Source: Microbacterium sp. (GTDB taxonomy: Bacteria > Actinomycetota > Actinomycetes > Actinomycetales > Microbacteriaceae). Taken from it: a DNA stretch of 40,017 nucleotides. This document shows, in pieces, positions 1 through 40,017 of the stretch. A program made the translations under genes and the position numbers. Under the pieces are notes generated by a model. The model saw only the letters and a list, made by a program, of their open reading frames with translations. It had not been told where the DNA came from and searched no databases. How positions within the stretch are numbered: the first letter of the stretch is position 1; every line of letters begins with the position of its first letter. Where the stretch lies: assembly GCA_002703245.1 (NCBI GenBank), contig NZTV01000096.1:1-40017 (forward strand), in the 5' to 3' direction.

Positions 1-2
1 AC

Positions 3-104
3 GAGACCTGGCTGCATCACTACAATCACCACAGACCCCACACCGGGATCGGCGGCCAAACGCCCTCAACCCGCGTTCACAACCTCACGGGGAATTACAG
101 CTAG
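3..104 (+). pseudogene. IS481-type transposase, C-terminal end (cut by window edge)
   Basis: The frame opening at base 3 reads a 33-residue tail with WLHHYNHHRPHTGIGG and ends in RVHNLTGNYS before TAG. The YNHHRPH stretch is the conserved end of the DDE integrase core of IS481/IS3-type transposases, and the RV.NL....S ending is usual in the IS481 group. The start lies outside the window, so I cannot say whether the copy is intact. I found no convincing terminal inverted repeat in the bases after the stop. It suggests transposition at the left border of the catabolic cluster. Confidence 0.75.
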
Positions 105-109
105 GAACC

Positions 110-271
110 GCTCTGGGGCATTCCGCGGCCTACGTCCTCGCGACCGCATCAGCCCTTGTGGCAGTCCTGATTCTCATCATCGGCTGGCCGAAGCTCGATA
201 GGCTCAAGCATCGCATGCACCAGACTTCAATCGAAGAAGCCGAGGACATTGCGATCGGCGACGAACTCTGA
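110..271 (+). pseudogene. Possible C-terminal remnant of a membrane transporter
   Basis: An open frame runs from just after the transposase stop to TGA at 269-271. It reads one strongly hydrophobic stretch (YVLATASALVAVLILIIGW) followed by a charged tail rich in Glu and Asp. This looks like the last transmembrane helix and cytosolic tail of an MFS-type transporter whose front was removed when the insertion sequence arrived. No start codon with a ribosome site is present. The family assignment is a guess from shape only, and chance is possible. Confidence 0.3.
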
Positions 272-312
272 GTTGAGGGCGACTGAACGAGGCTGCGGAG
301 CACACAGTCAAT

Positions 313-906
313 TCATCCGAGTCGCCCAAGCAGTTCATCCGTGGTGAGAATCTCGGCGAAGAGACCCAGGGAGCCGGTCGTCGCCGCGTGTACTGCTTCG
401 TCGACGGTTGAGGAGGCGTCCTCGACGAGAATGACGTTATAGCCGAGGTCGGAGCCCTCACGAATGGTGCTCTCAACTGATGCATTGGTGGCGACTCCGA
501 AGACTACGATCGTGTCGATGCCACGGCTGCGGAGGACGGTGTCGAGGGAGCTGTTGGCGAACCCGCTCACCCGGTCATTGGTGATGACGATGTCGCCCTC
601 CTGCGGCGGCACTTCAGCGAGGATCTCGGTCTGCCAAGTGTCGAGCGTGAGGCAGCTGGTCTGTTGCACGATCTGCAGCAGAGGCGTGTTCGCCAGCAGG
701 GTCGCATGCCCTGTCGGCCAGCCGACTCGCGTGTAGATGACGGGGCGCCCATTGTCTCGTGCGGCGTTGAGGATGCGGCCTGCTTTCGCGACGACGCCGC
801 GTTCGGCCGCGCTGGCAGCGAAGTACCCGGAGAACGCACCGTCAGCGTGAACGATATCGTTCTGGAGGTGGACGGCGACGACGGCGGCGTTGGTGAGGTC
901 GGTCAT
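313..906 (-). CDS. Isochorismatase-fold (cysteine hydrolase superfamily) protein with altered active site
   Basis: A 197-residue protein of the usual family length. The N-terminal strand with Asp17 (VAVHLQNDI) matches the conserved catalytic Asp, and the later GVATN..VEST block matches the family signature. Two of the three catalytic positions are changed: the Lys is Asn110 (ITNDRVSGF) and the nucleophilic Cys is Ser143 (GVATNASVEST). Amidases of this family need Cys and Lys, whereas true isochorismatases lack the Cys but keep the Lys, so the reaction cannot be named. An AAGGAG site precedes the ATG. It is the last gene of the minus-strand cluster, 33 bp behind the MDR oxidoreductase, so it is probably cotranscribed with it and may act on a side product of the aromatic pathway. 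Confidence 0.85.
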   Translation of the reverse strand: MTDLTNAAVVAVHLQNDIVHADGAFSGYFAASAAERGVVAKAGRILNAARDNGRPVIYTRVGWPTGHATLLANTPLLQIVQQTSCLTLDTWQTEILAEVPPQEGDIVITNDRVSGFANSSLDTVLRSRGIDTIVVFGVATNASVESTIREGSDLGYNVILVEDASSTVDEAVHAATTGSLGLFAEILTTDELLGRLG

Positions 907-939
907 GGTAGTGAGTCTCCTTCGATCTCAGGTTGCGGC

Positions 940-2055
940 TTACGCGGCAGGGCGAACGACGACGTTGGTGAACCCGCCGGAGCGGTGCTCGAGCGAGGAG
1001 AGGGCCTCATTGACCTCGTCGAGCGGGTAGACCTCGTTGTCGAAAAGAGACAGGTCGAGGGTGCCTGCGGCGGCCATGGCAGCCATGTCCTGACCTTCCG
1101 CGACCGAGAACCACAGCGACCCGATGACACTGATCTGGAAACACATCAGCCGGAACATCTCCAGCGGAAGAGGCTCCGACATGCCACCGATATCCACCAT
1201 TCGGCCCCCGCGTCGCAGGGAGTCGATTCCATCCAGGCTGGTCTGCTTCGGAGCACCGGGCCCAATTGCGTCGATGAACACATCGGCGCCCAGTCCGTCT
1301 GAGTGCGACCGCACCCACTCCGGCAACGACTGTCCGCTGTCAAGGGAAAAGGTGAACACGCGACGCGGGTCAAGTTCGCGCAGACGCTCAAGACGCTGCA
1401 GGTCGCGAGCGACGGCAAGGACTTTGGGGGCTCCCATGGCGAGGGCGTTCAGAACGGCTCCGACACCGAGGGTGCCGGTGCCGCCGCTGACCAAGACGAT
1501 GGTGTCCGACCCAGCCCGCGCCTTGCGCAGAGCCGAGTAGGCGGTGCCGAGGTAGCCGAATCGGCACGCCTGCTCGAAGCTCACCTCGTCCGGGAGGATC
1601 ACGAGCCCGTCGGCGGGGGCCTTCTGATACTCGCAGAGTCCGCCGTGGGGGTAGTCATCGAAGATCTGCTGTGAGCCTTCCCCGAAGCCGAAGTACCCCT
1701 GGAAGGTGTACGCAGGATCGTTGATCCGCTCGCCACGACGCGACGCATGCGAGTCCCCAGAGTCGCGTCCAGGATTCAGGTAGACACGATCGCCGACCTG
1801 GACGTTGCGGACCTGCGCACCCACCTCTGCGACGATCCCGGCGGCATCCAGTCCGAAGATCGCCGGGAGTGCCGGGAGCGGAAGGTAAGGGAACCATTCC
1901 GGGTAGCTGGTGATCACGTTCGAAAGGTTCGGCACGAGATTGCATGCCTGGACCTGGATGATCACATCCCGCGGGCCGGGTGTCGGGCGGTCCACCTCAT
2001 CGATCTGGAAGTGTCCGCCGATTCGGTGCAGGCGTGCGGCGCGCATTGTGCTCAC
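940..2055 (-). CDS. Medium-chain dehydrogenase/reductase (alcohol dehydrogenase/quinone oxidoreductase type)
   Basis: 371 residues with the MDR layout: a GroES-like N-terminal domain (about 1-150), then a Rossmann domain whose glycine motif SGGTGTLG is at 190-197. Cys38 is at the position of the catalytic zinc ligand, but the usual GHE motif reads GLDAAG (Asp70) and the four-cysteine structural zinc loop is absent, so zinc dependence is doubtful. Substrate unknown; an alcohol or enone from the aromatic pathway is likely from context. I chose the GTG start because AAAGGAG lies 7 bases upstream. The gene faces away from a 50-codon gene at 2241. A palindromic motif at 2136-2150, matching one in the promoter of the transporter operon, suggests shared control by the GntR regulator. 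Confidence 0.85.
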   Translation of the reverse strand: MSTMRAARLHRIGGHFQIDEVDRPTPGPRDVIIQVQACNLVPNLSNVITSYPEWFPYLPLPALPAIFGLDAAGIVAEVGAQVRNVQVGDRVYLNPGRDSGDSHASRRGERINDPAYTFQGYFGFGEGSQQIFDDYPHGGLCEYQKAPADGLVILPDEVSFEQACRFGYLGTAYSALRKARAGSDTIVLVSGGTGTLGVGAVLNALAMGAPKVLAVARDLQRLERLRELDPRRVFTFSLDSGQSLPEWVRSHSDGLGADVFIDAIGPGAPKQTSLDGIDSLRRGGRMVDIGGMSEPLPLEMFRLMCFQISVIGSLWFSVAEGQDMAAMAAAGTLDLSLFDNEVYPLDEVNEALSSLEHRSGGFTNVVVRPAA

Positions 2056-2240
2056 TGTTTGACTCCTTTGTCATGACTACCTCGCGACTCTGCGAGATAG
2101 CGGGCCAAAGAGGACCCAGTGATAGTATTGCAGTCTGGCATGCAAGCATGCAAGGAATCTTTCGCGGGTCTGGCCGAGCCGACAAGCAGCGGCCATCCAG
2201 CACGGCTAGACCGATCCCGAGTTAGGGAAGTCGGATCATC
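2056..2240. promoter_or_regulatory. Divergent promoter region of the MDR gene and the small membrane protein gene
   Basis: This gap separates two divergent genes. The minus strand has a fair -10 hexamer TACTAT at 2127-2122. The bases where its -35 should lie are covered by the repeat GCATGC-AA-GCATGC (2138-2151), so a bound repressor would block that promoter. The AAAGGAG ribosome site of the oxidoreductase lies just upstream of its GTG at 2055. Confidence 0.5.
2136..2151. promoter_or_regulatory. Candidate GntR-family operator, site A
   Basis: TGGCATGCAAGCATG differs at only two of 15 positions from TGGCATGCTAGCATC at 10441-10455, in the intergenic region of the transporter and the GntR/FCD regulator. 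FCD-type GntR proteins bind short palindromes of this size. It sits where the -35 region of the MDR gene promoter is expected. The regulator assignment is inference. Confidence 0.5.
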
Positions 2241-2393
2241 ATGGACCAGTCAGAGCAACCGGAGCAGAGGGCTGATGCTCCTTACGTGCCCTTTACCAAA
2301 CGAGAACGGTTGATGGTCGTGAGCACGATAGTGCTGTGCGCGATCACAATCGGTGGGCTCATCGCGATCATTGTCGGTCGAATGTCAGGCTGA
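2241..2393 (+). CDS. Small single-pass membrane protein, 50 residues, unknown function
   Basis: ATG at 2241 opens a 50-codon frame ending at TGA 2391-2393. It has a hydrophilic acidic N-terminus (MDQSEQPEQR), a basic turn (FTKRER), then one hydrophobic helix of about 24 residues (MVVSTIVLCAITIGGLIAII) and a short basic end (VGRMSG). This is a membrane-protein layout, probably with the N-terminus in the cytoplasm. A weak GGGAAG lies about 12 bases upstream. It points away from the MDR gene and toward the dioxygenase terminus, in a gap otherwise free of genes. It may be a small partner of the transporter or a stress peptide; I recognise no family. Confidence 0.5.
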   Translation: MDQSEQPEQRADAPYVPFTKRERLMVVSTIVLCAITIGGLIAIIVGRMSG

Positions 2394-2507
2394 CCGCGGC
2401 TTCTTCTCGTGCCAAGGCAGTGCGGAGCGTGACGATTTTGTGCCGCTGATGTGGCCGGGCTACGGCCGTTCCGCGCGCCTGGCGACACGGAACGGCCGTG
2501 ACGGCCA
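2394..2507. other. Convergent spacer, no gene seen
   Basis: The spacer lies between the stop of the small membrane protein gene and the stop of the dioxygenase. It contains GGCCGTTCCGCGCGCC followed by GGAACGGCC, an imperfect inverted repeat near 2460-2503 that could act as a bidirectional terminator. No T tract is evident. Confidence 0.3.
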
Positions 2508-3533
2508 TTACACAGTTGGGGCGAGGAAGGGATGCTGCAAGCCGGCCGATCCGGTCGTGTCTCGGCCGCGGCTTCCGGGCGTGACGTCGATCGGGTCGCC
2601 ATACCAGGTGAGGCCCTCCGGGAAGTCCACGGGCTTCCACTCCAGTGCGGGGTGGTCGGGTTCGAAGATGAGGTACCCGCCGGCGTACAGCTCGACACGG
2701 TGGTCAGAGCCGGGGTCGTGCACGTACAGGTACATGGCCTGTCCGATGCCGTGCTTGCCCGGCCCTACGCCGAACGACACGTCGAGATCCCGCAGGACGT
2801 CGGCGGCCGTCAGCGAGTCGGAGAAGTTCTCGAGGTTGTAGGCCAGGTGATGCAGCTGCCCCTTCTTCTCCTCCCGGTTGGCCACGATGGCAAGGTCGTG
2901 CACCTGCGGGGTGACGCTCATCCACGACGCCATGACGGTCGAGGGGTTCTCGGGCAGCATGGCGAACTCGCGTCGCTTGAAGCCGAGGTTGTCGCGCACC
3001 CACTGCTCGGCCTGATTGATGCTCTCTGGCGAGGTCTGCACGTTGAAGTGGTCCAGGCGTCGCACGCCCAGCCCGCGTCGCCGCGAGCTGTTGGAGGGCA
3101 GCTTCGAGCGCAGCGAGGGGTCGGCCTCGGGGCGCTCGATGTCGTAGTAAAGCTCGAACGGGTGCTCGCCGCCGGGTAGCAGGAACCGGACGGCGGTGCC
3201 GCGGCCGCGCTCGGTGCCCGAGGGCACCTCGATCGCCTCCACTTCGAGCCGCTGCAGCTCCTCGTAGAACAACTCCACGTCCTGCGGCCGCTTCGTGCGG
3301 AAGCTGTACGCGTTGACGATGTTCTCGTCCTGCTGGGTCAGCACGAGCGAGTGGTGGACGAGCTCCTGATAGGCGCGGAGGTAGGCGACGTCACCGTGCC
3401 GCTCGACCTCTTCCATCCCGAGGATGTCGCGGAAGAACCAGAGTGAGCGCTCGAGGTCCTTCGTGCCGAGGTTGATGGTGCCTGCGTGCGAGATCTGGGG
3501 GCCTGGGTCGTATCGATCAGACAGCGTCGTCAT
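2508..3533 (-). CDS. Extradiol (meta-cleavage) catechol dioxygenase, type I
   Basis: 341 residues with two vicinal-oxygen-chelate repeats; the first (about 14-130) is non-catalytic. The C-terminal half has the metal ligands of iron extradiol dioxygenases: His162 (RLDHFNV), His229 (QLHHLAY) and Glu281 (HRVELYAGGY). The family signature G-x-H...YLYVHDPGSDHRVE at 259-281 is complete, with His261 as the acid/base residue. It opens a catechol next to the diol, giving a yellow semialdehyde or ketone acid. The hydrolase gene follows 31 bp upstream in the same operon, so the cleavage product is presumably hydrolysed rather than oxidised. The catechol may be substituted at C3. The AAGGAG site of its start lies about 10 bases upstream. 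Confidence 0.93.
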   Translation of the reverse strand: MTTLSDRYDPGPQISHAGTINLGTKDLERSLWFFRDILGMEEVERHGDVAYLRAYQELVHHSLVLTQQDENIVNAYSFRTKRPQDVELFYEELQRLEVEAIEVPSGTERGRGTAVRFLLPGGEHPFELYYDIERPEADPSLRSKLPSNSSRRRGLGVRRLDHFNVQTSPESINQAEQWVRDNLGFKRREFAMLPENPSTVMASWMSVTPQVHDLAIVANREEKKGQLHHLAYNLENFSDSLTAADVLRDLDVSFGVGPGKHGIGQAMYLYVHDPGSDHRVELYAGGYLIFEPDHPALEWKPVDFPEGLTWYGDPIDVTPGSRGRDTTGSAGLQHPFLAPTV

Positions 3534-3564
3534 GGTGCTTCTCCTTCGTTGGGGTGGGTGGATG

Positions 3565-4431
3565 TCAGGCGCCGATGCCGCGTGCGGCGAGCCAGCGCAC
3601 GATGACGTCGTTGAACTCGGCGGCGCGCTCGACCTGCGACCAGTGGCCGCACTGGCTGAAGATGTGCGCGTCGGCGTGGGGGATGATGTTGAGGAGCTCC
3701 CACGTGCGTGAGACGGGGATGACCACGTCCTGCACGCCGTGGACGAGGAGCACCGGCACGTCGAGGTGCGCGAGCACGTCGAAGTCGAGCGGCAGGGCGG
3801 TGCGGTCGCGGTCTCGCGCGGCGACGACGGCGGCGAGCCGGTCGCTCGCCGTGTCGTTGAGCGCCGAGCGGTAGCGCAGCTCGACGAGCTCGTCGGTGAC
3901 GAGGCTCTTGTCGACGACGAAGGACTCCAGCGTCTGGCGGATGCCCTCGGGTGTAAGCACGGGGTTCGCGTGGCTCTTGAGGGCCCCCGTCAGCTTCGCC
4001 CCGCCCGTGCCCATCGAGACGATGCCCGAGAGGCGCTCGGGGAAGTCGATCGCGAACTGGAAGGCGAGCCATCCGCCGAGCGAGTTGCCGACGATCCAGG
4101 TCTTGTCGATGCCGAGCGCGTCGAGGACGCGCACGGCGTGGCGCACCCACTCGCGGATGCCGTACGCGGTGCCGTCGGCGACGACCGTCTGGCCGTAGCC
4201 GATCGAGTCGATCGCGATGCAGCGGCCCGCGGCGGAGAGGTCCGGCAGGTTCAGCCACCAGTTGGCCGCGGCGGTGACGCCCGTGCCGGAGCCGTGCAGG
4301 AACAGGATCGGCGCGCCCTCGCCGAGCTCGTGGTAGTGCGTCAGCTCGCCGGGCGCCGTCTGGACCCAGCGGTCCTCCAGGCCGAAGAACGCGTCGGTGG
4401 TGTAGTCGGGAGTCGGCACCGTGAGGGTCAT
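3565..4431 (-). CDS. Alpha/beta-fold C-C bond hydrolase of the meta-cleavage pathway
   Basis: 288 residues from the ATG at 4431. The open frame extends much further upstream, but only as a high-GC shadow of the aldolase. The oxyanion motif HGSG is at 46-49, nucleophile Ser117 is in GNSLGG, and the remaining triad residues are Asp235 (GVQD) and His263 (CGHW). Length and motifs match the MhpC/BphD/XylF group, which cleaves 2-hydroxy-6-oxo-hexadienoates into 2-hydroxypenta-2,4-dienoate and a carboxylic acid. The ATG overlaps the aldolase stop in ATGA, implying translational coupling. The exact substrate depends on the ring substituent and is not visible. Confidence 0.92.
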
Positions 4432-5480
4432 GCCGGCACCTCCTCGTGAGTGTGTCCGGAAGTCGCCGCGCGCGCGGCAATGAGGTCGAGTGCGACGTCG
4501 GCGATCATGTCCTCCTGGCCGCCGATGAGGCGGCGGGCGCCGACCTCGACGAGGATGTCGCGCGCGTCGAGCCCGTAGATCGCGCCCGCCCGCTCGGCGT
4601 GACGCAGGAAGCTGGAGTACGTGCCCGCGTAGCCGAGGGTGAGCGTCTCCCTGTCGACCTGCACGGGCCGGTCGTGGAGCGGGCGGACGAGGTCGTCCGC
4701 GGCGTCCTGCAGCGCGAACAGGTCGGCGCGGAGGTCCCAGCCCTGCAGCTGGCCGACCGCGACGAGCGGCTCGATGGGCGTGTTGCCGGCCCCCGCGCCG
4801 TGGCCGGCGAGCGATGCGTCCACGCGGTAGGCGCCCTCCTCGACGGCCACGACGGAGTTCGCCACGGCGAGCGAGAGGTTCTGGTGCGCGTGGATGCCGA
4901 TCTGCGTCGCGGGGTCGAGCGCGTCGCGGTAGGCGCGCACACGCTCCCTGACGCCGTCCATCGTGAGGCGCCCCGCGGAGTCGGTGACGTACACGCAGTT
5001 CGCGCCGTACGACTCCATGAGCCGCGCCTGCTTCGCGAGCGACGCCGCATCCGACAGGTGCGCCATCATGAGGAACCCGGAGACGTCCATGCCCCACGAC
5101 CGCGCGGTCTCGATGTGCTGCTTGGACACGTCGGCCTCGGTGCAGTGGGTGGCCACGCGCACCGACCGGACGCCCAGGTCGAACGCCTCGCGCAGCTCGT
5201 GGAGCGTGCCGATGCCCGGCAGCAGCAGCGTCGTGAGCACGGCGTGCTCGATGGCGCCGGCCGCGGCCTCGATCCACTCGGCGTTGGTGTGGGACCCCGC
5301 CCCGTAGGTGAGCGAGTTGCCCGCGAGGCCGTCGCCGTGGGCGACCTCGATCGCGTCGACGCCTGCGGCGTCGAGCGCGCCGGCGATCTCGGCGACCTTC
5401 TCGGGCGTGATGCGGTGACGGATGGCGTGCATCCCGTCGCGCAGGGTGACGTCCTGCAGGTAGACCTTCGGACCGGTCAT
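4428..5480 (-). CDS. mhpE: 4-hydroxy-2-oxovalerate aldolase
   Basis: 350 residues, a TIM-barrel of the DmpG/BphI/MhpE family. It has the active-site start [12 protein letters not shown] (Arg14, Asp15, His18) and the metal-binding HAHQN with His197 and His199, plus the C-terminal communication domain typical of the aldolase that channels acetaldehyde to its partner. It cleaves 4-hydroxy-2-oxovalerate to pyruvate and acetaldehyde. Both junctions are 4-base ATGA overlaps, with the dehydrogenase before it and the hydrolase after it, which fits the obligate aldolase/dehydrogenase complex. Confidence 0.95.
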
Positions 5481-6430
5481 GCGACGGCCTCCTTCTCCTT
5501 CGTGGCTTCCGTGACGAGCCGCTCGGCGACGCGGAGAGCGGCGGACGTCATGATGTCGAGGTTTCCCGCGTACGACGGCAGGTACATGGCCGCGCCCTCC
5601 ACCTCGAGGTAGACGCTCACGCGCGTGTAGGAGCCGCCGCGGCGCTCCTCCGGCACGAGCAGGTCGAGCTCGGCGCCCTCGTCGAGGAACTGCACGCGCT
5701 GCTTGAGGCGGTAGCCGGGCACGTACTCCGCGACGCGCTCCGCCTGGGCGGCGACGGCCGCCTCGACGGCGGCGCGCCCCGCGTCGTCGAGACGGTCCAC
5801 GATCGCCTGCACGGTGTCGCGCATGATGACGGGCGGATCCGCGGGGTTCAGCACGATGATCGCCTTGCCCTTCGCGGCGCCCCCGACGACCTCGATCGCC
5901 TTCGACGTCGTCTCCGTGAACTCGTCGATGTTGGCGCGCGTGCCGGGCCCAGCGGACTTCGACGCGATGGACGCGACGATCTCCGCGTAGTGCACAGGGG
6001 CGACGGAGCCGATCGCGGCGACCATCGGGATCGTCGCCTGCCCGCCGCACGTGACCATGTTGACGTTCCCGGCCCCAAGGTGCTCGTCGAGGTTCACGAC
6101 CGGCACGACGTACGGCCCGATCGCGGCGGGTGTGAGGTCCACGAGCTTCTTGCCGTACGGCGCGAGGGCCTCCGCGTTGCGCACGTGTGCGCCCGCGCTC
6201 GTGGCGTCGAAGACCACCTCGATGTCCGCGAACTCCGGCAGGGCGATGAGGCCCGCCACGCCCTCGTGCGTCGTCGCGTAGCCGAGCCGGCGCGCGCGGG
6301 CGAGCCCGTCGGAGTCCGGGTCGATGCCGACCATGACGGAGAAGTCGAGCACCTCGCTCAGGCGGATGATCTTGAACATCAGGTCAGTGCCGATGTTGCC
6401 GGAGCCGATAATGGCGACCTTACTGGGCAC
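5477..6430 (-). CDS. mhpF: Acetaldehyde dehydrogenase, acylating
   Basis: 317 residues, the normal length for DmpF/BphJ/MhpF. The NAD-binding glycine motif GSGNIGT is at 9-15 and the nucleophile is Cys128 in VTCGGQAT. It oxidises acetaldehyde handed over by the aldolase to acetyl-CoA using NAD and CoA. The start is GTG at 6430, supported by AAAGGA 9 bases upstream. The gene overlaps the hydratase end by 11 bases. Base composition rises sharply from this gene on, GC-rich at nearly every third codon position, compared with the hydratase and monooxygenase, so the operon looks assembled from two sources. Confidence 0.95.
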
Positions 6431-7223
6431 GATTGTGCGTCCTTTCTGCGGTGACGGATACTTCGCCGAGCGCGCCGATCTGCGCGGTAACCACAGCGCC
6501 CGGCGTCAGCGGGACCATGGGTCCGAGCGCACCGGAGAGGACAACCTCCCCGGCACGCAGCGGATCACCCAGCCGGGCGGCGGTCTGTGCTACCCATACC
6601 AGCGCGTTCACGGGGTCGCCCAGACAGGCTGCCCCGTCTCCTGTTGACGCCGTAGCGCCGTTGACGTGGAGGACCATTTCCACGTCTCTTGGGCTGAACT
6701 CGCTGAGCGGCAGACGAGTGCGACCCAGCACGAACCTCGCGCTGGACGCGTTGTCGGCGACCGTGTCGACAATCGATATGTCCCAGCCCTCGATCCTGCT
6801 GTCGACGATTTCCAACGCCCCGACCGCGTAGTCGACCGCTTCGAGGACGGCCGTCGGCGACGGGTCGGTGACGTCCTTGGCCAACACGAACGCGACCTCT
6901 GCTTCGATTCGCGGGGCAACCAGCTCCCCGAGGTCGACCCCGCCTCCGGACGGGACTGCCATGTTCGAGAGCAGCACACCGAAGTCGGGCTGGTCGACGC
7001 CAAGTTGGGCCTGCACCGCGGCGGAGGTCAGTCCCACCTTGCGACCCACTCTGGTAGCTCCGCCCACCTGGAGTGCGTCGATCAGCTGGGCCTGCACATC
7101 ATAGGCAGCGTCCACATCGCCATCGAGCCGATCCCGGATCGGGGCGATAGGCCGGCCCGTGCGCAACGCCTGGAGCAGGTCCGCGGCGACCCGCTGTGCG
7201 GATGCCGTCTGAGACGCGTTCAT
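6420..7223 (-). CDS. mhpD: 2-hydroxypenta-2,4-dienoate hydratase (2-keto-4-pentenoate hydratase)
   Basis: 267 residues, the family length. The fumarylacetoacetase-like fold is shown by GRKVGLTS near residue 60, the metal-binding acidic pair in RIEAEVAF near 105, and ALEIVDSRI near 135. It hydrates 2-hydroxypenta-2,4-dienoate to 4-hydroxy-2-oxovalerate, joining the hydrolase and aldolase steps. It lies between the monooxygenase (19 bp upstream) and the dehydrogenase (overlap), so it is part of the same transcript. Third-position GC is lower than in the next four genes. Confidence 0.93.
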
Positions 7224-7242
7224 CGGTGAGTCCTTTCCGTTC

Positions 7243-9006
7243 TCATACGGTGGGGGTCAGGATGGCGATTCCGAGAATCTGCGCGACCACATCCTCGAGC
7301 AGCGCTCGGCACTGGCCAGCGTCGGTCGGTGCGACTTGTGCACGCCAGGCGACAACGCCGTCTGGGCGGACGAGGACTGCGCCGGACTCCCCCACCTCAC
7401 GCACCCGCTGCCACTCCAGGTACAAGTCCTCCGTGCCCGGATCGCCAATGACCACCGCGCGCAACCGCTGGTGAGAAAGCGCTTCGACAGCGTCGACCCA
7501 GACCCTCCCCGCACGGCCCGTGAGCAGAGTCATGGATGAACCGGAGACGACATCGAGCGTGGAGATCCGCTGCCCACGCGTATCCACGAGCCACGCGTGC
7601 GGCAATTTCGCTCCGGGACGAGTGGTGGCTTGCACGAACAAGTCGGGGTCGCGGTCGAAAACTTCCGGCGCCGCGTCCGGGTCCGGGAGGACGGCGGCGG
7701 AAGCGTAGCGCTGGTTCATCTCGACACCCTGCGCGTTGAACTCGTACTGCTTCAGATCCACCGCTGCCTCCAGCAGAGCCCGCGCGCGTTGGCCGTCTGG
7801 GCTGTCGCTGGTCAGCTTGCCAAGCCCGCGCGCACTGTCCGGGGACTCGGGGGCAAGGGCGTCACGGATAAGGGCGTAGTCGCGGCGGGACTGGTTCGCC
7901 CGCGTCACGATCTGCCTTCCAACTGGCGCTCGTTCGTCGCTGTAAGACTCCAGCAGCGTAGGGCCCGCATCGCCGGTGACAGCGAACGCGAGCTTCCAGG
8001 CCAGGTTGAACGCGTCCTGGATGCACGTGTTCGAGCCCAGGCCGCTCGACGGCGGATGCCGGTGCACGGCGTCGCCGCCGCAGAAGATCCGCCCCGTCGA
8101 GTACTGCGGTGCGTAAGCCTCGTTGACGTACCACGGAGCGATGGAGAGGATTTCTGGTTCGAAGTCCGGGTCGCCCACATATGCGCGGATCCGTTCCTTC
8201 GCGGTCTCCGGGCTCAGGTCAGGTTCCCCCTGCGAGACATCGAATCCCCAGCCGGCGATCCACCGATCCCACGGGTGCACCGCACGCAGCAGGCCGAGAC
8301 CGATCTCTCCAACCGCCGCGTCCTCGTTCACGATCCAGTTGAGGATGCTGGGACGATGCGCGACATACTTCGACAAGTCCCCACGGAACTGCGCGTAAAC
8401 GGTGCCTGCCCGGGCCATCACTCCTTCTACCGAGAGACCGGCATCCTGCATCACGCGAGAGCGCGCGCCATCCGCGCCGACGAGGTACTTAGCCCGTTGG
8501 GTGTACTCGACGCCGCTGACGGTGTCGCGTAGTCGCACAGTCACGCCGGACTCGTCCTGCGCACTGCCCACATACTCGGTGTGGAAGGAGAGCACCGCTC
8601 CGCGTGAGCCGGCCGCGTTCACCAGGATCGGCTCCGCGACTGTCTGCGGCAGATCGACCATCGTCGAGGGACTCGAGCGGCGGTAGTCGCCGTACCGGTC
8701 ATCGCCAGTTCCCCAGGTGCGCATCCGGAACAATTCCGGCCCGGCCAGGCTGGAAGTGAACGGGGTGTCTCCCATCCACTCCCACGGGGTCGCCTGCTTG
8801 CGGATCTCCTCCTCCAGCCCGAGGCTGCGCAGCACCTCTGCCGCACGCAGGTTCGTAATATGCGCCCGAGGAGTGTCTGCCAGCCACCTGGCACGGGAGA
8901 CCGCATGTACTCGCACCCCGTAGGTCGCCAAGGCCACGGCGGTGGTGGCCCCCATCGGCCCCAGCCCTACCACGAGCACATCGGTGTCGAACCGCTCCGT
9001 CGTCAT
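7243..9006 (-). CDS. FAD-dependent phenol-type monooxygenase (TfdB/HbpA-like)
   Basis: 587 residues from the ATG at 9006, which has an AGGAAGGA stretch about 12 bases upstream; an ATG 12 codons earlier has none. The class A flavoprotein hydroxylase motifs are all present: GLGPMG for FAD near residue 15, the DG motif in YLVGADGARSR near 180, and the GD motif FCGGDAVHRHPPSSGLG near 315. The last 130 residues form the thioredoxin-like tail typical of this group. TPRAHITN is characteristic of chlorophenol and 2-hydroxybiphenyl hydroxylases. It adds an OH ortho to a phenolic OH using NAD(P)H and oxygen, making the catechol for the dioxygenase. The true substrate cannot be read from sequence. Confidence 0.9.
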   Translation of the reverse strand: MTTERFDTDVLVVGLGPMGATTAVALATYGVRVHAVSRARWLADTPRAHITNLRAAEVLRSLGLEEEIRKQATPWEWMGDTPFTSSLAGPELFRMRTWGTGDDRYGDYRRSSPSTMVDLPQTVAEPILVNAAGSRGAVLSFHTEYVGSAQDESGVTVRLRDTVSGVEYTQRAKYLVGADGARSRVMQDAGLSVEGVMARAGTVYAQFRGDLSKYVAHRPSILNWIVNEDAAVGEIGLGLLRAVHPWDRWIAGWGFDVSQGEPDLSPETAKERIRAYVGDPDFEPEILSIAPWYVNEAYAPQYSTGRIFCGGDAVHRHPPSSGLGSNTCIQDAFNLAWKLAFAVTGDAGPTLLESYSDERAPVGRQIVTRANQSRRDYALIRDALAPESPDSARGLGKLTSDSPDGQRARALLEAAVDLKQYEFNAQGVEMNQRYASAAVLPDPDAAPEVFDRDPDLFVQATTRPGAKLPHAWLVDTRGQRISTLDVVSGSSMTLLTGRAGRVWVDAVEALSHQRLRAVVIGDPGTEDLYLEWQRVREVGESGAVLVRPDGVVAWRAQVAPTDAGQCRALLEDVVAQILGIAILTPTV

Positions 9007-9045
9007 CGCTGCCCCATTCCTTCCTCTTGCCTGGTGAATCATTCG

Positions 9046-10386
9046 TCACACCGTCACGTCGCGCGGCGCTGTCGCGCCAGGAGTATCGACCGCGTTGTTC
9101 TGAGCAGCCGCTTCACGGCGGCCCCACGGCCCGCCGACAAGCAGGAGCGACACGATCGTGATGACCGACACCACAGTGAGATAGAGGAACAAGGGCACCA
9201 AGGTGCCGTAGGCCCCGAACAGCGCCGCTGCGATTAGGGGGGCGAAGGCCGACCCGGCGATCTGAGAAATCGTGTACCCGATCGATGCTCCGGAATACCG
9301 CACTTCCGGGCTGAACAGTAGCGAGAACAACGACCCGGTCGCCCCTCCCGCGGGCGCCATTGCCAGCCCGAAGACCAGGATCAGAGCGACAGCGAACAGC
9401 CAGACCTCACCCGTGCTGATCAAGTACAGCGCCGGACCGATCAGCACCGCCATCGCAACCGCGCCGATCGTATATGTCGTCTTCCGGCCCCATGAGTCCG
9501 ACAAAGCGCCGAATACTGCGTACAGCACTGTGCCGACAACCCCGGCGACGAATACTGACAGCAGTGCACCGACGCGATCGATTCCCGCCGCGGTCGTTCC
9601 GTAAGAGACGAAGTACGACATGCAGATATACGCGAATACGCCTTGGCTCAGATAGATCCCGGCAACCAGGAAAATCTGCTTCGGGTGGGTGCGGAACGCT
9701 TGCACCGCGGGCATCCTCACCCGCTGCTGCTGCTCCCGCACCTTCGTGAACTCCGGGCTCTCCGCGACGGTCAATCGGATCACCAAACCGACCGCGACCA
9801 GTACTGCGCTGAGCAAGAACGGCAGCCGCCAGCCCCAAGCGAAGAAGACGTCGTCAGGGAGCTGCGCGACCAGTAGGAACGCCAGCGTCGCGATTGCCAC
9901 GCCAGCCGGCGCACCCATCTGCGGGAACGCACCGTAGAAGCCACGGCGCCCGGCGGGCGCATGCTCAACCGCCATCAAGACGGCGCCGCCCCACTCACCG
10001 CCCACGCAGAACCCCTGCAGCAACCGCAACACCGTGAGGAGGATCGGCGCAGCCAACCCGATCGCCGCGTACCCAGGCAACACGCCCATCAGGAACGTCG
10101 CGGCTCCCATCCCGACCAGCGAGAGCACCAGCATCCGCTTGCGGCCGATGCGGTCGCCGAAGTGGCCGAACACCACGCCGCCGATCGGGCGTGCGAAGAA
10201 TCCCACCCCGAACGTCGCGAATGCCAGCAGAGTCCCCATCAGCGGCGTCGCCTCCGGGAAGAAGATCTGCGGGAACACCAGCGCAGCCGCTGTCCCGTAG
10301 ATGAAGAAGTCGTAGTACTCGACCGTCGTGCCGATGAAGCTCGCTACCGCGACCCGCGCCGGGGAACGTCCACCATTCGTCGCCAT
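9046..10386 (-). CDS. MFS transporter, metabolite:H+ symporter (MHS) type
   Basis: 446 residues from ATG 10386, chosen over an upstream in-frame ATG because AGGTGG precedes it and the mature start ARVAVASFIGTTVEYYDFF is the typical MHS beginning. About twelve hydrophobic helices are visible. The motif RPIGGVVFGHFGDRIGRKRML between helices 2 and 3 is the MFS signature, and GFCVGGEWGG is typical of ShiA/ProP/OphD relatives. It probably imports the aromatic growth substrate with protons; the class often takes carboxylates, hinting that the substrate is an aromatic acid. First gene of the catabolic transcript, with a candidate operator over its -10 region. Confidence 0.9.
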   Translation of the reverse strand: MATNGGRSPARVAVASFIGTTVEYYDFFIYGTAAALVFPQIFFPEATPLMGTLLAFATFGVGFFARPIGGVVFGHFGDRIGRKRMLVLSLVGMGAATFLMGVLPGYAAIGLAAPILLTVLRLLQGFCVGGEWGGAVLMAVEHAPAGRRGFYGAFPQMGAPAGVAIATLAFLLVAQLPDDVFFAWGWRLPFLLSAVLVAVGLVIRLTVAESPEFTKVREQQQRVRMPAVQAFRTHPKQIFLVAGIYLSQGVFAYICMSYFVSYGTTAAGIDRVGALLSVFVAGVVGTVLYAVFGALSDSWGRKTTYTIGAVAMAVLIGPALYLISTGEVWLFAVALILVFGLAMAPAGGATGSLFSLLFSPEVRYSGASIGYTISQIAGSAFAPLIAAALFGAYGTLVPLFLYLTVVSVITIVSLLLVGGPWGRREAAAQNNAVDTPGATAPRDVTV

Positions 10387-10440
10387 TGATCCACCTGTTC
10401 TCCATTGAAAGGGCATAACCAATCCCGGTCGGGACCGTAC

Positions 10441-10455
10441 TGGCATGCTAGCATC
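10441..10455. promoter_or_regulatory. Candidate GntR-family operator, site B
   Basis: TGGCATGCTAGCATC overlaps the predicted -10 of the transporter operon and matches site A at 2136-2150 at 13 of 15 positions. Binding here would block transcription of the pathway until the inducer releases the regulator. Assignment to the neighbouring regulator is by position. Confidence 0.55.
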
Positions 10456-10514
10456 TCAGATGGGTTTCGCAAACCAGATCGCGGGCTCGCCGGAACGTCA
10501 GAAGGGGCGACCAA

Positions 10515-10530
10515 GGCATGCATGCTAGCC
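10515..10530. promoter_or_regulatory. Candidate GntR-family operator, site C (autoregulatory)
   Basis: GGCATGCATGCTAGCC contains the same GCATGCTAGC core as site B and lies 38 bp before the regulator's ATG, where it could serve autoregulation. Confidence 0.45.
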
Positions 10531-10567
10531 TCCGAGCGCACAGCGTTGACCGCGGAGGGGCTCGCAA

Positions 10568-11224
10568 ATGGCAGTACGCACGGGCAGAGCCTCGGTCGCG
10601 ATCTACGACGAGCTCCTCGACCGCCTCGTTTCAGGCATCCTGCGGCACGGCGAACGCATCTCTATCGAAGGACTTCGAACAGAGTTCGGCGTCAGCAAGC
10701 AACCCATCATGGAAGCGCTGCGTCTGCTGTCCGCGGACGGTCTCATCGAGATCGTCCCGCAGGTCGGCTCCGTGGTCTCGACCTACCCGCCACAGGAGAT
10801 CGCCGACTTCTTCGACATGTTCGCCGGTTTCGAGGGCGCTATCGCGGCGGCAGCAGCAGTCCGGAGATCGGACGAGCAGTTGAGCTCGCTCGAACGCGTG
10901 TCGCAGCGGATCGAACAACTGACCCATAGCGACAACGCCCACCGCCGCGCCGCCGAGTACCGCCGCCTCAACCGCGACTTCCACCGGACCATCCATGACA
11001 TGGCGAACTCCAGCATCATGGCCGAGACCAGCCGGCGCATGTGGGACCTCAGCGACTTTCTCGTCAACTCCACCGGCGCCTCCGAACCGTTCGGCGACAA
11101 CACAGCTTCCAGACACCAGGAACACGAAGAGATCCGAGCCGCGCTCCACGCTCGCGATCCGATCCGTGCGCGCGCCGCCATGGAGCACCACATCCGGGAC
11201 ACCGCAACGATCATCGCGCTCTGA
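10568..11224 (+). CDS. GntR-family transcriptional regulator, FCD (FadR/VanR) subfamily
   Basis: 218 residues. Winged helix-turn-helix at about 10-75, with the recognition part LRTEFGVSKQPIMEALRLLSADGLIEIVPQVGSVV. The FCD effector domain follows, with metal-site histidines in DFHRTIHDMA (about 138-147) and RHQEHEEI / AMEHHI near the end. Such proteins usually repress and respond to a small carboxylate. It is transcribed away from the transporter with shared palindromes in the gap, so it is the likely repressor of the catabolic operon. A GGAGG lies about 10 bases before the ATG. Confidence 0.92.
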   Translation: MAVRTGRASVAIYDELLDRLVSGILRHGERISIEGLRTEFGVSKQPIMEALRLLSADGLIEIVPQVGSVVSTYPPQEIADFFDMFAGFEGAIAAAAAVRRSDEQLSSLERVSQRIEQLTHSDNAHRRAAEYRRLNRDFHRTIHDMANSSIMAETSRRMWDLSDFLVNSTGASEPFGDNTASRHQEHEEIRAALHARDPIRARAAMEHHIRDTATIIAL

Positions 11225-11597
11225 GAAAGCGAAGGCGCTCGACTGCTCGCTACCTGATGCGACCGGCTCCGGCTGGAAGCGCTTCAGGATCGCTGGGGGG
11301 CACAGGGAACTCGTCAAGTGTTGCCGAGGGACTGAGCGTGCTCAGCCTCCGGCCCGCACCGTTCGGTAGCACCGGAGCACGATGCACGTCTCAGACTACG
11401 GTTCTCCACTCGAGGGCAACCCCGATCGCGAGTGAATTGAGCGATCTCCCGCCATGTTCGCTCTCGACAGCGCCGCTGAGGGCGCACCTCAGCGTCCTGT
11501 TCCATTAGTCAATTGCCACTCGGTCTGGCTTACCGAGAATGCATGAGCATCGAATCGCCGCGAGCACAGTCGCACCCATGACGCGGAAAGGAACACC
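11225..11597. other. Intergenic region, no gene recognised
   Basis: It holds two hairpins: CGCTGAG/CTCAGCG at 11474-11494 and CTCGGT/ACCGAG at 11519-11537. GC content is lower than in the flanking operons. No frame has a credible start and protein-like content. A promoter for the AraC gene must lie here, but I see no clear hexamer pair. Confidence 0.4.
11474..11494 (+). terminator. Possible terminator hairpin downstream of the GntR gene
   Basis: A 7-bp perfect stem CGCTGAG/CTCAGCG with a 7-base loop is followed by TCCTGTTCC. The T run is weak and the distance from the gene stop is 250 bp, so the role is uncertain. Confidence 0.3.
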
Positions 11598-11678
11598 ATC
11601 TCGAAAAGTCAGATCCCACGAGAGCAGCACAAACACTCCGGCCCAAACACCCCGTTCACGTACGCCGCCAAACGAATC

Positions 11679-12536
11679 GTGTCATCCGTCCGCACACTGC
11701 AACACGAGCGCTATCTAGTTGCGTGGATACGTAAAGGATCGGCGCAAATCTTCGCTGAAGAATGCGTATTTCACGCGGGAGTAGACGATCTAATCGTCGT
11801 GCGCCACCATACGGCGCATCGTCTTCAAGTACTGAGCGAACTCGAGGTGGTTTGCGTCACCTTCAACTCCGACTTCGTGCTCAACCATATTCGCTGGAGC
11901 CGCCCGCTCGTAACTGGTGATGAACGAAATGATCGAGAGTGGATTGCTGGGGTGAATCCTGCCGTCACGCTCACTCATCTAATTGGTGCAACACGGCTGG
12001 ATTTCGAGCAACGCATCCGACACCTCGCCGCTATTGCAGAGGCGAACACGGGTATTGCGCAGCAACTTGCCAGCGCGTCGCAACTCATCTGGACAGTGCA
12101 TGCACTGCTCACATCGCCTGCGGACGCAACCAGTCTGACCGGGGAGAAGTTGCTCCGCAACGAACTGCGCGCAGCTGTGCGATTGCTCACTGAGCGCCCA
12201 GGTGAGCCTTGGACTTCCGCTGCCATTGCTCGCGAAGTCGCTCTCTCGGAGTCCGCACTTCGACGTGCGTTCCTACGCACGCTCGGAGTTACCCCGAGGG
12301 CATTCCTGAACGAGGTGCGGCTGCGCCGTCTCAAGCATCTCCTGGCAACAACTCACCATACGATTGAGGAGATATCCCACATGGTCGGCTGGCGCTCTAC
12401 GGCACAAGCGCGCAAAGCAGTTCAAACGCGCTGGGGCGTATCTCCTAGAAAGCTTCGCGAATCGTACCGGGTGGCTGGCGCCGCCACTAGCGCAGGTGAC
12501 CAGTGTTCGACTCGCGCGGACAACATACCCAACTAG
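11679..12536 (+). CDS. AraC-family transcriptional regulator
   Basis: 285 residues from GTG 11679. The N-terminal half is a cupin-like sensing domain (KGSAQIFAEECVFHAGVDDLIVV). The C-terminal ~100 residues carry the two AraC helix-turn-helix motifs: SAAIAREVALSESALRRAFLRTLGVTPRAFL and TIEEISHMVGWRSTAQARKAVQTRWGVSPRKLRES. The GTG has no ribosome site. The same frame continues upstream without a stop and without ATG/GTG to an ATC at 11598 preceded by AAAGGA at 5 bases spacing, so the real start may be that unusual codon, giving 312 residues. It is the only regulator besides GntR in the catabolic part and may activate it or a neighbouring pathway. Confidence 0.85.
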   Translation: MSSVRTLQHERYLVAWIRKGSAQIFAEECVFHAGVDDLIVVRHHTAHRLQVLSELEVVCVTFNSDFVLNHIRWSRPLVTGDERNDREWIAGVNPAVTLTHLIGATRLDFEQRIRHLAAIAEANTGIAQQLASASQLIWTVHALLTSPADATSLTGEKLLRNELRAAVRLLTERPGEPWTSAAIAREVALSESALRRAFLRTLGVTPRAFLNEVRLRRLKHLLATTHHTIEEISHMVGWRSTAQARKAVQTRWGVSPRKLRESYRVAGAATSAGDQCSTRADNIPN

Positions 12537-12724
12537 GCGAACGCGCCCGACCACAGGTTGTCGACAATAGCGCCGGAACGAGTGGCGACGTTGACCTGCA
12601 CGGTTACGCCACCTGTCTAGTGGGAATCCCCATAGGTCCAGATCCAGTCCTTAGTGGCCCAGGACGTGAGACCACAAAGATCAGTACCTCCGCCGAGTAG
12701 CGGGACTCGGCTGCTCGGCCAACA

Positions 12725-12762
12725 ACGATGACGGGATCGCGTCAGATGCGATTCGTCATCGT
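12725..12762. repeat. Long imperfect inverted repeat
   Basis: ACGATGACGGGATCGC pairs with GCGATTCGTCATCGT around a 7-base loop GTCAGAT: 9 bp outer stem, one bulge, about 5 bp inner stem. No T tract follows. It could be a bidirectional terminator or a recombination or nicking site at the module border. Confidence 0.5.
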
Positions 12763-12825
12763 CGGACCTCTACTGAAAGAGGTGTGTTAGGAGAAGGGCA
12801 AGCGGAGCGAGGCCAAGAGGGGGTC

Positions 12826-12849
12826 GGCTCCGTCGGGCGTGACGGAGCC
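12826..12849 (-). terminator. Hairpin just downstream of the dprA-like gene
   Basis: A 9-bp perfect GC-rich stem GGCTCCGTC/GACGGAGCC with a 6-base loop sits 11 bp after the dprA-like stop on the minus strand. No U tract, as is common for actinobacterial terminators. Confidence 0.55.
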
Positions 12850-12860
12850 GGTCGGAGGGG

Positions 12861-13892
12861 TCAGCGGCCGGGGGCGTTCGGCGGCTGCGGTGGCTCGGGG
12901 CGCTCGGGTGTGATGTGCCGGAGGGCCGGTCGGCCGGTGGTCGCTTCGGGGGCTGGGCGGCTCTGGGTCCGGGCGAGGACGCCGGTCGGGTCGCTGCGGA
13001 TCAGTTCGAGCAGGTCGTGCGCGCCGGTGACGAGGCTCGCGGCTCCGGCGGCGATGAGCAGATGCGGCCCGGTGCTCCCCTCGCTGGTGACGGGGCCGGG
13101 GACGGCGGCGACGATGCGCCCGAGGTCGCGGGCGATCTGCGCTGTGTAGAGCGAGGCGCTGCGCGCTCCGGCCTCGGCGACCACCGTGGTCCCGCTGAGC
13201 GCGGCGACGAGCTGGTCGCGTCGGAGGAACCGCGCGCGGGTCGGGTCGGTGTGCGGCGGCACCTCCGCGATGGCAACGCCCCGGTCTGCAACCCGCCGGA
13301 TCAGTTCCTCGTTCATCGCCGGGTAGTAGCGATCAAGTCCTCCGGCGAGCACGGCGACGGGGCGGCCGCCGCTTGAGAGCGCGGCGCGGTGGGCGGCGGC
13401 GTCGATCCCAGCGCCGGCTCCGGCGACGACGATGCGGCCGTCCTCGACGATGCCGGTGACGAGCTCGGTCGTCATGTGCGTGCCGTAGCCGCTCGGGGCG
13501 AGCCGGCCGGTGAAGGCGATCCGCTGCGCGAGGGGGCCGTCGAGCAGCACACGGTCACCTTGCGTGAACAGTGCGAGCGGCGGCGCAGGCAGCTCGTCGA
13601 GCGCGTCGGGCCACTCCGGGTCGCCGGGGATAGTGATCGTGATGCCGTGGTTCTCGCTCGCGCGGAGCGCGTCGGCGACGGTCGTGGTGCTCGTCCGGTT
13701 GCTGATGCGCTCCTGCCAGGATGCGAACCCCGCGATCGGGATGCCCGCGGGCGCGGGCGCGTCCTCGTCCTGGGCGAGTCGCAGCGTCTCCTCGGTGCCG
13801 TAGCGCTGCACGAGCACGGCGGTGATGGCGTCGCCGGGGTCACTGGTCGCGGCGAGGTGCACGCGGCGGTCGCGTTCGTTGGTGTCGGTCAT
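12861..13892 (-). CDS. DprA-like DNA-processing protein on the mobile element
   Basis: 343 residues. The Rossmann-like DprA/Smf core is clear: PLALFTQGD, IAFTGRLAPSGYGTHMTTELVTGIVEDG, AGAGAGIDAAAHRAAL, PVAVLAGGLDRYYPAMNEELIRRV, PTRARFLRRDQLVAALSGTTVVAEA, and PGPVTSEGSTGPHLLIAAGA. Chromosomal DprA reads SG.A.GID here; this copy reads AGAGAGID. There is no clear C-terminal winged helix. DprA binds single-stranded DNA and loads RecA on it. On a conjugative element, last in an operon that starts with ssb, it would act on DNA entering a new host. That role is inferred from context. Confidence 0.88.
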   Translation of the reverse strand: MTDTNERDRRVHLAATSDPGDAITAVLVQRYGTEETLRLAQDEDAPAPAGIPIAGFASWQERISNRTSTTTVADALRASENHGITITIPGDPEWPDALDELPAPPLALFTQGDRVLLDGPLAQRIAFTGRLAPSGYGTHMTTELVTGIVEDGRIVVAGAGAGIDAAAHRAALSSGGRPVAVLAGGLDRYYPAMNEELIRRVADRGVAIAEVPPHTDPTRARFLRRDQLVAALSGTTVVAEAGARSASLYTAQIARDLGRIVAAVPGPVTSEGSTGPHLLIAAGAASLVTGAHDLLELIRSDPTGVLARTQSRPAPEATTGRPALRHITPERPEPPQPPNAPGR

Positions 13893-13967
13893 GGCTTCCT
13901 CCTGCTGATCGGGCGGGCGAGCGCCCGCACCAGGAGGTGCGCCTGCGAGGGGCCGGGACCGTGCGAG

Positions 13968-14732
13968 TCAGTCCGCGAGCGAGCGGCCGGTGCTCGGCCG
14001 TGCGGCGGCGGGCAGCGGCCCTGCGATGGGCGGCAGCCTCCGGCCGGTCGGGGGTGTGACGGATGCCCGGTCGAGGGCGGTGCTCGAGATGTCGAAGCCG
14101 CCCCAGGGCGAGTAGCCGGGGACGTGCCGGGTGCCGACGCCGCCACGGTCGGTGATGAGCGGGGCGCCTTCGATCTGCCAGGCGTCGGGGTAGTTGTCGC
14201 GTATCCAGGCGAGCGCCTTCTTCGACCACTTGCCCTGGTTGCGCGCCTCGATGTGCGCGGGGACGACGGGCAGGTCTCTCCAGCCGGGCCAGGCGTGGTC
14301 GTGCCACGCCTCGATGATCTCCGCCTCGGTGCCGATGACGTGCCATTGGCAGGGCTCGCAGATCGCCTGGTCGAGCAGCCCGCCGACGCAGGCGCAGGGC
14401 TCGGGCCGTCCGTTCTCGCCCTTCTCGTGCTTCCAGCGGTTGCAGCCTAGGTCGACGCTGAAGCTGACGAGCTCGTGCCCGTTCGCCTCGCCGTGCGGGT
14501 CGATCGGCGTGCCGGGGTGCCACATGTGGCTCTTCGCGTGGGAGTCGAAGTGCCCGTGCAGGAAGATCCAGTGATCCCAGGCCGCGGTGAGGTCGGCCGG
14601 GCTGTAGTAGTCGACGGTGAAGTGCAGGGGCGCGGGTCCGGCCCACGGCGGGGCGGCCGCGACGTCGGCCTCGTGGATCATCGCGTCGAGGTCGAACGCG
14701 AGTTGTCCCTCGGCGGGGCGCTGCTTGGGCAT
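13968..14732 (-). CDS. Conserved hypothetical protein with possible zinc motif (DUF6349-like by memory)
   Basis: 254 residues. N-terminus MPKQRPAEGQLAFDLDAMIHE. A His/Trp-rich middle (HFTVDYYSPADLTAAWDHW) is followed by four clustered cysteines, CAC near residue 113 and CEPC near 126, which could hold a metal. The end is proline-rich and low complexity. I recall similar proteins from actinobacterial mobile elements grouped as DUF6349 but cannot confirm it. No enzymatic motif is recognised. It lies 12 bp from the next upstream gene in the ssb-dprA operon. Function unknown; a role in early transfer or protection of incoming DNA is only a guess. Confidence 0.8.
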   Translation of the reverse strand: MPKQRPAEGQLAFDLDAMIHEADVAAAPPWAGPAPLHFTVDYYSPADLTAAWDHWIFLHGHFDSHAKSHMWHPGTPIDPHGEANGHELVSFSVDLGCNRWKHEKGENGRPEPCACVGGLLDQAICEPCQWHVIGTEAEIIEAWHDHAWPGWRDLPVVPAHIEARNQGKWSKKALAWIRDNYPDAWQIEGAPLITDRGGVGTRHVPGYSPWGGFDISSTALDRASVTPPTGRRLPPIAGPLPAAARPSTGRSLAD

Positions 14733-14744
14733 GGCGGGGTCCTT

Positions 14745-15191
14745 TCAGAACAGGGTGATCTGCCCGTCGCGGGTCTGCCGGGCGGTGAGCGTGCCGACGA
14801 CGGTGAACGGGCTGAGCCGAGCAGCGCGCGCCGGTCTCGGTGCCGGAGTCGGCAGGTGCTTGGCGAGCACGGTCTTCACGTCGCTCCACAGGTCGGGCCT
14901 GGCGAGGTCGGCGTCGTGCTCGCAGTTGCGCGCGAGCTGCTGGAGGAACCCGTCGCGGCGCTCCGCGGTCGAGAGCTGCGCGTCGTAGAACCCGTCGAGG
15001 TTGTAGTGGGCGATGAAGCCGAAGTAGCCGTGCGTGGACAGGCCGAGGTAGAGGCGTCGGCTGAACTTCTCGCGCGGGAACCCGGCGGCGGCGAAGCGGA
15101 GGAACTCGTTCACGAACCTCGCCTTGCGCTCGGGAGTGCCGGAGTCCCAGCCGGAGGGCTGGAACTGGTCGGGCTGGTATCGGGTGGACAT
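14745..15191 (-). CDS. Conserved hypothetical protein, ssb-dprA operon
   Basis: 148 residues from ATG 15191, which has AAGGAG 7 bases upstream; the longer in-frame version adds a basic unstructured stretch. The body is a compact mix of aromatic and charged residues (FVNEFLRFAAAGFPREKF, GLSTHGYFGFIAHYNLDGFY) followed by a helix (ERRDGFLQQLARNCEHDADL) and a proline/arginine linker. The end is TLTARQTRDGQITLF. No domain recognised, no membrane segment or signal peptide. Soluble protein of the leading-region operon. Confidence 0.8.
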   Translation of the reverse strand: MSTRYQPDQFQPSGWDSGTPERKARFVNEFLRFAAAGFPREKFSRRLYLGLSTHGYFGFIAHYNLDGFYDAQLSTAERRDGFLQQLARNCEHDADLARPDLWSDVKTVLAKHLPTPAPRPARAARLSPFTVVGTLTARQTRDGQITLF

Positions 15192-15256
15192 GGCGGCTCC
15201 TTCCTGGCGCGGGCGAGGTGCCCGTCGCCAGGAAGGTGGGCACCGCGCCGTCGCCA

Positions 15257-15556
15257 CTACGCGCCGGGCTCGTCGGGGTGCAGGGTGATCGTCGTGCGCG
15301 GGTCGAGCCAGTAGTCGTCACTCGTGATGACGAGGCGCCGCCCCTCGGTGAGTGTGATCCGATGGGCGGGCGTGTCGTCCTCGGCGTCTTCGATGAAGGT
15401 GATGCCGAGGACGACAGCGCCCTGGGTATGGCTGATCCAGTCGAGGGTGCCGATCGGGGTCTCGTTCTCGATCAGCGCCTCGGGCTCCGGGATTGTCCAG
15501 CTGACGCGCGCCCCGATGTGGTCGTAAGCGAGGCTGCGGGCGGCGAGCGTCGTCAC
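15257..15556 (-). CDS. Hypothetical protein, 99 residues
   Basis: Starts at GTG 15556, which overlaps the previous stop as GTGA and has GGAGG about 10 bases upstream. Beta-rich sequence (RVSWTIPEPEALIENE, GAVVLGITFIEDAEDD, GRRLVITSDDYW). Acidic overall, soluble, no motif recognised. Translationally coupled to the 129-residue gene, so the pair probably acts together. Confidence 0.7.
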   Translation of the reverse strand: MTTLAARSLAYDHIGARVSWTIPEPEALIENETPIGTLDWISHTQGAVVLGITFIEDAEDDTPAHRITLTEGRRLVITSDDYWLDPRTTITLHPDEPGA

Positions 15557-15942
15557 GGCCGGGGCTCCTCCGCTCGCTCCAGCGTGTAGTGGTCGCCGGG
15601 CATCCGGGCGCGTAGCGCGCTCAGCGAGAAGCGATTCGCCTCGTCCGACTCCGGCCAACTGCTGACGAAGACGGTGCGCTTCGGAGCCGTGTAGGTGAAC
15701 GTCGCCTCGCTCCTACCGACTTCGCCTCTCGACCAGTGCCACCAGCGGTGGGGATAGTCGGCATCGACCCAGGCGTTCAGAATCTTGCTCGCGTCGGCAC
15801 GGGTCACGGTGTAGGAGGCTGTGCCGTCATCGGAAGTCATTGCCTGCGCCGAAACGGTGATCGCCTCGCCGCCGACCGCGGTGAAGATGAACCTGCGCTC
15901 GTCGCCGGGCTGCGGCTCGGCGTTCATGGGTTCGCTGCTCAT
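15553..15942 (-). CDS. Hypothetical protein, 129 residues
   Basis: Soluble and acidic, with a beta-rich first half (RRFIFTAVGGEAITVSAQ) and a Trp-rich middle (ADYPHRWWHWSRGEVG). No known domain. The ATG has GAGAGGAGC upstream. Coupled through a 4-base overlap to the following 99-residue gene. Confidence 0.7.
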   Translation of the reverse strand: MSSEPMNAEPQPGDERRFIFTAVGGEAITVSAQAMTSDDGTASYTVTRADASKILNAWVDADYPHRWWHWSRGEVGRSEATFTYTAPKRTVFVSSWPESDEANRFSLSALRARMPGDHYTLERAEEPRP

Positions 15943-15999
15943 GTCGTGCTCCTCTCGGGGTGGGCGGGCGGCTCACGCCGCCCGCCCGGTCGGGTTCGA

Positions 16000-16398
16000 T
16001 CAGCGGTCGATCCGCTGGTCAGCGGCCCAGGCGAGGAGGGCCTCGAAGGTGTCGGCTCCGGCGGCCTGGGACTCGAACGCGGTGTGCGCGTCCTCCAGGC
16101 CGCGGGCGCTGTAGCGCGGGGCGGGGATCGCCCGAGCGGGCAGCGGGGCGGGCGGCTCGCGGAAGTCGATGACGTGCTCGGTGAAGACGGGGCCGACCTT
16201 GATGCGGCTTGCACGGCTGACGTAGCCCTTGCGGTGCTTGTCGTGGTGGGTCGTGAGTTCGAGCGCGAGGCGCACCTCGTCGCCGTGCCGGTCGGCCTGC
16301 GCTGTGTCGTCGAGCAGGAACCGGGTCGTGATGGAGCGGTCGCCGCTGGCGCGGCTGCTGCGGATGTCGTGGATGTCGTGGATGTCGTGGATGGTCAT
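16000..16398 (-). CDS. Hypothetical protein with N-terminal IHD repeats
   Basis: 132 residues. The start MTIHDIHDIHDI is coded by three exact 9-bp repeats, so its length may vary by slippage. The middle reads SITTRFLLDDTAQADRHGDEVRLALELTTHHD. The C-terminus is helical (AFEALLAWAADQRIDR-like). The histidine/aspartate repeat could bind metal but may be neutral. Function unknown. Confidence 0.65.
   Translation of the reverse strand: MTIHDIHDIHDIRSSRASGDRSITTRFLLDDTAQADRHGDEVRLALELTTHHDKHRKGYVSRASRIKVGPVFTEHVIDFREPPAPLPARAIPAPRYSARGLEDAHTAFESQAAGADTFEALLAWAADQRIDR
16362..16398. repeat. 9-bp tandem repeat (GGATGTCGT x3 plus a partial unit)
   Basis: Three perfect copies at 16362-16388 and a degenerate fourth at 16389-16398, inside the start of the 132-residue gene on the minus strand. 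The unit keeps frame. Confidence 0.9.
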
Positions 16399-16419
16399 GG
16401 TCGTGTGCTCCTTGCTGGG

Positions 16420-16764
16420 TCAGTGGTCGGTTGCGGCGATGTCGAAGTCGAACGGCATCTGTGTCGTGGAGTAGCGGTCATCGCCTTCGGAGCCGATGGC
16501 CGACTCCCATTCGCTGAGTCCGAGTTCGCCGTCGAGGTGGAGGGCGGTGACGAAGACGCCGAGGGGCGAGTAGTGCCAGGCGCGGCGCACGTCGTCCGCG
16601 CCGTCCGGGGCGAGGCCGGTCGGGGCGTCGGCCCAGGCGGTGATGACCGCCTCGGCCTGGGGCTGGGCGATGAGCCAGCCGGTGCCGAAGATCGTGTCGT
16701 CGGGCTCTGCGCCGTCGATGACGACGGGCTCGGCGAGGGGGTAGCCGGTGATGGTGAGTCGCAT
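16420..16764 (-). CDS. Hypothetical protein, 114 residues
   Basis: ATG at 16764 with AAGGAG upstream. Sequence MRLTITGYPLAEPVVIDGAE, then a mixed fold (TGWLIAQPQAEAVITAWADA) and a tail STTQMPFDFDIAATDH that is acidic and aromatic, somewhat like the acidic tails of SSB-interacting proteins. No domain recognised. Soluble, in the ssb operon. Confidence 0.65.
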   Translation of the reverse strand: MRLTITGYPLAEPVVIDGAEPDDTIFGTGWLIAQPQAEAVITAWADAPTGLAPDGADDVRRAWHYSPLGVFVTALHLDGELGLSEWESAIGSEGDDRYSTTQMPFDFDIAATDH

Positions 16765-16784
16765 GAGGGTTCTCCTTGTCGGGG

Positions 16785-17048
16785 TCAGTAGCGGTGCCAG
16801 CGGCCCGGCGTCGTCTCGAACTCGATGACGGCGCCGGGATGCGCGGCGGCGAGGTCGGTGAGCGGCTGGTGGTGCGGGTGCTCGGCGGGCTCGCAGTCGT
16901 GCGAGTTGAGCCAGCGCCCGGAGGCGAGCGGGAGCCCGTGGGCGTCGAGAATGCGGAACCGGAGTCCGATCCCGGCGCTGAGCAGGTCGAGGCTTCCGGC
17001 GCTCGCGTGCGCGGGGCCGGCGAGCCCTGGGGCGGTCATCCATGCCAT
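16785..17048 (-). CDS. Hypothetical protein, 87 residues
   Basis: ATG at 17048, 14 bp after the ssb stop. Contains GIGLRFRILDAHGLPLASGRWLNSHD and ends in GAVIEFETTPGRWHRY. Probably a small beta-rich protein. No family recognised. The frame stays open far upstream, but that part overlaps ssb and is a shadow. Confidence 0.6.
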   Translation of the reverse strand: MAWMTAPGLAGPAHASAGSLDLLSAGIGLRFRILDAHGLPLASGRWLNSHDCEPAEHPHHQPLTDLAAAHPGAVIEFETTPGRWHRY

Positions 17049-17062
17049 GTCACCGCTCCCGT

Positions 17063-17440
17063 TCAGGCCGCGACGTCGGCGGCGGCCGTGGTGCGGGTAA
17101 CGTCGGCCTTCGCCCAGCCGAGGTCGGGGCCGAGGGTGTCCGCCTCGATCTCGACGGTCGTGCCGGAAGCGCCGCCCGCGGTCCACTCGCGGAGGCGGAG
17201 TCGCCCGGTGACGATCACCCGGTCGCCCTTCCTCAGCGACGCGGCCGCGTTCACGGCGAGCCGCCGGTAGCCGGTGATGGTGTACCAGTTGCTGCACGCC
17301 TCGGCCATCTGGTCGTCGCCGGGGCTGCTGCGCCGCTGGGGGCTGGCGAGCCGGAACGAGACGATGGCGAGCCCTTCGCCCGTGACGAGGTGCCTCGGCT
17401 CGGTGGCGATCGTGCCCAGGACGGTGATCTGGTCGGTCAT
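17063..17440 (-). CDS. ssb: Single-stranded DNA-binding protein (first copy)
   Basis: 125 residues from ATG 17440. OB-fold of the SSB family: MTDQITVLGTIATEPRHLV, VSFRLASPQRR, NWYTITGYRRLAVNAAASLRKGDRVIVTGRLRLREW. It ends in TTAAADVAA and lacks the acidic Phe-ending tail by which SSB recruits host proteins. It coats single-stranded DNA. As first gene of the minus operon it would be made early after transfer. A longer in-frame start at 17518 has no support. Confidence 0.9.
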   Translation of the reverse strand: MTDQITVLGTIATEPRHLVTGEGLAIVSFRLASPQRRSSPGDDQMAEACSNWYTITGYRRLAVNAAASLRKGDRVIVTGRLRLREWTAGGASGTTVEIEADTLGPDLGWAKADVTRTTAAADVAA

Positions 17441-17945
17441 TGCGCTTCTCCTGTCGGTGGTGACGGGGCCTCGGGAGTCCTGATGGACCCCCTCCCTCCC
17501 CGCTGTGCCTTTCGGCACCCGCCGATTCCTCCCCGAAGGAGCTGGCCGTCAAGAAACCGTGGAATACCGGACTGAGCGCAGCGAGGGAGGATATGCCGCG
17601 AAAGTTCTTGACGGACGGCGACGCGGGGATAACCTGGACGGCCGAAAGACACTCGGCTCGCCCGACATCGCCTGTGGGAAATGGCAGGTCGGCTCGCGTT
17701 TCCCTTCGCGTGGCCCGTGTCCGTGGCCTGTTCATGCGCGTGCCGGTCGTAGCGAGATCGCCGGTGATCGAGCGTCGAACGCCGGTGGATGAGCGCGCTT
17801 CCTGCCGCCCGGCCGTCTGAAGTCTCACCTTCGACTAGAACGTTGCTTCACTCGCTCAGCGCGGACGGGGCGCAGCAACGGCGCCGCACCTGGTCCGTGC
17901 GGAGGTTCGGCGACCCCTGAACCTCTCGCGGGAAAGGAGGCGCGA
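17441..17945. promoter_or_regulatory. Divergent control region of the two conjugation operons; candidate oriT/replication site
   Basis: 505 bp with no gene. It contains a GAAA-type hairpin GTGCC/GGCAC at 17505-17518 and an inverted repeat CCGTCAAGAA (17546-17555) / TTCTTGACGG (17605-17614), whose arms place a TTGACG -35 box on each strand pointing outward. On the plus strand TAACCT lies 16 bp after TTGACG, a fair -10. CCGAACCTC in reverse is at 17902-17910. Ribosome site AAAGGAGG precedes the plus gene at 17946. Such regions between a leading operon and a transfer operon often hold oriT. I see no known nick sequence. Confidence 0.5.
17546..17614. repeat. 10-bp inverted repeat carrying outward -35 boxes
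   Basis: CCGTCAAGAA at 17546-17555 and TTCTTGACGG at 17605-17614 are perfect reverse complements 49 bp apart. Each contains TTGACG on the outward strand, so they may be paired promoters or paired regulator sites. Confidence 0.6.
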
Positions 17946-18650
17946 ATGTCGCAGGTCACGCCGAGCTCGGCGACCGGCCCGGTGCGCGTGCCGCGCGCGG
18001 TGGTGCGCACGTCGATCACGGGCAACACGGCGATCGCCGCGGGCGCGTTCTGGCTGTCGTTCACCGCGCTCGCCGACCTCGCCGGACGGGCCGGCATCCC
18101 GGTATCGCAGGCGTGGGTGTGGCCCTCGATCGTCGACGGCATGATCGTCGTCGCCACGGTCTCCGTGATGGCGCTGGAGTCGCATGGGCGGCGTGTGACG
18201 TGGTTCCCGTGGGCGCTGCTGTTCGCCGGCGCAGTCGTCTCGGTCGCGGGCAACAGCGTCCACGCGGCCCTGTTCGGCGATGCGGACGTGCCGCTGCCGA
18301 TCCGCATCGCGATCGCCGCGGTCCCGCCGCTGGTGCTGCTGGCCTCGACGCATCTCACGGTCCAGCTGATCCGCCACAGCCGCGCCCTCTCGCTCGCCGA
18401 GCAGCCGACCATCCCCGCGGCCGCCTCGGCGCCCGAGGCGCCGGACGAGGAGGAGCCCGTCGACGTCGACCTGCGCGACGAGGCGATCCGGCTGAAGGAG
18501 GTCATGGGGTGGACGAACCGGCGCATCGCCGCGGTCCTCGAGGTGCATCCCTCGACGGTGGGCCGATGGCTTCCGCCGCGTCCACCTGCGATCGAGGCGG
18601 CCCCGGAGCGGCGCGCTCCGGCAGATCCCGAAGACGAGGCCGTCGCCTGA
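17946..18650 (+). CDS. DUF2637-like membrane protein with C-terminal helix-turn-helix
   Basis: 234 residues. Four hydrophobic segments in the first 140 residues (TAIAAGAFWLSFTALADLAG; AWVWPSIVDGMIVVATVSVMAL; WALLFAGAVVSVAGNSVHAAL; IRIAIAAVPPLVLLASTHLTV) match the DUF2637/SpdB-type proteins of actinobacterial conjugative elements. After an acidic linker, residues about 178-210 form a helix-turn-helix (DEAIRLKEVMGWTNRRIAAVLEVHPSTVGRWLP). AAAGGAGG precedes the ATG. First gene of the transfer operon. A membrane-bound DNA binder that ties the element to the envelope or regulates the operon is inferred, not shown. Confidence 0.8.
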   Translation: MSQVTPSSATGPVRVPRAVVRTSITGNTAIAAGAFWLSFTALADLAGRAGIPVSQAWVWPSIVDGMIVVATVSVMALESHGRRVTWFPWALLFAGAVVSVAGNSVHAALFGDADVPLPIRIAIAAVPPLVLLASTHLTVQLIRHSRALSLAEQPTIPAAASAPEAPDEEEPVDVDLRDEAIRLKEVMGWTNRRIAAVLEVHPSTVGRWLPPRPPAIEAAPERRAPADPEDEAVA

Positions 18651-18689
18651 CGGCCCGAAGCAGCAGCACCGCACATGAAGGAGTTCCTG

Positions 18690-18992
18690 ATGGATGAGCA
18701 GCACAGCCAGACCGAGCACCACGCGCTCGCGACCCACCGCGACCCCTCGGTGGACCGCCGCCGGCAGGAGACCGCGCGGCCGAAGACTGAGTACGGCATC
18801 GAGTGGGTGTCGGTCTCCGAGCTCGGCCAGCGCGCGAGCACGCGCGTCCTGGCGCACGGCGCGCGGGCGAACCGGCAGGCGATCGGGAGGGCGCGCACCG
18901 CGGTCGCCGATCGCGCGCGGCGGCTCGCGCCGCTGGCCGCGTTCGGCCGCACCGCGCACGGACCCGGCCAAGGACATACCCGAAGCCTCTGA
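18690..18992 (+). CDS. Hypothetical basic protein, 100 residues
   Basis: I chose ATG 18690 because GAAGGAG lies 6 bases before it; an ATG at 18675 has no site. The N-terminus is polar (MDEQHSQTEHHALATHRDPS), the middle TEYGIEWVSVSELGQRASTRV is more folded, and the rest is Arg/Ala-rich and basic, possibly nucleic-acid binding. No domain known. Followed at once by the hairpin series at 18993-19065. Confidence 0.6.
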   Translation: MDEQHSQTEHHALATHRDPSVDRRRQETARPKTEYGIEWVSVSELGQRASTRVLAHGARANRQAIGRARTAVADRARRLAPLAAFGRTAHGPGQGHTRSL

Positions 18993-19065
18993 GCCGGGGC
19001 GGGTCTCCCGCCCCGGCGAACCCGGCAGAGAAGTCGCCGGGACCATGCCGCACCTCGCGGCATGG
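18993..19065 (+). promoter_or_regulatory. Three consecutive hairpins ending on the next start codon
   Basis: Hairpin 1: 11-bp stem 18993-19003 with 19007-19017, loop TCT. Hairpin 2: 6-bp stem CCCGGC/GCCGGG, 19021-19041. Hairpin 3: 9-bp stem CCATGCCGC/GCGGCATGG, 19043-19065, whose 3' arm contains the ATG at 19062. Hairpin 1 begins right after a stop codon. The series could end part of the transcripts and hide the next start, setting the expression ratio within the operon. Confidence 0.6.
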
Positions 19066-19883
19066 AGAGTGCGAAGCCTGTCATGGTCGAACCGTCGCGC
19101 AAGTCCGATACTGCGCCGGGATTCACCAGCGCGGCAGGCTTCCGCGCGTTCCTGCGCCGGGTCGAGACCGAGGGCTCCTGGGCGACCGATCCGGAGGTGC
19201 CGGAGCTGCTCGCCTTCGTGCGGGCGAAGTACCTGCGGCTCGCGCTGAAGTGGGACCGCGACCCGGACGATGCGGTGACGCTCGCGTTCCTCATCATGCG
19301 CACCGAGTCCGCGCGGGAGGCCGACGACCCGTGGGCGTCGCTGACCACCTCCGTCGCCCGGAAGCTGAAGGCCGAGGCGCACGCCGACTGGCTCATGGTC
19401 ACGACCGAGCAGGCGAGCCACCCGTCGAAGATCGAGCACGAGCGCCCGGTGCGCTCCGGCGCCTACGAGCACATCCTGGATCACCTGGCGGCAGCCGAGG
19501 CCCCGGACGGCGACGACGACGCCGGCTGGCTGTCGGAGACGCTGACGGCGGTGCTCGCCGGGCTCGGCTGGCCGCGGGAGGTCGCCGAGGGCTGCGTCGA
19601 CTACGTCCTGGACCGGCTGGTGCGCTCTGGGAAGCGCGAGGCGGCGGCCGACGCCCTGCGCCGCGACATCACGATGCTCGCGCTCTACCAGCTGCCCCGC
19701 GAGTCGTGGCTGGTGCTGTTGCGCGAGCTGCTCGGCCCGATCGGACGGCCCGGCCAGGTGGTGCGGCGCGGGCTGATCGCCCGGTTGCTGCTGGAGGAGC
19801 CGGTCGAGAGCCTGCTCGCCGACGACGACATCGTGCTCGCGCTCCATGAGGCGGCCCCGCGCTCGGGACGGTGGTCGTCGTGA
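19062..19883 (+). CDS. Hypothetical protein preceding the ParB-like gene
   Basis: 273 residues from ATG 19062, or 266 from ATG 19083; neither has a strong ribosome site. All-helical, charged protein. Residues about 45-85 (FVRAKYLRLALKWDRDPDDAVTLAFLIMRT) resemble a sigma-70 region 2 helix in spacing, but the match is weak. The end (LYQLPRESWLVLLRELLGPIGRPG then LIARLLLEEPVESLLADDDIVLALHEAAP) is also helical. Stop overlaps the start of the ParB-like gene in GTGA, so the two are coupled and may form a partition or regulatory pair. Function unknown. Confidence 0.7.
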   Translation: MESAKPVMVEPSRKSDTAPGFTSAAGFRAFLRRVETEGSWATDPEVPELLAFVRAKYLRLALKWDRDPDDAVTLAFLIMRTESAREADDPWASLTTSVARKLKAEAHADWLMVTTEQASHPSKIEHERPVRSGAYEHILDHLAAAEAPDGDDDAGWLSETLTAVLAGLGWPREVAEGCVDYVLDRLVRSGKREAAADALRRDITMLALYQLPRESWLVLLRELLGPIGRPGQVVRRGLIARLLLEEPVESLLADDDIVLALHEAAPRSGRWSS

Positions 19884-20806
19884 GCGAGGGCTTCCTGCAG
19901 CTGCGCCGCACCGTCGACAGCATCCGTATCGGCGAGCGGGTGCGGCAGGATCTCGGCGACATCGACGAGTTGGTGGAGTCCATCCGGCAGACCGGCGGGC
20001 CGCTGCAACCGATCACGATCTCCCCGGACGGCTGGCTGATCTGCGGGCTGCGCCGCCTGGAGGCGGTCAAGCGCCTGGGCATGACCGTCATCGACGTGTG
20101 GGTGCGCACCGGCATCACGACGCAGCTCGAGCGGCTGCTCGCCGAGTACCACGAGAACACGATGCGCAAGCCGCTGACGCTCGTGGAGGCCGGGCAGCGG
20201 TTCCGTGAGCTGCTGGCGATCACGAAGGAGGACGCGCAGCGCCGCCAACTCGCCACTCGATTCGGTGCCGAGCCCGACGAGTCCGTCGGTGCGGGCAAGT
20301 TGCCCGCACCGACCGGGCGCGCCGCAGACCAGGCCGCCGCGATCATCGGCATGGGGCGCCGCACCCTGGAGAAGATCGCCACCGTGCTCGACGCCGCCGA
20401 CGATCCGACGGTGGACCCCACGGTGCGGGAGGTCGCCACCCAGCAGCGGGAGCTGATGGCGACCGGGCAGGTGCGCGCCGATCCCGCGCACCGGGCCGTG
20501 CGCGCCGCGCAGGATGAGACGACCCGCGCCGCCCTCGACGCCGTGGCCCGCGCGAAGGCCGCACGGCTGCGGCCGGTCACCGCTCGCGCTGCCGGGGAGC
20601 GGACACCGCCCGCCGATCCCCGGCAGCTGAGCCCGCGCGCGTTCATGGTGATGCTCGCCGAGACCGACTACTGGTGGCTCTACTACGACCAGGAGGAACT
20701 GGCGGCCCGACTGACCCCTGCGAGTTGGGAGCACGTCGCGGAGTGGCACGAGCAGTCCTCCCGCTTCCTCACCGAGCTGCTGCAACGTCGCCGGATGAGC
20801 GCGTAG
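19880..20806 (+). CDS. ParB/Srx-type nuclease-domain protein
   Basis: 308 residues from GTG 19880, which overlaps the preceding stop. Residues about 10-90 are a ParB N-terminal domain: SIRIGERVRQDLGDIDELVESIRQTG, PLQPITISPDGWLICGLRRLEAVKRLG, with the CGLRRLEA motif that binds nucleotide in ParB/KorB proteins. The following helices (EAGQRFRELL, QAAAIIGMGRRTLEKIATVLDA) resemble a ParB DNA-binding segment. It may segregate the excised element or control transfer genes. No ParA is seen. The C-terminus has an aromatic stretch ETDYWWLYYDQEEL. Confidence 0.85.
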   Translation: MSEGFLQLRRTVDSIRIGERVRQDLGDIDELVESIRQTGGPLQPITISPDGWLICGLRRLEAVKRLGMTVIDVWVRTGITTQLERLLAEYHENTMRKPLTLVEAGQRFRELLAITKEDAQRRQLATRFGAEPDESVGAGKLPAPTGRAADQAAAIIGMGRRTLEKIATVLDAADDPTVDPTVREVATQQRELMATGQVRADPAHRAVRAAQDETTRAALDAVARAKAARLRPVTARAAGERTPPADPRQLSPRAFMVMLAETDYWWLYYDQEELAARLTPASWEHVAEWHEQSSRFLTELLQRRRMSA

Positions 20807-20830
20807 CGAAGCGACGCCGCACCTTCGGGC

Positions 20831-21472
20831 ATGAGGTTCAGCACCCTGCCCCGGCGCACGCGGATCATCCTCCTGGTCGCGGCGTCGCTCGCCGTCGCGG
20901 TCGTCGCCGTCGCGCTGTTCGGCCTGCTCCGCGGCCCCGCGACACGGGAGCCCGCACCGACCGATCCGCCGACCCCGACCCAGCCGGCCGCGCCGGAGAT
21001 CATCGCCCCGTCGAGCCAGCCCGTCACCTTCGCCGAGCGCGTCGCCGCCGCGCTGTTCGACTGGGACACCACCGGCTCCACGCCGGAGCAGATCACCGAC
21101 GCGGTGATGGCGGTCGCCGAGCCGGGTGGCGAGGACGTGCCCGGCCTCTACGCCGACATCGCCCGCTACCTGCCCACTGCCGCGCAATGGGCGCAGCTGC
21201 GCGAGTACGACACCAGCCAGCGTCTCAAAATCGACGACGCCTTCGTGCCCGAGTCCTGGCAGACGCTCGCCGCCACCGGCGCCGACGACCTGCCCGAGGA
21301 TGCCGCCGCGGTGACCGTCGACGGCACCCGCGTCCGCACCGGCGTCTGGCTGGGCGAGACGACCGAGCTGCGCTCGCCGGTCTCGTTCACCGTGTTCCTG
21401 CTGTGCGACCCGGACGAGGACGGCGGCTGCGTCGTGTTGCGCCTGTCCGAGCCGGGGAGGTCGTTGCGGTGA
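20831..21472 (+). CDS. Membrane-anchored conjugation protein, unknown
   Basis: 213 residues. Basic start MRFSTLPRRTR, one transmembrane helix (IILLVAASLAVAVVAVALFGLL), a Pro/Thr linker (about 40-60) and an extracytoplasmic domain of about 150 residues ending with two cysteines (LLCDPDEDGGCVVLRL) that could form a disulfide. The layout is like VirB8/TcpC-type scaffold proteins, but I see no diagnostic motif. Overlaps the M23 peptidase start (GTGA), so it probably works with the cell-wall opening step. Confidence 0.75.
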   Translation: MRFSTLPRRTRIILLVAASLAVAVVAVALFGLLRGPATREPAPTDPPTPTQPAAPEIIAPSSQPVTFAERVAAALFDWDTTGSTPEQITDAVMAVAEPGGEDVPGLYADIARYLPTAAQWAQLREYDTSQRLKIDDAFVPESWQTLAATGADDLPEDAAAVTVDGTRVRTGVWLGETTELRSPVSFTVFLLCDPDEDGGCVVLRLSEPGRSLR

Positions 21473-22110
21473 AGGCGCTCATCGCGCTCGTCGTCGCCGC
21501 GGGCCTCCTGCTCGGCTCGCCGTTCCTCCTGCTCGGGGTCGGCGTCATCGCCGTGGTCACGGCGGTCGCCGGATGCGTGCCACCCGCCGTCAGCGGCGGC
21601 TTCGAGCCCGGCGACATCCCCGAGACGACGCGAGTCGTGATGCCGCTGCCGCCTGGCACCTACTCGATCTCTGACTCCTACGGCTGGCGGACCGATCCGT
21701 TCACGGGCGAGCGGGCGTTCCACCACGGCACAGACCTCCCAGCCGGCGACGGCACACCGATCATGGCGGTCGCCGATGGCGTCGTCCGGCTCTCGGGCGA
21801 CATCGGCGGCTGGGGCAACCTGATCGTGATCGAGCACACGGTCGGCGGCGAGGCCGTCGCCTCCGTGTACGCCCACATGTGGGACTCGGGAATCTACGTC
21901 TCGCCGGGTCAGAGCGTGCAGGCCGGTGACGTCATCGGCGCGGTCGGGTCGTCAGGGCGCTCCACCGGGCCGCATCTGCATCTGGAGATCCGGCCCGGCG
22001 GTTGGGGCCACGAGACCATCGACGCGGCCGCGTGGCTCGCCGCCCACGATGCCGAAGGCATGGACGCCGCGCTGGAGCCGGCCGGCTGCACGAGCGGAGC
22101 CGCAGCATGA
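21469..22110 (+). CDS. M23 (LytM-type) peptidoglycan endopeptidase of the conjugation apparatus
   Basis: 213 residues from GTG 21469 with GGGGAGG 8 bases upstream. A hydrophobic N-terminal stretch (VAAGLLLGSPFLLLGVGVIAVVTAVAGC) is a signal anchor or lipobox-like sequence. The M23 domain follows: HHGTD with zinc ligands His85 and Asp89, YAHM (His136) and HLHLEI with His169/His171; GWGNLIVIEH is also typical. It cuts peptide cross-links in the wall so the mating channel can pass, replacing VirB1. The open frame extends upstream only as a shadow. Confidence 0.92.
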   Translation: MKALIALVVAAGLLLGSPFLLLGVGVIAVVTAVAGCVPPAVSGGFEPGDIPETTRVVMPLPPGTYSISDSYGWRTDPFTGERAFHHGTDLPAGDGTPIMAVADGVVRLSGDIGGWGNLIVIEHTVGGEAVASVYAHMWDSGIYVSPGQSVQAGDVIGAVGSSGRSTGPHLHLEIRPGGWGHETIDAAAWLAAHDAEGMDAALEPAGCTSGAAA

Positions 22111-22397
22111 ACCTCGCCCCGGCCGAGGACACGCCCGTCTACCCCGACGTCGGCGCGCTCACCGGCTCCGCGACCCTCGAAGAGGTCGCCGGAGCCCTGC
22201 TGACCTTCACGCTCATCGTCGCGGTCCTCATGCTCATCGTCTGCGGCGCGACCTGGGCGATCGCCGCATCCGCCGGCAACGTCGGTACGGCGGCGAAGGC
22301 TCGCGTCGGGCTGTTCGTCGCGCTCGGCGGTGCGGTCATGGCCGGAGGTGCGATGGCCTGGCTGAACTGGCTGATCGACGTCGGCTCGACCCTCTGA
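22107..22397 (+). CDS. Small membrane protein of the transfer operon (DUF6112-like)
   Basis: 96 residues, start overlapping the peptidase stop in ATGA. Two transmembrane helices: ALLTFTLIVAVLMLIVCGATWAIAAS and GLFVALGGAVMAGGAMAWLNWL, linked by a basic loop GTAAKARV. The layout equals VirB2/TrbC-type pilin-like subunits. I recall such pairs as DUF6112 in actinobacterial elements, unverified. Probably part of the channel. Confidence 0.75.
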   Translation: MNLAPAEDTPVYPDVGALTGSATLEEVAGALLTFTLIVAVLMLIVCGATWAIAASAGNVGTAAKARVGLFVALGGAVMAGGAMAWLNWLIDVGSTL

Positions 22398-22412
22398 GCT
22401 GCTGCCGGAGCC

Positions 22413-22424
22413 GCACCGAACCTC
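22413..22424 (+). repeat. 12-mer GCACCGAACCTC, copy 1
   Basis: Identical to bases 27970-27981, each in a short gap before a transfer gene; the core CCGAACCTC is also present in reverse at 17902-17910. It could be a regulator site; the evidence is only the repetition. Confidence 0.35.
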
Positions 22425-22466
22425 CCGACGTGGGGCCGCCCGGCTCCCGCGACCGATGGAGGCCCC

Positions 22467-22793
22467 GTGTCCGATCTGCCCGTCTTCCTCGCCCAGCTGC
22501 CCGCCGCGCTCGGCATCCTGCCCACGGTCGAGATTCCGCCGAACGACACAGGGTTGCCCGGCATCGCCCAGCTGCGCACGATCGTCGGCGCGGTGATGAC
22601 CGTCGGCTTGATCCTCTCCGTCCTGGCCCTCATCATCGCCGCGATCGTCTGGGGCCTGGGGTCGAGCTCCTCGAATCCTCACCTCAGCAGCCGAGGAAAG
22701 ATGGGCGTCCTCATTGCCTGCATCGCCGCCGTCGTGTGCGGCGCGGCGGTCGCGCTCGTGAACTTCTTCTGGGCCGTGGGCCAGACGGTCTAG
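22467..22793 (+). CDS. Small membrane protein of the transfer operon (DUF6112-like, second copy)
   Basis: 108 residues from GTG 22467 with GATGGAGG before it. Two helices (RTIVGAVMTVGLILSVLALIIAAIVWGLG and VLIACIAAVVCGAAVALVNFFWAVG) around SSSSNPHLSSRGKMG. Same topology as the preceding protein, with a similar second helix, so the two are probably distant paralogues acting as channel or pilin-like subunits. Confidence 0.75.
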   Translation: MSDLPVFLAQLPAALGILPTVEIPPNDTGLPGIAQLRTIVGAVMTVGLILSVLALIIAAIVWGLGSSSSNPHLSSRGKMGVLIACIAAVVCGAAVALVNFFWAVGQTV

Positions 22794-22811
22794 GCGCCGG
22801 AGCCCTTCCCG

Positions 22812-24224
22812 ATGAGCATCTGCGACGTTCCCCTCATCGCTGATGTGTGCTCGGCGGTCGGCGACGCGACCGCTTCGCTCATCAGCGCGCCGTTCGACTT
22901 CCTCGCCTCCGCTATCGGCGGTGCCGCGCAATGGCTGTTCACGTCCGTCTGGACGCTTATCGACCAGACCACCCTCGTCGACCTGACGAACCCCGGCTAT
23001 GTCGGCATCTACAACCTGCTGTTCGGCGTCGCGATCAGCATCGTCGTGATCTTCTTCCTCGCCCAGCTCATCACGGGCATGATCCGCCGCGACCCCTCGG
23101 CGCTTGCCCGCGCCGCCACCGGCGCAGGCAAGGCGGTGCTCGGCTCGTTCCTGGTCATCACCCTCGGTACGCTGCTGCTCGAGGTAACCGACCAGCTCAC
23201 CATCGGCGTCGTACAGGCGGCAGGTCTGACGATGAGCGAGATGGGCCTGCGGCTGGGGACCATGTTCGTCGCCCTCGGCACCCTCAGCATCGCCAGCCCC
23301 GGCGTGGGGGCGATCCTGACGATCTTCCTCGGCTTCCTCGCCATCGCCGGCATCCTCATCGTCTGGTTCTCGCTGCTGGTGCGGAAGGCGCTGATTCTTG
23401 CGGCGATCGTGCTCGCCCCCATCGCGCTGGCCGGCTCGGCCTGGGATGCCACGCGCGCCTGGTTCGGGCGGTGGGCGGCGTTCGTCGTGGCGATGATCGT
23501 CTCGAAGCTCGTCATCGTGGTCGTGATGCTCGTCGCTGTCGTGCAGCTCGACGCGCCGATCGACCTGGATCTGCAATCCATCGCTGACCCGATGGCCGGC
23601 GTGGTGCTCCTGCTCACGGCCGCGTTCGCGCCGTATCTGGTCTACAAGCTCATCAGTTTTGCCGGATTCGACTTCTATCAGACGATCTCCGCCGAGCAGG
23701 AGGCGAAGCAGGCCCTCGACCGGCGCGTGCCGATCCCGGCGGCCCTGCCTCCGGCACGACCGAGCGACGCGGGATCGCCCGCTCCGTCCGGCAGCGGCCC
23801 GAACACAGCCACGACCGCTGCCGAAGCGGGCGAGACCGGCACCAGCACCGCGGGCACCGCGGGCGGAGGTGCCGCAGCGGGCGGCGCAGCTGGCGCCGGA
23901 GCTGCGGGAGGCGGAAGCGCTGCCGGAGGCGGGGCGGCCGCAGGAGGTGCCGCAGCGGGCGGCGCAGCCGCCGCAGGTCCTGCTGCCATCGCGGTCGTCG
24001 CGGCCCAGGCCGCCGTCGCCGTCGCCGAAGCCGGGCCGCGCGCGGGCGCTGCGGTGGCGGGCGCGACCGAGGCTCAGGCGGACAGCGCTCAGGCGACGCC
24101 TCCGCAGCCGCCCGCATCACCGCGTCCGAACACCACCGCGCCCGCGACCAGCCCAGCGCCGCCGTCGACGCAGCCCCCCAGCCAGCCACCGACGAGTCAG
24201 CCCCCGGCGAAGGAGCAGCCATGA
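22812..24224 (+). CDS. VirB6/TrbL-like polytopic channel protein with Gly/Ala and Pro-rich tail
   Basis: 470 residues. Residues 1-295 hold about seven hydrophobic segments separated by short charged loops (MIRRDPSALARAATGAGKAVLGS; WFSLLVRKALILAAIVLAPIALAG), the TrbL/VirB6 pattern of the inner-membrane pore of type IV secretion systems. From about 300 on the protein is low complexity: Gly/Ala-rich with repeats, then Pro/Gln/Ser/Thr-rich to the end. The tail may span the wall or be cytoplasmic; its repeat number may vary between strains. The stop overlaps the next start in ATGA. Confidence 0.85.
   Translation: MSICDVPLIADVCSAVGDATASLISAPFDFLASAIGGAAQWLFTSVWTLIDQTTLVDLTNPGYVGIYNLLFGVAISIVVIFFLAQLITGMIRRDPSALARAATGAGKAVLGSFLVITLGTLLLEVTDQLTIGVVQAAGLTMSEMGLRLGTMFVALGTLSIASPGVGAILTIFLGFLAIAGILIVWFSLLVRKALILAAIVLAPIALAGSAWDATRAWFGRWAAFVVAMIVSKLVIVVVMLVAVVQLDAPIDLDLQSIADPMAGVVLLLTAAFAPYLVYKLISFAGFDFYQTISAEQEAKQALDRRVPIPAALPPARPSDAGSPAPSGSGPNTATTAAEAGETGTSTAGTAGGGAAAGGAAGAGAAGGGSAAGGGAAAGGAAAGGAAAAGPAAIAVVAAQAAVAVAEAGPRAGAAVAGATEAQADSAQATPPQPPASPRPNTTAPATSPAPPSTQPPSQPPTSQPPAKEQP
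23865..23968. repeat. 26-bp perfect direct repeat, two copies 78 bp apart
   Basis: Copies at 23865-23890 and 23943-23968 lie in the Gly/Ala-rich part of the VirB6-like gene. The 78-bp offset equals three repeat lengths and 26 codons, so the region grew by in-frame duplication. Confidence 0.8.
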
Positions 24225-25678
24225 CGACGATCCGCGATGAGCACCCGGTCCGCCCGGTGTCGTTCTCCCGGCTGGAGCGGCGCGGCATCCTGCTTGGGCT
24301 CTCCGGCCCCAGGCTCGCCGCGGCGACCTTCGCGATCGTCGTCCTGGTGGCCTCGCTCAGCGTCGCCGGCACGACCGGCATGGCGTGGACGTCCCCGCTG
24401 TGGGGTGCGGCGCTCACCGTCGCCTTGGCTCGCGCCGGTGGCCGCGCCCTCATCGAGTGGGCGCCGGTCGTCGCGCACTGGCTGCTGCGGAAGGCCAGGT
24501 CGCAGACCCGCTACCGGCGCCGGATCGTCAAGCCGAAGCTCGTCGGCTCGCTCGCGCTTCCCGGTGACGCCGCCCGCCTGCGGCACTACGACGACCCTGA
24601 GAGCGGCGCGGTCATGGTGCACGATCCTCACGCGGGCACGCTCCTCGCGCTGGTGGAGGTGACGCATCCGGCGTTCGTGCTGCTCGATCCCGCCGAGCAG
24701 CAGCGCCGCGTCGAGGGCTGGGGTCGTGCCCTGTCGACGCTGTGCCGCTCGACGCGGGTCGCGCGCGTGCAGGTGCTGGAGCGCACGATCCCCGATGCCG
24801 GCACGGGCCTGGAGTCGTGGTGGCGCGAGCATGGCGTCGATGACGGCTCGTGGGCGGCCCGCGTCTACAGCGAGCTCATCGACCGTGCCGCGCCGACCGC
24901 CGAGCGGCACGTCACGACGATCACCCTCAGCGTCGACCTGCGGGCGGCATCCCGCGCGATCCGCTCCGCTGGCGGCGGGATGAAGGGCGCCGCAGCGGTG
25001 CTGCGGCAGGACATGGAAGCGCTGACCTCGGCGCTGCGCTCCGCCGAGCTGCGTCCTGGCCGGTGGGTGACGCCCGACGATCTCGCGCTCATGCTCCGCT
25101 CCGCCTACGATCCCGCGGTCGCCGCCGCCCTGGAACGCCACAGCGCCGTGGGCCGGGAGCTGGCGACCGCGGGACCGATCGCCGTCGAGGAACGGTGGGC
25201 GTCGCTGCGGTCGGACTCCGCCCACCACGCGGTGCTGTGGCTGTCGGAGTGGCCGAGGTCGATGGTGTATCCCGGCTTCCTCTCGCCGATCCTGCTCGCT
25301 TCCGGGGTGCGCCGGGCGGTGTCGATCGTCTACGACCCGATCCGTCCCGACGTCGCCGCTCGCGCGATCCGCCGCCGCAAGGTCGAGCACCTCTCCGACC
25401 GCGCCCAGCGCGCCCGGATCGGCCAGGTCGAGGATGCCGCGATCAGCGCGGAACTCGACGATGTGCTGCAGCAGGAAGCCGACCTCGTGGCGGGCCACGG
25501 CATCCTCCGCTACGCCGCGTTCATCGCCGTCACCGCCACGACCGCCGACGAGCTCGAAGCGGCCGTCGCCCGCATCGAACAGGCCGCGATCCAGGCGTCC
25601 TGCGAGACCAGACGCATCTGGGGCCAGCAAGCCCAAGCCTTCGTCGCCGCCGCTCTCCCGCTGGCCCGCGGCCTCTGA
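24221..25678 (+). CDS. SCO6880-like conjugation protein (PrgI-like membrane part plus VirB4 N-terminal-like domain)
   Basis: 485 residues. Two N-terminal helices (AATFAIVVLVASLSVAGTTG and WGAALTVALARAGGRALIEW) resemble PrgI/VirB3 proteins. The remaining about 400 residues (SGAVMVHDPHAGTLLALVEVTHPAFVLLDPAEQQRRVEGWGRALSTLC) form the CagE/VirB4-type N-terminal domain without Walker motifs. The ATPase domain is encoded by the next gene, so here the usual VirB3-VirB4 unit appears split. I know this architecture as SCO6880 from Streptomyces conjugative elements. It would anchor the ATPase at the membrane. Confidence 0.82.
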   Translation: MTTIRDEHPVRPVSFSRLERRGILLGLSGPRLAAATFAIVVLVASLSVAGTTGMAWTSPLWGAALTVALARAGGRALIEWAPVVAHWLLRKARSQTRYRRRIVKPKLVGSLALPGDAARLRHYDDPESGAVMVHDPHAGTLLALVEVTHPAFVLLDPAEQQRRVEGWGRALSTLCRSTRVARVQVLERTIPDAGTGLESWWREHGVDDGSWAARVYSELIDRAAPTAERHVTTITLSVDLRAASRAIRSAGGGMKGAAAVLRQDMEALTSALRSAELRPGRWVTPDDLALMLRSAYDPAVAAALERHSAVGRELATAGPIAVEERWASLRSDSAHHAVLWLSEWPRSMVYPGFLSPILLASGVRRAVSIVYDPIRPDVAARAIRRRKVEHLSDRAQRARIGQVEDAAISAELDDVLQQEADLVAGHGILRYAAFIAVTATTADELEAAVARIEQAAIQASCETRRIWGQQAQAFVAAALPLARGL

Positions 25679-25701
25679 CCCGATCCAGCGAACGAGCCCT
25701 G

Positions 25702-27165
25702 ATGAACGACGACGGACGCCGGATGCACACCGCGGGGATGATCGTCCCCGCCGGGGAACGACGCCGCGACCGCAGGCAGCGTGCAACTGCGACGCGCCGC
25801 CTCGAGCGCGAGGCCATGAACTCCCTCGCCCGACCGCGCACACCGAGCCCCGACGATGACGCGCCACCGGAGGGCTACCTTCCCGCGGCAGGCGAGCCGG
25901 GGCCTGATGGGTTGCGTTCCTGGCTGCGGTTCCGTGCCCCCGCCCACCAGGACACCTCGGCGACGCTCGCCGCCGGATATCCGTTCCTTGCGGAAGGCGG
26001 CCTCGGCACGGAAGGGCTCTACATCGGCCAAGACCTCTACAGCGGAGCGAGCTTCGTCTACGACCCCTGGGTCGCCTACCAGCGCGGGCTCATCTCCGCG
26101 CCGAACATGGTGATCGCCGGGATCGTCGGCAGCGGCAAGTCGGCGCTGGCGAAGTCGCTCTACACCCGCAGCCTCGCCTTCGGCCGGCGGGTCTATGTGG
26201 TCGGCGATCCCAAGGGTGAGCACAGCGAGATCGCCCGCATGGTCGGGGGCCGGGCGATCACGCTCGGCCACGGGATGCACACCCGCCTGAATCCGCTGGA
26301 TGAGGGCTACCGGCCGAAGTCGATGTCGGATGCGGAATGGGCCGTGCAGGTGGCGACCCGGCGCCGCGAGCTCGTCGGGGCGCTCACCGAGACCGTGCTC
26401 GGTCGTCCGCTCGCGCCGGTCGAGCACACCGCGATCGACGTGGCCCTGGATGCCGCGGTGCGCTCCGCCGACGTCCCGGTGCTGCCGCACGTCGTCGACC
26501 GGCTGCTCGCGCCGGATGCCGACGACGATCCGAGGCTCGCCGAGGACGGCCGGCAGGCCGCGCACGCGCTACGCCGCCTGGTGCTCGGGGATCTCCGGGG
26601 TCTGTTCGACGGCCCCTCTACGGAGGTGTTCGATCCGACCCTGCCGATGATCTCCCTCGACCTGTCCCGCGTCGCCGAGAACGACGCCCTGCTGAGCGTG
26701 CTGATGACCTGCTCCGCGGCGTGGATGGAGGCGGCTCTGACCGACCCGCAGGGAGGGCAGCGGTTCGTGATCTACGACGAGGCATGGAGGCTCATGCGCA
26801 GCGCGAGCCTCCTGCGGCGGATGGACGCACAGTGGCGTCTATCGCGCGCCTACGGCATCTGCAACGTCTTGATCTTCCATAAGCTGTCCGACTTGGACAC
26901 GGTGGGCGATCAAGGATCGGCAATGCGCGCGCTCGCCTCGTCGCTGCTGGCGCTCGCCGAGACGCGCATCATCTACCGGCAGGAATCCGATCAGGCCGGC
27001 CCGACCTCGGCTGCGCTCGGGCTGACCGGCACCGAGCGCGCCCTGCTCCCGTCCCTCGGCGTCGGCCAGGGTCTCTGGCGGATCAAGGAGAGAAGCTTCG
27101 CCATCGGCCACGCCCTGCACCCTGCCGAGCTCGCGGCCTTCGACACCACGGCCAGGATGCGATGA
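25702..27165 (+). CDS. VirB4-like conjugation ATPase
   Basis: 487 residues from ATG 25702. The frame runs far upstream only as a shadow. Walker A GIVGSGKS is at 140-147. VVGDPKGEHSEIARMVGG follows, as in VirB4/TraE ATPases. Walker B RFVIYDEAW is near 355, followed by RRMDAQWRLSRAYGICNVLIFHKLSDL, the typical arginine/sensor region. The N-terminal 80 residues are polar and arginine-rich, taking the place of the domain supplied by the preceding gene. It powers assembly or substrate passage through the mating channel. Stop overlaps the next gene in ATGA. Confidence 0.92.
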   Translation: MNDDGRRMHTAGMIVPAGERRRDRRQRATATRRLEREAMNSLARPRTPSPDDDAPPEGYLPAAGEPGPDGLRSWLRFRAPAHQDTSATLAAGYPFLAEGGLGTEGLYIGQDLYSGASFVYDPWVAYQRGLISAPNMVIAGIVGSGKSALAKSLYTRSLAFGRRVYVVGDPKGEHSEIARMVGGRAITLGHGMHTRLNPLDEGYRPKSMSDAEWAVQVATRRRELVGALTETVLGRPLAPVEHTAIDVALDAAVRSADVPVLPHVVDRLLAPDADDDPRLAEDGRQAAHALRRLVLGDLRGLFDGPSTEVFDPTLPMISLDLSRVAENDALLSVLMTCSAAWMEAALTDPQGGQRFVIYDEAWRLMRSASLLRRMDAQWRLSRAYGICNVLIFHKLSDLDTVGDQGSAMRALASSLLALAETRIIYRQESDQAGPTSAALGLTGTERALLPSLGVGQGLWRIKERSFAIGHALHPAELAAFDTTARMR

Positions 27166-27953
27166 GCGACGGCGGGCCGGACTACTTCCTCGACGCCCTG
27201 CGCGCCTTCGGCGACCAGTTCGACACCGACGAGGTATTCCGCCACCTGCAACTGGCCGAGCCCTCCTTCAGCGAAGGGCGCGGCGACATCGGCATTCTCA
27301 CCACGACGCAGGACATCGTTGTCGAACTCAGGCTGACCCGCGAGCGCCTGACGATCCAGGCGGGCGCATGGGCCACCGAGGACCGCGCCGAGGTCGACGC
27401 AGCCACGGCCGGGAACCTCCTCGGCTTCGATGCCGCCACGGGCGAACGACTGATGGCACACACGGAGGGAGCGCTTCGCGCGGGCGTCGCCGCCTGGGAC
27501 ACGTTGCTCGCCGAATACCGGGAGGAGATGAGCAAGTTCGTCCCGAACATGATGGCGCTGGACGACGCGCTCCGGCGCATCGAGAAGAAGTACGACCAGG
27601 TCTTCCTCTCCGAGGAAGACCCAGAGACGTTCGGGGCAGGACACTATGTGTTCTACCCCCTGGGCCACACGAGGTCGCGGCTTGCGATCGAGGAACGCTA
27701 CACGGGCACGGATTGGTCCGATCCCGATCGCGTACCGACGTCGTGGACCTGGCGGGCCGAACGAAACGTGCGCCGCGCCGACGGTCGCTATCGCTGGGTC
27801 ACCGACCACGAGGGCGAGACCCCCTCTGATCGGTACGCGGAGCTGATCGACCGCGCCGAGGCATGGGCGCGGCGCACGAACTTCATCGAGACGCGTATCG
27901 ACTCCTTCCGCCGGAGCTTCGTCAGCCAGCGTCTTCACCCGCCTCAACTCTGA
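27162..27953 (+). CDS. Hypothetical protein coupled to VirB4
   Basis: 263 residues. Contains GRGDIGILTTTQDIVVELRLTRERLTIQAGAW, AAGALRAGVAAW-type helices, a KKYDQVFLSEEDPETF region, and an arginine/aromatic C-terminus (RVPTSWTWRAERNVRRADGRYRWVTDHEGETP). No transmembrane segment, signal or known motif. Third codon positions are less strictly G/C than in neighbouring transfer genes, so it may be an insertion. It may be an accessory to the ATPase or a cargo gene carried inside the operon. Confidence 0.65.
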   Translation: MSDGGPDYFLDALRAFGDQFDTDEVFRHLQLAEPSFSEGRGDIGILTTTQDIVVELRLTRERLTIQAGAWATEDRAEVDAATAGNLLGFDAATGERLMAHTEGALRAGVAAWDTLLAEYREEMSKFVPNMMALDDALRRIEKKYDQVFLSEEDPETFGAGHYVFYPLGHTRSRLAIEERYTGTDWSDPDRVPTSWTWRAERNVRRADGRYRWVTDHEGETPSDRYAELIDRAEAWARRTNFIETRIDSFRRSFVSQRLHPPQL

Positions 27954-27969
27954 GCGCGACGCGGGGCAC

Positions 27970-27981
27970 GCACCGAACCTC
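27970..27981 (+). repeat. 12-mer GCACCGAACCTC, copy 2
   Basis: Exact match to 22413-22424, again located 20-50 bp before a transfer gene start (28007). Confidence 0.35.
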
Positions 27982-28006
27982 GGTCTGAACGACGACGAGG
28001 AGCGAG

Positions 28007-28558
28007 ATGCGCGATCGAAACGGCCGGGGCGCGGAGCCCGAATCTGAGCATCAGCCCCTGGCGGGCGTGCTCCCGCTGGTGCGGGTGGCCGAGCACGACG
28101 ACGGGACGGTGACCGTCACCCTGGACGGGAACCTCGTCGTCTCCGGGCCGATCGAACGATCACGCCTGGGCCGGGTGCTCTCGGCCGTCGCCGAGCAGAG
28201 CGGCGGGCCGGTGCGCGTGGAGCTTACCGCGACCGATGGGCGCGTGTTCGCCGACGTGCTGCGCCCGCCGACCCGCCCCTCACCGTTCGCCCCGCCGGTG
28301 CCGCCACCGACCGAGCTGCCCGAGCCGCTGCGCGCCCCCTCCCACGCGGCCAACACCATCCACGAACTGCTCGAGGTGCGCGGCGAGGGGTTCATCCCCG
28401 GCGAGGACGTGCAGGTCGCCGCGATCCTCACCGCCTCCAGCGCCGCACCGGACGGCGCGGCCCGCGGCCTGGTCGACGCCTCCCTCATCGGGGCGCCGAT
28501 TCGCGCACTGGCGCTCATCGGCGGCGTCTCCGGCACGCTCGCGATCCGGTACCTGTGA
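28007..28558 (+). CDS. Conserved hypothetical protein upstream of the coupling protein
   Basis: 183 residues, ATG with GAGGAG 5 bases upstream. N-terminal beta-rich domain (GVLPLVRVAEHDDGTVTVTLDGNLVVSGPIERSRLGRVLSAVAEQ), proline-rich linker (about 85-110), and a C-terminal domain (NTIHELLEVRGEGFIPGEDVQVAAIL, LVDASLIGAPIRALALIGGVSGTLAIRYL). No membrane segment. Its stop overlaps the start of the coupling-protein gene, so it may help that protein select DNA. Family not recognised. Confidence 0.7.
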   Translation: MRDRNGRGAEPESEHQPLAGVLPLVRVAEHDDGTVTVTLDGNLVVSGPIERSRLGRVLSAVAEQSGGPVRVELTATDGRVFADVLRPPTRPSPFAPPVPPPTELPEPLRAPSHAANTIHELLEVRGEGFIPGEDVQVAAILTASSAAPDGAARGLVDASLIGAPIRALALIGGVSGTLAIRYL

Positions 28559-30327
28559 TGAGCATGCAGCGCGGGGGCGGGCCGGCGAGCGACGTGCTGG
28601 TCAATCTCGCGCTCGGCGCGATCGCCGCCGTCGCGGGGCTCGCGCTCGTGCTGCGCGGCGCGGCGAGCGTCGCGGCCTGGCTCAGCGGTCTTCCGCAGCC
28701 CGACGGCGACATCGCCTCCGGGCTGGCGGTGCTGCTCGACCCGCTGAACCCGGCGGAGGCGACCGGCACGCCGGGACTCAACGCGATCGTGTTCTGGCTC
28801 GTCGCCGGGCTCATGCTCGCCGTCCTCACCACGGGCGTCGCCTTCGGCGTGGTCAAGTGGCGCTCACGCAGCCGCCGCCGCGACCCGCGCCGGCTGGAGG
28901 GGACTGCCACGGGGTCGGACATCGCCCAGACCGCCTCCACGCGCGCCCTGCAGAAGCGGTCGGCGAACCTGCGCCCGTCGCTCGGCAAGCAGGCCAAGCC
29001 TGCCGAGGTCGGCTACCTCATCGGCACCGCGAAGGGCCAGCGAGTCTGGGCATCGGTGGAGGACTCGATCCTCGTCCTCGGGCCGCCTCGTGCTGGCAAG
29101 GGCTACTACCTCGCTGGGAACTTCATCCTCGACGCGCCCGGCTCGGTGGTCACGACCTCGACGCGGCCGGACAACCTCGCGATCACGCTGCGCGCCCGTC
29201 GTCGCCTCGGCCCGGTCGCCGTCTTCGACCCGCAACGACTCGCACCGGGACTCCCGGCCGGGCTGCGCTGGTCACCCGTGCGCGGCTGCGAAGACCCCCT
29301 CACCGCAATGATCCGCGCCAGCGGCTTCGCTGCGTCGACCGGGCTCAGCGGAGGCGGGGTCGACTCCGGCGGATTCTGGGAGGGCAAGACCCGCGAGGCG
29401 ATCCAGGCGCTGCTGCACGCCGCCGCCCTCGGCGGCCTGGATGCCAGGAACCTCTACCGCTGGACCCTCAGCCCGGCGGCTGCCGCCGACGCGGTGCGCA
29501 TCCTCGCCGCCGAGCCGAACGCGGCCGAAGGGTGGGCGGACTCGCTGGACTCGATGATCCAGGCCGACCCGCGCACGCGAGACTCGATCTGGCAGGGCGT
29601 GAGCCTGGCCTTCTCCGCGTTCGCCGACCCGCGCGTGCTCGCTGCGGTGACACCCGCCCCCGGCGAGGTGTTCGACCCGACCCCGTTCCTGCAGGAGCGC
29701 GGCACCCTGATGATGCTCGCGACCGGCGCCGGGGCCGGGGCCGCCGGCGCACTGGTGGCGGCATTCATCGAGGACATCGTGGAAACCGCCCGCAGGATGG
29801 CGGCCCGCTCGCCGGGCGCGCGGCTCGACCCGCCGCTGGCGCTCGTGCTCGACGAGATCGGCAACCTGTCGCCCCTGCCGAGCCTGCCGACGCTCATGGC
29901 TGAGGGCGGCGGTTCGGGCATCACGACGATGCCGTTCCTCCAGTCCCTCGCCCAGGCCCGCGACAAGTGGGGGCAGGAGAAGGCCGGCGCGATCTGGGAC
30001 TCCGCGATCGTGAAGATCCTGCTCGGCGGGCAGGCGAACCCGAAGGACCTGCAGGACATCTCCAACCTGCTCGGCGAGCGCGACGACACGACGATGAGCG
30101 TCAGCCACGATGCCTTCGGCGCCCGCTCCTATCAGAGCTCGATCCGCCGGGTGCCGGTGATGTCCGGCGAGGAGCTGCGCACGATGCCGTTCGGCGTCGC
30201 CCTGACGCTGCTGCGGGCCGTTCCGCCGATCGTCACCGACCTGCGCGCATGGACGGCGCGACCGGATGCCGACCTGTTGCGCGCCGATCAGCGCGAGATC
30301 CAGGCGATCCTGCAGGCCGCCGAGTAG
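28558..30327 (+). CDS. Type IV coupling protein (VirD4/TraG-like)
   Basis: 589 residues from ATG 28558, overlapping the previous stop; a GTG one codon earlier is also possible. Two N-terminal transmembrane helices (LVNLALGAIAAVAGLALVLRGAASVAAWL and AIVFWLVAGLMLAVLTTGVAFGVV) enclose a short outside loop, the VirD4 topology. Walker A is GPPRAGKG, a variant ending in Gly seen in this family. SVVTTSTRPDNLAITL and Walker B LALVLDEIGNL follow, then GITTMPFLQSLAQARDKWGQ. It hands the relaxase-DNA complex to the VirB channel. Confidence 0.92.
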   Translation: MSMQRGGGPASDVLVNLALGAIAAVAGLALVLRGAASVAAWLSGLPQPDGDIASGLAVLLDPLNPAEATGTPGLNAIVFWLVAGLMLAVLTTGVAFGVVKWRSRSRRRDPRRLEGTATGSDIAQTASTRALQKRSANLRPSLGKQAKPAEVGYLIGTAKGQRVWASVEDSILVLGPPRAGKGYYLAGNFILDAPGSVVTTSTRPDNLAITLRARRRLGPVAVFDPQRLAPGLPAGLRWSPVRGCEDPLTAMIRASGFAASTGLSGGGVDSGGFWEGKTREAIQALLHAAALGGLDARNLYRWTLSPAAAADAVRILAAEPNAAEGWADSLDSMIQADPRTRDSIWQGVSLAFSAFADPRVLAAVTPAPGEVFDPTPFLQERGTLMMLATGAGAGAAGALVAAFIEDIVETARRMAARSPGARLDPPLALVLDEIGNLSPLPSLPTLMAEGGGSGITTMPFLQSLAQARDKWGQEKAGAIWDSAIVKILLGGQANPKDLQDISNLLGERDDTTMSVSHDAFGARSYQSSIRRVPVMSGEELRTMPFGVALTLLRAVPPIVTDLRAWTARPDADLLRADQREIQAILQAAE

Positions 30328-30402
30328 CGCGCCGGGGTTCGTTCGCACCTTCCTCACAGAGCCCGGCGGCACGCGCCAGGCCTGACAGGAAGGGTGACGG
30401 AG

Positions 30403-30996
30403 ATGGCACCGAGCGCAGACCCGGATCAGCGGATGCCGGAGGACCCGGACATCGAGCCGCGGGAGGGCATCGACGGGTTCATCGTGTCCAGCCCCCGGCT
30501 GACCACGATGTCGGATGGGCGTTCCCGGTTCTACGCCCGCATCGGTATGGAGCATTCCCAGCACCTCGGCGGCGGCCGCTTCGAGCAGCTCGACGCGACC
30601 TTCCACAACATGGTCGCCACCGGGCGGATCGCGGAGATCGCCGCCGACAAGCTCGTCAAGGGCGACAGGTTCGTCGCCCTCGGACACTTCGAGAAGCGTC
30701 CCGATCGCAACGACCCGGACGCGACGATCAAGGAGTTCGTGCTGACCGCCTTCGGCCCGAACGCGGCGCTGACGACCTACGCCGTCGACCGCACGCCTCG
30801 CCGCGGCGTCTCCCGCGAGGCGGCCGGCACCGCGGCGGAGCGCGAGAGCGGTCTGGACGCTCCGGCGGAGCCTTCCGCGGTGCGCGCCCCGCGCGGCCGT
30901 CCGTCGCGGACCACCGCGTCGGGTCGGCAGCTCGCCGACCTGAGCGCGGGCAGCGCCCCGGCCCAGGCGGTCTCCGGCGACGACATCCCGTTCTGA
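30403..30996 (+). CDS. ssb: Single-stranded DNA-binding protein (second copy, with acidic tail)
   Basis: 197 residues from ATG 30403, with AGGAAGG 9 bases upstream; the GTG at 30394 is too close to that site. An OB-fold of the SSB family (GFIVSSPRLTTM, FYARIGMEHSQHL, ATFHNMVATGRIAEIAADKLVKGDRFVALGHFEKR) is followed by a low-complexity linker and the end SGDDIPF. That acidic Phe-ending tail is the docking point for RecO, PriA and other SSB partners. It differs from the tail-less SSB of the minus operon, so the two have separate jobs, probably donor and recipient side. Confidence 0.85.
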   Translation: MAPSADPDQRMPEDPDIEPREGIDGFIVSSPRLTTMSDGRSRFYARIGMEHSQHLGGGRFEQLDATFHNMVATGRIAEIAADKLVKGDRFVALGHFEKRPDRNDPDATIKEFVLTAFGPNAALTTYAVDRTPRRGVSREAAGTAAERESGLDAPAEPSAVRAPRGRPSRTTASGRQLADLSAGSAPAQAVSGDDIPF

Positions 30997-31008
30997 GTGG
31001 GGAACGGG

Positions 31009-31575
31009 ATGAGCGAGTACGACGAGGACGGCCCGGCCGACGACCTGGAGGACGTGGATGACGCGCTCCCGGTCGGGCTGCCCGAGCCGCCGCACCCGAT
31101 CCGCTGGGACACGCTCAGCGCCGACGAGGCGGAGGCCGAATGGCTCGACCTGAACGCCTGGGTGAGTTGGCTGCGCCGAGCCTACGGCCTGCCCGCGAGC
31201 GTCCTGCCGCCGTTCTGGTACCGGCACGAGGAGCTGCTGTGGGAGCTGTCGGCGCTGCACCTGCACTGGCTCGGCGCCTACGACCCGGAGCAGCATGGTT
31301 CCGCTCCGATCGCCTGGCACGCCGACTTCGCCGCCGCCCGCGAGCGGCTGCGGGACTGGGTCTCGACCTCGGGCACGCGCCTGGACCGCGACCGGCCGAC
31401 CAGGGTGACCGACTGGCCCGGCGAGGAGCCGACCGATCACGGCGCCGAGATCGTCATCGAGAACCGCGACGAGGACTTCGTGGACTTCGTCGCCGCTGAC
31501 GTGGCCCGCCGCCGCGACCGCGACGGCAGGGCCACGGGAGGTGTCGACCCGGCAACCGGCGAGGTGCTGGACTGA
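31009..31575 (+). CDS. DUF4913-like protein
   Basis: 188 residues from ATG 31009 with GGGAACGGG upstream; a GTG at 30997 is less likely. Acidic N-terminus, then a conserved-looking core: LDLNAWVSWLRRAYGLPASVLPPFWYRHEELLWELSALHLHWLGAYD, which has the Trp-rich pattern (W..W..H.E....L..L...W) of DUF4913 proteins of actinobacterial mobile elements. Domain call from memory. Ends one base into the next ATG (TGATG). Function unknown. Confidence 0.7.
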   Translation: MSEYDEDGPADDLEDVDDALPVGLPEPPHPIRWDTLSADEAEAEWLDLNAWVSWLRRAYGLPASVLPPFWYRHEELLWELSALHLHWLGAYDPEQHGSAPIAWHADFAAARERLRDWVSTSGTRLDRDRPTRVTDWPGEEPTDHGAEIVIENRDEDFVDFVAADVARRRDRDGRATGGVDPATGEVLD

Positions 31576-34500
31576 TGGCCCGCCGCCGCCCACGCGTGCA
31601 TCCGGGCCAACTGGAGTTCGATCTGTGGGGTCTCGGCGAGGCTGAGGCCGATGAGAGGATCGGTGCCGCCCGCTACCACCCGGTCGGCCCGGAGACGGAG
31701 GGCGCGAGTGAATCGCTACGGCAGGCAGGCGATGGAGCACTGGCGGAAGTGGGCACCGAGCCGCCTGGCGGCGCTGCCGGACCCGGAGACGTTCTTCACA
31801 GCGTTGGGCCTCGAAGCGGAGACACAGGTGTCGGACCTCGCGGCAATACTGGCCGGGACGGACGAGCCGAGGGAGAATTACCTCCAGAAGGTCGCCCGGC
31901 TCTCGGCGGCCCGACGCCGAGCGGAGGAGGTCGTGATGACACAGCTGGCGTGGGTCAGCGACCCCGAGCTGCCGCTGGATCAGGCGCGCGAGGAGTTCGA
32001 GCAGACGACGGCCTCCTGGGAGAACCTGATCTCCTGGGCGGAGCGGATGCAGGATTCGCCGGATTTGATGCCCTCTTCAGCGGACCTGGAGGCGAAGGCG
32101 GCGGCCTGGGCGCTGACGGCCGAGTTCCTGCTCGACCTGGTGGCGGCCCCGGCACCGCGGGACTTCATGGACGCGCACCGGGCGATGCTGGACGAGGCGA
32201 TGACGCTGCGCTTCCTGCGCGAGCTGAGCTAGCACCCCGCTTCATCCCGGCCAGCCAGGATGCCTTGGCCCCGGCGGGCGCCAAGGCGCGGTTCCGGGCG
32301 AACGTCGAGGCGATCCGGCTCGCCCGGCTGCTCGCCGAGGAAGGCCGCTCGGCGACCGCCGACGAGCAGCCGGTGCTCGCCCGGTGGAGCAGCTGGGGCG
32401 CGATCCCCGACGTGTTCGACGGCGAGCGGCACGACTGGGACGCCGAGCGCGCCGAACTGCGGGGTCTGCTGAGCGATGCGGAGTGGGATGCCGCCTCGCG
32501 GACCACGATCAACGCGCACTATACCGATCCGGCGATCGGCCGGCAGATGTGGCGGACGCTGCGCGCGCTCGGCTTCGACGGCGGGCGGGTGCTGGAGCCC
32601 GGCAGCGGCGCTGGCACGTTCATCGGCCTCGCCCCGGACAGCGCCGAGATGACCGGCGTGGAACTCGATCCGGTCACCGCCGCGATCTCCCAGGGCCTCT
32701 ACCCGCGGGCGACGATCCGGGCGGAGTCCTTCGCCGACAGCCGTCTGCCGGTCGGCGGGTTCGATGCGACCATCGGGAACGTTCCGTTCGCGGGCGTGAC
32801 CCTGCACGACCCGGTGCACAACGTGAACCGGCACACGATGCACAACCACTTCATCCTGAAGTCGCTGCGGCTCACCCGGCCCGGCGGCCTGGTCGCGGTG
32901 CTGACCTCCCACTACACGATGGACGCGCGGAACCCCGGCGCCAGACGCGAGATGAACGAGCTCGCCGACCTGCTCGGCGCAGTCCGCCTGCCGACCGGGG
33001 CGCACCGCCGCGCGGCCGGCACCGAGGCGCTGACCGACCTGCTGATCTTCCGCCGCCGCTCCGACGAGCGCCTTCCGCTGGACGACTCGTGGGAGACCGT
33101 CGCGCCGGTGACGATCGACGGGCACGAAATGCGCATCAACACCTACTTCGACGAGCATCCCGAACTCGTGCTCGGCAGCGTCGCCGTGCGCAGCGGAATG
33201 CACGGCTCGGCGACGCTCATGGTCGACGGCGACCTCGACACCCTGGACGAGCAGCTCGGCGCAGCGCTCGACCAGATCGTGTTCGGCGCGCGTCGCGCCG
33301 GGCTGACGATGCTGGACCGCGCGCTCGCCCCGGCGCCGGAGATCGCCCAGCCGGAGCGTCTGGCGATGTGGGACGGCAGCATCGTCGTCACCGACCGCGG
33401 GTTCGCCACGGTCCTCGGTGACGACACCGAGCCCCTCAGCGTCCCCAAGACCGCCGCCTCCGAGCTGCGTGCGCTCGTGAGCCTTCGTGATGGGGCCAGT
33501 CACCTGCTGACGATGGAGGCGGCGACGCTGGACGACACCCCGGAGCTGGAGGCGGCACGGGCGCAACTGCGACGCGAGTACCAGAAGTACGTCACCCGCT
33601 ACGGGCCGCTGAACCGCTACGCGCTGCGTCCGACCGGCCGCACCGACCGGGAGGGCAACGAGACGCACGCGCGAATCGTGCCGACCGCGATCCGGCTGCT
33701 GCGGGCCGATCCCTTCGGCCCGCTCGTGCTCGCTCTGGAGGTCTTCGACGACACCGACCAGTCCGCGGTCCCCGCTGCGCTCCTCAGCCGCCGCGTCGTC
33801 GCCCCGCGCCCCGAAGTGCTCGGCGTCGACGGGCCGGCCGACGCGATCGCGGTGAGCATGGACCGCACCGGCACGGTCGACCTGCCGCTCGTCGCCGATC
33901 TGCTCGGCGTCTCCGAGAGCGACGCCCGAGCGGCGCTGCGCGGCCTGGTGTTCACCGAGCCGGAGACCGGAGGGCTCATCCACGCGCCCGAGTACCTGTC
34001 CGGCGATGTTCGGGTGAAGCTCGACGCCGCTCGCTCCGCCACCGAGCGCGATGAGGCGTTCCAGGAGAACGTCGCCGCGCTCGAGGCGGTGCTGCCCGAG
34101 CCGCTGAGCATCGAGGACATCACCCCGAGGCTCGGCGCGGTGTGGATCAGCCCGGCGGTTCACGAGGCGTTCCTGCGCGAGATCCTGCAGGCCGACGATG
34201 TGAACGTCGAGAACCCGCTGGCCGGCATGTGGGAGGTCCGCGGCGGCAGGAAGGGCATCCGCTCCACGAGCGAGTGGGGCACCGAGCGGCGCCCGGCGCC
34301 CGACCTCGCGCAGTCGCTCATGGAGCAGAAGCCGATCATCGTCTACGACGAGGTGGAGGACGCCGATGGTCGCAAGCGCAACATCCTCAACCCGGTCGAG
34401 ACGACCGCGGCGCAGGAGCGAGCCGAGATGCTGCAGGAGCGCTTCGCCGAGTGGGTGTGGGAGGACCCCGACCGAGCGAAGACGCTCTCCGACGAGTACG

Positions 34501-37172
34501 AGCGCCGCTTCAACAGCCTGGTGCTGCGCGACTACACCGATGCCGGCGACTACCTGACCCTGCCGGGGCTCGCCTCGAACTTCACGCCCCGCCCGCATCA
34601 GCGTGCCGCGGTCGCCCGGATGATCGCCGAGCCCGCTGCGGGCCTGTTCCACGAAGTCGGCGCCGGGAAAACAGCGGAAATGATCATGGGGTCGATGGAG
34701 ATGAAGCGCATGGGTCTCATCGCCAAGCCGGTCGTCGTCGTGCCCAACCACATGCTCGAGCAGTTCGGCCGGGAGTGGTTGCAGCTCTACCCGCGGGCGC
34801 GCATCCTCGCCGCCTCCAGCCAGGACATCACCGCCGATCGGCGCCGCCAGTTCGTCGCCCGTGCCGCCGCGAACGACTGGGACGCCGTGCTGCTGACCCA
34901 GGGCGCGTTCGCGAAGATCCCGCTGCGCGCCCAGACGCAGCAGGCGTACATCCAGGCCGAGGTCGAGCGCGTGCGCGCCGTGCTCAAGGAGGCCACGGGC
35001 GAGAACCGGATGAGCGTCAAGCGCATCGAGCGCAAGCTCCTCACCCTGGAGAACAAGGCCAAGGCACGCACCGACCTGAAGCGCGACCAGGGAGTGAGCT
35101 TCGAGGACACCGGCATCGACTACCTCATCGTCGACGAGATGCACATGTACAAGAACCTGTCGACGGAGTCCAACATCCAGGACGCAGCCATCGACGGGTC
35201 TGAGCGCGCCAGCGACCTGCACCTGAAGCTGGAGCATCTGCGCGCCTCAGGGCGCAAGCGCGTCGTCACCGGGGCCACCGCGACGCCGATCTCCAACAGC
35301 GTCACCGAGGCATACGTCATGCAGCGGTACATGCGCCCGGACCTGCTGCAGGCCGCTGGCATCGACGCCTTCGACGCCTGGGCCGCCACCTTCGGGCAGA
35401 CCGTCACGCAGATGGAGATGGCCCCGACCGGCAACAACACGTTCCGTATGAAGACCCGCTTCGCCCGGTTCTCCAACGTGCCGGAGATGCTGCGGATGTG
35501 GTCCATGTTCGCCGACGTCAAGACCGCAGAAGACCTGCAGCTGCCGACGCCCGATCTGGCCGAGCGTGACGACGGCATCCGCGCCGCGCGCACGATCGCG
35601 GTGCAACCGACTGTCGAGCTGGAGGACTACGTTCGACGGCTCGGCGACCGGGCGGAGCTGGTCGCGGCGAAGGCGGTGCCGCCGACCGAGGACAACATGC
35701 TCACCATCTCCACCGATGGGCGCAAGGCGGCGCTCGACATCCGCATGGTGCTGCCCCGCGACCCTTCCGGGCCGACGAAGGTCGACGTCGCCGCCGACGC
35801 GATCCACGCCGTCTGGGAGCGCACCCGCGACAACGAGTACCTCGACACCATCTCCGGCGAACCCTCCAGGGTGCGCGGTGCGCTGCAGCTCGTGTTCGCC
35901 GACATCGGCACGCCGAACCCCGACCGCTGGAACGCCTACGACGAGCTCCACCTGCAGCTCGTGCAGCGCGGGATGCCGCCCGAGTCGATCCGCTACATGC
36001 ATGAGGCGAAGTCCGACGCGGACAAGGCACGCCTGTTCGCCGCCGCCCGAGCCGGGCACATCGGCGTGCTGATCGGCTCGACCGAGAAGATGGGCGTGGG
36101 CACCAACGTGCAGGCGCGCGCCGTCGCGCTCTGGCACATGGACTGCCCGTGGCGGCCCTCGGACATCGCCCAGCGCGAGGGCCGCATCCTCCGCCAGGGC
36201 AACCAGAACGACGAGGTGGCGATCGTGCGCCTCGTCACCGAGCGGTCCTTCGACTCCTACATGTGGCAGGGCGTCGAGCGGAAGGCGACGTTCATCGCCC
36301 AGCTGATGCGCGGCAAGCTCGACTCCCGCGAGATCGAGGAGATCGACTCCGCGGCGCTGTCGGCAGCCGAGGCGAAGGCCATCTCGTCCGGGAACCCGCT
36401 ACTGCTGGAGCACTCGACGCTGCAGAACGAGGCGACCCGGCTCCGGCGCCTGGAGCGGGCCTTCCATCGCAACGAGTCGATGCTCGTCCACACCCGCGAG
36501 CAGGAGCAACGCCGTGTCGAGCGCGCCGAGGCCGACATCGCCGGGCTCGAAGCCGCGCTGCCGCGGATCACCGACACGAGCGGCGAGCGGTTCCGCATCC
36601 ACCTACTCGACCGCGACTTCGACTCCCGCGTCGACGCCGGCCACGCGCTCGCACAGTGGGCACACAACTCCGAGCTGCGCTGGGCACCCCGCTACGCCGA
36701 GCGCGACTTCGGCGTCGTCGGCCGCATCAGCGGCTTCGAGATCCGCATCGGCACGCACGGCGGCCTCCAGGAACCGGACATCGCCATCTCACTCGACGGC
36801 GTGCCACGCACGACGATCCTCCTGCCACGCTCCACCTTCCTCGAAGGCGGCGTCGGCATCATCCAGCGCATCGAGAACCGCGTCTCCGGCATCCCCGCGC
36901 TGCTCGGCCACGCCCGCGAAGACCGCGAGAAGGCCGAGCTCGCCGCCGAGGAAGCCGACCAGCGCATCGGCAAGCCCTTCCGCCACGCCGAGACCCTGGC
37001 GAGGACCGAAGCGGAACTCCAGGACGTGGAGACCCGGCTCGCTGCGATGCAGCGCGGCGTCGGCACGGAGACGCCCGAGGAGCCGAAGCCGCCGGAGCGC
37101 GCGGCCGCGCTCGCGGACTTCACGACGAGCCGATCCGCCGCCTCGTCGACAGGGCCGCGCCTCGGTCTCTAG
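31575..37172 (+). CDS. Giant DNA methylase/SNF2-type helicase of the conjugative element
   Basis: 1865 residues from ATG 31575. The first 45 residues (MARRRPRVHPGQLEFDLWG) look genuine. Residues about 46-220 are Gly/Arg-rich and overlap a better-coding gene in another frame (31708-32232). Conserved sequence resumes at RFIPASQDALAPAG. Methylase-like part: EPGSGAGTF near 341 and NVPF near 401, an altered NPPY. Helicase part: Walker A HEVGAGKTAEM near 1026, VDEMHMYKNL near 1187, TATPISNS near 1235, and motif VI QREGRILRQGN near 1533. The coiled-coil-rich C-terminus has EQEQRRVERAEADIAGLEAAL. Such proteins are common on conjugative elements; their role (DNA protection, unwinding or defence evasion) is unsettled. 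No relaxase motif. Confidence 0.9.
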   Translation: MARRRPRVHPGQLEFDLWGLGEAEADERIGAARYHPVGPETEGASESLRQAGDGALAEVGTEPPGGAAGPGDVLHSVGPRSGDTGVGPRGNTGRDGRAEGELPPEGRPALGGPTPSGGGRDDTAGVGQRPRAAAGSGARGVRADDGLLGEPDLLGGADAGFAGFDALFSGPGGEGGGLGADGRVPARPGGGPGTAGLHGRAPGDAGRGDDAALPARAELAPRFIPASQDALAPAGAKARFRANVEAIRLARLLAEEGRSATADEQPVLARWSSWGAIPDVFDGERHDWDAERAELRGLLSDAEWDAASRTTINAHYTDPAIGRQMWRTLRALGFDGGRVLEPGSGAGTFIGLAPDSAEMTGVELDPVTAAISQGLYPRATIRAESFADSRLPVGGFDATIGNVPFAGVTLHDPVHNVNRHTMHNHFILKSLRLTRPGGLVAVLTSHYTMDARNPGARREMNELADLLGAVRLPTGAHRRAAGTEALTDLLIFRRRSDERLPLDDSWETVAPVTIDGHEMRINTYFDEHPELVLGSVAVRSGMHGSATLMVDGDLDTLDEQLGAALDQIVFGARRAGLTMLDRALAPAPEIAQPERLAMWDGSIVVTDRGFATVLGDDTEPLSVPKTAASELRALVSLRDGASHLLTMEAATLDDTPELEAARAQLRREYQKYVTRYGPLNRYALRPTGRTDREGNETHARIVPTAIRLLRADPFGPLVLALEVFDDTDQSAVPAALLSRRVVAPRPEVLGVDGPADAIAVSMDRTGTVDLPLVADLLGVSESDARAALRGLVFTEPETGGLIHAPEYLSGDVRVKLDAARSATERDEAFQENVAALEAVLPEPLSIEDITPRLGAVWISPAVHEAFLREILQADDVNVENPLAGMWEVRGGRKGIRSTSEWGTERRPAPDLAQSLMEQKPIIVYDEVEDADGRKRNILNPVETTAAQERAEMLQERFAEWVWEDPDRAKTLSDEYERRFNSLVLRDYTDAGDYLTLPGLASNFTPRPHQRAAVARMIAEPAAGLFHEVGAGKTAEMIMGSMEMKRMGLIAKPVVVVPNHMLEQFGREWLQLYPRARILAASSQDITADRRRQFVARAAANDWDAVLLTQGAFAKIPLRAQTQQAYIQAEVERVRAVLKEATGENRMSVKRIERKLLTLENKAKARTDLKRDQGVSFEDTGIDYLIVDEMHMYKNLSTESNIQDAAIDGSERASDLHLKLEHLRASGRKRVVTGATATPISNSVTEAYVMQRYMRPDLLQAAGIDAFDAWAATFGQTVTQMEMAPTGNNTFRMKTRFARFSNVPEMLRMWSMFADVKTAEDLQLPTPDLAERDDGIRAARTIAVQPTVELEDYVRRLGDRAELVAAKAVPPTEDNMLTISTDGRKAALDIRMVLPRDPSGPTKVDVAADAIHAVWERTRDNEYLDTISGEPSRVRGALQLVFADIGTPNPDRWNAYDELHLQLVQRGMPPESIRYMHEAKSDADKARLFAAARAGHIGVLIGSTEKMGVGTNVQARAVALWHMDCPWRPSDIAQREGRILRQGNQNDEVAIVRLVTERSFDSYMWQGVERKATFIAQLMRGKLDSREIEEIDSAALSAAEAKAISSGNPLLLEHSTLQNEATRLRRLERAFHRNESMLVHTREQEQRRVERAEADIAGLEAALPRITDTSGERFRIHLLDRDFDSRVDAGHALAQWAHNSELRWAPRYAERDFGVVGRISGFEIRIGTHGGLQEPDIAISLDGVPRTTILLPRSTFLEGGVGIIQRIENRVSGIPALLGHAREDREKAELAAEEADQRIGKPFRHAETLARTEAELQDVETRLAAMQRGVGTETPEEPKPPERAAALADFTTSRSAASSTGPRLGL
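31708..32232 (+). CDS. 174-residue protein overlapping the helicase N-terminal region in another frame
   Basis: GTG 31708 has GGAGG 6 bases upstream. The frame reads NRYGRQAMEHWRKWAPSRLAALPDPETFFTALG, then helical charged segments (ENYLQKVARLSAARRRAEEVV) and ends MDAHRAMLDEAMTLRFLREL before TAG. Third codon positions are almost all G or C, while the helicase frame over the same bases is not, so this is the main coding frame here. The RYGR...HW...P...F...LG start recalls short genes beside large helicases in actinobacterial elements (memory only). The helicase frame has no ATG, GTG or TTG between 31950 and 32265, so the helicase must be translated through this gene or be restarted unusually. 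Confidence 0.75.
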   Translation: MNRYGRQAMEHWRKWAPSRLAALPDPETFFTALGLEAETQVSDLAAILAGTDEPRENYLQKVARLSAARRRAEEVVMTQLAWVSDPELPLDQAREEFEQTTASWENLISWAERMQDSPDLMPSSADLEAKAAAWALTAEFLLDLVAAPAPRDFMDAHRAMLDEAMTLRFLRELS

Positions 37173-37247
37173 GCTGGCCTGCACGACGCACCGGCCCGGA
37201 ATCAGGGGTCCGCGGTAGACTCGGGAACGAGCAGACGGAGGTGCCCG
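37173..37247 (+). promoter_or_regulatory. Short promoter region before the toxin-antitoxin pair
   Basis: A -10-like TAGACT is at 37216-37221 and GGAGG lies about 7 bases before the ATG at 37248. No good -35. It would give the pair its own transcript. Confidence 0.35.
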
Positions 37248-37562
37248 ATGAGCGTGACGGTCCCCGGAACGATCCCGGCCGAGTCGTTGCGCGCCTGGTA
37301 CGACGACCAGCAGGTCGATGACGTCGTGCTCTACGACATCACCGCGCAGACCGCTACGAGCCTGTCCGCGATGCTCATCGCCCGCCGCCGCGCCGCCGGC
37401 GACGAGCGCGAGCGCGAGCACTGGTCGGCCCGGATGCGCCTGGTCGCCCAGCAGCAAGCGGTCCTCAACCCCGAGGACCGTGCCGGGCTCATCGCCCAGC
37501 AGCAGGCGTGGCTGGACGAGGCGCACGTCCTCTCCGACCAGGCCGCGCCCCAGCCCGCGTGA
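37248..37562 (+). CDS. Putative antitoxin of the zeta-type toxin
   Basis: 104 residues, helical, with many Ala, Gln and Arg (LSAMLIARRRAAGDEREREHWSARMRLVAQQQAVL). It is not recognisable as a classic epsilon antitoxin. The call rests on context: small helical protein directly before and overlapping (GTGA) a zeta-toxin gene, the standard order. Similar small partners stand before zeta toxins in actinobacterial mobile elements. Confidence 0.6.
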   Translation: MSVTVPGTIPAESLRAWYDDQQVDDVVLYDITAQTATSLSAMLIARRRAAGDEREREHWSARMRLVAQQQAVLNPEDRAGLIAQQQAWLDEAHVLSDQAAPQPA

Positions 37563-38599
37563 CCGGGCCGGAGGTCGCCTCCGAAGCCTGGCTCCGGCGC
37601 ACCTTCGACTCCGAGGTCCGCGACGACATCTTCGGCGGCCACACGCCCTCGGGCGAAGCGCCGACGCTCGTGCTACTCGGCGGGCAGCCCGCCGCGGGCA
37701 AGACCCGCGCCCAGGAGTCGATCCTCGCCGAACGCCCGGAGCTGGTTTCGATCACCGGCGACGACCTGCGCCGCTACCACCCCGAGTATGAACGCCTCGT
37801 CACCGACGACCCGCTCGGGATGCCCGCCGCGACCGCGCCGGTGTCCGGCGGGCTGATCCGCCTCGCCCTCGACCACGCGCTCGCACGGCGGCTCCCGGTG
37901 CTGTTGGAGGGCACGTTTCGCGACCCGGCGATAGTCACCGGAACTGCGACTCGGTTCGCTGACGCTGGCTACCGCGTCGAGGTCGTCGCCGTCGCCGTCC
38001 CCGCGCCGGTCTCCCGGCTCGGGGCCGAGCAGCGCTACCTCGGCGCCCGCAATCCGCTGTCGGCCCGCTGGACCCCGCCCGAGGCGCACGAGACCGCGCT
38101 GGCCGGCTCCCCGGCGGTCGTCGCCGCGCTCGAGGCGCTGCCCGCGGTCTCCCGCGTCCAGGTCCACTCCCGCGCCCGCCTCCTCTACGAGAACATCCGC
38201 GACACGCGGGACGCCTGGCAGCGAGAGCCCGGCGCGGCCGATGCGCTCCGCGCCGAGCAGCTGCGGCCGCTCACGGCGGACGAGGCCGCATCGTGGCTCG
38301 TCCGCTACGGGGCCGTGTTCGACGCCGCCCGCACCCGCCCCGGCTACCTCAGCCCGGTGACCGCGCCGGCCTACCAGCTGCTCGAACACGACGCCGCGAC
38401 GATCATCCCGACGATCCCCGCCGCGGACACCGGGATGCTCCAGCGCGACCAGGAGCGACGACGCATCGCGCTCCGCACCGCTGTCCCCGAGCCTCGGCGC
38501 GGAGTCATCCGCCGTCTGCGCGACGCGATCACCCGCGAACCGTCGACACCGCCGCCGCCCAAGGAGCCTTCCAGAAAGCCGCCGACACTCGGGCTCTAG
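37559..38599 (+). CDS. Zeta-type toxin (P-loop kinase)
   Basis: 346 residues from GTG 37559. Walker A GGQPAAGKT at about 39-47, the conserved ITGDDLRRYHPEY with the catalytic Asp near 64, and EGTFRDP near 117 mark the zeta/PezT fold, which phosphorylates UDP-N-acetylglucosamine and blocks wall synthesis. The C-terminal 120 residues go beyond the kinase core and end in a Pro/Lys-rich tail. With the preceding gene it forms a likely addiction module that keeps the element in the population. A long antisense open frame here is a shadow. Confidence 0.85.
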   Translation: MTGPEVASEAWLRRTFDSEVRDDIFGGHTPSGEAPTLVLLGGQPAAGKTRAQESILAERPELVSITGDDLRRYHPEYERLVTDDPLGMPAATAPVSGGLIRLALDHALARRLPVLLEGTFRDPAIVTGTATRFADAGYRVEVVAVAVPAPVSRLGAEQRYLGARNPLSARWTPPEAHETALAGSPAVVAALEALPAVSRVQVHSRARLLYENIRDTRDAWQREPGAADALRAEQLRPLTADEAASWLVRYGAVFDAARTRPGYLSPVTAPAYQLLEHDAATIIPTIPAADTGMLQRDQERRRIALRTAVPEPRRGVIRRLRDAITREPSTPPPPKEPSRKPPTLGL

Positions 38600-38634
38600 C
38601 TGTTGCTGGCCAGTAGGTTGTTGACACGCGTGGT

Positions 38635-38665
38635 TTGACTTAGAGCGCGCTCTAACTTCTAGCCT
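38635..38665 (+). promoter_or_regulatory. MerR-type promoter with palindromic operator
   Basis: TTGACT at 38635-38640 and TAGCCT at 38660-38665 are separated by 19 bp instead of 17. The spacer carries the perfect palindrome TTAGAGCGCGCTCTAA (38640-38655). This is the classic over-long promoter that a MerR protein untwists on binding its signal. The expected transcription start, 6-7 bases after the -10, falls on the GTG at 38672, so the message is probably leaderless. Confidence 0.85.
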
Positions 38666-38671
38666 GCTGGT

Positions 38672-39085
38672 GTGGCAGAGGATGAGGTAGGTCTCACGGT
38701 CGCGCAGATGAGTGCGGCCACCGGGGTGACGGCGCACACGCTGCGCTACTACGAGCGTGCAGATCTGATCCGCCCGGTCGCCCGCAACTCCGGGAACCAG
38801 CGCCGGTACTCGTCGGCGGACGTGGAGTGGGTGAGGTTCCTGCTGCGTCTGCGCGAGACGGGCATGCCGATCGCGCAGATGCGCGAGTACGCGGCGCTGC
38901 GGGAGGAAGGCTCCGCCACTACCGCGCCCCGCTTGCGACTGCTGGAAGCGCATCAGGCGGGCCTGCGCGAGCAGATTGCCCGACTGCGCGTTCACGAGAA
39001 GGCGCTGGCGGAGAAGATCGCGACCTACCGGGGCGACCTCGCCGCGCTCCAAGCACAACAACAGAACGGAATGGACGATGACTGA
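38672..39085 (+). CDS. MerR-family transcriptional regulator
   Basis: 137 residues from GTG 38672. N-terminal winged helix: LTVAQMSAATGVTAHTLRYYERADLIRPVARNSGNQRRYSSADVEWVRFLLRLRETGMPI, then a long dimer helix (RLRLLEAHQAGLREQIARLRVHEKALAEKI). No cysteines, so it senses an organic signal rather than metals. The TLRYYERADLIRP type often controls redox or small-molecule enzymes. It overlaps the next gene by 8 bases and presumably controls both from the promoter at 38635-38665. Confidence 0.93.
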   Translation: MAEDEVGLTVAQMSAATGVTAHTLRYYERADLIRPVARNSGNQRRYSSADVEWVRFLLRLRETGMPIAQMREYAALREEGSATTAPRLRLLEAHQAGLREQIARLRVHEKALAEKIATYRGDLAALQAQQQNGMDDD

Positions 39086-39482
39086 GACAACGGAACGGCA
39101 GCAGCGCTTCGACCACGGCAAGAAGGTGCTCGACGCGATCGACGGCGCAGCAGGCGCGAATGTGATCGACGCGCTCGACGACGTCTCCCCGGAGCTCGGC
39201 CACCAGGTGGTCGCGTGGGGATTCGGCGAGATCTACTCCCGGCCCGGTCTGGAACCCCGGGATCGGCAGCTCGTCACGCTCGGCATGCTCACCGCACTCG
39301 GCGGCTGCGAGCCACAGCTCGACGTCCACATCAACGCGGCGCTCAACGTCGGGCTCGCCCCTCAGCAGATCATCGAGGCATTCCTCCACTCGGCCGTCTA
39401 CTGCGGGTTCCCGCGCGCCCTGAACGCCACGTTCACCGCGAAGAAGGTCTTCACCGAGCGCGGCCTACTCCCCGTCGCTTAG
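39078..39482 (+). CDS. Carboxymuconolactone decarboxylase/AhpD-family protein
   Basis: 134 residues from ATG 39078. The CMD domain covers nearly all of it: RDRQLVTLGMLTALGGCEPQLDVHINAALNVGLAPQQIIEAFLHSAVYCGFPRALNA. It has Cys near 73 and His near 79 rather than the CXXC of peroxidase AhpD. Members either decarboxylate carboxymuconolactone or act as redox proteins. MerR-CMD pairs are common, often linked to detoxification. It has no obvious place in the meta-cleavage route here. Confidence 0.9.
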   Translation: MTETTERQQRFDHGKKVLDAIDGAAGANVIDALDDVSPELGHQVVAWGFGEIYSRPGLEPRDRQLVTLGMLTALGGCEPQLDVHINAALNVGLAPQQIIEAFLHSAVYCGFPRALNATFTAKKVFTERGLLPVA

Positions 39483-39714
39483 AAGTGGGCTCAGGCGAGG
39501 CTGTCGGTCGACGAACCGGACTGAACTCTCGACGGAAGAACGACGGAGAAACGTGGAAACCGACACGATTCTGCCGAAGATCCGTGCAGAACGACGACGT
39601 TGTAGACTCGTCTCAGCACCGTTGCGAAGCGGCCAAGTCCCCCGGAAACACGGGGAAGTTGCCCCGCCGAGTGAGGTGGCTCAAACCAGGGGTTCATGGT
39701 TGGGCTTGGGAACT
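39483..39714. other. Element right-end spacer, no gene recognised
   Basis: No convincing coding frame. Contains the hairpin at 39640-39655 and a GGGG run at 39689-39692 that by chance sits where a tRNA 5' end would be. Confidence 0.4.
39640..39655 (+). terminator. Possible hairpin after the MerR-CMD operon
   Basis: CCCCG/CGGGG with a 6-base loop at 39640-39655, about 160 bp after the last stop. Short and without T run. Confidence 0.3.
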
Positions 39715-39763
39715 TCTGCTTCCCAAGCAGACAGCGCGGGTTCGATTCCCGTCATCCCCTCCA
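39715..39763 (+). other. 3' part of tRNA-Gly(CCC): probable right attachment site
   Basis: Anticodon stem TCTGC/GCAGA encloses loop TTCCCAA (anticodon CCC). Then a variable loop CAGC, T arm GCGGG-TTCGATT-CCCGT, acceptor strand CATCCCC, discriminator T and encoded CCA. T as discriminator is the glycine identity base. The bases upstream do not supply the matching GGGATG acceptor strand (two mismatches), U8, A14 or A21, so the 5' half is not a tRNA. A 3' tRNA copy after a block of mobile genes is the usual attR of a tyrosine-integrase element; the element would lie to the left. Confidence 0.75.
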
Positions 39764-39771
39764 TTTGTCAG

Positions 39772-39811
39772 TTCCAAAGCTAGGTTGGATTTTCCAAAGC
39801 TAGTTCGGACT
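39772..39811. repeat. Two imperfect 20-bp tandem repeats beside the attachment site
   Basis: TTCCAAAGCTAG starts both units (39772 and 39792); the second halves differ slightly (GTTGGATT versus TTCGGACT). They begin 8 bp after the tRNA CCA end. They could be integrase arm-binding sites or belong to the chromosome. Confidence 0.6.
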
Positions 39812-40017
39812 GGAGTTTCCGGACGTCTGAAATCGACCCGCGGTGACAGCTCGCTGCCGACGACCATGCTCTTGAGTGGGTCACGAGGGCCTCCAGTGGC
39901 CGCTGCTCGACCGCGCGTTTAGCCTCGATCCACCGATGAGCCGTGGGTGTGCCGGGGCGCCATGATCGGTGCGCGGTGACGTGTCGAGGGCAGGGTTGAG
40001 TTCCGGGCGTCGCATCC
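39812..40017. other. Right flank, no gene identified
   Basis: About 200 bp, perhaps host chromosome. A minus-strand frame without stops enters from the right edge and ends near 39890, but its residues match no family I know. Confidence 0.3.

Follow-up and report, generated by a model that had tools for sequence, protein, structure and literature searches.

A giant helicase gene from a Microbacterium sp. raises the question of how one stretch of DNA can be read in two frames: its N-terminal part holds a complete gene of 174 codons in another frame. We examined this arrangement in the window, the whole stretch of 40,017 nucleotides that was analysed, in which the helicase and the features of both frames described below lie on the forward strand. 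An earlier sequence-only reading had offered three explanations, namely that both frames are translated, that the inner gene was inserted into the helicase gene, or that the helicase is started by re-initiation or frameshift.

The helicase gene and the gene inside it

The region of the window is of the conjugative type. A gene for a VirD4/TraG-like coupling protein (28555-30327) is followed by an SSB-like gene (30394-30996) and a DUF4913-like gene (30997-31575), the matches of both being weak, and the TGA of the latter overlaps the ATG of the helicase gene (TGATG). The helicase open reading frame (31575-37172) encodes a DarB-like, SNF2-type methylase-helicase of 1865 amino acids with up to 70% identity to Microbacterium homologues. 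It was classed by its Pfam SNF2-related and Helicase_C domains (34644-36200), both over cut-off, and by homology to phage proteins annotated as DarB-like; other homologues carry an SNF2 annotation. The Eco57I match (E 0.18) is under its cut-off, and methylase is a predicted activity. A conserved helicase/methylase core (32238-33671) served as a search query blind to the inner gene. On the 3' side of the helicase, a Zeta-toxin family ORF (37508-38599; Pfam E 8.5e-35) overlaps a 104-aa ORF (37248-37562) without a Pfam match. Close to the right end of the window lies a tRNA-Gly (CCC) gene (39689-39763), a possible integration site of the element, preceded by ORFs that we take to be MerR-like and carboxymuconolactone-decarboxylase-like.

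In agreement with the sequence-only reading, the inner gene runs from GTG 31708 to TAG 32232, in the +1 frame relative to the helicase and wholly inside its ORF. A Shine-Dalgarno-like GGAGGG (31697-31702, -11 to -6 of the GTG) lies within the helicase frame, and the GGAGG site reported earlier is thus present, 6 nt upstream of the start. The helicase frame was also rightly described as open over the inner gene, its ORF being continuous. Two further details hold: this frame contains no ATG, GTG or TTG between GTG 31950 and TTG 32265, and no more than 9 nt separate the inner TAG from the point at which conserved helicase sequence returns.

The inner protein is predicted to be all-helical (AlphaFold2 with 59 homologues; mean pLDDT 88.8, pTM 0.48). 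Alignment and model divide it into a TnpV-like N-terminal module (residues 1-81; 31708-31950) and a C-terminal helical module (residues 90-174; 31975-32229) that is absent from shorter relatives. Homologues of the inner ORF were found by tblastn in 37 plasmid records, all presumably from actinobacterial genera, and many are annotated as 'TnpV protein'. Eight aligned members share the start MN.YG. Five of these eight match the Pfam TnpV family (PF14198) at E<1 (best 2.6e-5), one of the five with 21.4 bits against a cut-off of 27; the window's own protein has no match at E<1, and a nested ORF from Listeria passes the gathering cut-off with 29.0 bits. A profile-profile comparison of A2, the set to which these eight belong, against A3 gave a probability of 89 and an E of 2e-6. 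The Pfam TnpV search had no match in the window's own genome or in any of 14 control genomes and is uninformative. No function was obtained from Pfam, NCBIfam, a PDB sequence search or Foldseek, the last of which found nothing similar to the model at E<=0.001 in either the PDB or a viral library. The label that the sequence matches give the inner protein is TnpV-like, not TnpV.

Recurrence of the arrangement and its possible origins

Of 156 loci with the core, two copies of the window (L001, L090) were dropped; some of the remaining 154 are near-identical to each other. With the blind query, a TnpV-like ORF was found upstream of the core in 118 of the 154. Its frame is +1 in 117 of the 118, the exception being a broken copy (L056). 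Stops in the inner frame, which the sequence-only reading had named as evidence against its view, were looked for, and the frame is intact in 116 loci; the other two are L056 and a locus at a contig end (L083). No stop interrupts the helicase frame in the stretch examined of the 118 loci (only 44 codons for L056 and nothing for L083), and the third frame has 0 to 16 stops over the nest. In the rare broken copy (L056, 3638-3986) the TnpV-like sequence is split over frames and the helicase frame is closed inside. A conserved helicase start codon after the inner stop was likewise sought in the homologues and not found; a constrained N-terminal segment precedes the nest.

The signals for initiation recur as well. 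ATG or GTG stands at the conserved start position in 110 of the 118 loci, and a Shine-Dalgarno match of at least 4 nt precedes 100 of the 109 intact ATG/GTG inner starts, compared with 13.6% of 729 control starts; at 5 nt or more, the figures are 65 of 109 and 3.6%. The profile missed 36 core loci; reading by eye found a +1 ORF in the nest position in 32 of them, none in L110, L112 and L142, and one further locus was partly masked. Five mycobacterial-type loci (L103, L105, L106, L107, L109) carry nested +1 ORFs of ~200 aa that end 155-428 nt before the core. L108 has two TnpV-like ORFs (604-927 and ~1217-1490): a nested one in +1 and, immediately upstream, one that shares the helicase phase and is closed by a stop.

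Beyond these loci, 16 named records of plasmids and phages were examined, and nine contain a nested +1 ORF: a Campylobacter jejuni plasmid, Listeria pLIS11, a Corynebacterium plasmid, and phages BcepIL02, PEp14, LASTA, VvAW1, Itty13 and BKO1-TP3. A convincing nest is absent from P1 darB and from the Ensifer, Calothrix, Aeromonas, Streptococcus phage, Rhodococcus ruber and Thermus phage records (the last being doubtful), which indicates that the helicase can do without it. Three of five further viral loci bear the nest (L184 and L186 do not). Three more viral scans gave 213 loci, from which 91 near-duplicates and two with too little upstream sequence were removed. In 105 of the remaining 120, an ORF of 60 aa or more that follows a Shine-Dalgarno match and ends near the core lies in +1; none of the 120 has such an ORF in +2, and 15 are without a nest by the 60-aa criterion. 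Control windows in the helicase body also yield such ORFs (34/343 in +1, 11/343 in +2), so that a single hit can be chance. One nested stretch, shared by L179, L189 and a list of Listeria records, is annotated in most of the listed Listeria records within an SNF2-related, ArdC-like or methyltransferase gene, and in one as TnpV; four isolated phages carry the nested ORF unannotated.

An iterated profile built from the actinobacterial family recruited 197 of 234 nested ORFs (89/89 representatives of the core loci, 29/40 of a divergent set and 79/105 viral ORFs, the sets used below for stop codons) and one of 1170 shuffled decoys. The 37 ORFs outside the profile include those of Campylobacter and Bacteroides; hence, common descent of all nests does not follow. 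Run over the fetched loci, which are redundant across scans, the profile identified a +1 nest in 293 of the 393 loci that bear the core and gave five matches elsewhere, at a record end (L008), in L108, twice in L056, and in a stand-alone TnpV on pMSR0.

Insertion of the inner gene into the helicase gene, one of the options of the sequence-only reading, is plausible as an origin. Another explanation, that the gene inserted as a selfish or mobile element and keeps the host frame open by chance, has a precedent in the ShiLan phages, where an HNH endonuclease lies out of frame in a DNA methylase gene through homing insertion (PMC11855218). In both cases a complete gene lies out of frame within a methylase gene on mobile DNA, with a GTG start, an open host frame and a host segment predicted to loop. 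TnpV standing alone in mobile elements (pMSR0; PMC3158075) would also fit. However, the ShiLan gene encodes an HNH protein and is described as having no detectable ribosome-binding site (PMC11855218), whereas the gene studied here is TnpV-like, has a Shine-Dalgarno site and recurs at an identical position and in the same frame across very divergent elements. Moreover, most of the actinobacterial and phage loci sampled have the nest, which is thus not sporadic, and no HNH or other endonuclease family is among the matches. We regard such a chance insertion as unlikely, and an HNH insertion of the ShiLan type was rejected on the last two points.

Programmed frameshifting is a further alternative. 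It would either produce a TnpV-helicase fusion by a -1 shift from the inner frame or move ribosomes that started on the helicase into the inner frame by a +1 shift, and the fixed phase, with the helicase frame at -1 relative to the inner one, would suit it. But from its own start onwards the helicase frame is uninterrupted, so that neither frameshifting nor re-initiation, the third option of the sequence-only reading, is needed. Relative to the approximate start of the core, the position of the inner stop varies between 428 nt upstream and 52 nt downstream, a spread that gives no hint of a set slip place, and the inner starts have ATG or GTG codons with Shine-Dalgarno sites of their own. We therefore consider frameshifting very improbable.

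Selection on the two frames

Each helicase codon in the overlap consists of position 3 of an inner codon and positions 1 and 2 of the next; hence, the only hard conflict is an inner wobble T before AA, AG or GA. Stop-making codons were counted in 89 representatives, reduced by shared 12-mers from 116 loci (the 118 minus L056 and L083). NNT codons make up 0 of 2527 codons before AA, AG or GA, compared with 516 of 6587 (7.8%) before others (Fisher 6e-76), while the non-overlapping core of the same set shows no such difference (645/7271 vs 2441/27942, p = 0.71). All 89 helicase frames are open, compared with 24.8 expected from synonymous shuffles or 16.8 with helicase codon usage. For the window alone, the helicase frame is open in 33% of synonymous shuffles and in 16% with helicase codon usage, so that one window proves little and the excess over chance appears only in aggregate.

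The same holds for more distant sequences. The divergent set contains 40 of 44 nested ORFs picked by eye (L129, L153, L163 and L165, being near-duplicates, were omitted; for L183 and L106, the first codon chosen is not a start codon) and includes loci of 28-50% GC, among them a plasmid whose fetched stretch has 28% GC. Here the count is 0/999 vs 307/2283, and 4 to 7 open frames would be expected of 40. For the 105 viral ORFs, with at most the last 110 codons of each counted, it is 0/2215 vs 565/4896. In the core controls of both sets the values lie slightly below the comparison (491/2407 vs 1663/7371, p = 0.03, for the divergent set; 1036/6383 vs 3885/18671 for the viral set), a mild context effect that is far from zero. 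The counts indicate that the outer frame is kept open across the overlap by selection.

At the level of amino acids, the two frames differ. The sequence-only reading had pointed to dN/dS in both frames as informative. In 32 pairs, which share no locus yet are not phylogenetically independent, with changes classed in both frames, dN/dS is 0.46 (0.41-0.51) for the inner frame, indicating purifying selection, and 1.30 (1.15-1.49) for the helicase frame in the overlap, compared with 1.27 for an empty frame in the core. In 23 viral pairs, at least three of which repeat the same contigs fetched by two scans, the values are 0.40 (0.33-0.48), 1.14 (0.94-1.38) and 1.42, respectively. Inner third positions show 0.141 changes per site, core third positions 0.219. 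Constraint on the helicase amino acids within the overlap was expected but not found in the 32 pairs or in the 23 viral pairs, and with its residues there free of purifying selection, only openness appears to be selected. The helicase segment upstream of the nest, compared in 28 of the 32 pairs, has a dN/dS of 0.42 in its own frame and of 1.1 and 2.2 in the other frames. This conserved, constrained start segment of the helicase frame and the recurrence of the arrangement in distant elements go beyond the sequence-only reading.

The start segment contains a conserved motif, GQLEFDLWG (31605-31631), which takes the forms MARRx...GQLxFDLWG, GQLSLESLW and GQLSIDAFLF. It resembles a beta-clamp-binding motif, defined as Q-aliphatic-x-[L/M]-(x)-[F/L] (PMC11139829), and may bind the clamp. 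A slightly widened clamp-like pattern occurs in 14 of 71 representatives with a short N-terminus, compared with 0.96 expected from shuffles; the other 57, including the window, do not match it.

Between this segment and the core, residues 35-217 of the helicase (31677-32225), holding nearly all of the overlap, are predicted to form a disordered linker rich in Gly, Ala, Arg, Asp and Pro. In an AlphaFold2 model of residues 1-421, pLDDT is near 30 for this part and the folded core begins at about residue 222. In the overlap, the helicase frame encodes 25% Gly and almost no Ile, Phe, Trp, Tyr, Met or Lys. Given a dN/dS like that of an empty frame, the low pLDDT and the skewed composition, the outer protein looks like a stop-free, sequence-tolerant linker across the overlap. 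We also scanned six helicase-frame stretches upstream of the core, five of them from nest-bearing loci, for known domains. Four of the five have one 5' of the nest: ArdC-N in Listeria, SLT in BcepIL02 and LASTA, and DnaG_N in Micromonospora; none was found in VvAW1 (nest-bearing) or Rhodococcus ruber (nestless). In these four loci the outer polypeptide would be expected to run through the nest.

Two adjacent genes, with a helicase start near 32265 and an open helicase frame that is a mere by-product of high GC and G/C third positions, are hardly credible as an explanation: the shadow phase of high-GC genes seldom meets stops, as the window's own shuffles illustrate, and in some plasmid records the annotated helicase begins only after the inner gene, but stop-making codons are missing even with loci of 28-50% GC included, the +1 frame is nearly invariant, and a constrained segment and known domains lie upstream in the helicase frame.

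A probable nested gene pair in genes for DarB-like proteins

The comparisons show an inner frame under purifying selection, a helicase frame kept open, a constrained upstream segment and a widely conserved arrangement. Of the three options in the sequence-only reading, translation of both frames fits best, and we are confident, judging from the sequence comparisons, that the locus is a same-strand, out-of-frame nested gene pair; translation probably takes place in both frames, with internal initiation for the inner one. Ribosomes starting at ATG 31575 would read straight through to give the full helicase-methylase, in which a disordered linker of ~180 residues, nearly free in sequence, would tie the N-terminal segment to the catalytic core. 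Ribosomes at the internal Shine-Dalgarno site would start at GTG 31708 and make the TnpV-like protein, both products probably coming from one shared mRNA. Because the inner stop usually lies near the beginning of the methylase core, the small protein would be made at about that point. A partnership of the inner protein with the core is attractive, and the two may work together during DNA transfer.

Nested out-of-frame genes are a known kind, with few established long cases in prokaryotes according to published abstracts; what appears to be new is a widely conserved nest in a linker selected only for openness. Like the phage spanin gene Rz1 in Rz (PMC9144972), the inner gene lies whole within another coding sequence, but Rz1 and Rz encode small lysis proteins, whereas here the outer gene encodes a giant enzyme, in whose predicted disordered linker the overlap lies. 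In phage JC1, a DarB-like protein has been listed as part of the virion (PMC9144972). TnpV of Tn4451-type elements is also a small mobile-element protein, for which a role in excision has been postulated from homology with lambda Xis (PMC3158075); as described there, it is encoded by a separate gene of the element and is not nested. Elements of Streptococcus suis that have a TnpV gene are described as using an snf2 gene as their insertion site (PMC9815147). The host genes encode polyvalent proteins of the DarB-like SNF2 helicase-adenine methylase kind, which phages and conjugative elements carry (PMC5512222); the main text of that paper uses none of the terms 'overlap', 'TnpV' and 'frameshift'. 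Among the papers listed by searches of the open-access PMC literature, none on a TnpV-like gene nested in a helicase gene was recognisable by its title or the start of its abstract.

P1 DarB shields phage DNA from type I restriction (PMC5512222), and from this host gene we infer, by analogy, a function in antirestriction. A broader view, to which we give somewhat less than an even chance, is that an out-of-frame partner gene in the pre-core linker is an old shared feature of the DarB-like methylase-helicases of phages and plasmids, TnpV-like in at least three bacterial phyla and of unassigned family in two more, Campylobacterota and Bacteroidota. The partner would be made on the same message as the core emerges and would assemble with it, the linker being selected only to be stop-free.

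The recurrence of the nest over plasmids and phages of several phyla allows statistical testing in hundreds of sequences. It points to a simple route to overlapping genes, in which a disordered linker hosts a second gene and only stops are forbidden. For annotation the consequence is a helicase cut short or a small gene dropped. The inner protein itself is a candidate partner for an antirestriction machine.
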